36,501 bases of DNA from a virus. The DNA lies in the IMG/VR virus record IMGVR_UViG_3300028829_003058, positions 1,523-38,023 of that record; one strand, given 5' to 3'. Of the stretch, positions 1-36,501 are shown in pieces. How positions within the stretch are numbered: the first letter of the stretch is position 1; every line of letters begins with the position of its first letter. The notes under the pieces were generated by a model. The model was given only the letters and a program-made list of their open reading frames with translations. It was not told the DNA's origin and ran no database searches. The translations under genes were made by a program, and so were the position numbers.

Positions 1-3000
1 TGACCCTTCGATAATTGCTAAGTTAAAGGCGAGTTTTACAAGCCCACTGATCCGCATACTATCGATCTGGGATTCGTACGCTTTGATCTCACTTATTAGG
101 TCACCGTTTGTGAGTAGATATTCAAATATATGCTTACCAACAACTGAAGCAACGGTATCCGCTCCAATAACTCCTTCAGTAGCAGTTCCGAAAGTCGTAC
201 GATCCCCAAACACTTCGTCGAGGAAATTAATCGCTTCGGCAATGATTTCTTGCTGTCCGGGCACATCGGACATGACCAGCTCATCAACAAAAGAAGCCCC
301 GAGCTGAATAAGCAATGTTTCTGCTCCTATAAACTCATCCCCAAGTATCTGGTCAGAAACCAGTGGTACCAAGTCTTCAGTCTGGATAGATTCAGAATAG
401 GCTTCCAACACTTCATCTGCTGTGAGTGCGTAGTCAAAAACGGTAAGTCCATCTAGCCACCCGTCGAAATACGCAGATCCATCATACCCACCGTACACAG
501 CTGTAACGGTATCGACTGGCACATTTGTGCTGGCGTCAGTTCCGTCTAACAACCCGTCAATGTAAACCTTCATACCAGTAGAAGCGTGCAAAGTTGCACA
601 AATCATATAAACCTTTCCGGGCAGAACTGTCCCTGTGCTGGTAGCAGTGTGATTGGTTAAGTTCTCATACACCCGGAACTCAACTGTATTGTCTGCCAGT
701 ATCTTCAAACTAAGCACGTTAGTAGCACTAGCCCGCTCCGTATAAATGGGGATTACAGCGCCAGATGTAGTGATGTCTACCAAGCACATTATGGAAAAAG
801 CAGAACCACTCAGAACAGCAGATGTCCCGAACGTAATGTACTGGTTAGACCCACGATAGAATCTCATGGAATATGTATCAGGACGAGATCGCACAAGACT
901 GGGTTGTTCAAATGTAGGTGAACCTACAGCTGTACCGTCGAGTGTACCGACTGAATCAACAATCGTTGTTGGACCTGCATCGTTAAGAGACCAGACATGC
1001 TTAGCATTAAGCATGAGGCCAATAAGACTAAACCCAAACCAACCAAGTCTTGCCCAATGTAGACGTTTTAACTCTTCAGTCCCAAGCTCATAGTTATAGA
1101 GTAGTACTTCATCAATGGTACCAACGAAGTTTTGTGACCCGGAATCCAAGCTACCAATACATAGACTAGCCGTATTAAGAATAGAATTCGTACCAAGTAA
1201 ATCAGTAGAAGTTGAATTAGTTTGAGCTACGTTATCAACATAAATCGTCATCCCAGCAGTTAAGTTAGTGCCGTCGTACGTAACGCATACTTCATGGATA
1301 TTTCCATCGTTTATGGCAGAACCAGTAGAAGTGATAGATATACCAGTACCAGCTCCAGCACTGTAAATCTGGAACGTGATAATACCGTTCGCCATCTCAA
1401 CATTTATGCCTTGGTTAGAACCAGTCGTATCCATCTTGCTGACGAGGGTATACGTACCTGTACCAGATGTCTGGATGAGCATCCATATGCTGAATTCATG
1501 GTAATAATCAACAGTCCATACGCTGTTAAGATCTGCGTAATTAGTACCAGTAAAGGTAACGCATTTGTTATTGTCGTTTACAAGTAACCCAGCTACGTTG
1601 AGTGTTGGCGATCCCACATATGAGCCGTTGTACCGACTCATAAAGTCACCACATGTGGTGCCGCCATCTTCTCCCAATCTAAAATATGCAGCAGGAGCTA
1701 AATGCAGCGCATGGAAACTGAATCCACCTTTTGATTCTGTTCTACCCCGTGTGTTGTGCTTTCTAAAGAAGTGCCGCTGTTCATCTTGAGTAATTCCAGT
1801 GTGATGAAGAACTGCTAACTCGTCCATTACACCATTAAGAAATTTATTAGCCCAAGCACCGTTACGATAGGAACAACCAAAATACATGTTATCTACAAGA
1901 GACCACGGAAGACTCCAAGTACAATTTTGGGAAGGTACCTTTAAACCATCAATCCATGCTTCTATATTACTATTTTGAAAAGTACCTCCTGAATCAAAAA
2001 TAACTACATGATGTGGTTTTCCGTCGTTTAATTGACTTAGCTCTGGGTTGCCAGTACCAAGACGCAAATATACAGTGTGGTCGTGATTAGCAACAGTAAG
2101 CTCACCAGTCGCAAACTCATTGATATGTACTGTACATATCGAAGTGTTGCCAGTATCCATCGCCGCCCATAGTCCACTCGCAGCAGTAGTCGTAGTAACA
2201 AACCAAAATTCAAATGCTATTCTCCCATTACTACCAAACTGTAGAAAACGGAAAGAGTTACGACCAATATGATTTACACCATCAAAAGCCCATGCTTGCC
2301 CTGCAGGATCTAATACCAATGAACTCGCATTATTACCATTGGCAGTACCGAATAACGTAGCAGGACTTAACCCTTGGTTATAAGGAATCGCTTTGTCTGG
2401 TTCTACATCGGTTAAAGGGGGTGCAGATGCAATGCTTTCATTTAATCTATGGTAGTTATGCGGGTTGCTGAGTAAAACTTCCATAGCATAGCCAGTATTA
2501 CTTTCACTGGCATAATACATTTGCTTCTCTTCTTCATAGGTGAACTCGTAATCAAATAACGATATCTCAGTCAATTCACCATCAAAATATGTTCCCGCCG
2601 CATTTATAGCACCAATGCAAGGGGTACCAGTATTTGATACGGTACCTAGAGTACCAGTAGCAACGTTTGTTTTTGTTCGAACAAAACCATCAACGTATAT
2701 ATTCATCCCCGCAACGGTGCCACTACCGCTATACGTTATAACTGCGTGGTGCCACGCATCATCATTCACCACTATTGAACTCTCGTAGACTTCAATAGCG
2801 TTTGCTACAACGGTACCCCCAACAATACGGAATGCCAGATAGCCATCACTCCGCACATATACTTCCCATCCTCTGGAATACGCAGCTCCTTCTTTCTTGC
2901 TTATGATGCAGCCATCCGCAACCATCGCGGTCTTTAAACAAAACGAAATACTGAATGCGTCTGAAGCCCCGAAATCAAATATCCCGACATCTGGAAGTGT

Positions 3001-3618
3001 TACATGCTGGTCTATACCGTCGAATGTTACTGCGTCACTACCGTCTACATGCCCCGTAACTTCACGAGTGGGGTCATTCACATACGTACCCATGTTTCGG
3101 AATGTTTCATCGAAACACAGATCTACTACATTAAAAACTTTGACTTCTGAATTAGTCCATGTAAGAGAATCGAAAGCAGCGACTGGTGTGTACACAATGC
3201 CATCTTCTGAGTGCTCTATAACGAAGGAGCCGGGAGAATTAGATACACCAGCAGTATTACTCGCAGTAATAGCTATTTCCGCAACAACAACGCCCGGAGT
3301 AAACTCGTACCCAATACTCTCATTTTCAAAGTAACTAGCCGTAGATACCCAGTTAGTAGTCGTATTACCATCGAAAGCGTTGTCAACCCCAGTACCGGAT
3401 GTTGCGAACGCAGTACCACCCGTACACTGGTCAGCCCCACTGACAGTGGCACGCATCTCAATGTTGGCAATCTTAATGTCGTTGCCCCCACCGCTTAGCC
3501 CAGTTACACGGATACGCCAATACGGATATGCATTAGCACTAGGTTGCTTAGGATCAGACAGACGCCAGTACCCAAGTGGGTACTTCTGCATAGATACATA
3601 TTTAGCATTTAATGGCAT
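1..3618 (-). CDS. Giant discoidin/LamG tail protein, 3' end outside window
   Basis: The frame is open from an ATG at 3618 to the window edge, 1206 codons without a stop, so the C-terminus is missing. AGGT lies upstream and the gap to the preceding stop is 5 nt. Residues about 33-150 look like an F5/8 type C (discoidin) domain: a YWRIRVTG strand, an AFDGNTTTNW segment and a FVIEHSEDG strand. Four LamG/concanavalin-like modules follow at roughly 195-365, 440-615, 680-850 and 910-1070. Each has a FDG/FTG start, an HxVxxTYDG-type strand, IYVDG and an FDGxLDE-like end. Such modules bind carbohydrate or surface ligands in known proteins. As the last gene of the leftward virion operon it is probably a tail fibre or adhesin, by inference. 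The domain calls come from reading the translation and were not searched. Confidence 0.85.
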   Translation of the reverse strand, partial: MPLNAKYVSMQKYPLGYWRLSDPKQPSANAYPYWRIRVTGLSGGGNDIKIANIEMRATVSGADQCTGGTAFATSGTGVDNAFDGNTTTNWVSTASYFENESIGYEFTPGVVVAEIAITASNTAGVSNSPGSFVIEHSEDGIVYTPVAAFDSLTWTNSEVKVFNVVDLCFDETFRNMGTYVNDPTREVTGHVDGSDAVTFDGIDQHVTLPDVGIFDFGASDAFSISFCLKTAMVADGCIISKKEGAAYSRGWEVYVRSDGYLAFRIVGGTVVANAIEVYESSIVVNDDAWHHAVITYSGSGTVAGMNIYVDGFVRTKTNVATGTLGTVSNTGTPCIGAINAAGTYFDGELTEISLFDYEFTYEEEKQMYYASESNTGYAMEVLLSNPHNYHRLNESIASAPPLTDVEPDKAIPYNQGLSPATLFGTANGNNASSLVLDPAGQAWAFDGVNHIGRNSFRFLQFGSNGRIAFEFWFVTTTTAASGLWAAMDTGNTSICTVHINEFATGELTVANHDHTVYLRLGTGNPELSQLNDGKPHHVVIFDSGGTFQNSNIEAWIDGLKVPSQNCTWSLPWSLVDNMYFGCSYRNGAWANKFLNGVMDELAVLHHTGITQDEQRHFFRKHNTRGRTESKGGFSFHALHLAPAAYFRLGEDGGTTCGDFMSRYNGSYVGSPTLNVAGLLVNDNNKCVTFTGTNYADLNSVWTVDYYHEFSIWMLIQTSGTGTYTLVSKMDTTGSNQGINVEMANGIITFQIYSAGAGTGISITSTGSAINDGNIHEVCVTYDGTNLTAGMTIYVDNVAQTNSTSTDLLGTNSILNTASLCIGSLDSGSQNFVGTIDEVLLYNYELGTEELKRLHWARLGWFGFSLIGLMLNAKHVWSLNDAGPTTIVDSVGTLDGTAVGSPTFEQPSLVRSRPDTYSMRFYRGSNQYITFGTSAVLSGSAFSIMCLVDITTSGAVIPIYTERASATNVLSLKILADNTVEFRVYENLTNHTATSTGTVLPGKVYMICATLHASTGMKVYIDGLLDGTDASTNVPVDTVTAVYGGYDGSAYFDGWLDGLTVFDYALTADEVLEAYSESIQTEDLVPLVSDQILGDEFIGAETLLIQLGASFVDELVMSDVPGQQEIIAEAINFLDEVFGDRTTFGTATEGVIGADTVASVVGKHIFEYLLTNGDLISEIKAYESQIDSMRISGLVKLAFNLAIIEGS

Positions 3619-3623
3619 AACTA

Positions 3624-5942
3624 TTACCTGTAATAAGGTGCGCCTACGAAGCCAACAGGGTATTTCGAAAACTCAGAAGTAAATTCTCCATTGAGATTTT
3701 CCTGTATGGCCGTTATTCCAACATCGGGTAATGAGAACACCCAACGATCAACAAAGGTATCGAATGCAGACACTACACCCTGAACACCATAGTTCTCACT
3801 ACTCTCCCTAAATGGGTTCGCTTCGTTGATTTCTGCATCTGAAAACACGACTAGTGTGCCATGCGGAGTAACCAACCCACCAGTCTGTGAGTAATTATAT
3901 TCTTCGTACGGATCTTCATTCGGTGGCTTTGCTGTATTCGGTAAAGTACCGGGGGTCATCCAACAAGGCCAAGGCTCATTAGCACCACCCGGATCTCGAA
4001 CACCACAGTCTATGGGGTTCCCAGTCTCATATTCTGACGAAATATTTATTTCGAAGCCCCAATAAGTAACGCTCCCATAAGAACCAACTACCTGCGCTTC
4101 TGTACCTGCTGGAGGGGGGCAAGCAGTAATACCCGGATCACATGGACCGATGTTGCCATCCCCTCGTGATCTACCGACAGTACCGTCGTAATAAAAATTC
4201 TTTTCCCAAGTCTTCGTCGCTTCAGTTTTAGATTCTGAATATGACTTGAAATGGTAATACGCTAACCGTTCAAAACTGGGGATAACTATTACGTTAGCTG
4301 TATCAGCAGCCATATTACCAGCCACTGTGGCTACCATCTGGTCATACGGTTTGAGCATAATTCTACGAGGCCCGCCCGGAGTTGACCTTGTTAACCAGTA
4401 CCCAGAAGCGTGCCACCCACCAAGGAAATTACCAGCACTCTGGAAGAACTCAGCTCCCGCAAAATTATATACCTCGTCAGCTGCATCAGTAACATCAGAT
4501 ATAAACCCATGTGCCCCATTATCAGCGCCCGTTCCACAACGCCCATATGTGCACTGGGAATAATCAAATGATGCGGGGTATCCGTGATTAGTAACATATG
4601 AATCTCTGCGACAGGCAATTGCATCCGCCCAACCAGTCCATACTCCGCACGAGCCATCATCAAAATCTGAAAGAGCTGTATAGGTATAGCTCACTACACG
4701 TTCTACATCATCAAGCCCAATATAAGAATACATCGGGGCAGTGTAACTATTGGAAGGCTGCGTCCCTTTAAATCCATCATCTGCCCTCCAGAAATAAAAA
4801 CTCTCCAGCTCTCCAATCGTATTGGGCACCTTAATCTGGTCACTAGCACTATCAAATAAAAATAACTTTTCGCCAAACCCAACAATGGATATCACGTATT
4901 CCTGAATGAACATACGGAATTGCTGGGACTTAAAATTACGCCCCTCTGGATAGTTCGTAGTTATCCCGGTAAATGTGCCCTGTGTCCCCGCAGAATTAAA
5001 TGACCACCCATAATCTCCCAGAGCTTCAAACGCACCGATGTGCGTAGCGTAATCCTCCGGGGTCATTAACTTGAATGTAACTTCCGGCAGACCCGGCTGT
5101 GGGTTTAGCGCATCGTACTCAGCCTTGGTGTACTCCTGCCGAGTATCATCGAACGAAGTTTGGTATGAAAAGAACCCAGCCTCTTCGAACTCCGGAGGGA
5201 TGCTACCGCGCTTCAAGCCATTATCGTCCTCGAAACGATCCTCGTCATAATCACCCATTAGCTGCATACGTACACCATTAGTCACGGTATACAACCAAAC
5301 TCTGGTCTTACCGCTGGGTAGCGTTTCTAGCCGTATAAAGTCAGTCTTGCCATCGAACTGGGGGTACAGTCCCATACCAAGCTGCAGCTGTACTAATTTA
5401 CGGAGCTGGCCAGAGAACTGGCCGGGAGTTAAACCAGTAAGCCATCGCTCAGGAGCACTGTTGAGCGCAAACCACGGTGCTTCTGTAAGTCCTAACTCTG
5501 TATCGTAGTCGTTGTACATCCACCGATTAGGTGGCATTGGTGGGTCAACTTTAGCGCCATCTATGGAAGACCCAAGTCCCTTGTCGAGGTTCTGATCCGC
5601 ATTAAACAGTTCATAGTTAGAAGGCCAGTATCGCAGATACCAATCCAGCGATGCTGGGTTATATCTGGGTTCGAACATACCACTGTAGAGCTTAGTGGTT
5701 TTCAGCTGTTCTTCTCCACCGATTAATGGTACGAAGATTTCTATAATGTCGTAGCCGGGGAGAGCAGTGACCTTAATAGTCTTCTCTTTATCCCGGTACT
5801 GATACACGGGATTCTTGTACTGCCCCAATTTCTCGTTGCGCTCGATCATATTCGAGAGCAACTTACGAGCGAATTTCAGGTGATGGATACCCTTGTCCTT
5901 ATCTCCCCGATAAATAGTCTGTTCGGGTTTGAACTCATTCAT
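3624..5942 (-). CDS. Large virion protein of unknown fold (772 aa)
   Basis: I do not recognise a family. The ATG at 5942 overlaps the stop of the upstream gene, which suggests translational coupling. A TTG 12 nt further upstream is a less likely start. The protein is acidic and rich in Tyr, Trp, Gly and Asn, with no signal peptide or membrane segment. Residues about 10-50 are basic and helical (KFARKLLSNMIERNEKL); the rest looks beta-rich. Cys pairs occur in the middle and C-terminal thirds (CGVW, YGRCGTG, PWPCWM). Position between tail genes and the LamG protein suggests a tail, tail-tip or fibre-adaptor component. Virion location is inferred from operon position only. Confidence 0.85.
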   Translation of the reverse strand: MNEFKPEQTIYRGDKDKGIHHLKFARKLLSNMIERNEKLGQYKNPVYQYRDKEKTIKVTALPGYDIIEIFVPLIGGEEQLKTTKLYSGMFEPRYNPASLDWYLRYWPSNYELFNADQNLDKGLGSSIDGAKVDPPMPPNRWMYNDYDTELGLTEAPWFALNSAPERWLTGLTPGQFSGQLRKLVQLQLGMGLYPQFDGKTDFIRLETLPSGKTRVWLYTVTNGVRMQLMGDYDEDRFEDDNGLKRGSIPPEFEEAGFFSYQTSFDDTRQEYTKAEYDALNPQPGLPEVTFKLMTPEDYATHIGAFEALGDYGWSFNSAGTQGTFTGITTNYPEGRNFKSQQFRMFIQEYVISIVGFGEKLFLFDSASDQIKVPNTIGELESFYFWRADDGFKGTQPSNSYTAPMYSYIGLDDVERVVSYTYTALSDFDDGSCGVWTGWADAIACRRDSYVTNHGYPASFDYSQCTYGRCGTGADNGAHGFISDVTDAADEVYNFAGAEFFQSAGNFLGGWHASGYWLTRSTPGGPRRIMLKPYDQMVATVAGNMAADTANVIVIPSFERLAYYHFKSYSESKTEATKTWEKNFYYDGTVGRSRGDGNIGPCDPGITACPPPAGTEAQVVGSYGSVTYWGFEINISSEYETGNPIDCGVRDPGGANEPWPCWMTPGTLPNTAKPPNEDPYEEYNYSQTGGLVTPHGTLVVFSDAEINEANPFRESSENYGVQGVVSAFDTFVDRWVFSLPDVGITAIQENLNGEFTSEFSKYPVGFVGAPYYR

Positions 5943-6543
5943 CGAAATAATCAATAAAGCCGGTATCTATAGCAATAGCAATTTCACGATCTGAACCATT
6001 AGCTATATCATTTAAACCAACCATCATCTTATCCATGACATGTTCATACGCTGCCATAGAGTCATTGATTAGTTTGTATATATCCTGATACGGGATCTCA
6101 ACAGAGATATGCTGCTTATCAGGAGTCCTTGCTATACAACGACAATGTTGCTTAGTTTCAAGGCAGTTTAATCTATGGATTTGTTCAAGGTAATGATTAG
6201 AGAAAAAGAGCGGCTCTCCACACACACTAGAAGCAAAGTCACGTTCAGCGAAACGCCGCGCCATATCGCGCAGCAAACCAATAGCGTATTGAGCCTGCCC
6301 AGCTACTGGGCCGCGTTGAGGTACCTTGGCAATTATTCCGCGTTCAGGAAGAAACAATAAGCCAAAAGGTGCACCAACCCGCGTTTCGATGTCCACAGGG
6401 AACCACCCATAACGCGCAACGTCTTTCGGTCCTAAATGATGAAAACCAACAACGTTGCCCCAGTTATGGGGCAACGTTCTAGGTCCATCGAGGATCTTAC
6501 CGGTCTTTGTATCTACCCGGCAATATTGTGGACTAGTATCCAC
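5935..6543 (-). CDS. Tail-associated small protein (202 aa)
   Basis: It begins at a GTG (6543) three bases after the upstream TAA, without a clear Shine-Dalgarno, and its stop overlaps the start of the 772-aa protein. The N-terminus (ILDGPRTLPHNWGNVVGFHHL, then ARYGWFPV) resembles the N-terminus common in phage tail-fibre-associated or DUF4376-like proteins, which typically carry a 'W..V.G...L....L..LGW.PV' pattern. This is recalled similarity, not a search result. The C-terminal half is helical and contains a Cys-rich stretch (CLETKQHCRC). A tail or fibre assembly role fits its neighbours. Confidence 0.8.
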   Translation of the reverse strand: MDTSPQYCRVDTKTGKILDGPRTLPHNWGNVVGFHHLGPKDVARYGWFPVDIETRVGAPFGLLFLPERGIIAKVPQRGPVAGQAQYAIGLLRDMARRFAERDFASSVCGEPLFFSNHYLEQIHRLNCLETKQHCRCIARTPDKQHISVEIPYQDIYKLINDSMAAYEHVMDKMMVGLNDIANGSDREIAIAIDTGFIDYFDE

Positions 6544-6545
6544 AT

Positions 6546-7166
6546 TTACGTTGAGCTGCTGGCATTGATCGTATAGGTCACGAGCAAGTCATCACCTGCA
6601 CTCAAAGCACGGGCTGTGGTGAACAACGATGCCGCCAACAGGCGACCAGCTGCATTAGAAGTTTCGCCCAACGTTGCTACGGACAGAACAGCAGCACCGT
6701 AAACGGTAGCAGACTGCCCAGTATCAATCGTAAACGTCGCCTTGGAGCTAGAATTACTGATGCTCTGAGCTGTACTCGGGCCATTAACCGTATAGGCAGG
6801 ACGCGAGGAACCCGTGATCTGAACAGCAGTGATCTCAGTGGCGTTGGTGGGGTAGTTCTCGTAATCCCACGTTGCCTGCGGGGCTTGGTTGGCTGTGTAT
6901 ACCGAAACGAACCATGGATAGACCGGAGTTTCCGAGTTCTGCCCAAAGATAGCGTCCAAGAATACTTTATTCAGCGCCTCGTCAACGATCTTGTTGTGAC
7001 TCTGCTCTGCAGGAGCAATGCACTCACCGTTGCGCCAAACTTCTGATTCAAACACACCACCGATGGAGACTCTCTGTCTCGGCAGGTATAGTCCACCTTG
7101 GTCGTCCTGTTCGTACTGCCCATTACCAATGGCACGGGCAAATTCTCTTTCATGTTTAGGGTTCAC
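6546..7166 (-). CDS. Small virion protein, putative tail component (206 aa)
   Basis: It starts at GTG 7166 with an excellent GAGGAGG ribosome-binding site 7 nt upstream. The N-terminal 60 residues are polar and charged. The remainder is Ser/Thr/Ala-rich with alternating hydrophobics, typical of a beta-sandwich virion protein (TYTVNGPSTAQSISNSSS, SATVYGAAVLSVATLG). No catalytic motif is visible. It lies between the stabilisation-type protein and the fibre-region genes, so a tail or head-tail role is inferred. I recall similar unannotated proteins in podovirus-like genomes, but do not assign a named family. Confidence 0.8.
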   Translation of the reverse strand: MNPKHEREFARAIGNGQYEQDDQGGLYLPRQRVSIGGVFESEVWRNGECIAPAEQSHNKIVDEALNKVFLDAIFGQNSETPVYPWFVSVYTANQAPQATWDYENYPTNATEITAVQITGSSRPAYTVNGPSTAQSISNSSSKATFTIDTGQSATVYGAAVLSVATLGETSNAAGRLLAASLFTTARALSAGDDLLVTYTINASSST

Positions 7167-7178
7167 TTGAACACCTCC

Positions 7179-8471
7179 TCAGTTGATTAAAACACCATTC
7201 CTACGAACTTCTGCGGTTGCATAATCCGTAACACCAAAGCCAGTCTGATCGCCCTTATCTGTCAGGGAGGTGACTAACTGCCTGATGCCGTCCTCTTCTC
7301 TGAGAAGCGAAGCACCCTTACCATATTCGGATATTGCGACACGATCTTCAGTGATGGGGTGTACATTCCCGTTTGGATACCCCAACACAGCTCCTTTCGT
7401 CGAATACCAGAAAGCGACGTCTTCCTTGGCTGAATCCGAAATAAGGTCATTTTCAGCTATGAATTTAGTATGGGGTACTTCCATCCCGGTCCCGCGTACG
7501 CCGGGGTATGGATACACAACATCCTGTTTCATTTCAGCAGGGTTGGTACCGGCCAAGAAGTACGTCTTATCTGCAGTGACGTACACACCATCTTCCACTG
7601 GTTGCACAATGTCGATATCAGCAGGGAATTGAAAATAAGTGAAGCGCGGGTCATACAACCCGTATCGCAAGGCGGGGGAGAAGATGAGGAGATTCCCCCG
7701 TGCTACCCATAAACGACCATGCCCGTACCGGACAATATGTCCCGCAGGCATACGCTCCAAAAACTGTGTCTCCAGTTTCCGCCCCTGTTTCAGGGAGGTG
7801 AAGGAGTACGTAGTTTCCCCCATGGGGATATTCGCCTGCCAGTAGAGCTGATCGCCCCCGGCAGTGGACACATACACATTCACGGAGGAAGCAGTGCTCT
7901 GGGGGATATTCATTAGCTGAATTCCCCCACCCGCTGGTACCGTAATAGGCATGGCTAAAATGGAGCCGGACTCTTCACCGAAGGGATTCAGGTAGGTAAC
8001 TGCGACCTGATATTCACCTTCGTCTAAAGAACCGGCGATCTGCATAAGCAACGGCTGACCAAGTGGGGCATCTACCCCCCAGTCTGCATGGGCACCGTCG
8101 CTGTCGATAATTCCTGAATTATCACCGTTGCTGTAATAGATCAGCTTATTAATCTCGGCGTAACTGATTGGATTGTCCGGATCAAGACCCGTACGGATAT
8201 TGGTAGCTGTGAAATCAGGATGCAGCTGCTTCAGCGCCTGCCCCTGCATAAACACGGTGAGCTGGCCTGCTGTGAAGAGGCTGTGGACAGTCTCCCCGCC
8301 GCTGTCATACACAGAAGTGTACCCCTTGCGCCGGGATGGTTCGCCAGAGTTCGTGATATCTACATTGAGAAGTTCGCGAGCAGAGTTTTCAGGAAGGTCT
8401 GTTTCATGTGAAACATTGTTCTTACCTTTTGGGAATCGCAAATCAATAAGAGGTTTATCATCCTTTATCAC
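7179..8471 (-). CDS. Phage stabilisation / tail-tube-like protein (430 aa)
   Basis: The 430-aa product resembles phage stabilisation proteins of the P22 gp10 or tail-tubular-B kind, which plug or extend the connector below the portal ring. The N-terminus reads as in that group: a planned-input segment (LIDLRFPKGKNNVSHETDLP), then ARELLNVDIT, then RRKGYTSV. Beta-propeller-like repeats follow (LFTAGQLTVFMQG, GRLWVARGNLLIFSPALRYG, GVYVTADKTYFLAG). Start is GTG 8471, immediately after the upstream TAA, with GGGGGA as ribosome-binding site. Position after the adaptor gene supports a connector or tail role. Family placement is by recalled pattern. Confidence 0.85.
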   Translation of the reverse strand: MIKDDKPLIDLRFPKGKNNVSHETDLPENSARELLNVDITNSGEPSRRKGYTSVYDSGGETVHSLFTAGQLTVFMQGQALKQLHPDFTATNIRTGLDPDNPISYAEINKLIYYSNGDNSGIIDSDGAHADWGVDAPLGQPLLMQIAGSLDEGEYQVAVTYLNPFGEESGSILAMPITVPAGGGIQLMNIPQSTASSVNVYVSTAGGDQLYWQANIPMGETTYSFTSLKQGRKLETQFLERMPAGHIVRYGHGRLWVARGNLLIFSPALRYGLYDPRFTYFQFPADIDIVQPVEDGVYVTADKTYFLAGTNPAEMKQDVVYPYPGVRGTGMEVPHTKFIAENDLISDSAKEDVAFWYSTKGAVLGYPNGNVHPITEDRVAISEYGKGASLLREEDGIRQLVTSLTDKGDQTGFGVTDYATAEVRRNGVLIN

Positions 8472-9170
8472 TTAGATTCCCCCGTATGCGACTACCTGTG
8501 CTCCACGGTTTTTACGTTTGGCTTGCCTGTCTGCGTCGTTGAGGAACATTTCCCAGCGCCTCTCCCACACATCAGAGCGTCCGTTATCGTTGGTATCTAC
8601 GTCATCCTTGCGGTATGCGTAGGCCTTTACTTTGTGCAGCAGCTTCTTGCGAAACTGACCGGGGATCTCCATGACCGTCTGGTCCATGGGTTCCCTGTAC
8701 ACATCCAGCTTAATCTCTTCGGTAGCTACTTCGCCATCGACAGCTGGGGGTATTGGTACAAGGCGGACATATCCTGTGGCGTAGTCCGTGAGGATGTAAT
8801 CTGGCTCACCCTCGGCAGTTTCCCAGTTACCGAAATCAAATGAGAGTGCTCCGTTTTGATATCGACGTTCAAGCTCTGCGACGCTAATAGCAGGTAGATG
8901 CCTACCGTCTGCGCCAACGCCGCGTCGTACCTTCGTGATGCGTTCATCAAGTGCATACAAATCCTGTTGTTCGACAGTGTCGATTTTAAATGAGGACCTG
9001 TCGAATAACAGATCGAGTCTCTCGCAGATTTCCTTTTGTGCTTCGCCCAGCCACTCAGTGATCTCTGCGTTAGACCATAAAGAGTCTGAATCATCCCCGT
9101 TGCCGGGGAGTTCAGGATCGCTCATCTCCAAACGGAAATGAGCTATCAATTCGTCAGTATCAAGTGCCAT
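8472..9170 (-). CDS. Head-tail adaptor protein (232 aa)
   Basis: This matches the phage adaptor type (DUF6682-like or gp4/gp6-like), which forms a ring under the portal. Features are an N-terminal helix bundle (ITEWLGEAQKEICERLDLLF), a 'Y.L......V..V' core (QDLYALDERITKVRRG), a beta strand segment (YVRLVPIPP) and a C-terminal helix 'FRKKLLHKVKAYAYRKDD.D' ending in a 'WERRWEMFLNDADRQAKRK' helix. The ATG at 9170 lies inside the end of the upstream gene (11-nt overlap), consistent with coupled translation. The order portal-scaffold-capsid-adaptor supports the call. Confidence 0.88.
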   Translation of the reverse strand: MALDTDELIAHFRLEMSDPELPGNGDDSDSLWSNAEITEWLGEAQKEICERLDLLFDRSSFKIDTVEQQDLYALDERITKVRRGVGADGRHLPAISVAELERRYQNGALSFDFGNWETAEGEPDYILTDYATGYVRLVPIPPAVDGEVATEEIKLDVYREPMDQTVMEIPGQFRKKLLHKVKAYAYRKDDVDTNDNGRSDVWERRWEMFLNDADRQAKRKNRGAQVVAYGGI

Positions 9171-9549
9171 TTGCTCTTGCCGACATTACCTTCATCCAGA
9201 TAGTATTGATCTCCTTACGATCAACGTCGTATCCAACGATGCTCTTGATCGGTTCGAGTTTTGGTTTACTACCCGGCGTAAAATCTTCAGGGTTATTCTT
9301 CTCCGCCAGCTTCACGCAAGCATCAAAGATTTCCTGTTCCCGTTGAAACCCCACTGATGGGGCCTTGATCTGCGGTGGCTCATCGACAAGGATCTTCTGT
9401 TCCTGCTTGTCTGCGAATACCGCTCCAATTGCAATAGCTTCATCTACAGCCATCTGAGGGACGTTGATCTCTTCGTTGGCCTTGAAGTCGATGACGGCTC
9501 CAAAACGTGAACGCAGAGTAAACGTACGTGGCATATACATAAGGCTCAT
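9160..9549 (-). CDS. Small head/connector protein (129 aa)
   Basis: Start ATG 9549 has GAGAGG 7 nt upstream. The protein is 129 aa. It begins with a beta region (RTFTLRSRFGAVIDFKANEEINVP) and then a helix, followed by a basic helical C-terminus containing EIFDACVKLAEKN and INTIWMKVMSARANGT. Small genes of this shape sit between capsid and adaptor in many podovirus-like genomes, but no biochemical function is known to me. It follows the hairpin at 9577-9596, so its expression may be separated in level from the capsid genes. Confidence 0.8.
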   Translation of the reverse strand: MSLMYMPRTFTLRSRFGAVIDFKANEEINVPQMAVDEAIAIGAVFADKQEQKILVDEPPQIKAPSVGFQREQEIFDACVKLAEKNNPEDFTPGSKPKLEPIKSIVGYDVDRKEINTIWMKVMSARANGT

Positions 9550-9576
9550 AGGATTACCTCTCGTTATTGTAAGGAT

Positions 9577-9596
9577 GGGGGGTCCGAAGACCCCCC
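9577..9596 (-). terminator. G/C-rich UUCG hairpin below capsid genes
   Basis: On the minus strand the sequence forms an 8-bp stem, GGGGGGTC/GACCCCCC, closed by a TTCG tetraloop, the especially stable C(UUCG)G type. It lies in the 64-nt gap after the capsid-associated gene. No T-run follows (ATCCTTAC), so it may be a weak terminator, an mRNA-stabilising 3' end or a processing site, not a full stop. Confidence 0.6.
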
Positions 9597-9613
9597 GATT
9601 TACCGGCTAGTGT

Positions 9614-10042
9614 TTAGCCGTCGTTCTCGTTCGAACGTCCTGCGATGTAGTACTCGATCTCAACACGCGCTTCACCAACGGTGCTATCAGCAACGTCGTT
9701 CTTCACAGTGACGATACACGGCACAGGGATCTCGTCTTCAGTGATCGCGGTAGAGAAGCGACCAACTGCAGTTGAGGCCTGAGCCGAATCGAGCACGACA
9801 GCAGAAGCGAGATCTGTACCGTCAAGGTTCAGAGCTTCAACTGTCAGAGTTGGCAGAGTGCCGTCGAACAGGGTAGTCACATGAAGATGACAATCAGTGA
9901 TTACCGCATTACCCGGCAGCTCCAGAACAGCAACATCGTCAGACGCTGCACCAAGGTCGGCCTGCGAGACAGAACCCGAAGCGACCAACTTGTACTGAGC
10001 ACCATTTGCACGTTTGCCCAGTGGGTTTTTAACTAAAGCCAT
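9614..10042 (-). CDS. Capsid-associated/decoration-like protein (142 aa)
   Basis: The gene follows the major capsid gene by 18 nt and has a strong GGAGGG site before ATG 10042. The 142-aa product is Ala/Val/Thr-rich and apparently all-beta (VAVLELPGNAVITDCHLHVT, TVEALNLDGTDLASAVVLDS), ending in an acidic strand plus tail (ARVEIEYYIAGRSNENDG). Position, size and composition suit a head decoration or capsid-stabilising protein. I see no domain signature that proves this. The hairpin at 9577-9596 follows its stop. Confidence 0.78.
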   Translation of the reverse strand: MALVKNPLGKRANGAQYKLVASGSVSQADLGAASDDVAVLELPGNAVITDCHLHVTTLFDGTLPTLTVEALNLDGTDLASAVVLDSAQASTAVGRFSTAITEDEIPVPCIVTVKNDVADSTVGEARVEIEYYIAGRSNENDG

Positions 10043-10060
10043 TAGTGATAAGCCCTCCGG

Positions 10061-11197
10061 TTAAATTGCAGAATCGACGGTGATAACGCCAAAATCTTCG
10101 ATGACGCCAGTACCCAGACCACTGGAGGCTTTACCCTCGAACTGCGGCTTCAGGTAGCCCGCAATCTTGCCAGTGGAAATGGCATTGATGTTCTCGAAGT
10201 CGCGATCTTCCTCGACCCAAGTTGGCAGACCAATATCTGCATAACCAAGCGCCTGAGCACCGCAGAACAGCATACGCTGCCCATTGATATCAGCACTCGG
10301 ACCCCATTTGCCAACACCAGAAACAGCACCAGTGGTGTTGAACACATGACGATATTCAGAGATAGCGATGCCATCAACCAAGATGGTGTCAGTACCCTTG
10401 AACAGTTCGTTGCCCTTACCGCGCACACCGGCATCCCGAACGATCTGGATGAAGTCGGAGTCCTTACGCAACTGAGCCATACCCAGCGGAGTAACGAAAG
10501 CGTGGTAGAAAGCTACACCGTTGTCCATGCGAATTTCACGCAGGTAGGTGTTCTTGGCGTGAGCCTTCAGGTCAACGAAGGTCTGCCACTTCAGCGTGCT
10601 GGTAGCAGTGAAGTTGGCATCCGTGTTAGCCAGAGTGGTCAGCGCACCAGTACCACCGGTTTCCAGCGAGAAATAACGATTCGCTGTAGGAGCCTTCACA
10701 TCAGCAGCGAACTCCAACAGCGGGAGATCGGAACCAACACGGGGGGCACCATTGGTGTGAAGACCGTAGTCAACACCCGACAGAGACAGGAAAGCCAACT
10801 GATCGTGGCGATCAGACATCCAGTAAGCCAGCTTGTTACGGCTCTGCTCACGGAATTTGATGATTGAACGCTGGTCAGACATGCGACCCTTGTTGCGGTT
10901 GGCATGACGGAGTTGGTCAACCTGAATAACCTGCTCTTCAGAAGTCAGTGCTTCTTCGTAACCGGCCAGCTGACGGTCTCCGGCACGACCATCACCTTCA
11001 AGGTCGTTTACCAGCGTAATGACGGCGCGAGCGCCTTTCTCATCCTTCTTCAGCTCATCAACACGCTGAATCAGAGAGTCCTCGGAAGTGCCCACGAACT
11101 TGTTCAGGAACGACATATTGCGTGCCTTGTTCCAGAAGTCCATTGACCAGACCTTCTTCTCGTGGTCGGTCAGGGCGGCAAAATTTGTTGCAGACAT
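10061..11197 (-). CDS. Major capsid protein, N4-gp56 family
   Basis: The 378-aa product has the hallmarks of the N4-gp56 (DUF4043-like) capsid family: an N-terminal 'L....KKVWSMDFW..ARN.SFLNKFVG' segment, an early 'GARAVITLVNDLEGDGRAGD', 'LRHANRNKGRMSDQR', a central 'FYHAFVTPLGMAQLRKDSDF' and a C-terminal 'LFCGAQALGYA'. The fold is HK97-like. ATG 11197 is chosen because GAGAGGG lies 8 nt upstream; the TTG six codons earlier sits inside that site. It is the most expressed structural gene by expectation. Scaffold lies upstream and a decoration-like gene downstream. Confidence 0.93.
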   Translation of the reverse strand: MSATNFAALTDHEKKVWSMDFWNKARNMSFLNKFVGTSEDSLIQRVDELKKDEKGARAVITLVNDLEGDGRAGDRQLAGYEEALTSEEQVIQVDQLRHANRNKGRMSDQRSIIKFREQSRNKLAYWMSDRHDQLAFLSLSGVDYGLHTNGAPRVGSDLPLLEFAADVKAPTANRYFSLETGGTGALTTLANTDANFTATSTLKWQTFVDLKAHAKNTYLREIRMDNGVAFYHAFVTPLGMAQLRKDSDFIQIVRDAGVRGKGNELFKGTDTILVDGIAISEYRHVFNTTGAVSGVGKWGPSADINGQRMLFCGAQALGYADIGLPTWVEEDRDFENINAISTGKIAGYLKPQFEGKASSGLGTGVIEDFGVITVDSAI

Positions 11198-11370
11198 AGT
11201 AAATAGCCCTCTCAAAAGTTATCGCACAAAATCATCCTAAGCGGATGGCTCATTGGTTTGCCTTCGTATCGTGGAGGCCCCGAGTGCGACTCTGGTCAGG
11301 CAGTTACGATATGCCCCGCTGTATCGTAGCGGATTCGATTTGGTGAACATAAACGTATTCTTCAGAAATA
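11198..11370 (-). promoter_or_regulatory. Leader between scaffold and capsid genes
   Basis: This 173-nt gap carries no gene. Its 3' end (minus strand) holds the capsid ribosome-binding site. It also holds an exact 7-bp inverted repeat, TACGATA at 11305-11311 and TATCGTA at 11322-11328, which overlaps an alternative CCGCT/AGCGG stem. A further CATCC/GGATG hairpin lies nearer the capsid start. Likely functions are a capsid promoter or an RNA element raising capsid over scaffold expression; no clear -35/-10 pair is visible. Confidence 0.4.
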
Positions 11371-12378
11371 TCAAGAAACTGAATCACCCCGCATACGTTT
11401 AAGAGTTGCTTCCGGCAGTGCTGCGACGTCTTCATAAGACAGCTTGTCCACGTTGATCTCATCTTGGAGACCATGCTTGTCGGCGTCGTCGCCTAACTTG
11501 CTCGTGTCCGGTGGCTGCTTATCTGCCGCTTCGGTTGCCTTCTTCAGCCCTGCTTTCGTTCTCTCAGCTTCAACGTCGGCTTTTTTGCCAGCATCTTTAG
11601 CTGCGTCGTTTACATCAGTCATGTCCTTCTTCGGCAGGACAAAGTCCATGGCCCGGAGAAGAGCTTGTGTAGGTGTATATTTACCAGTAGCGTAAAAACC
11701 AGACCGTAACTCCTGTACTTTGTCCACAGTTTCCTGCGAATAGTCATCAGAATCAGGGTTAAACTGGTCGTACGTGGTTTCGATGTGGTCGATTGTCAGG
11801 TCAAGGCGCACCTGTTCGCGGGTCTGGTCAGTGGTAACAGCAGCAGTCTCATCGAGATCCAACTGCCATAATTCACGTTCCTTCGCACGCTGCTCGCCGC
11901 GCAAACGGTTCGCTTCGTCGATATTGTCTTCCGCAATCGCCTTGTTAATCTCAGCGTCCATAGAAGCCAGTTCGGTTTCCAGCGTAGTGCGGGCGTCTTC
12001 ATTTTGCTGCGCTGCGGCAGAATCCTGCTCCTGTTTCTCATACCGAGCCAGCTTTTCTTGTAGTGCTCTGTTCTGAGCAGTCTTGGCATCAAGCCGAGAC
12101 TTTGGAATCATTGGGGTGGATTTGTCGTCCTTGTCTTCCCCGGATTTCGCGGAGGTGTCTCCCTCCCCTGCATCAGCTGTGTCTCCTTCTCCGTCGAGTT
12201 TCTCTTTGTCGGTTCCAGCGGCATCTGCCCCCTTGGCGTCTGCAGCAGCATCATCAGATGCTCCAGCTGCACTAGTATCCGTGCTATCAGTTTGTCCAGT
12301 GTCGTCATCCGGGTTATCTCCTCGGGCTGCTGCAACTGCAGCAGGGTCATCCCAATCTATCTCATCCTGTTTGCTCAT
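11371..12378 (-). CDS. Scaffold protein
   Basis: The 335-aa product lies between portal and capsid genes, the classical scaffold position. The N-terminal third is extremely acidic and Ala/Asp/Gly-rich (disordered). A long charged coiled coil follows (about residues 100-190, with KLARYEKQEQDSAAAQQ and ELASMDAEINKAIAEDN), then a helical C-terminus ending in LPEATLKRMRGDSVS, the expected capsid-binding end. ATG 12378 is preferred over an upstream start because AGAGGA precedes it by 8 nt. It overlaps the portal stop by 17 nt, suggesting coupling. A role in procapsid assembly is inferred from position and composition. Confidence 0.85.
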   Translation of the reverse strand: MSKQDEIDWDDPAAVAAARGDNPDDDTGQTDSTDTSAAGASDDAAADAKGADAAGTDKEKLDGEGDTADAGEGDTSAKSGEDKDDKSTPMIPKSRLDAKTAQNRALQEKLARYEKQEQDSAAAQQNEDARTTLETELASMDAEINKAIAEDNIDEANRLRGEQRAKERELWQLDLDETAAVTTDQTREQVRLDLTIDHIETTYDQFNPDSDDYSQETVDKVQELRSGFYATGKYTPTQALLRAMDFVLPKKDMTDVNDAAKDAGKKADVEAERTKAGLKKATEAADKQPPDTSKLGDDADKHGLQDEINVDKLSYEDVAALPEATLKRMRGDSVS

Positions 12379-14503
12379 TAGTCTTGTCCTCTGTCTTGTT
12401 ATCAACCAGCTTCAGTTTAGCATTACGCTCTTCTGCTACGGCTTTGTTACGAATCTCCAACTCTTTCAAACGCAGCTCGTCGTGCTTGATAGCGATCTCA
12501 TCACGCTTGATCTCCAGTTCTCGGTCGATCTTATACTTGTCCAACTGTATCTTCGCAACCGCTTCTTCCCGATCAGCCTCTGCTTCAGCCAATCGAATCT
12601 CGTCGTCATTAGCCTTACCAGCCTGCCCATCCGGGTCTGCCAGCGCAGTCTGCTGAGCACGTACGAGGTTGAGTGCAGCCTCAGACTCGATCTTCTTCTG
12701 CTCAGCCATGGCTTTCCTGTTCTCAAGCTGCTTGGCCTGCAGTTCCAGTTCTGCCAGTTGTTTCTGCAATGCGGCTTCCTCCTCGGAAGGTCCACCGGCC
12801 ATCTTCGCAGCCAACTCACCCTTGCGTGCCAGATGCGAATTCTCAACCAGTACCTCGTCAGGAATAGCAATGCCAAGTTCACGCAGCTGCACAGCTTGCT
12901 CGAACTGGGTCTCCTCGAAGGTCTCGCGTGCAGGTACGCTGGTGACAACCAGACTGTACTCACCCAGCGTCAGGTCACGAGCGATCTCCCCTTCCGGTGA
13001 GACCTCGTTAATCATCATTGTCTCGTCCTGCTCACCGGGTGCATTACCTGTGATATGGATAAGTCGTGGTTCCGTATAGAACGTCTGCACCATGTCCAGT
13101 ATGTTCCGTCCCAGCAGCATACGGGTCATGTTCAGGTTATCGAATATCTTGGAGTAGTTTGAGCTACCCTGTGCCTGTTTCGCAGCAATCGCTTTCGCCG
13201 CTACATCAGCACGATCAAACCCGCGCATGGAGTCAGATGCCATGCTGATCTCTTTCAGGTCTTCTGCAGAGTTGTAGGAAATCCTGTCCATGCCGGTAGG
13301 TACGGTGTTCGGGGTGATCTTGTCCAAGCCGTCCATGTCGTTCAGCTCAGCGATCAACCCGGTTTCTGCGCCACGCTCTTCCAGATCCTCGATGCTCATG
13401 TTCTGCAGGGCACCGGTCTTCACCTTCCAGCCGCTGTTTGCGGTGGTATTCACAATATGTAATTCCTGTGAGCGCACCTTGTTGTACAGCTCCTGCGGGT
13501 CGAGCAGGTTCTCAACCAGACCAATCGTCCGTCCACGACGGAAGAACGGGAAAAACGGAACCACGGTGAAATGTTTATACGGGGACTCCTCGTTGTGCAC
13601 CATCACGTCATCGATAGTCACAGTCCACTTGATGCACTCGGTCTTGCGCTTGATGATGCTGACTTCGAACTCTTGCAGGATCAATTGGATCTTCTCTCGT
13701 GGCATCCCGTCCGGAATAACCCGAGTCTCGCCAGAGATCATGTCAACGAAGTGCTCCTTCATCTGGATCTGCTTATGTTGCCGTTCCAGCTGACGCCAGC
13801 GCCGGTTGTACTTCGAATTGTCTTCCGGGAAGCGGTGCCCCTCACCCGCGAAGGTATCCGGGCGGGTATCCATGAAGTCATACCCGATGTACCGGTCAGA
13901 GCTGGATTTCGCCCCCAGTTCCTGCGAAGCCCGTTTGCCGTACAGCATCTCGATGTCGTTCAAACTGAGCCATTTACTCAGAAACACGTCCTTCCAGCCG
14001 TCCGGGTCGTACTCTTCCGCGTCCGGGTCGATGACCACATTGCGCGGATTGCACAAACTGACGTCCACTTCACCAAAAATGTTGGTATCGAAGTTCATCC
14101 GGGCGTCGAAAAAGCCGCGAGAGGTGATTACGCCGTCCGCGAATACCTCTGACTCGATGTAATGGGTGTTATTGGCATTCCCGATCTGGATGAAAACCTT
14201 CTGAAGTGCGTCCGCAGTCTCTTGAACGCCGTTTTTGGTCGCTTTGAAGCTGATGTCGGCCTGATTATTCAGCTGCTCACCGAAAATTGCCGCCGCAGAG
14301 GGAAGAACTTTGTTGAATGTCAGCGCAGGACGCCGCTGGCGGGCCAATTTCGCCTTCGCATCCGGGTCCCACTGCTCACCAGCGAAGAAATTTTCGCATA
14401 CTCGCGCCTTGGCTGAGTATAACGTGTGTCCGTTGTCCCTACTATAGACATACCGGTCCAGTTGTTCCTGCACGGTTGCGTAATCACTTGTCGATATGCC
14501 CAT
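12362..14503 (-). CDS. Portal protein, P22-type
   Basis: The 713-aa protein fits podovirus portals, which form the dodecameric DNA gate at one capsid vertex. Readable marks include 'FFAGEQWDP......RQRRPALTFNKVLP' near the N-terminus, 'DARMNFDTNIFGEVDVSLCNPRNVVIDPDAEEYDP' in the wing, the 'FFRRGRTIGLVENLLDPQELYNK' segment, and a long heptad-rich helix from about residue 575 onward (LQKQLAELELQAKQLENRKA). That helix corresponds to the P22-like C-terminal barrel. Start ATG 14503 has GAGGG upstream. The stop overlaps the scaffold start. Motifs above are interrupted by dots where residues were skipped. Confidence 0.92.
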   Translation of the reverse strand: MGISTSDYATVQEQLDRYVYSRDNGHTLYSAKARVCENFFAGEQWDPDAKAKLARQRRPALTFNKVLPSAAAIFGEQLNNQADISFKATKNGVQETADALQKVFIQIGNANNTHYIESEVFADGVITSRGFFDARMNFDTNIFGEVDVSLCNPRNVVIDPDAEEYDPDGWKDVFLSKWLSLNDIEMLYGKRASQELGAKSSSDRYIGYDFMDTRPDTFAGEGHRFPEDNSKYNRRWRQLERQHKQIQMKEHFVDMISGETRVIPDGMPREKIQLILQEFEVSIIKRKTECIKWTVTIDDVMVHNEESPYKHFTVVPFFPFFRRGRTIGLVENLLDPQELYNKVRSQELHIVNTTANSGWKVKTGALQNMSIEDLEERGAETGLIAELNDMDGLDKITPNTVPTGMDRISYNSAEDLKEISMASDSMRGFDRADVAAKAIAAKQAQGSSNYSKIFDNLNMTRMLLGRNILDMVQTFYTEPRLIHITGNAPGEQDETMMINEVSPEGEIARDLTLGEYSLVVTSVPARETFEETQFEQAVQLRELGIAIPDEVLVENSHLARKGELAAKMAGGPSEEEAALQKQLAELELQAKQLENRKAMAEQKKIESEAALNLVRAQQTALADPDGQAGKANDDEIRLAEAEADREEAVAKIQLDKYKIDRELEIKRDEIAIKHDELRLKELEIRNKAVAEERNAKLKLVDNKTEDKTNEQTG

Positions 14504-14516
14504 TTTTTACTGACCC

Positions 14517-16538
14517 TCAAGCTGCTTGGTGGTTAGAAACAGAATTTCGCATGTTCAAACGGTCTTTCCACGATTTCAGTTTCTTTTTCGGTTGTTGTCT
14601 GCGGGGTGGAGCCTGTTGCGCCACCATCCTTACCAACCAAGCGAGTGCATCCACTTGGTCATCGAACGCCCCTCCGGGGAACCGGAGTAACTCCATCGTA
14701 AACGGCTCTACCCATGGCTGGTTTCTCGGCAGTAATATCCTTCCCTGCTGCATCCAACCCTGTGCCGGTCTTGCCCGTGCGTCCTTGTCCGTAACGGGTT
14801 TGAGGGAGTCGTCGAAAACGGGATACCATCTCTTCTCCTCCAGTAATTTATCGATAGCAGGCTTAGCTGCCATCTGAATCACGCCCTGCTCCAGCCCGAT
14901 CAGCTGCAGCCTGTTCTTATACGGTTCACACGTTCCAACTACCAGTTCAGCCAGATCTGCAGTGCGAGCACGCACAACGTTAATAATATGCAGCCTATCG
15001 TCAAAGTCGTGTGCACCGACAACCCCCACAGTCCAGTCGTTAGTATGTTTTTGCCCAATCGCCAAGTCCCAAGCGATATAGACATTCATATTCGAATAAT
15101 CAGGTACAACCTCTTCGTACCTAAACATCGTATCTTTAAAGTACACACCGGAATCTGGGACGGGGTTCTGCTGATACAGGGCTGACCAGATGCGTGGTTG
15201 CGAGGATTTACGCTTCCGCTTGAAGAATGCCTCGTTATACCGCTCCGGGTGCAGAGCCTCGTCCTTCTTCCTCACCGGCTTCGATCCGGGCACCCTTTCA
15301 TACAGTAACTGACCGTCATCCGTTGCAAACTCATCGTGCTCAGCCAGCGCTGGTAATGACAGCACATCCCAGCGGACTACGTCTTCGACGCTACGATCCA
15401 CCTCGTGCAACTGCTCAGTCAGCATGTCGATCTGCAGCGACTTCAGCCGGTCTTCCTTGGCCTTCTCCAGCATCGCGATTATCTCGTTGCGCTGTTCCTC
15501 GATCTCACGGAGCGCTTCCATCTCCTGAGTAAGAAGCCTTCCGCTCCAGTCGTCGTCGTTCCATCGCGTCTGGATACCCAGCACGCCGCCACCGGGAGAG
15601 AGTCGTGTCTCTGCAGTAGAGTCCCACCAGTCCCACACGTTGTTACGCACAGTTTCGGAGTCTGCTTCCTGCATATCCTTGACCGGGTCATCGATGATGA
15701 GCACATGTGCGCCCTTACCCGTAATACCCAGACCCACACCAGCCGGTACGTATCCACCACCCTTGGTTGTGTACCAACCCTCGGTAGCCTGCGCCTTCGG
15801 ATTCAACGTCACACCGGGGAACATACTCTTGTATGCCGGGTCTTCGAGCAGCTGCTTGATCTTGCGGCTGAAGCCCATCGGCAGAGACACGGCATAACTG
15901 GCCGCGATGATCTCGTGATCCGGGTGGTGTCCCAGATGCCACGCCGGGAAGTTCTTCGATGCGATCTCGCTCTTCCCCAGCCGTGGTGGCATGAAAAAAA
16001 GTGACCGTGGGGCTAACTCCAAATACACCGCACGGGAAAAAAATTCCAGCTTCGCACAGATCAACTTGTGCACCCACCCCGGTTTGTAGTTCGGGTTGAA
16101 GCGCATGATGAAATTTATAAGCCGCCGCCGCGAAAGTTCACGTTTGGCAGTCTCTGCACGCGCCATATCCGGGATGCGTGCCTTCTTCGCACCTTCAGAC
16201 CGCTTCTTGGAGATAGCCTTGGCATGTGCCATGGCCGCTTTCTTCACTTCCTCGCGAAACGCCTTCTGGTAAGCGTGTTTATCAGCCGTACGACGGAAAT
16301 TCTCTACCGTAACCTTCTCGTGTTGGCACACAAGGCAGACAGTATGGTACTCAGCAGGCTTTGTACGAGGTAAAAATTCATTGAAACCCGCCCGAATGGA
16401 CGAATAATCGCGGTTACACTGGATACACTTCTTCGTATGCGTCTTTACGTCGAGAGACTTTGGGTACCCGTTATAATCAAATTCAACTTGTTGATCCGCC
16501 CTTTGTTTGGGCTTCAGGTTATCTTTGGGGTCTCGCAT
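14517..16538 (-). CDS. Terminase large subunit (TerL)
   Basis: This is the ATPase-nuclease motor that packages DNA through the portal. Walker A is PPRLGKSE (about 184-191) and Walker B VLIIDD (about 279-284). The RNase H-like nuclease begins at VYIAWD with Asp491, then GLEQG with Glu550, and ends with FDDQVDALAW (Asp627/Asp630). Unusually, the N-terminus has two CxxC pairs (CIQC 38-41, CLVC 68-71), likely a zinc finger, followed by a basic helical linker. Start ATG 16538 lies just after the small-subunit stop with a weak ribosome-binding site. At 673 aa it is longer than most TerL proteins because of the N-terminal part. Confidence 0.95.
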   Translation of the reverse strand: MRDPKDNLKPKQRADQQVEFDYNGYPKSLDVKTHTKKCIQCNRDYSSIRAGFNEFLPRTKPAEYHTVCLVCQHEKVTVENFRRTADKHAYQKAFREEVKKAAMAHAKAISKKRSEGAKKARIPDMARAETAKRELSRRRLINFIMRFNPNYKPGWVHKLICAKLEFFSRAVYLELAPRSLFFMPPRLGKSEIASKNFPAWHLGHHPDHEIIAASYAVSLPMGFSRKIKQLLEDPAYKSMFPGVTLNPKAQATEGWYTTKGGGYVPAGVGLGITGKGAHVLIIDDPVKDMQEADSETVRNNVWDWWDSTAETRLSPGGGVLGIQTRWNDDDWSGRLLTQEMEALREIEEQRNEIIAMLEKAKEDRLKSLQIDMLTEQLHEVDRSVEDVVRWDVLSLPALAEHDEFATDDGQLLYERVPGSKPVRKKDEALHPERYNEAFFKRKRKSSQPRIWSALYQQNPVPDSGVYFKDTMFRYEEVVPDYSNMNVYIAWDLAIGQKHTNDWTVGVVGAHDFDDRLHIINVVRARTADLAELVVGTCEPYKNRLQLIGLEQGVIQMAAKPAIDKLLEEKRWYPVFDDSLKPVTDKDARARPAQGWMQQGRILLPRNQPWVEPFTMELLRFPGGAFDDQVDALAWLVRMVAQQAPPRRQQPKKKLKSWKDRLNMRNSVSNHQAA

Positions 16539-16545
16539 CTAGGCA

Positions 16546-17031
16546 TCAGGAATCCAGCAGCCTGAACTCCCCATCTATGACGTTGTCGTTTTCGTCAACC
16601 AGAGCAAGCAGATCGTCATCCGATAACTGTGCGAGATCGTGTTTAGCTTCCGCAGCTGTGTGGGACACTTCCAACTTCTTCACTTCAGGTGCGTAGAACC
16701 CAAGCATCTTCGCTATTTCACGCCAACCAGCGATCTGTGCTTGCGGATCTCCAGCGAGTTTTGCGTCATTAACCGCATCCTTAAACCCCTCGATCACATC
16801 GTCCTGCGTGATCTTTGACCGTGCTGCAATCTCTGCGCGAATTCTTCGAAGTAACTGACGACATTCAGGTTTCTCCATAATCCGCTTTGCACCACGGTAG
16901 GAATCCTTGAACTCAAAACCAGCTTCCGCAGCAGCATCGCGATAAGTCATCCCTTGAGCAACTGCATATACCATGCGCTCCTCTTGCGGAGTGACTCCGG
17001 TGGCAACTTTTAGGTCTGCGTTTTTAGCCAT
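16546..17031 (-). CDS. Terminase small subunit (TerS)
   Basis: The 161-aa protein lies directly upstream of TerL and has the expected plan. An N-terminal helix-turn-helix (TPQEERMVYAVAQGMTYRDA, then AAEAGF) and a following helix (SYRGAKRIM) resemble the Terminase_2-type DNA-recognition domain. A central oligomerisation region follows (KITQDDVIEGFKDAVNDAKL, then 'GWREIAKMLGFYAPE'), with an acidic C-terminus. It recognises the packaging site and loads TerL. There is no Shine-Dalgarno before ATG 17031. It is the first gene of the leftward operon. Confidence 0.9.
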   Translation of the reverse strand: MAKNADLKVATGVTPQEERMVYAVAQGMTYRDAAAEAGFEFKDSYRGAKRIMEKPECRQLLRRIRAEIAARSKITQDDVIEGFKDAVNDAKLAGDPQAQIAGWREIAKMLGFYAPEVKKLEVSHTAAEAKHDLAQLSDDDLLALVDENDNVIDGEFRLLDS

Positions 17032-17039
17032 ATTGCGAG

Positions 17040-17068
17040 AAAATAGATGAACTTAGCGTAAAAAGCAA
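17040..17068 (-). promoter_or_regulatory. Candidate leftward promoter of terminase operon
   Basis: On the minus strand TTGCTT (17063-17068) and TATTTT (17040-17045) are separated by 17 nt. The hexamers match consensus only partly (3/6 and 4/6). A start 7 nt past the -10 would fall at or near the TerS ATG, giving a leaderless mRNA, which would fit the missing Shine-Dalgarno. Weak evidence. Confidence 0.3.
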
Positions 17069-17069
17069 G

Positions 17070-17111
17070 CTGGCCGCTGCTAAGCACAGGCTAGCCGCTG
17101 CCAAGCACAGG
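17070..17111. repeat. Tandem 21-bp direct repeat, two copies
   Basis: Copies at 17070-17090 and 17091-17111 differ at only two bases; the shared core is GCCGCTG, then one variable base, then AAGCACAGG. They lie immediately upstream of the small terminase gene. TerS-binding (pac) sites, operators or origin iterons are all possible. Confidence 0.75.
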
Positions 17112-17128
17112 GTATTTACAAACAGAAC

Positions 17129-17170
17129 GGCAGGGGTAATGGCAGGGGTAATGGCAGGGGTAATGGCAGG
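17129..17170. repeat. 12-bp tandem repeat, 3.5 copies
   Basis: The unit GGCAGGGGTAAT is repeated exactly at 17129-17140, 17141-17152 and 17153-17164, with a partial GGCAGG at 17165-17170. The phase is the same throughout with no spacers, so this is not a CRISPR array. It lies between the divergent operons. Confidence 0.9.
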
Positions 17171-17339
17171 ATCTCTTTTGGGCTACTGCCGTGGAATTTT
17201 TTAAAAAAATTTTGAAAAAAATTAGCTGAGTTACCGGCTGGTGTACTGTGTGGGGCTTCCCCACAGACACCCCCCACTTCGGATTCGTATTCCCCAAAGA
17301 CAAGCGGAGGGACCCAAGGGTCCACCCTATTTAATTGCG

Positions 17340-17366
17340 CTCGCAAGCTCACGCACGTGAGCCGTG
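17340..17366 (+). promoter_or_regulatory. Leader hairpin element, copy 1
   Basis: This 27-nt element matches 18682-18708 at 24 positions. Its core is a perfect 6-bp hairpin, GCTCAC-GCAC-GTGAGC (17347-17362). It lies 59 nt upstream of the first rightward gene. A leader RNA structure or a protein-binding palindrome is likely. Confidence 0.55.
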
Positions 17367-17425
17367 TCGTTTGTAGCTGGTGATAGGGCTGTGTTCGCAG
17401 TCCCCAGACTACGGAGGTAGTTATT

Positions 17426-17776
17426 ATGTCCGAGAAATCCTTTGAGTTCGAAGCTCTGCATGGCTCCCTGTTCGCAGGCACTGCTGACTGGGGCGGCAAC
17501 TGGTCAGAGACCGGTGGCGCTGGTACCCATGCAGTCAAGCTCTCCGTAGAGGACGGCGTGCCATACGTCGCCTTCCGCAAGTACGGTGCTTCTAAGTGGA
17601 CACAGCACGAGGTTGAGTTGAGCGACTCTACTCACCCTTCCCTGCGTGGCCACGTCACGTTCAAGGGCAACGTCCTGAACATCTGGCTTAATTACACCAA
17701 GGGGCACGAGGGTGATTCAGAGTATGCACGCTATGATCTGAAACCTCGCGCACCCCGCGTTGAGCCACTCATCTAA
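17426..17776 (+). CDS. Orphan first gene of rightward operon (116 aa)
   Basis: The family is not recognised. ATG 17426 follows a near-ideal GGAGG site by 8 nt. Codons are C-ending to a greater extent than in downstream small genes, which suggests strong expression. The protein is small and beta-rich with many Trp, Tyr and Gly (ADWGGNWSETGGAGTHAV, VAFRKYGASKWTQHEVELS, VTFKGNVLNIWLNYTKG). The N-terminus is acidic, and there is no signal peptide or membrane segment. It looks like a compact globular beta protein. As the first gene after the divergent region, it may be an early host-takeover protein, by inference. Confidence 0.85.
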   Translation: MSEKSFEFEALHGSLFAGTADWGGNWSETGGAGTHAVKLSVEDGVPYVAFRKYGASKWTQHEVELSDSTHPSLRGHVTFKGNVLNIWLNYTKGHEGDSEYARYDLKPRAPRVEPLI

Positions 17777-17782
17777 CCATCC

Positions 17783-17801
17783 GGGGGGCCTCGTGCCCCC
17801 C
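17783..17801 (+). terminator. G6/C6 hairpin after the first rightward gene
   Basis: GGGGGGC (17783-17789), loop CTCGT and GCCCCCC (17795-17801) form a 7-bp all-G/C hairpin 7 nt after the stop of the orphan gene. AACCTT follows instead of a T-run, so partial termination or 3'-end protection is more likely than a full stop. Confidence 0.5.
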
Positions 17802-17819
17802 AACCTTGGGAGGCTTTCT

Positions 17820-17921
17820 ATGCGTACCAACCCTGACTTCCTGTTTAACCTGTCCGTATTCCTCGGCATCACAGTTCTCGAACTGCTGCTGCTCATCGGC
17901 ATCTACCATGTTCTCGCTTAG
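17820..17921 (+). CDS. Tiny single-pass membrane protein (33 aa)
   Basis: ATG 17820 follows GGGAGG by 7 nt and the frame ends at TAG 17921. The peptide has a short polar N-terminus (MRTNPDFLFN) and then one hydrophobic helix (LSVFLGITVLELLLLIGIY) reaching almost to the C-terminus. The next gene's ribosome-binding site overlaps its stop. Function is unknown; tiny phage membrane proteins can act in lysis control, superinfection exclusion or host inhibition. Confidence 0.75.
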   Translation: MRTNPDFLFNLSVFLGITVLELLLLIGIYHVLA

Positions 17922-17931
17922 GAGGCACACC

Positions 17932-18027
17932 ATGTCTGTACTCATCTTCGCCCTGTGCTGCATCGCCGGATACTTCATCGGCACTGCAGTCATTAACACC
18001 TTACGTTCATTAGGAGTATCGCTATGA
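17932..18027 (+). CDS. Tiny membrane protein (31 aa)
   Basis: ATG 17932 has GGAGG 6 nt upstream, which decides this start over longer in-frame readings. The peptide MSVLIFALCCIAGYFIGTAV is hydrophobic almost from its first residue, with a short C-terminal NTLRSLGVSL tail. A Cys pair sits in the helix. Its stop overlaps the next ATG as ATGA. Function unknown. Confidence 0.72.
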   Translation: MSVLIFALCCIAGYFIGTAVINTLRSLGVSL

Positions 18028-18227
18028 TCGACTACTACGCACTGCTCGTCGGCTGCTCATCCGCAGTCGTTATCCTCATCACTTACAAGTACATCAACCC
18101 GCTGCTGGAGGCACTCATGCACAAGCTCATTTACAAGATGCACCTGTCTTACCTGACATCCCGTCCCCTGACCCTGCGCCGCATCGGACGGATCTTCAAA
18201 CTGCGCTTCAAACTCGCACGGATGTAA
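18024..18227 (+). CDS. Small membrane protein with basic tail (67 aa)
   Basis: ATG 18024 follows TAGGAG by 7 nt and overlaps the preceding stop. One hydrophobic helix (YYALLVGCSSAVVILITY) near the N-terminus is followed by a strongly basic cytoplasmic-type tail (SRPLTLRRIGRIFKLRFKL). The positive-inside rule suggests N-out, C-in. It is third in a row of tiny membrane proteins and is followed by a hairpin. Not recognised. Confidence 0.75.
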   Translation: MIDYYALLVGCSSAVVILITYKYINPLLEALMHKLIYKMHLSYLTSRPLTLRRIGRIFKLRFKLARM

Positions 18228-18237
18228 CTTCACCTTC

Positions 18238-18274
18238 GCCGCTTGGAACACGATAACCCCGTGTTCCAGGCGGC
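18238..18274 (+). terminator. Long hairpin after tiny membrane-protein genes
   Basis: GCCGC...GGAACACG pairs with CGTGTTCC...GCGGC: 8 inner and 5 outer base pairs with a small internal loop and loop ATAACCC. It begins 11 nt after the stop at 18227. The following bases TCCTTTCTTCGTTCC are pyrimidine-rich but hold no T-run. A terminator or RNA-processing hairpin is likely. Confidence 0.5.
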
Positions 18275-18330
18275 TCCTTTCTTCGTTCCACAATCAATGA
18301 CCTCGTCACTTTGTTCCTCGGCTTATCTAA

Positions 18331-18408
18331 TCGATTCACTTCGTTCATCCGTGCTGCCGTGCTGGAATCTTCGATTCCAGCGCAGCACATCGACTCGCTC
18401 CGCTCGTC
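18331..18408 (+). repeat. Paired 19-nt motifs flanking a long hairpin
   Basis: Motifs at 18331-18349 and 18390-18408 agree at 14 of 19 positions; all five differences are transitions. Between them GTGCTGC and GCTGGAATC pair with GATTCCAGC and GCAGCAC (18351-18388), 16 bp with a 3-nt bulge. No ORF with a ribosome-binding site spans the block. Probably structured RNA or a mobile-type palindromic element. Confidence 0.55.
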
Positions 18409-18416
18409 GGCCAGAG

Positions 18417-18437
18417 CCGGGTCACAGTGGGGCCTGA
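18417..18437. repeat. 21-nt element, copy 1
   Basis: This 21-nt stretch, containing ACAGTGGGGCCTGA, matches 20390-20410 at 18 positions. It lies 12 nt upstream of the LexA box. Both copies are in non-coding blocks ahead of rightward genes, so a shared regulatory site is likely. Confidence 0.5.
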
Positions 18438-18449
18438 TCCTGAGTGGGC

Positions 18450-18469
18450 TACTGTATGGATATACAGTA
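18450..18469. promoter_or_regulatory. LexA-type SOS box
   Basis: TACTGTATGGATATACAGTA is an exact 8-bp inverted repeat with a 4-nt centre. The gammaproteobacterial LexA consensus is TACTGTATATATATACAGTA; this site keeps CTGT-N8-ACAG and all flanking bases, differing only in the two central GG. It lies about 290 nt upstream of the next rightward gene (18759). Host SOS control of a promoter here is inferred; no clear -35/-10 pair was found around it. Confidence 0.75.
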
Positions 18470-18515
18470 ACTAGTTTCCCTGAGCACGGATGCAACGAGG
18501 CCCGGACCGGGGCGT

Positions 18516-18540
18516 AGAGCCTTCTTTCTGGCGCTTTTTT
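18516..18540 (+). terminator. Intrinsic terminator
   Basis: AGAGCC (18516-18521) pairs with GGCGCT (18530-18535) with one mismatch across a TTCTTTCT loop, and TTTTTT ends at 18540. A GCCC/GGGC mini-hairpin lies just upstream. This is the only hairpin with a clear U-tract in the rightward leader region. Confidence 0.55.
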
Positions 18541-18681
18541 CCTAAGCTCTTGATTTCCTTGGTGTGTTAAGAGGGGAGGGGGTGGTTCAAATTTTTGATC
18601 TTCCCCGAAAGTGTAGAGGTGTTGGTGTGGTGTGGGTGTTTAGGTGTGGTTCGTGCGAGTCCAAGGCAATCGTGTGTGCGA
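18541..18681. other. Non-coding G/T-rich stretch
   Basis: No gene is visible between the terminator and the second hairpin element. The stretch has a GGGGAGGGGG purine run and then many GT repeats (about 18610-18655, e.g. GGTGTTGGTGTGGTGTGGG). Strand bias of this kind suggests a structured or protein-bound leader, but no specific motif is recognised. Confidence 0.4.
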
Positions 18682-18708
18682 CTCGCAAGCTCGCGCAGGT
18701 GAGCGGTG
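18682..18708 (+). promoter_or_regulatory. Leader hairpin element, copy 2
   Basis: This copy matches 17340-17366 at 24 of 27 positions. Its stem GCTCGC-GCAG-GTGAGC keeps pairing, with an A-U pair replaced by G-U, so the hairpin is conserved. It lies 51 nt upstream of the zinc-ribbon gene start. Confidence 0.55.
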
Positions 18709-18758
18709 TGTGGTGAAGGTTGGGTGTTGTGCCTGACCAAGATCGCTGGAGAAATGCC

Positions 18759-18995
18759 ATGTCTGGAATCATTGATGACGAAGGCCAGCAATGGGAACAC
18801 TGTTGTCATTGCGGAAATTTCACACGCATTCAGGATCTGGTGACTGGTTACAGTCCCAAGTGGCCTGACTATCCGTGGGTGGATCTGTGCAAGAACTGCA
18901 AGTCCAAACTGAAACCTGTTGTCTACGATATAGACGTAGATGACAACTACAGGATTCCCACAATACTCAAAGCTGACATTGAGGAGGCACCGTAA
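18759..18995 (+). CDS. Zinc-ribbon small protein (78 aa)
   Basis: ATG 18759 is chosen because GGAG lies 7 nt upstream; in-frame TTG 18720 and GTG 18729 lack one. Two CxxC-type knuckles are visible, CCHC near residues 15-18 and CKNC near 46-49, with about 27 residues between: a typical zinc ribbon. The C-terminus is acidic (YDIDVDDNYRIP). It is the first gene after the LexA-box block. No specific family is recognised; nucleic-acid or protein binding is plausible. Confidence 0.78.
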   Translation: MSGIIDDEGQQWEHCCHCGNFTRIQDLVTGYSPKWPDYPWVDLCKNCKSKLKPVVYDIDVDDNYRIPTILKADIEEAP

Positions 18996-19322
18996 ATGTT
19001 CACATTTATGCTTTTAACTGCGCTTGGCATGTACATCGTTCTGTGGAAGATCGGTGCATTCAAGCTGTTCAAATTCAGGGAGACACGCAGAGCCGCTGAT
19101 GGTGGTCTCGATGCTGCAATGACCTTCGGGCTTGTAGCCGTGTTCGCTGGAACCATGTCCGGAATGCTCATTGCAATGGGCAGCGGACTGATGCTGAGTG
19201 GTCTGTTATTCCTGACTCGCTCTTTTATCAAGCCCACGAAATCCATAGGAGGCACCTTGGATGGAATTGCCCATAGGCTCAAATCAGTTCCAACATTACT
19301 GCGAAGGACTGCAAACAACTGA
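18996..19322 (+). CDS. Membrane protein, two or three helices (108 aa)
   Basis: ATG 18996 directly follows the preceding stop, with GAGGAGG 8 nt upstream. Hydrophobic helices are MFTFMLLTALGMYIVLWKIG and AAMTFGLVAVFAGTMSGMLI with GSGLMLSGLLFLTRS, linked by a basic loop (FKFRETRRAADGG). The C-terminus is basic. The 3' end overlaps the next gene by 62 nt. Not recognised; the helix count would allow a holin-like protein, but nothing else supports that. Confidence 0.75.
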   Translation: MFTFMLLTALGMYIVLWKIGAFKLFKFRETRRAADGGLDAAMTFGLVAVFAGTMSGMLIAMGSGLMLSGLLFLTRSFIKPTKSIGGTLDGIAHRLKSVPTLLRRTANN

Positions 19323-19446
19323 TAGTCCAGAAGACATACTGGACCAGATTGAACAACGCACAGGGAAGTGCATCAACGAATTCAGTGCTGAAGAGCTTGA
19401 TGCTCAGATCGCTGAAATAACCAGCAGCATCATCGCTTGGTTATAA
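19261..19446 (+). CDS. Small acidic protein (61 aa)
   Basis: It starts inside the end of the membrane-protein gene at ATG 19261, supported by AGGAGG 8 nt upstream. The product is acidic, with a predicted helical C-terminal two-thirds (SPEDILDQIEQRTGKCINEF, then SAEELDAQIAEITSSIIAWL). Not recognised. The 62-nt overlap implies coupled translation. Confidence 0.68.
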   Translation: MELPIGSNQFQHYCEGLQTTDSPEDILDQIEQRTGKCINEFSAEELDAQIAEITSSIIAWL

Positions 19447-19488
19447 AGTAGTACTAACCTAAACCAACTGAAACATGGAGAAACGCAA

Positions 19489-20340
19489 ATGAACGAAGAA
19501 ACACAGCAGAACACCATTAATGGCTACACACATGACGGTGTGGACGAAGAGATGGTGAAAGCTACACAGATTGAGGAAGTCATTTCCCAGTTCGGGGATA
19601 TTGAGGACCTGCATCAGCGTAGCTACAAGACATTCCTGTTTGCTTCACTGGCTTGGAGTTACAAGTTCAAGCTGGCTCGTAGCATCATCCGTATGCTGGA
19701 TCAGAACGCTGGACTGGCAGACGCACAGGAACGTAACCAGAAGAAGCGTGAAGATGCACTCGTAGAGGTCATCAAGCGTACAGAGACTTCAGTTGATGAG
19801 CTGCAGAATCTGTACAACTGGGCGGCATCACAGACAAAGGAAGATCTGCTTCCGCTGAATGCTGATGTCATCGCTGCACTGCAAACCGAACCAGAAACTC
19901 CGAAAGATGAAATCGCTGAGTATGCCGAGATGATGGGCATCACTATCGAAGAAGCCACGGAAGATCTGGAAACTGTGACTAATCCTGAAGTTGAGCGAGC
20001 CGTGGAATTCGCTGATGAGGCAGCTGGAGAGCTGGATCAACGTACCGATGGCAACTATGAACTCAACTTTCCCATCACAGACTGGAATGCAGTCAGCACC
20101 ATGGAAAAGATTGCCGAGAAGGCTGAAACCTATGCACTGAAGAGCAAGCAACTGTGGAGACAGAACCGCAGGAAGAGCAAGAAAGCTCACCTCATTGCTA
20201 ACGTGAAGGCTTTCGAAGCAATCATGAACAGGGCAGACGAACTGGCTGTGCAATACCGCACTGACGTGGAAACTCAGATTGCAAAAGCACAGGAGCTGCA
20301 GACTGCTCTTCACGAGGATAGCAATCCCGTAATGGCGTAA
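19489..20340 (+). CDS. Acidic helical protein of unknown function (283 aa)
   Basis: ATG 19489 is preceded by GGAG (8 nt). The protein is nearly all helical and strongly acidic, with many Glu/Ala/Gln heptads: RIKR-type basic patches occur only at KFKLARSIIRML and WRQNRRKSKKAHLIANVK. There is no P-loop, zinc site or membrane segment. A segment ending LNFPITDWNAVSTMEKIAEK may separate two helical domains. It is the last gene of its unit; a hairpin follows 9 nt after the stop. I do not recognise a family and propose no function. Confidence 0.85.
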   Translation: MNEETQQNTINGYTHDGVDEEMVKATQIEEVISQFGDIEDLHQRSYKTFLFASLAWSYKFKLARSIIRMLDQNAGLADAQERNQKKREDALVEVIKRTETSVDELQNLYNWAASQTKEDLLPLNADVIAALQTEPETPKDEIAEYAEMMGITIEEATEDLETVTNPEVERAVEFADEAAGELDQRTDGNYELNFPITDWNAVSTMEKIAEKAETYALKSKQLWRQNRRKSKKAHLIANVKAFEAIMNRADELAVQYRTDVETQIAKAQELQTALHEDSNPVMA

Positions 20341-20349
20341 GGCAAGGGT

Positions 20350-20371
20350 CCCCGGATCGAGAGATCCGGGG
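20350..20371 (+). terminator. GNRA-loop hairpin closing the unit
   Basis: CCCCGGATC pairs perfectly with GATCCGGGG (9 bp) around a GAGA tetraloop of the stable GNRA class, 9 nt after the stop. GCTTAATCC follows, so there is no U-tract. A terminator or protective 3' end. Confidence 0.55.
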
Positions 20372-20389
20372 GCTTAATCCTTCACGGCA

Positions 20390-20410
20390 CCGGGGTACAG
20401 TGGGGTCTGA
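20390..20410. repeat. 21-nt element, copy 2
   Basis: It matches 18417-18437 at 18 of 21 positions (core ACAGTGGGGTCTGA) and leads into the GTAC-rich block. See copy 1. Confidence 0.5.
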
Positions 20411-20733
20411 AATGTACGATTGTATGTACGACCATTTTTTAGACCCTAAAGCATTGATCCATAAAGCAAAAGCACCCTAGTTTGTACGATCCAAACACCC
20501 CTTCTATAGGTGGAGTACGTATTAGAGGGTGTGCGGGGGGCCTCTAGTACTACTAATACGTACCTTTATAAACCAATAGGTATAATAGTACAGTAGTACA
20601 AATCAGTCCCTTCTGCTTTATAAATCAACAAGTTGCTGATGTACGATCATCAGTACTTGTACGATCGTACATTTTCTCGATGATCGTACAAATGTACTAC
20701 CATTGTACGATCATCATTTTCACGGTAGTACAT
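20395..20733. promoter_or_regulatory. GTAC-rich repeat array, candidate operator or origin
   Basis: Seventeen GTAC tetranucleotides lie between 20395 and 20731. TGTACGATCATC occurs exactly at 20640-20651 and 20704-20715, and inverted at 20679-20690. A 14-bp palindrome TGTACGATCGTACA sits at 20658-20671. Shorter TGTACGAT/C copies lie at 20413, 20425 and 20483. ATGTACTACC (20692-20701) is inverted at 20724-20733, just before the next ATG. A candidate -10, TATAAT, is at 20581-20586 with no good -35. The block contains no gene. A phage repressor or replication initiator binding array is inferred. Confidence 0.75.
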
Positions 20734-20736
20734 CCT

Positions 20737-21375
20737 ATGAAAATAGTATTTGGCTCCTATGAATTCCCCACCAAGAAAGCCCTGATCGAGGAGATTCGAA
20801 ACCGGGTAAATGCCGCTAAATTGAATAAACCCATGACTCCTCAGGACACCAATTTCTTCTGGTGGCTTATCCACGACAGACATCGCCACGCTGAACACAA
20901 GTTGCTTCATCCTATAAAGCATTTCTTTGTCAGACGTGGTGATTACGGTGAGAAACAAATCTGGATGGAGTACGACAACGGGGAAATAAATGACTTCTCA
21001 TGGCGTGCCTGTGTCACACCACGCACCAACAAGGATGATGCACTGGCCGCTGGACGGACAGCTATAAAACCCCAGATACGTGAATTTGTAACTGAGTTAG
21101 ATGAACTACGTTGTGCAATATCAGGAGAACTGGTTACTTTTGGAGATTTCGACGTTGACCATCATCCTGTTCCTTTCAAACAATTATTCGACGAGTGGTT
21201 GTTTGCTGAAGGCCTGACCTACGACGACATAAAAACAAACATAGGAGAACCACGCAGTCTTACAACGTCCATGATCGTACAAGAACAAGAACTTAGCTGG
21301 CAGCAATACCATGAACGCTATGCTGAGCTACGAATATTGAAATCTGAGCTTCACAGGACACTGAAGAACAAGTAG
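20737..21375 (+). CDS. DCL/DUF3223-family protein with HNH-like C-terminus
   Basis: The 212-aa product has two parts. Residues 1-95 fit the DCL (DUF3223) domain: KIVFGSYEFPTKKA at the start, a central LLHPIKHFFVRR and the closing NDFSWRACV. DCL proteins in plants act in chloroplast rRNA maturation; phage versions have no known role. Residues about 122-155 contain CAISG, then FDVDHHPVPFKQLFDEWL, resembling an HNH-type nuclease core that often follows DUF3223 in phages. The ATG 20737 has no Shine-Dalgarno and sits at the end of the GTAC array. A longer start at 20680 is possible but lies within the repeats. An 11-mer of the array recurs inside the gene (21271-21281). Confidence 0.82.
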   Translation: MKIVFGSYEFPTKKALIEEIRNRVNAAKLNKPMTPQDTNFFWWLIHDRHRHAEHKLLHPIKHFFVRRGDYGEKQIWMEYDNGEINDFSWRACVTPRTNKDDALAAGRTAIKPQIREFVTELDELRCAISGELVTFGDFDVDHHPVPFKQLFDEWLFAEGLTYDDIKTNIGEPRSLTTSMIVQEQELSWQQYHERYAELRILKSELHRTLKNK

Positions 21376-21416
21376 ACTGAGCGCTCACAAAAACACAACC
21401 CGCCGAGGGAGGCCCC

Positions 21417-23705
21417 ATGGCATGGAAGACCAAGGACGGTGAGCTGTCCAGCTCACTGCTGCTACCTATTAATGACCCGATTGAAGATTACATCACCGTC
21501 CTACGCTCTAATAAGCCATGTAATAAGACGATAAAAATCGACAAGGAAGGCAACTGGGAAGTATCTAGCTACCAGAAGCATTACCAATTTCAATTCTACA
21601 AGCTGCCTATCACGACTATTGAGCAGCTGCTTGTAGATATGGAGCAACTAAGAAGATGTAGTTATTACTTCTTCGTGTATGGCGCACCAACCCCTTATGC
21701 GGTTGAGCATGGAGATACCGATCTCTTAAAGCGCCGATCTGTTTCTCGGGAGGATCAGCCTGCAACGTTGATCGCAAGAGCTGCCTCCCTCATTGTGTTT
21801 GATATCGACGCACTGATCCTTCCGGGACTCACCTATGATGAAGCAGGAGCCAGAGAAGTAGTTAAAGTATTGGTTAAGCGTGGTCTCACGCAACTTGAGA
21901 ACACCAAACTTATCTACTACTGGACTTCGAAAGCAGGCAAGATTCCTAACCAAGCCAATATCCGTATCATTGGCATCTGTGAAAGTGCCGCTACGCTGGA
22001 GACCATCAAGGCATGGGCTTCTACCAGTGGGATTGTAGACGCCAAGATCTATGACCCTCAACAACCTATTTATATATCTGATCCTGTAATTACTCCTAGA
22101 GCCAAGTGTCCAATCAAACAGGAAGATCGCATTGGCATGATAGATGGTGAGTACGAGGAAATAGCTGAACTCCCCAAGATCAAGTTCGAACAGCAGGAAA
22201 GTGCACAAACACCGGATGACCCCAAGGATGACGTAATCCTTGCCAAGCTATACGAACATGGTTATGTAAAATCCAAGCTCAATCCCGGTAAGTACGACAT
22301 CACTTGCCCATGGGTACATGAACATTCCAATGAAACTGATTCAGGCACTATATTCATGCTGCCTAATTACAGTGGATTTTCACAACACGCATTCCGCTGT
22401 CAGCATGAGCACTGCGCGAATCGTGACCTGCAGGCAGCACTGGATATCAACCTAGACGTAGATGATGCCGAGTTCATAACAGAAGCGAAAGATGACGATG
22501 GATCAGCTGATGCCTTGGTACGACGCTACATATATCACAAGGACGCTGATCGCTTTTATGACTTGGTGACAGGTCAGGTTCTGAAGATCGAATCCATAAA
22601 CAGGACGTACGCGCACATACACATGCGCCCTTTGGCTACTACACTCATGTTCAGGCGTCCTGATCTGATAAAAGCAGACAACATGGCGTACATACCGGGA
22701 CAACCACGCATCACAACGTGGAATGGACTGGTAATCATCAACATGTGGAAGGACGAGGTACACGTAACACCTGTTAAAGGAGATCCCAAACCATGGCTAG
22801 ATCATTTGTCCTACTTGATGGACGAGAACGATTCAAAGCACTTTCTAAGCTGGGCAGCGTACACGCTGCAGAATCAGGGAACAAAGATCAATCATGCGTT
22901 GCTGATAGGCGGACCACCGAGGATAGGAAAGTACACGCTTTTAGAGCCGCTCAAGCGCAGCTTAGGTTCTTACAACGTATCCGAGCCGTCTGCTGAAGAG
23001 CTGAAGGAAACATATACTAATTACCTGCACCATACGAAACTTGTAGTTTTTCAGGAATGCCAGAACTTTGACAAACTCAACATTGAAAACAAGCTCAAGC
23101 CAATGCTCGCAGCACCTCCTAGCTCATTACGGGTACGTATGTTTGGGCAAGGATTTTACGAAACACCTAATCTCGTGCAAGCGGTGTTCATGTCCAATCA
23201 CCGTAACGCACTTAAAATTTCGCGTGGTGATGGACGTTACTACACCATCTGGTGCGATGTAGAGAAGAAGGAAGAAGCCTATTACATCAACCTGTATAAA
23301 TGGCTGGAAGACGAAGGTGGACTGGCTATTGTGGTTGACTATCTATTGAATTATGACGTATCACAATTCAATCCGAAAGCATTACCACCTACCAATGCGT
23401 ATAAAGAACTTATTACAGAATTAGGGTCTACAGATCTTGAAATGGTATTGAAGGAGTCGATTGAACATGGACAACCACCATTCCACAAAGATATAGTTAA
23501 ACCATCAGATCTGATAAAACATCAAGGCTGGGAAGGCGTAACAACAAAGAAACTTTCTAATGCGTTCGACTCACTGGGATGTCTACCCCGTACAGTACGG
23601 GATACAAATGGCAAACGTACATCACACAGCTTCTGGGCTATACGCAACGTAAGAAAATGGCGTAAGAGCAAGCCCATCCGCTGGTTGGAGGCTTACAGAA
23701 AATGA
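21417..23705 (+). CDS. Replicative primase-helicase, DUF5906/SF3 type
   Basis: The 762-aa protein combines a primase-like N-terminus and a superfamily 3-like helicase. An IVFDIDAL segment (about 127-133) could be the DxD motif of an archaeo-eukaryotic-type primase. CPWVHEH (about 296) with a C-x-H-x-H-C cluster (about 326-335) looks like a zinc site. The helicase has Walker A GPPRIGKYT (about 499-507), where most relatives have GKDT or GKS/T, an LVVFQE Walker B-like strand, and VFMSNHRNAL. A C-terminal winged-helix segment is likely. GAGGGAGG precedes ATG 21417. It presumably opens and primes the phage origin. Confidence 0.88.
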   Translation: MAWKTKDGELSSSLLLPINDPIEDYITVLRSNKPCNKTIKIDKEGNWEVSSYQKHYQFQFYKLPITTIEQLLVDMEQLRRCSYYFFVYGAPTPYAVEHGDTDLLKRRSVSREDQPATLIARAASLIVFDIDALILPGLTYDEAGAREVVKVLVKRGLTQLENTKLIYYWTSKAGKIPNQANIRIIGICESAATLETIKAWASTSGIVDAKIYDPQQPIYISDPVITPRAKCPIKQEDRIGMIDGEYEEIAELPKIKFEQQESAQTPDDPKDDVILAKLYEHGYVKSKLNPGKYDITCPWVHEHSNETDSGTIFMLPNYSGFSQHAFRCQHEHCANRDLQAALDINLDVDDAEFITEAKDDDGSADALVRRYIYHKDADRFYDLVTGQVLKIESINRTYAHIHMRPLATTLMFRRPDLIKADNMAYIPGQPRITTWNGLVIINMWKDEVHVTPVKGDPKPWLDHLSYLMDENDSKHFLSWAAYTLQNQGTKINHALLIGGPPRIGKYTLLEPLKRSLGSYNVSEPSAEELKETYTNYLHHTKLVVFQECQNFDKLNIENKLKPMLAAPPSSLRVRMFGQGFYETPNLVQAVFMSNHRNALKISRGDGRYYTIWCDVEKKEEAYYINLYKWLEDEGGLAIVVDYLLNYDVSQFNPKALPPTNAYKELITELGSTDLEMVLKESIEHGQPPFHKDIVKPSDLIKHQGWEGVTTKKLSNAFDSLGCLPRTVRDTNGKRTSHSFWAIRNVRKWRKSKPIRWLEAYRK

Positions 23706-23866
23706 TTAAACAACACCCAATGCCCGAACGTCCGCAATACCCGGAAGAAGATAACTTCAGTGACCGTGATAATTGCGGTGAAACCTGCGTCATCTTCTCA
23801 TTCGCACTGTTTGGAATAATAGGTGCAGCACTGGGAGCACTGGCAACCTATTTCATAATGAGGTAA
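23702..23866 (+). CDS. Small single-pass membrane protein (54 aa)
   Basis: ATG 23702 overlaps the primase-helicase stop as ATGA. The N-terminal half is proline-rich and polar (MPERPQYPEEDNFSDRD); the C-terminal half is one helix, FSFALFGIIGAALGALATYF. No clear ribosome-binding site is visible, so coupling is likely. Not recognised. Confidence 0.65.
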   Translation: MIKQHPMPERPQYPEEDNFSDRDNCGETCVIFSFALFGIIGAALGALATYFIMR

Positions 23867-23870
23867 TAAC

Positions 23871-24113
23871 ATGGGTGACATGGCTGATTGGTGCCTAGAG
23901 ATGGCACTCATGTATGACGACCATCTTGATTTCATATCCCGTCGCAAGATAGAACAACACATCTGGACTACCAAGGAAGGACAGGAAGTACATGTCACGA
24001 AGATGACAACGCAACATCTAATAAATACAATACTAATGATCGAAGAGGGGAGATCCAACCATGACAAAACGTGGATACAAATCCTACAAACCGAGCTTGA
24101 CTCTAGGTTGTGA
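23871..24113 (+). CDS. Small phage protein with TTKEG/M-T-x-x-HL motif (80 aa)
   Basis: AGGT precedes ATG 23871. The 80-aa product has MADWCLEMALMYDD near the N-terminus, then IWTTKEGQEVHVTKMTTQHL and NTILMIEE. This WTTK.G....V..M...HL.NTI.M pattern is common in small early genes of phages and prophages, with no assigned function that I know. The 3' end overlaps the next gene. Confidence 0.75.
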   Translation: MGDMADWCLEMALMYDDHLDFISRRKIEQHIWTTKEGQEVHVTKMTTQHLINTILMIEEGRSNHDKTWIQILQTELDSRL

Positions 24114-24240
24114 CATATTACTGGCTGCAGTAGTGATATTCGGAATACTTCTGTTAATGGTCTATGCAGAAGAATTCGTAGCAGCATTGTGTGAAATAAC
24201 TGGATGCGAGGAAACATCAAGCAATGGAAGAACTGACTGA
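24061..24240 (+). CDS. Small membrane protein (59 aa)
   Basis: ATG 24061, within the end of the preceding gene, has a strong GAGGGGAG site 7 nt upstream. One hydrophobic helix, DILLAAVVIFGILLLMVYA, is flanked by a basic N-terminus and an acidic, Cys-containing C-terminus. It overlaps the next gene's start by 17 nt. Function unknown. Confidence 0.68.
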   Translation: MTKRGYKSYKPSLTLGCDILLAAVVIFGILLLMVYAEEFVAALCEITGCEETSSNGRTD

Positions 24241-24505
24241 TCCGCAAAGTAACGAAAAAATAAGTAGCCTTGCACGCCGGGTAAATGACATGTCTCCGAA
24301 TGAAGAACCTGTAGATAAAGACAAAGTACGTGCTTGCCGGGAAGAGTATGAGAAATTTGCTAACTTCCATGGAGCAAGACCAAAGAAGTATGTAACTGAT
24401 CCAGAGTTGTTCAGACAATTCATATCCAAGCAATATGACTTGAATACCCGTGCTGCTGCCAAGTTATGGTTAAAGCAGATGGGAGTGACGATAGAATTAC
24501 CATAG
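24224..24505 (+). CDS. Small charged protein (93 aa)
   Basis: ATG 24224 overlaps the preceding gene. The protein is hydrophilic and helical: EEYEKFANFHGARPKKYVTD, then PELFRQFISKQYDLNTRAA and a C-terminal WLKQMGVTIELP. No motif is recognised. It is the last gene before the structured non-coding block. Confidence 0.72.
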   Translation: MEELTDPQSNEKISSLARRVNDMSPNEEPVDKDKVRACREEYEKFANFHGARPKKYVTDPELFRQFISKQYDLNTRAAAKLWLKQMGVTIELP

Positions 24506-24514
24506 CTTATGGCA

Positions 24515-24780
24515 ACGTAGATTACCTCCCTAATCTACGTGCTGCACTGACGTTGTGTGGGCATGACGCAGTGCAGCTGCCACCTAATTCCCGTGTAAAT
24601 ATAGTACCTCCGTTATCGCAATAGGCCTCCCTGCTAATACGCGAGCTTACATATCACTGCACGGGATCTTAATAGCACGAGGCACAATAATGGGTGGTGA
24701 GCTGCAGCATCATTACACAAGATGTCCTCGATGCTGCCTCGTGTGATAGTAGTTTGCTGTAAGGACATCATCTGCAGCAT
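24515..24780 (+). ncRNA. Structured RNA or cis-regulatory leader
   Basis: This 290-nt gap is gene-free but dense in exact stems. ACGTAGATTA/TAATCTACGT (24515-24540) is 10 bp. GCTGCACTG/CAGTGCAGC (24541-24577) is 9 bp. TCCCGTG/CACGGGA pairs 24589-24595 with 24660-24666. CACGAGGCA/TGCCTCGTG pairs 24676-24684 with 24735-24743, enclosing GCAGCATC/GATGCTGC. GATGTCCT/AGGACATC (24721-24728 with 24762-24769) crosses the previous stem. A second GCAGCAT at 24774-24780 competes for the same ATGCTGC, 15 nt before the next start codon. Either a trans-acting RNA or a switching leader is possible. No known RNA family is recognised. Confidence 0.55.
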
Positions 24781-24795
24781 AGTTATGGAAACGAC

Positions 24796-24990
24796 ATGAA
24801 CTTACTTGATTACGAAAAACGTATTACTGAATTGGAACGAGAAGTAGCGAACCTGAAACTGGATAAGATAGAAGTTCAGAGCCAACTGAACATGCTATCA
24901 ATGCTCGTGTCATGGATGAAACGAAAAACAGTATGGGAAGCAATCTGTGATGACTATCCATGGCTGAAGGAATACAACGATGGCAGCTAA
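24796..24990 (+). CDS. Coiled-coil small protein (64 aa)
   Basis: The first two-thirds form a clear heptad coiled coil (YEKRITELEREVANLKLDKI, EVQSQLNMLSMLVSWM), followed by WEAICDDYPWLKEY. A GGA lies 6 nt before ATG 24796, a weak site that the upstream RNA structures could cover. Not recognised. The end overlaps the next gene by 11 nt. Confidence 0.75.
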   Translation: MNLLDYEKRITELEREVANLKLDKIEVQSQLNMLSMLVSWMKRKTVWEAICDDYPWLKEYNDGS

Positions 24991-25153
24991 GAAAGGCGAC
25001 CCATGCAAGCATTGCGGTAAACCTGTAGAGCAGAATCAGGCTCATATATGTAACCACTGTAAGAATTATCCCGAACGACGTAACGACGAAACTATCAAAC
25101 TGTATAACCAGTTTGTATTACCAAGGAAAAAACAATGGCGACTAACACACTAG
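24980..25153 (+). CDS. Zinc-ribbon small protein (57 aa)
   Basis: AAGGA precedes ATG 24980, which overlaps the previous stop. CKHC (9-12) and CNHC (24-27) form a compact zinc ribbon; the C-terminus is basic (LPRKKQWRLTH). The last 19 nt overlap the next gene. Nucleic-acid binding is plausible. Family not recognised. Confidence 0.7.
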   Translation: MAAKKGDPCKHCGKPVEQNQAHICNHCKNYPERRNDETIKLYNQFVLPRKKQWRLTH

Positions 25154-25329
25154 ATATCCAGCAACGCATCATGCAGTTTCAGATAGATCTCTGGTGCGAA
25201 TATAACTACATGAATTCTGATGACCTGACAGATATAGATAAACAAATCTATAACCTGTTGGGTCATGCTATGGCTGCACGAGTTGCTGATCGTAACAGAC
25301 AGGGAAGTGACGACAGTGAAGAGCACTAG
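25135..25329 (+). CDS. Small helical protein (64 aa)
   Basis: AAGGA lies before ATG 25135. The product is helical and acidic (DIQQRIMQFQIDLWCEYNYM, DIDKQIYNLLGHAMAARVAD). No motif recognised. It overlaps its neighbours at both ends. Confidence 0.68.
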   Translation: MATNTLDIQQRIMQFQIDLWCEYNYMNSDDLTDIDKQIYNLLGHAMAARVADRNRQGSDDSEEH

Positions 25330-25573
25330 GAAAACTGCCACTGTGACCCGTGAAGGCGTAGAGATTGAAGTTGACTATACTTATTATCCCGCTTCCCATG
25401 GAGCAAGGGAGAAAGGTAGTGGGGTACAACTGGAACCTGATGAACCAGCTACTGTAGAAATAAACGAGATGACCATACAGGCTATCGACGTAACCGCATT
25501 ATTGGTGGATTATGAAGAAGACGTTATGGAGGAGGTTCTGGCGATGGGAGATGAGAAGGATGGGGGTTACTAA
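25316..25573 (+). CDS. Small conserved-type phage protein (85 aa)
   Basis: A GTG at 25316 with AGGGAA 9 nt upstream is preferred over an in-frame ATG at 25265, which lies deep in the previous gene without a site. The product reads TREGVEIEVDYTYYPASHGA, then VQLEPDEPATVEINEM, then IDVTALLVDYEEDVMEEVL. This 'Y.Y.P...G......EP.E...V.I......DV..LL' layout recurs in many phage and prophage genomes without known function (recalled, not searched). Confidence 0.7.
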   Translation: MKSTRKTATVTREGVEIEVDYTYYPASHGAREKGSGVQLEPDEPATVEINEMTIQAIDVTALLVDYEEDVMEEVLAMGDEKDGGY

Positions 25574-25793
25574 GTGTTTTCGCATCTGTGGTTACGGACT
25601 AGGTGACTACCCAACTGTATTCATACCTGAACGTACTGTCTTTTTTAGCTGGATATGGTGCCGCTATTACGATAAGAATGGTGGACTCGTATTCTTCACT
25701 ACATTAAATGAAGCAGAAGGATTTCTGCATAAAAAAATGGGTGTAGGTGAAGTCGTATCAAAGAAAGTAACTGATAAGGAGTTCATGGCATGA
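25551..25793 (+). CDS. Small aromatic protein (80 aa)
   Basis: The start is uncertain: ATG 25551 and ATG 25560 are both in frame, and the strong GGAGGAGG at 25528-25535 is 15 or more nt upstream. The product is rich in aromatic residues (ICGYGLGDYPTVFIPERTVF, FSWIWCRYYDKNGGLVFFTT) with a helical C-terminus. No membrane segment is certain. Not recognised. Confidence 0.62.
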   Translation: MRRMGVTKCFRICGYGLGDYPTVFIPERTVFFSWIWCRYYDKNGGLVFFTTLNEAEGFLHKKMGVGEVVSKKVTDKEFMA

Positions 25794-25972
25794 AGTTATC
25801 AGATGAGTGGTTCCGTAGCACGCAGATCCATGAAAAACATAAAGATGTCTATGACATCGGTTTCTATAGTGGAATGCAAGCTGCCATGAATCTCATTGTA
25901 GCAAAAGGCAGCGTAGAATCCGCTGAAATAATTCGGCAGGAAATTGCACGCGACACGGATAAAGACCCATGA
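25790..25972 (+). CDS. Small protein (60 aa)
   Basis: ATG 25790 overlaps the previous stop and has AAGGAG 8 nt upstream. Mixed helical protein (DVYDIGFYSGMQAAMNLIVA, ESAEIIRQEIARD). Not recognised. It ends overlapping the next ATG. Confidence 0.68.
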   Translation: MKLSDEWFRSTQIHEKHKDVYDIGFYSGMQAAMNLIVAKGSVESAEIIRQEIARDTDKDP

Positions 25973-26184
25973 AAGTAAAAGAAGCCATAATAGCGTTACA
26001 AAAGATGCATCCTGATGCTGAAATAGTAATACCACCGAGTGATAAGCATGGAGCATTTGTACGACTCACTAAAATAAATTCAGCTCTGCATATCCCAGCT
26101 TACTCCATAGAAGAATCAGCAGCCTGCTTGGATGAGAAAGCTCCAATCTGCGTTGTATTTGAAGGTGAGTCATGCTCGGACTAG
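25969..26184 (+). CDS. Small phage protein, KVKEAI-ALQKMHPDAEIV type (71 aa)
   Basis: The N-terminus MKVKEAIIALQKMHPDAEIV matches a recurrent pattern in phage and bacterial small proteins: 'V.ELI..L..L..DAEV.V', followed by a beta segment. No function is established that I know. ATG 25969 overlaps the preceding stop. Confidence 0.72.
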   Translation: MKVKEAIIALQKMHPDAEIVIPPSDKHGAFVRLTKINSALHIPAYSIEESAACLDEKAPICVVFEGESCSD

Positions 26185-26363
26185 AAGACTACCAATCACT
26201 ATTATTTACCCTGAAGGAAGACCCAGAAGCAACAGCAGCATTACTACGGCTTTGGTCGCACCTGTGTAATACAGAGACTGCCCTGATCGAGGCTGAAGAA
26301 GAGCTGAAATGCTATACAAATGCCATCGACAGGGCATTAGCAAGAAAGTCAATAACCAGTTGA
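26172..26363 (+). CDS. Small helical acidic protein (63 aa)
   Basis: ATG 26172 follows GAAGGTGAG and overlaps the previous gene. Almost entirely helical (DPEATAALLRLWSHLCNTET, ALIEAEEELKCYTNAIDRAL). Not recognised. Confidence 0.65.
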   Translation: MLGLEDYQSLLFTLKEDPEATAALLRLWSHLCNTETALIEAEEELKCYTNAIDRALARKSITS

Positions 26364-26396
26364 CCCCCACAATACTCGTGTGGATAATAGCCCCAC

Positions 26397-26582
26397 ATGA
26401 TACGCATCAATATAACGATCACCGAGCCATTGCTCACACGCCTCGACGCCGAGGTAAACTTTCACGAAACCAGCCGTTCTGAATTGCTCAGAACCATCCT
26501 GCAGGAACGGTATAACCGTATGCCAAAGCAAGGATTCGGTTCACTCACAAAAGAAGAATTAAAGAGGTGGCAGGATGATTGA
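26397..26582 (+). CDS. Ribbon-helix-helix DNA-binding protein (61 aa)
   Basis: The order is that of a CopG/Arc-type repressor: an N-terminal strand (MIRINITIT), helix 1 (EPLLTRLDAEVNFH), a turn with TSRSEL and helix 2 (LLRTILQERYNRM). Such proteins dimerise through the strand and bind palindromic operators. A C-terminal tail (GSLTKEELKRWQDD) follows. ATG 26397 has no Shine-Dalgarno. It could bind one of the repeat arrays in this window, which is speculation. It overlaps the nuclease gene by 8 nt. Confidence 0.8.
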   Translation: MIRINITITEPLLTRLDAEVNFHETSRSELLRTILQERYNRMPKQGFGSLTKEELKRWQDD

Positions 26583-27333
26583 TCGCTGGTCATTCAGCCG
26601 TCTAAATGTATATGAGTCGTGCCACAAACGTGGACAGCTTGCCTATGATGAAAAGCTGCCTGAGATCCGCAGACCTGATGGTAACAAGGCTGCTGATCGA
26701 GGAACACGAGTCCACGAGGCTGGTGAAGATTACATAAAGCATAAAACGGATAAGATGATTCCGGAGTTGAAAAACTTCGAGACTGAATTCGAACATGCGC
26801 GTGCATTGACCGATGAACAGTTTTCATCTGAACAAACGTGGTATTTCGATGAAGACTGGAATCCTACAGTAAGTCTGGAAGACCGATGGCTTACCGTTAT
26901 CATTGACCTTCTAGTGTGGATCGACGACTACGAAGCTGTCGCTATCGATTTCAAGACAGGTAAACGCTATGGCAATGAAATCAAACACGGACAACAGATT
27001 CAACTGTACCAGCTGGCAACGCTGTTACGCTACCCGGATACCGATTTCATCACTACAGAAATATGGTACCTCGATCAGGATGAACTCGCATCACAGAAAT
27101 ACAAGCGTAGACAAGGCTTGCGATTTCTTGAGAGCTTTGACAAGCGAGGACGTGCGCTTACGACTGATGTAACGTACAAGGCAAATCCATCTACATATGC
27201 TTGCCGATTCTGTCCATATAGAACAGGTGCAAACAAATGGGTATGCGGTACTGGTGACTGCACGCTTAATCCACCTGATCCTACAGAACTTCCTGAAGTG
27301 AAGTGGCATGAGATGCTGGAGAAGTTAAAGTGA
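26575..27333 (+). CDS. Cas4/RecB-like PD-(D/E)XK nuclease
   Basis: The 252-aa protein has the RecB-family nuclease layout. FSRLNVYESCHKRGQLAY at the N-terminus carries Cys16. GTRVHEAGEDY gives His47; Asp111 sits in IIDLLVW; AVAIDFKTGK gives the D125-x-K127 core; QIQLYQLATL gives the QxxxY motif. Four more Cys lie near the C-terminus (210, 213, 224, 229). One early and several late Cys is the Cas4/AddB pattern for an Fe-S cluster, although the spacing is not identical. No CRISPR genes are near, so a replication or recombination exonuclease is the better reading. Confidence 0.87.
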   Translation: MIDRWSFSRLNVYESCHKRGQLAYDEKLPEIRRPDGNKAADRGTRVHEAGEDYIKHKTDKMIPELKNFETEFEHARALTDEQFSSEQTWYFDEDWNPTVSLEDRWLTVIIDLLVWIDDYEAVAIDFKTGKRYGNEIKHGQQIQLYQLATLLRYPDTDFITTEIWYLDQDELASQKYKRRQGLRFLESFDKRGRALTTDVTYKANPSTYACRFCPYRTGANKWVCGTGDCTLNPPDPTELPEVKWHEMLEKLK

Positions 27334-27509
27334 TGACCACACAGGAAGCAAAGACCAAGCAATGTCCAATGATACAAATGCGTTGTGTCGCTGAAAATTG
27401 CATGGCATGGCAACCACACGAGTATATACCCGGCAGCGGATACTGCGCCCAGTTTTCCATACAGGCACAGATATTTGAATCAATACTGAAGAAAAAAGCT
27501 GTATCGTAA
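27333..27509 (+). CDS. Small Cys-rich protein (58 aa)
   Basis: ATG 27333 overlaps the nuclease stop. Cys 11, 18, 23 and 38 fall in CPMIQMRCVAENCMAW and GYCA, the layout of a small Cys-rich family frequent in phages (CP......C....CMAW.....GYC), presumably zinc-binding. Function unknown. The next gene starts immediately at TAAATG. Confidence 0.75.
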   Translation: MTTQEAKTKQCPMIQMRCVAENCMAWQPHEYIPGSGYCAQFSIQAQIFESILKKKAVS

Positions 27510-27701
27510 ATGAGTACATTACGAATGCGCGTAGTCGTCGAACAGGACGAGCTACAGGCAAAGATCAAAGCATTAAAAGACTTCCTGCAGTCTCCCATGT
27601 TCCATACGTTGCAGTTTGACCATCAACGTCTACTGCATACGCAGCTGACTGCCATGGAAACTTACGACAACATACTGGACATGAGGTTAGATCTTTTATA
27701 A
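27510..27701 (+). CDS. Small helical phage protein (63 aa)
   Basis: It starts at the base after the previous stop. The content RVVVEQDELQAKIKALKDFL, then F.TL..DHQRLLHTQLTAME, resembles a common phage family with 'R...E..EL..K...L..F' and 'LL..Q...M..Y...L', of unknown role. It overlaps the helicase ATG by one base. Confidence 0.75.
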   Translation: MSTLRMRVVVEQDELQAKIKALKDFLQSPMFHTLQFDHQRLLHTQLTAMETYDNILDMRLDLL

Positions 27702-29197
27702 TGGGATGGAAAGTACGTGACCCGGAAAACAAACAGCCAACTCCGCGCCGAAAAAAGGCAACACCTCTCCCTTCAAAAAAGAAAAGAATTGGCAGAACGG
27801 CAAAGGTTTCCGTCAAGACCAACGCTTTTGAGTTATTCGATGCACCGGGTGTTGCGCCGCTCTACGAAAACCAAATAGAGACACGCACACACCTACTAGA
27901 AAATCCTTGTACCTATGATGCTTCAGACCCCGGTACTGGTAAAACCAGATCTGAAGTAGAAGCATGGGCTGCACGCAGACGAGTTGGTGGTGGATGCCTG
28001 CTGGTGCTATGTCCCAAGTCAATCATGCAGGTAGCATGGGGAGATGACATTGATACATTCTTCCCAGCAGAATTTACTTATGTAGTAGCCACGGCTGCTA
28101 ATAGAAAAGCAGCATTCGATTCAGATGTAGATATCTACATTACTAATCTGGATGCAGTGACATGGCTCGCCAAGCAACCGAAAAGTTTCTTTGATAAATT
28201 TGATGAAGTGGTAGTAGATGAAGCTACTGCCTATAAAAATCCACAGAGCCAACGATCTAAAGCTGCCAATAAGGTAGCTGACTTTTTTGATTACAGACGG
28301 CTACTGTGCGGTACACCAATGCCGAAAGGCGTGCTGGATATGTGGATGCAGATGTTTCTTCTGGATCGCGGCCAGCGGCTGGGACAGAGTTACTATAAGT
28401 TCCGTAGCCAGATGTGTGATGTGAAACAGGTAGGTCCACGTCCTGAACACAGGCAATGGACAGACAAGCCGGATGCAAGCACCACAGTTGCAGGGTTGAT
28501 AGCTGATATCACCATACGTCACAAGTTTGAAGACTGTCAGAACATTCCGCCTAACGTACAACGAACGAAGTATTTCGAATTAAGTAAAAAGCATCGCGAA
28601 CAGTACGAGGAAATGAGACAGCACGCTATTATTGAGACCGAAGGTCATACGGTAATGGCAACCAATGCTGCTGTACTGGCTAACAAGCTGGTACAGATAG
28701 CATCTGGATCTGTTTACTCCCGTGAAGGAGAAAAAGTACAACTACATCCCGAACGAACCGAGCTAGTCATGGAACTAGTGCAAGAGCGGGAACACAGTAT
28801 TGTATTCTTTCAATGGGAGCATCAATTACACGCATTACGAGAACGAGCTGACAAACTGGGAATTACTTATGAATCAATTTATGGCGCTGTTCCTGACAGA
28901 AAACGAGAGAAAATCGTACATGGCTTTCAAGAAGGGTTGTATCAAGTTCTTTTCCTCCAACCCGAGTCGGCGGCTCATGGACTTACCCTTACGAAAGCTA
29001 CTGCCTCCATATGGGCGTCCCCGACGTATAGGCCGGACATAATGCGGCAGGGTCTTGCCCGTATTTACAGGGCAGGACAGGAATACCTGACCGAAAACAT
29101 CCGTATCTGTGCGCGTGGTACTGCTGATGAGCATGTCTTCCAAGTAATGGAAGGCAAGGCTGTACGTATGGATGCATTACTCGGATTCCTTGAGTGA
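27701..29197 (+). CDS. SNF2-like superfamily 2 helicase/ATPase
   Basis: The 498-aa protein is close to the SNF2-type helicases of phage replication modules. Walker A is DPGTGKT with Lys81, in place of the usual GxGKT preceded by E-x-G. Motif II is VVDEATAYKN (DEAT, 173-176). LLCGTPMPKG is motif III. The C-terminal RecA-like domain has VFFQWEHQLH, the LQPESAAHGLTLT segment and motif VI QGLARIYRAGQ (about 450-460). The first 40 residues are basic and likely disordered. It starts at TAATG with no Shine-Dalgarno, suggesting coupling. Likely DNA remodelling or strand displacement in replication or recombination. Confidence 0.9.
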   Translation: MGWKVRDPENKQPTPRRKKATPLPSKKKRIGRTAKVSVKTNAFELFDAPGVAPLYENQIETRTHLLENPCTYDASDPGTGKTRSEVEAWAARRRVGGGCLLVLCPKSIMQVAWGDDIDTFFPAEFTYVVATAANRKAAFDSDVDIYITNLDAVTWLAKQPKSFFDKFDEVVVDEATAYKNPQSQRSKAANKVADFFDYRRLLCGTPMPKGVLDMWMQMFLLDRGQRLGQSYYKFRSQMCDVKQVGPRPEHRQWTDKPDASTTVAGLIADITIRHKFEDCQNIPPNVQRTKYFELSKKHREQYEEMRQHAIIETEGHTVMATNAAVLANKLVQIASGSVYSREGEKVQLHPERTELVMELVQEREHSIVFFQWEHQLHALRERADKLGITYESIYGAVPDRKREKIVHGFQEGLYQVLFLQPESAAHGLTLTKATASIWASPTYRPDIMRQGLARIYRAGQEYLTENIRICARGTADEHVFQVMEGKAVRMDALLGFLE

Positions 29198-29376
29198 TGG
29201 CCACTAAACGACATCTTACTTCTGCAATGCGCGAAGCTACAGATATAGAGTTCCGTGCATTGTGGCTTCATTTCAATCAACCTCACATGATGACATCACG
29301 TTATAAATCGGCATTAACCAGAATAAAGCGACGCATTAATACAGAGTACAGAGCAAGGGAGAAACAGAATGCTTAA
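29197..29376 (+). CDS. Small basic protein (59 aa)
   Basis: ATG 29197 shares a base with the helicase stop; a GTG three bases earlier is an alternative. The product is helical and strongly basic (MMTSRYKSALTRIKRRINTEYRAREK, split here by its helix turns). Nucleic-acid binding would fit. Not recognised. Confidence 0.65.
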   Translation: MATKRHLTSAMREATDIEFRALWLHFNQPHMMTSRYKSALTRIKRRINTEYRAREKQNA

Positions 29377-29599
29377 ACAGGATTGTATTGCCGTTGTATT
29401 CAAGGGCTACGATATGACTCATACCGCAGTTGTGAATGGAGCGCCGCGAGAAGTATGGCGACACATGATGAGACTGTGGGGTCTTGAGTTAATCACAGCC
29501 CGCACACTTTCATGGGACGAACAAACTTATGTACAAATTTCTAATAAACCTGAGCGTAGGACTGGTAGTAGCAATCCGAGTTTCCATCCTGCTGCGTAA
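29369..29599 (+). CDS. Small protein (76 aa)
   Basis: ATG 29369 has AAGGGAG 7 nt upstream. A beta N-terminus (DCIAVVFKGYDMTHTAVV) is followed by a helix (EVWRHMMRLWGLELITA) and a polar tail. Not recognised. Its 3' part overlaps a possible membrane peptide gene in another frame. Confidence 0.7.
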   Translation: MLKQDCIAVVFKGYDMTHTAVVNGAPREVWRHMMRLWGLELITARTLSWDEQTYVQISNKPERRTGSSNPSFHPAA

Positions 29600-29648
29600 C
29601 ATCCTTGAGTTGTACAGACCACAACAACAACGCCTCTGGAAACGATGA
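29529..29648 (+). CDS. Possible overlapping membrane peptide (39 aa)
   Basis: An ATG at 29529 opens a 39-codon frame ending at 29648. It encodes MYKFLINLSVGLVVAIRVSI, then a basic tail (LYRPQQQRLWKR): one membrane helix with positive C-terminus. It fills the gap before the polymerase gene and its stop overlaps the next small frame as ATGA. The ribosome-binding site is weak, so this is tentative. Confidence 0.45.
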   Translation: MYKFLINLSVGLVVAIRVSILLRNILELYRPQQQRLWKR

Positions 29649-29674
29649 AACACCTACTTCCACCTCCTAAATAA
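29645..29674 (+). CDS. Possible 9-codon leader peptide before DNA polymerase
   Basis: ATG 29645 to TAA 29674 encodes MKHLLPPPK. Its stop overlaps the polymerase ATG as TAATG. The polymerase has no Shine-Dalgarno; the bases just upstream are CACCTCC. A Pro-Pro-Pro stretch can stall ribosomes. Tentative. Confidence 0.35.
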   Translation: MKHLLPPPK

Positions 29675-31569
29675 TGAAAGTTCCTTTCTTTTTGCAGAAG
29701 CGCGGGATCAAGCAGATCCTTGCCTTAGACTGGGAAACTTATTTCGATGTGGAATACACATTGAAAAAAATGAGCACCAGTGAATACATCCGTGACAAAC
29801 GGTTCAAAGCGCATGGTGTCGGGCTACAAAAAAGCACCAACAAGACCGGGCGTTGGATTACTAACAATAAACTCGAATCGGAACTCGGTAAGATTGACTG
29901 GAATAGCACAGCTATCCTATGTCACCACACCCAGTTTGATGGACTGATCCTGAGCCATCATTTTGGACACAAGCCAGCCTATTACCTAGACACATTGAGC
30001 ATGGCTCGTGTGTGGATTGACCATACAGTGGGGAATTCCTTGGATGACGTTGCCAGCTACTACAGCTTGGGCAATAAGTTAAAAGATGTCCTGATGGCAA
30101 CCAAGGGCATTCGGGATCTCCCACCGGCTCTGGAGAAACAACTTGCAGCGTACTGTAAGCAGGACGTACACCTGACGCTGGAGATATTGAATACCATGTG
30201 GGAAGAGGGCTTCCCAGAAGATGAGCTAGACTTGATCGACTTAACGGTGAGGATGTTTACCGAACCAGTATTAAAAGTCGATGAGAAGATGGCTCAGGCG
30301 GAGCTGGAGCGTGTCCGGGCACATAACCTACGGGTTATCAAGAATACAGCCAGTTACTTCGGCATCCCCCGTAAAATCACAGGGGATGAGCGAATGGAGC
30401 AGGCCAGACAGATTTTATCGTCTGATCTGAAGCTCAAAACAGCTCTGGAAGGCATGGGGGTTGTAGTCCCCATGAAAACCACCCCCAAGGGCAACGTAAA
30501 GCCTGCCTTCGCCAAGAATGACCTCGCCTTCCTCGAACTACAGATGCACCCGGACAAGCATGTACAGAAGGTCTGTGAAGCCCGTCTGGTGGTTAAATCA
30601 ACCGTGGAGGAGTCCAAGGCAACGAAGCTGCTGCTCCATGCCCGCCCTGCCCTGCCTATCTATTTGAACTATGGCAAGGCACATACATACCGCTGGACAG
30701 GTGGGGACTCCATGAACCCCCAGAATTTCCCCCGAGAAGGCGTCCTCAGACGCTGTATAAAAGCTCCACGCGGCTACAAGCTGGTGGTAGTGGACTCTGG
30801 GCAGATCGAAGCACGTGTGGTGGCGTGGCTGGCAGGACAGTGGGATCTACTGGAAGTCTTTGGCGATCCTAAACGAGATCCGTACTGTGAGTTCGCCACG
30901 GAATTATTTGGACATCCAGTCCATAAGAAAGATAAACGAGAACGATTCGTAGGTAAGGTGGGAGTGCTTGGATTGGGCTTCGGAATGGGGTGGGCGAAAT
31001 ACAAATATACGCTGGCATCCGGTTCAATGGGTGCCAAGGTTGAGATCACTGATGGGCAATCGCAGGATGCCGTAAACCTGTACAGATACCGGAATGACAA
31101 GATCGTTACATTCTGGAAATTCATGGAATCCATGCTGCACGCCATGGAGAAGGATCAGGTACGGGAGCTGAAAGAGGGTCTGATTACATTCTCATTAGAA
31201 TCTGTTCAGATGCCAAATGGATTGTCCCTGTCGTATCCAGAACTCAGACAGAAACGCACCTATGACAATATGGGTGACGGATTCCAGTACTGGAACGGAC
31301 ACAAGTACACCAAAATATATGGAGGACTGTTTACAGAGAATCTGACGCAGGCTATAGCTCGAATTATCGTAGCCAATCAGATGCTGGAGATTGCAGAACA
31401 TTACAGAGTTGTTATGATGACGCACGACGAAGCCGTCTATCTAGCACCGACTCGTAAAGCGCAAGCCGCCTTGGATTTCGGACTAGAAATATTCCAGACC
31501 AGCAAGGACTGGTATTCCGATATCCCACTAGCAGCCGAAGGTGGCTATGCAGATGAGTATTCCAAATAA
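29674..31569 (+). CDS. Family A DNA polymerase with 3'-5' exonuclease
   Basis: The 631-aa enzyme would copy the phage genome. The exonuclease domain has LALDWETYF (Asp19, Glu21), CHHTQFDG (Asp89) and YCKQD (Tyr160, Asp164), so proofreading looks intact. The polymerase domain has motif A VVVDSGQIEARV (Asp374), motif B R424-FVG-K428-VGV-L432-GLGFG, and motif C THDEAVY (His584-Asp585-Glu586). The residue aligned with E. coli Phe762 / T7 Tyr526 is Leu432. At this length there is no 5'-nuclease domain. The thumb region (about 200-330) is short. Confidence 0.95.
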   Translation: MKVPFFLQKRGIKQILALDWETYFDVEYTLKKMSTSEYIRDKRFKAHGVGLQKSTNKTGRWITNNKLESELGKIDWNSTAILCHHTQFDGLILSHHFGHKPAYYLDTLSMARVWIDHTVGNSLDDVASYYSLGNKLKDVLMATKGIRDLPPALEKQLAAYCKQDVHLTLEILNTMWEEGFPEDELDLIDLTVRMFTEPVLKVDEKMAQAELERVRAHNLRVIKNTASYFGIPRKITGDERMEQARQILSSDLKLKTALEGMGVVVPMKTTPKGNVKPAFAKNDLAFLELQMHPDKHVQKVCEARLVVKSTVEESKATKLLLHARPALPIYLNYGKAHTYRWTGGDSMNPQNFPREGVLRRCIKAPRGYKLVVVDSGQIEARVVAWLAGQWDLLEVFGDPKRDPYCEFATELFGHPVHKKDKRERFVGKVGVLGLGFGMGWAKYKYTLASGSMGAKVEITDGQSQDAVNLYRYRNDKIVTFWKFMESMLHAMEKDQVRELKEGLITFSLESVQMPNGLSLSYPELRQKRTYDNMGDGFQYWNGHKYTKIYGGLFTENLTQAIARIIVANQMLEIAEHYRVVMMTHDEAVYLAPTRKAQAALDFGLEIFQTSKDWYSDIPLAAEGGYADEYSK

Positions 31570-31813
31570 TCTTACTCCTGACCAGTTAACTGAGCAGGTA
31601 AGCGATATCGTCCGTGAAATTATCGATCACGGATTTATGTCTTCTGTAGTGCAGCTTGAATCCAGAGACATGGTAGTAATAGCAACACAGGGTGACGGTA
31701 CCGACCAGAACCCGATTGTGCCGCTGTTTTTCCTGCCCTCTCCGGAGATCATGCTGAGCCTTATTGATCCAGCTACGGGGGACCCAATTTTTAAATTGGC
31801 ATCGGCCAACTAG
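31553..31813 (+). CDS. Small protein after DNA polymerase (86 aa)
   Basis: Start choice between ATG 31547 and 31553 is uncertain; GAAGGTGG upstream favours 31553. The gene overlaps the polymerase end. Helical N-terminus (TPDQLTEQVSDIVREIIDHG), beta middle (SRDMVVIATQGDG), and a hydrophobic patch VPLFFLPSPEIMLSLI. Not recognised. Confidence 0.68.
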   Translation: MSIPNNLTPDQLTEQVSDIVREIIDHGFMSSVVQLESRDMVVIATQGDGTDQNPIVPLFFLPSPEIMLSLIDPATGDPIFKLASAN

Positions 31814-31822
31814 AGGTGTAAT

Positions 31823-32203
31823 ATGACGAAAGCAATCGGGGAACTGATTGATGATATGCACGACGTACGAGAGCAACGACGAGCGATAGCGAAAGAAGAC
31901 AAGGTACTGAAAGCGGAATACGACGAACTGGAACAAAGTTTAATTTCTGCATTGGAAGCCACAGGACAAACCAAGGCCGCTTCCGAAACAGCATCAGCGA
32001 CAATCAAACATACAGTAGTAGCCGACGTTCAGGACTGGGATCGATTCCACGCTTGGATGCGTAAGACCAACCGACTCTACATGCTTGAGCGTCGTCCTTC
32101 GCAACTTGCTTTCCGTGAATATCTGGAAAATGCCCGTGGTGGTAATCCGCCTCCGGGTGTGCAGAAATTTGAACTTACATCAATCTCATTGAGGAATGTA
32201 TAA
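31823..32203 (+). CDS. Coil-containing phage protein (126 aa)
   Basis: AGAGGTG precedes ATG 31823. An N-terminal coiled coil (IDDMHDVREQRRAIAKEDKV, LKAEYDELEQSLISALEATG) is followed by a compact domain with VADVQDWDRFHAWMRKTNRL, LERRPSQLAFREYLE and a terminal 'GV.KFELTSISLRNV'. This layout recurs next to ssDNA-binding-like genes in phages. No biochemical role is known to me. It is separated by 2 nt from the next gene. Confidence 0.78.
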   Translation: MTKAIGELIDDMHDVREQRRAIAKEDKVLKAEYDELEQSLISALEATGQTKAASETASATIKHTVVADVQDWDRFHAWMRKTNRLYMLERRPSQLAFREYLENARGGNPPPGVQKFELTSISLRNV

Positions 32204-32205
32204 CT

Positions 32206-32988
32206 ATGGCAACACGCAAAAAGGCTATAGCTCACAAGAGCGGCACAAACCTTCCGGCTAATATCGACAAGCAAATGGAGGAAGAAGCACGCAACATCAA
32301 CAGTACCATCACTAATGTCGGTAGTGACCAAATCAAGCTGGACCAAGACAACGGCTTGTTCTTTGAAATTCCCGGTCTTGGCCAAGCTGAACCTCCAATG
32401 GAAGTAGTCGTGGTTGACTACATTTCGTCCAACCAGTTCTACATCGACCCGTATGACAAAAACAATATTGTCCCGCCTGACTGCTGGGCTATTGGCAAGG
32501 ACATCCGGGCGCTGGCTCCTGATCCGAATCGTGTTACAGATCCTGAAGCTGAAACCTGTGCTGAGTGCCCGAATAATGAGTTCGGTAGCAAGGGTGCTGG
32601 CAAAGCTTGTCAGAATCGTTTTCTGGTTGCAGTTGTTCCGCCTGATGCAGACGAGGATGAAGAACTGCGTTATCTGAGCATCAGTCCAATGGGACTAAAG
32701 AGCTTCAGTACATTCGTATCGGCAGTGGCAGCACGTTTCAAGAAGCCGCCAGTCGGTGCCATCGTTGAAGTCGGTATCGTGAAGGCCGGTAAGGGCTTTA
32801 CCACGTCATTCGGTAAGTTTAAACCGAATCCGAATTATCGCGAGCATTACATGCGTCGTGATGATGCCAAACCAGTACTGGAAGCAGGCTTTGAAGCTGC
32901 TGCCAGTGGCAACACTGACAAGCCTGCACCAAAGCGTAAGGCTGCTCGTAAGAAAGCACCTGCCCGTAAGCGTCAGGCACGGAGGTGA
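32206..32988 (+). CDS. Possible ssDNA-binding protein (260 aa)
   Basis: The region from about residue 65 to 215 looks like an OB-fold with an inserted metal site: CAECPNNEFGSKGAGKACQN has Cys spacing typical of phage replication-associated proteins annotated as ssDNA-binding or hypothetical. GAGGA lies 10 nt before ATG 32206. The last 35 residues are almost only Lys, Arg, Ala and Pro (APKRKAARKKAPARKRQARR), unlike the acidic tails of classical SSBs. Location in the replication cluster fits. The family assignment is tentative. Confidence 0.7.
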   Translation: MATRKKAIAHKSGTNLPANIDKQMEEEARNINSTITNVGSDQIKLDQDNGLFFEIPGLGQAEPPMEVVVVDYISSNQFYIDPYDKNNIVPPDCWAIGKDIRALAPDPNRVTDPEAETCAECPNNEFGSKGAGKACQNRFLVAVVPPDADEDEELRYLSISPMGLKSFSTFVSAVAARFKKPPVGAIVEVGIVKAGKGFTTSFGKFKPNPNYREHYMRRDDAKPVLEAGFEAAASGNTDKPAPKRKAARKKAPARKRQARR

Positions 32989-33050
32989 GTAAGCCCACAC
33001 GGGCTGACTCCCACATTCTCAACGCACCAGTAAGGAGTGCAAAAAAAGTT

Positions 33051-33260
33051 ATGGCAAAGAAAATCGATGTGAAGCCACTGCGTGAAGAAGCCAAGGCTAT
33101 CCGGGGACGGATGGCTGAGATTCGGCGCAGTCGGACTGAAGCAAACAAGGACCTTCGTGAAGCTCAGAAGGTTGTCACTGGCATTGATCGTATGCTGAAG
33201 AAAGAAGCTACAGCACTTGGCCGCGTGGTAGCCAAGATCGAGAAAGCCACAGCGAAATGA
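33051..33260 (+). CDS. Basic coiled-coil protein (69 aa)
   Basis: AAGGAG lies 13 nt before ATG 33051; a GTG at 32985 would add 22 residues but overlaps the preceding gene. The product is strongly basic and helical (REEAKAIRGRMAEIRRSRTE, KDLREAQKVVTGIDRMLKKE). Not recognised; nucleic-acid binding is possible. Confidence 0.68.
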   Translation: MAKKIDVKPLREEAKAIRGRMAEIRRSRTEANKDLREAQKVVTGIDRMLKKEATALGRVVAKIEKATAK

Positions 33261-33439
33261 CTGCGGCCATGAGAACGGTGTTCATGTTCTCTTTCGGACG
33301 TAATGCCCTAATGCCTGAAGATTTCACCGAGCATCCAGTATCGTGGGCGCAGTTTAAAATAGCAATGCGGGAACAACTGCTACTGGAAACGGTAGCAGTT
33401 AATCCCCCCGCAGAGATCGTGGAGTTTAAGAATGCCTAG
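33257..33439 (+). CDS. Small protein (60 aa)
   Basis: ATG 33257 overlaps the preceding stop as ATGA, with no independent Shine-Dalgarno. No motif is recognised (PEDFTEHPVSWAQFKIAMRE). It overlaps the nuclease start by 8 nt. Confidence 0.6.
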   Translation: MTAAMRTVFMFSFGRNALMPEDFTEHPVSWAQFKIAMREQLLLETVAVNPPAEIVEFKNA

Positions 33440-33842
33440 CAAGCCGGAATCAAGATTCATAGATCGAATCCACCGGAAACTCAACAAGGACATTTACAAA
33501 CAAGCCATGGGTCTCACCGCTGTTAATGGCACCCCTGATTATTATTACGAAGGTAATGCCGGTCACATATGGGTGGAATATAAGTGGTATGACAATAAAC
33601 CAACTTACGTTGACCTGTGTGATACCGGAAAGAAACCTAACCTAAGCAAGCTGCAGCAGCATTGGTTGAATAGGGCTTATCATAATAAACAACCTATTGC
33701 TGTTGTAGCTGGCTTTCCTAAAGGATGCCTGATATTCATCAACGACGAATGGAAGATGCACCTTACAGATCCAATCGTAATCGATTTGTTCACAACGACT
33801 GAAGAATCGTGGGTAGACAGCTTGAATGACCTTAACCTATGA
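33432..33842 (+). CDS. VRR-NUC-type nuclease (136 aa)
   Basis: The 136-aa product is a minimal PD-(D/E)XK nuclease. GTPDYYY gives Asp36 and HIWVEYKW gives Glu49-x-Lys51. A basic N-terminal helix (FIDRIHRKLNKD) and LSKLQQHWLNRA, as in VRR-NUC and phage Holliday-junction-resolvase-like proteins, surround them. GGAG lies 8 nt before ATG 33432. A structure-specific endonuclease in replication or recombination is likely. Confidence 0.85.
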   Translation: MPSKPESRFIDRIHRKLNKDIYKQAMGLTAVNGTPDYYYEGNAGHIWVEYKWYDNKPTYVDLCDTGKKPNLSKLQQHWLNRAYHNKQPIAVVAGFPKGCLIFINDEWKMHLTDPIVIDLFTTTEESWVDSLNDLNL

Positions 33843-34485
33843 AGAAGCCAAAGAAATAACAGGAACACTATCTTACCCATCTAAAATGCCATGCCCGTCT
33901 TGGGGCATAGATCCAAAGAATTGCGTGACTGGAGCGAAACTCCGGGCACAAAAAGGAACGACCTGCAGTATCTGTTACGCATGTAAAGGTCATTTCTGTT
34001 ATCCACTTGTACGACAGAAACAAGCAGAACGTCTACAAGGAACACACGATGGTCGCTGGGTAGAAGCAATGATCGTAATGATTAAAGCGACATCCTGTAG
34101 GCATTTCAGATGGTTTGACTCAGGTGATTTACAAGGCAGTGAACACCTATTACGAATATTCCTTATTGCCCTGCGGATGCCGGATGTTCAGTTCTGGCTT
34201 CCGACACAAGAACACAAGCTGGTACACGAAGCCAAATTTGATTTACCAGCCAACCTGACTATCAGATTGACGAATTACATAATAGATCCAATATATCCAG
34301 TACGAACAACGTTTCCAACTGCAGAAGTAATTACTTGTAGCAAGGAGGACTGGGATGTTCATACTACTTACAATGATGGTATTCACCACTACTGTCCTGC
34401 TGATGGCACAGGCGAAAAGAAATGCGGTGCGTGCAGAGCGTGCTGGGATAAATCAATCCAGACAATAATGTACCGGAGAAGCTGA
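33826..34485 (+). CDS. GP88-like Cys-rich phage protein (219 aa)
   Basis: The sequence follows a widespread phage family I associate with the name GP88. It has GTLSYPSKMPCPSWGID, then GAKLRAQKGTTCSICYACKG, FRWFDSGDLQ, QFWLPTQE and a C-terminal CPADG...KKCGACRACWD. The Cys clusters (CSICYACKGHFC and CGACRAC) suggest one or two metal or Fe-S sites. Some features, such as a C-x2-C-x2-C group and a barrel-like length, are reminiscent of radical-SAM proteins, but no proof exists. It overlaps the VRR-NUC gene by 17 nt. Function unknown. Confidence 0.75.
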   Translation: MTLTYEEAKEITGTLSYPSKMPCPSWGIDPKNCVTGAKLRAQKGTTCSICYACKGHFCYPLVRQKQAERLQGTHDGRWVEAMIVMIKATSCRHFRWFDSGDLQGSEHLLRIFLIALRMPDVQFWLPTQEHKLVHEAKFDLPANLTIRLTNYIIDPIYPVRTTFPTAEVITCSKEDWDVHTTYNDGIHHYCPADGTGEKKCGACRACWDKSIQTIMYRRS

Positions 34486-34577
34486 TGTACAGGCCGCTAT
34501 CATGGGAAGAAGTAATATTACTCATCTTAACCATATGGGGCTTATGGATCATATGGGAATGGTGGCACGACGACTAG
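34485..34577 (+). CDS. Tiny Trp-rich membrane protein (30 aa)
   Basis: ATG 34485 shares a base with the preceding stop and has GGAG nearby. The peptide has one helix with five Trp in its second half (VILLILTIWGLWIIWEWW) and an acidic HDD end. Its stop region contains the AGGAG site of the next gene. Confidence 0.65.
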   Translation: MYRPLSWEEVILLILTIWGLWIIWEWWHDD

Positions 34578-34586
34578 GAGAAAACA

Positions 34587-36501
34587 GTGCAGACTAACAA
34601 CGCGCAACGAGAAATTGAGTCAACGTTCGAAGCAAAATCAAGTAAGTTCAGGATTGAGGCATCATCAAAAGCCTTTCAGATCCTGAGTTCAAATCTATAT
34701 ACAGACAAGCCATTAGCTATTATGCGCGAACTGGCTTGTAATGCACTGGATGCCCACTGGGAAGCTGAGTGTAAAGAACCTTTCCAGATAATTCTCCCCA
34801 CCGCATTAAATCCCTCTCTTGAGTTCCATGATTATGGCATAGGCATGTCGCCTGAAAAGATAGGGACACTATTCACTACATTCTTCGCGTCCGATAAGAA
34901 CCTGACTAATGCTGTGATAGGTGGTCTGGGGCTAGGATCAAAAACACCGTTCAGTTATACAGATACATTCACACTCGTTTCTTACTGGGAAGGAATGAAA
35001 TACACATTCCTGTGCTATATAGACGAGGAAGGTGAACCATCAATACAGGCAGCTGGCGAGCCGGAACCATCTGAAGAACCTCGTGGAATTCATTACATCA
35101 TCCCTGTAAAGAACGAAGACTTCAGTACGTTCCGGTATAAAGCGCAAGCTGTTCTGAAATATTTTCCTGAAGATTCCTACACTATCAACACAGACATCTC
35201 ACCACAGGACTATGCAATCAAGAATGATATGTATGGACTAAGGGCTAATGCTTCATATGGTGAGAAACATATGAATGTGCTGATGGGGCCAGTTGCATAC
35301 AAGATGGATAAGGAGGCTTTACCTGAAAAAATACAAAGACGATTTCGTTCATTGCTGCGTGAAAAGCCGATAGATGTATTTTGTAATATTGGTGACATCG
35401 ATATCGAAGCATCAAGGGAAGCATTGTCATATGACAAAAGATCCCAAAAGAAGATCGAAGTTGTACTGCAGGCAGTCAAAGACCGTATCAAGGATGATAT
35501 GGAAAAGGAACTGGTTAATTGCTCCACGTATCTGGAAGCATGTGCAAAGGCTACGGAACTATCATCCGACTTCAGCTTTAACATCGATAGTATGTACTGG
35601 CGCGGGACCAAGCTGACAACAGATTTTGCCGGAGAAGAATGTGACATAGTTTCCTCTGGTTCACTTACGGCTAATAATCAGTTACGACTTAACTATTCCA
35701 GATACCACAGCTTGAATGCACAACGCATTATGGAAGCCAAGATCATGCTATATGATCCTTCCATACCTATGAGCAACCATAAATTAAAACATTACTTGCT
35801 GGAGAATCCATCAATTAATGTGGTTGTGTTTCGTAATGAAACCAAGATGCTCAACTGGATGTGGAGATTACAACTGTTCGATCATTCATTGGTAGAAGAT
35901 CTGCCAATGCCACCTGAGAAGGAACTGGAAAGAACTACCAAGGGTACACGCCGCAAGACGGCACCAGTTAAGTTAAAGATCAGAACTGGTTTCAATGAAT
36001 GGGAAGCAGCCACCAAGACAATTGAAGAAATAAATGAACTGGAGAATGCGTGCTGGGCACCATTATCCGGTGGCGGCTACGAACCGTGGGCAAAAGACAC
36101 ACACGCTGACTTATACAGAGCCGTGTGCAACCTAAGCGGTGACGCTGTAAAGATGGTTGGAATACCCAAGTCCTTAATGCATAAGGCAAAATCTATTACT
36201 CTGCCTTACATAGAAGAATTCGTCCGGTTCAAGATGATTGAATTCATCGATACAGAAGAACGATATAACATGGCTTTTATAGCCAGATCTGAACTGAAGT
36301 GGATGCCAGAATATGCTCAACATGTCCCGGAAGATTGGCATCATTTGGAAGTATCCCAGTATGCATTGGAGTACAGAAACCTGAGTGATATGAGGCGACA
36401 GTACCGGCATGTATGTGGAGACTTGTTTAAATGGGATATCGATAAGAAATTCAGTCTTATCGAAGAAGCGGAATACAGAAAAAAGTACAAAGTATTTCGT
36501 G
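34587..36501 (+). CDS. rIIA-like GHKL ATPase, 3' end outside window
   Basis: A GTG at 34587 with AGGAG 6 nt upstream opens a frame that runs to the window edge (638 codons). The N-terminus is a GHKL ATPase of the Hsp90/MutL/rIIA kind. Motif N is RELACNALDAH (Glu48, Asn52, Asp55); G1 is HDYGIGMS (Asp82, Gly84, Gly86); G2 is GGLGLGSKTPF (112-122). T4 rIIA-type proteins counter host or prophage exclusion, though this activity is known only for a few phages. The rest is helical without recognised domains. Confidence 0.88.
   Translation, partial: MQTNNAQREIESTFEAKSSKFRIEASSKAFQILSSNLYTDKPLAIMRELACNALDAHWEAECKEPFQIILPTALNPSLEFHDYGIGMSPEKIGTLFTTFFASDKNLTNAVIGGLGLGSKTPFSYTDTFTLVSYWEGMKYTFLCYIDEEGEPSIQAAGEPEPSEEPRGIHYIIPVKNEDFSTFRYKAQAVLKYFPEDSYTINTDISPQDYAIKNDMYGLRANASYGEKHMNVLMGPVAYKMDKEALPEKIQRRFRSLLREKPIDVFCNIGDIDIEASREALSYDKRSQKKIEVVLQAVKDRIKDDMEKELVNCSTYLEACAKATELSSDFSFNIDSMYWRGTKLTTDFAGEECDIVSSGSLTANNQLRLNYSRYHSLNAQRIMEAKIMLYDPSIPMSNHKLKHYLLENPSINVVVFRNETKMLNWMWRLQLFDHSLVEDLPMPPEKELERTTKGTRRKTAPVKLKIRTGFNEWEAATKTIEEINELENACWAPLSGGGYEPWAKDTHADLYRAVCNLSGDAVKMVGIPKSLMHKAKSITLPYIEEFVRFKMIEFIDTEERYNMAFIARSELKWMPEYAQHVPEDWHHLEVSQYALEYRNLSDMRRQYRHVCGDLFKWDIDKKFSLIEEAEYRKKYKVFR

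Follow-up and report, generated by a model that had tools for sequence, protein, structure and literature searches.

The window analysed here comprises 36,501 nucleotides and is part of a 38-kb virus record (IMGVR_UViG_3300028829_003058). A second copy of the same phage is found in the IMG/VR contig IMGVR_UViG_3300028844_003150 (67,281 bases), which is 99.5-99.9% identical to the window in the parts compared. This 67-kb contig lacks about 54 nt in the helicase gene (window positions 27969-28022) and about 60 nt (32532-32591) in the gene at 32206-32988, in each case a length that is a multiple of three. The terminase of the phage is 39-40% identical to its counterparts in Aeromonas phage phiA008 and Pseudomonas phage KPP25, the DNA polymerase shows 37% identity to that of KPP25, and the gene order primase-sized gene, RecB-type exonuclease, helicase and polymerase is common to KPP25 and the window phage. 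The phage is a distant relative of Kochitakasuvirus. A codon model indicates that the ends of the window are gene-poor, with about 3.6 kb (1-3623) and about 1.9 kb (34578-36501) lacking a convincing long gene; the latter region contains no Rfam match.

The subject of this analysis is a 266-nt block (24515-24780) on the + strand within the replication operon, which lies between two small genes (Table 1). The genes from primase to polymerase are co-directional and tightly packed, and the block is the sole gap of more than 110 nt in this stretch. The stop codon of the upstream gene is located 9 nt ahead of the first hairpin, H1, and the start codon of the downstream gene 16 nt past the end of the last hairpin, H5. 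The downstream gene has a weak Shine-Dalgarno sequence (GGA; -3.3 kcal/mol versus -5.4 to -11 for many neighbour genes), and no Pfam family matches its 64-aa product above the cut-off. No convincing signal for an own promoter or terminator flanks the block, and no intrinsic terminator, that is a G+C-rich hairpin followed by a T run, was found on the + strand between 24000 and 25400. The description of the block as gene-free in an initial annotation is nearly right, except that an open reading frame for 52 amino acids (24466-24624) overlaps H1 and H2.

Table 1. Genes, predicted hairpins, exact stems and sequence words in and around the block (window positions)
Feature	Coordinates	Strand	Properties
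Upstream gene	24224..24505	+	93 aa, no family match, codon score 0.20
Downstream gene	24796..24990	+	64 aa, predicted coiled coil, codon score 0.22
H1	24515..24540	+	perfect 10-bp hairpin, loop CCUCCC, pair probability 0.89-1.0
H2	24541..24577	+	9 + 7 bp, one-base bulge, two G-U pairs, loop UGGG, pair probability 0.98-1.0
H3	24589..24666	+	closed by 9 bp (UCCCGUGUA/UGCACGGGA)
H4	24676..24743	+	outer stem 24676-24681/24738-24743, inner stem 24704-24711/24730-24737
H5	24755..24779	+	7-bp hairpin UGCUGUA/UGCAGCA, arms 24755-24761/24773-24779, 11-nt loop AGGACAUCAUC
Kissing segment, H4 loop	24721..24728	+	GAUGUCCU, 18-nt loop, pairs with 24762-24769
Kissing segment, H5 loop	24762..24769	+	AGGACAUC, 11-nt loop, pairs with 24721-24728
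Exact stem	24515-24524/24531-24540	+	10 bp
Exact stem	24541-24549/24569-24577	+	9 bp
Exact stem	24676-24684/24735-24743	+	9 bp
Exact stem	24704-24711/24730-24737	+	8 bp
Exact stem	24721-24728/24762-24769	+	8 bp
Exact stem	24589-24595/24660-24666	+	7 bp
CCTCC words	24525-24529, 24607-24611, 24626-24630	+	in structured block

Stem excess and folding energy

The six exact inverted repeats of 7-10 bp that the initial annotation had listed are all found where it placed them. In total, the block contains 11 perfect stems of at least 7 bp compared to 1.98 in dinucleotide-preserving shuffles, none of which reaches 11 (0 of 400), and five perfect stems of at least 8 bp compared to 0.49 (0 of 400). Several of the 7-bp stems depend on each other, as they share the recurrent word GCTGCA/TGCAGC. 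The stem counts of the block are reached by about 0.4-0.9% of 550 window segments, the densest being in a palindrome array (20461-20659), and only at this array (20412-20732) is the stem density within the window higher than in the block. The array itself belongs to a gene-free block ahead of the primase operon (20341-20735, fold z -8.7), in which a terminator-like hairpin (20350-20371) is followed by the array of TGTACGATC/GATCGTACA palindromic words and which resembles an array of operators or an origin of replication.

The predicted hairpins fall into two domains, H1-H3 (domain 1, 24515-24666) and H4-H5 (domain 2, 24667-24795). In the three hairpins of domain 1, bases pair with a probability close to 1. 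The apical part of H3 is poorly defined and H3 contains two CCUCC words in addition to that in the loop of H1. Between the outer and inner stems of H4 lies a bulge of 22 nt on the 5' side; in an alternative form, H4 adopts the 9-10 bp stem 24675-24684/24735-24744 of the initial annotation. Four G-U pairs occur in H2, H3 and H5, which are pairable solely in the + strand RNA. A comparison of folding energies with those of shuffled sequence, which had been proposed as a check, bears out the fold for the whole block (z = -3.6) and for domain 1 (z = -6.08 on the + strand versus -3.96 on the - strand), but not for the crossing part, as domain 2 is ordinary under nested folding (z = -0.9). Since the z values of the genome background are themselves shifted (mean about -0.6 to -0.9, with several segments, some of them coding, at -4), the folding energy of the block has to be read against this background.

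A predicted helix between two hairpin loops

The loops of H4 and H5 are perfectly complementary over 8 bp, and H1-H5 and this kissing helix are mutually compatible, with no base used twice. The initial annotation had noted that stem 24676-24684/24735-24743 crosses stem 24721-24728/24762-24769 and that two copies of GCAGCAT are found alongside a single ATGCTGC; both the crossing and the words are present. The competition of the two copies for the one ATGCTGC, however, is unneeded, as in H4 the first copy (24704-24711) has its partner at 24730-24737, whereas the second GCAGCA has one of its own at 24755-24761 in H5. Mutually exclusive pairings are likewise dispensable, as one fold accommodates all the listed stems if only the 9-bp stem is shortened by its final 3 bp.

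The best pair of crossing helices in domain 2 has a stacking energy of -36.6 kcal/mol versus -20.7 kcal/mol (sd 3.5) in shuffles (0 of 2000), a score reached by one of 846 window segments and extreme because of the contact between the H4 and H5 loops. This rarity supports the earlier suggestion of a pseudoknotted structured RNA just upstream of a start codon. As the kissing test was framed after the structure had been seen, its rates serve as a guide and not as clean p-values: among 6000 shuffles of domain 2, three contain two hairpins with stems of at least 6 bp and loops complementary over at least 8 nt. For the full 281 nt, such pairs appear at a rate of 0.3% if stems must have at least 6 bp and of 3.2% if 5 bp suffice, and in 0 of 3000 shuffles if at least 7 bp are required. 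When the window was scanned with a loop complementarity threshold of 7 nt, further cases came solely from the palindrome array (20551-20826), with 10 nt, and from position 17676, with 7 nt. In the nested minimum (-36.5 kcal/mol), 24673-24686 pairs with 24723-24736 and thereby occupies most of the H4 kissing segment, and the kissing fold is calculated to have -34.8 to -36.7 kcal/mol if a pseudoknot penalty of 9.6 kcal/mol is applied. Since the two folds are near-equal in energy, a two-state switch between them would be possible according to these models. A bistable leader, as envisaged in the initial annotation, is thus conceivable.

Searches for homologues and comparison with known elements

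Does the block belong to a known class of RNA? As the initial annotation had surmised, it resembles none: no Rfam 15 family matches at the gathering threshold in the window, the best sub-threshold matches in the block having E values of 0.07-9.5, and ARAGORN finds no tRNA or tmRNA. Among bacterial families in Rfam, only IS605-orfB-I RNA (RF03065), the TnpB-associated omega RNA, matches the block weakly (24590-24781, E 0.11). At 17.9 bits against a threshold of 94.2 bits, and with the TnpB-type domain PF07282 absent from both phage contigs, this match was taken as chance. The folding models suggest that the block is a structured, probably pseudoknotted RNA outside every Rfam class.

The sole other copy of the block, an identical one, is in the 67-kb contig of the same phage. 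Between these strains there are about 3 differing sites per kb, and the lack of any difference in 281 nt is therefore uninformative. Single-query protein searches with the neighbour proteins, the primase and the polymerase reached only this same contig. A polymerase alignment yielded 80 relatives at 36-44% identity, none of which encodes the neighbouring small proteins or has anything resembling the block. Moreover, blastn against phages and plasmids gave nothing. Viral contigs were searched for the exact patterns of H1, H2 and the H4 core, and genome contigs for that of the H4 core, which yielded the same phage or no match. Single-sequence covariance models gave only chance-level matches in 86 sources including related phage loci, and in the best of these matches (L086), which was rejected, most outer pairs are broken. 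The block looks like a real RNA control element that is unique so far.

Hairpins between genes serve as processing or stability elements of phage mRNAs, as at the RNase III sites of T7. The block shares with these sites strong tandem hairpins between co-directional genes, but its H1-H3 array is larger and followed by a kissing domain, and processing is a proposal here. ToxI-like RNAs of type III toxin-antitoxin systems consist of tandem repeats of pseudoknot units ahead of a ToxN-like toxin gene; there are no tandem repeats in the block, and the protein encoded downstream is the one without a Pfam match. The pseudoknot-dependent repZ leader of the IncI-alpha plasmid ColIb-P9, which has relatives in IncB and IncL/M plasmids, has in common with the block a hairpin loop able to pair with a segment just upstream of the start codon, and the loop complementarity of the IncI type is found here over the 8 bp of the kissing helix (3 of 6000 shuffles). 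A 25-codon frame (24722-24799) that lacks a Shine-Dalgarno sequence ends in an ATGA overlap with the start at 24796, as would be expected of a coupled leader peptide of the IncI type, but such a frame is present in 8% of shuffles. Unlike in ColIb-P9, the gene that follows does not encode a replication initiator, the contact is made from loop to hairpin loop, and there is no sequence similarity to any plasmid. The translational operator of gene 32 in phages T4 and RB69 is a pseudoknot in the 5' leader of an intercistronic phage mRNA, located 5' of the ribosome-binding site, and consists of a pseudoknot of about 28 nt plus UUAAA repeats (PMC535899). The block is similar in being a predicted pseudoknot 5' of a ribosome-binding site between cistrons of a phage mRNA. 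In contrast to the gene 32 operator, it has five hairpins in 266 nt and no UUAAA array, and the 64-aa product, a predicted coiled coil, has no match to a single-strand-binding family. The block is a member of neither the IncI-type leaders nor the T4 gene 32 operators.

Possible functions of the block

What could be the function of such a block? We tentatively favour, at somewhat short of an even chance, a cis-acting, structured mRNA element that lies between cistrons on the + strand of the replication operon. Counted for this reading are the stem excess, the z values of the + versus the - strand, the rarity of the crossing and kissing helices, the compatibility of H1-H5 with the kissing helix, the G-U pairs, the sole large gap in the operon, the weak Shine-Dalgarno sequence and the lack of a prominent promoter or terminator signal within the block; counted against it are the lack of a homologue beyond the same phage, the z value of domain 2, the post hoc kissing test and the accessibility of the start region at 24796, for which neither masking nor freeing, and no change, is predicted under nested folding. 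In this reading, H1-H3 form right after the upstream stop codon, a position that suits an mRNA boundary, and most likely serve as such a boundary that would separate upstream from downstream mRNA as a barrier to 3' exonucleases or as a site of double-strand-specific processing. H4 and H5 would form just ahead of the 24796 gene, joined by the 8-bp loop-loop helix, and their position immediately ahead of a start codon whose Shine-Dalgarno sequence is weak suits translational gating. The kissing state would compete with the nested fold of similar energy, and the choice between them, made by the timing of folding during transcription, by ribosome passage, by an antisense RNA or by a protein of phage or host, could govern translation of the 64-aa gene from its weak ribosome-binding site. 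The analysis shows the sequences, the excess of stems, the geometric compatibility of the helices, the rarity of the kissing pair and the position of the block, whereas transcription as one RNA, formation in cells, the direction and trigger of control and the function of the element are what we infer.

Alternatively, the block could give rise to a discrete, stable phage RNA of about 270 nt, either excised from the transcript of the operon or transcribed from a weak promoter, that acts in trans to titrate a host factor, bind messages or counter a defence. This is the main rival, possible though rather improbable. A compact multi-hairpin fold with a tertiary contact would suit such an RNA, as would the three CCUCC words, which are similar to the core of the 16S rRNA anti-Shine-Dalgarno sequence and might base-pair with ribosome-binding sites. 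Three words compare to 0.15 expected (0.0002 of shuffles), for a motif picked after the fact, and GGCCTCCCT at the third of them is a perfect 9-nt complement of the ribosome-binding site of the primase (AGGGAGGCC). However, pairing with the 47 ribosome-binding sites of the window is no better than in shuffles (mean duplex energy z -0.33; match number p 0.09), for which reason an anti-Shine-Dalgarno sponge was rejected; moreover, the block sits within a co-directional operon and lacks a convincing flanking promoter or terminator. It would be a long shot that the CCUCC-bearing three-hairpin array and the loop-loop-locked domain work together in a new phage RNA class of about 270 nt, unrelated to any described RNA family, which would be either a switch or a stable RNA that acts on translation in the host or the phage.

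A small or decayed gene, represented by the 52-aa frame (MVKADG...PPLSQ) over H1 and H2 with the rest degraded, is unlikely. The frame is open and shares with many phage genes an overlap with the gene upstream, and its non-overlapping part has an intermediate codon score (0.04 per codon) that is as extreme in 5.8% of coding and 7.6% of non-coding segments. It has, however, no Shine-Dalgarno sequence (-0.2 kcal/mol) and no homologue or family match in database searches, and it does not cover H3-H5, where other frames score as non-coding. Even less weight is given to a site at the DNA level, where a protein would bind the dyads of an operator, recombinase or replication site and RNA folding would be a by-product. 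H1 does form a perfect palindrome (10-6-10) that has a 78% direct-repeat partner 82 bp further on, the words TGCAGC/GCTGCA recur, and elsewhere in this phage, at 20412-20732, there is a clear palindrome array. In the block, though, the arms differ in sequence, unlike the single repeated word of that array, and no further viral contig contains the palindrome of H1. A DNA site is further disfavoured because the four positions at which H2, H3 and H5 deviate from Watson-Crick pairing are G-U on the + strand and would be mismatches in DNA. Other readings share a small remainder.

A multi-hairpin element with kissing loops in the replication operon of a distant Kochitakasuvirus relative would be a second, architecturally different case, and as an orphan it illustrates how such RNAs escape family-based searches. 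It leads to the precise prediction that the phenotype should be rescued by compensatory mutation of the eight kissing pairs.
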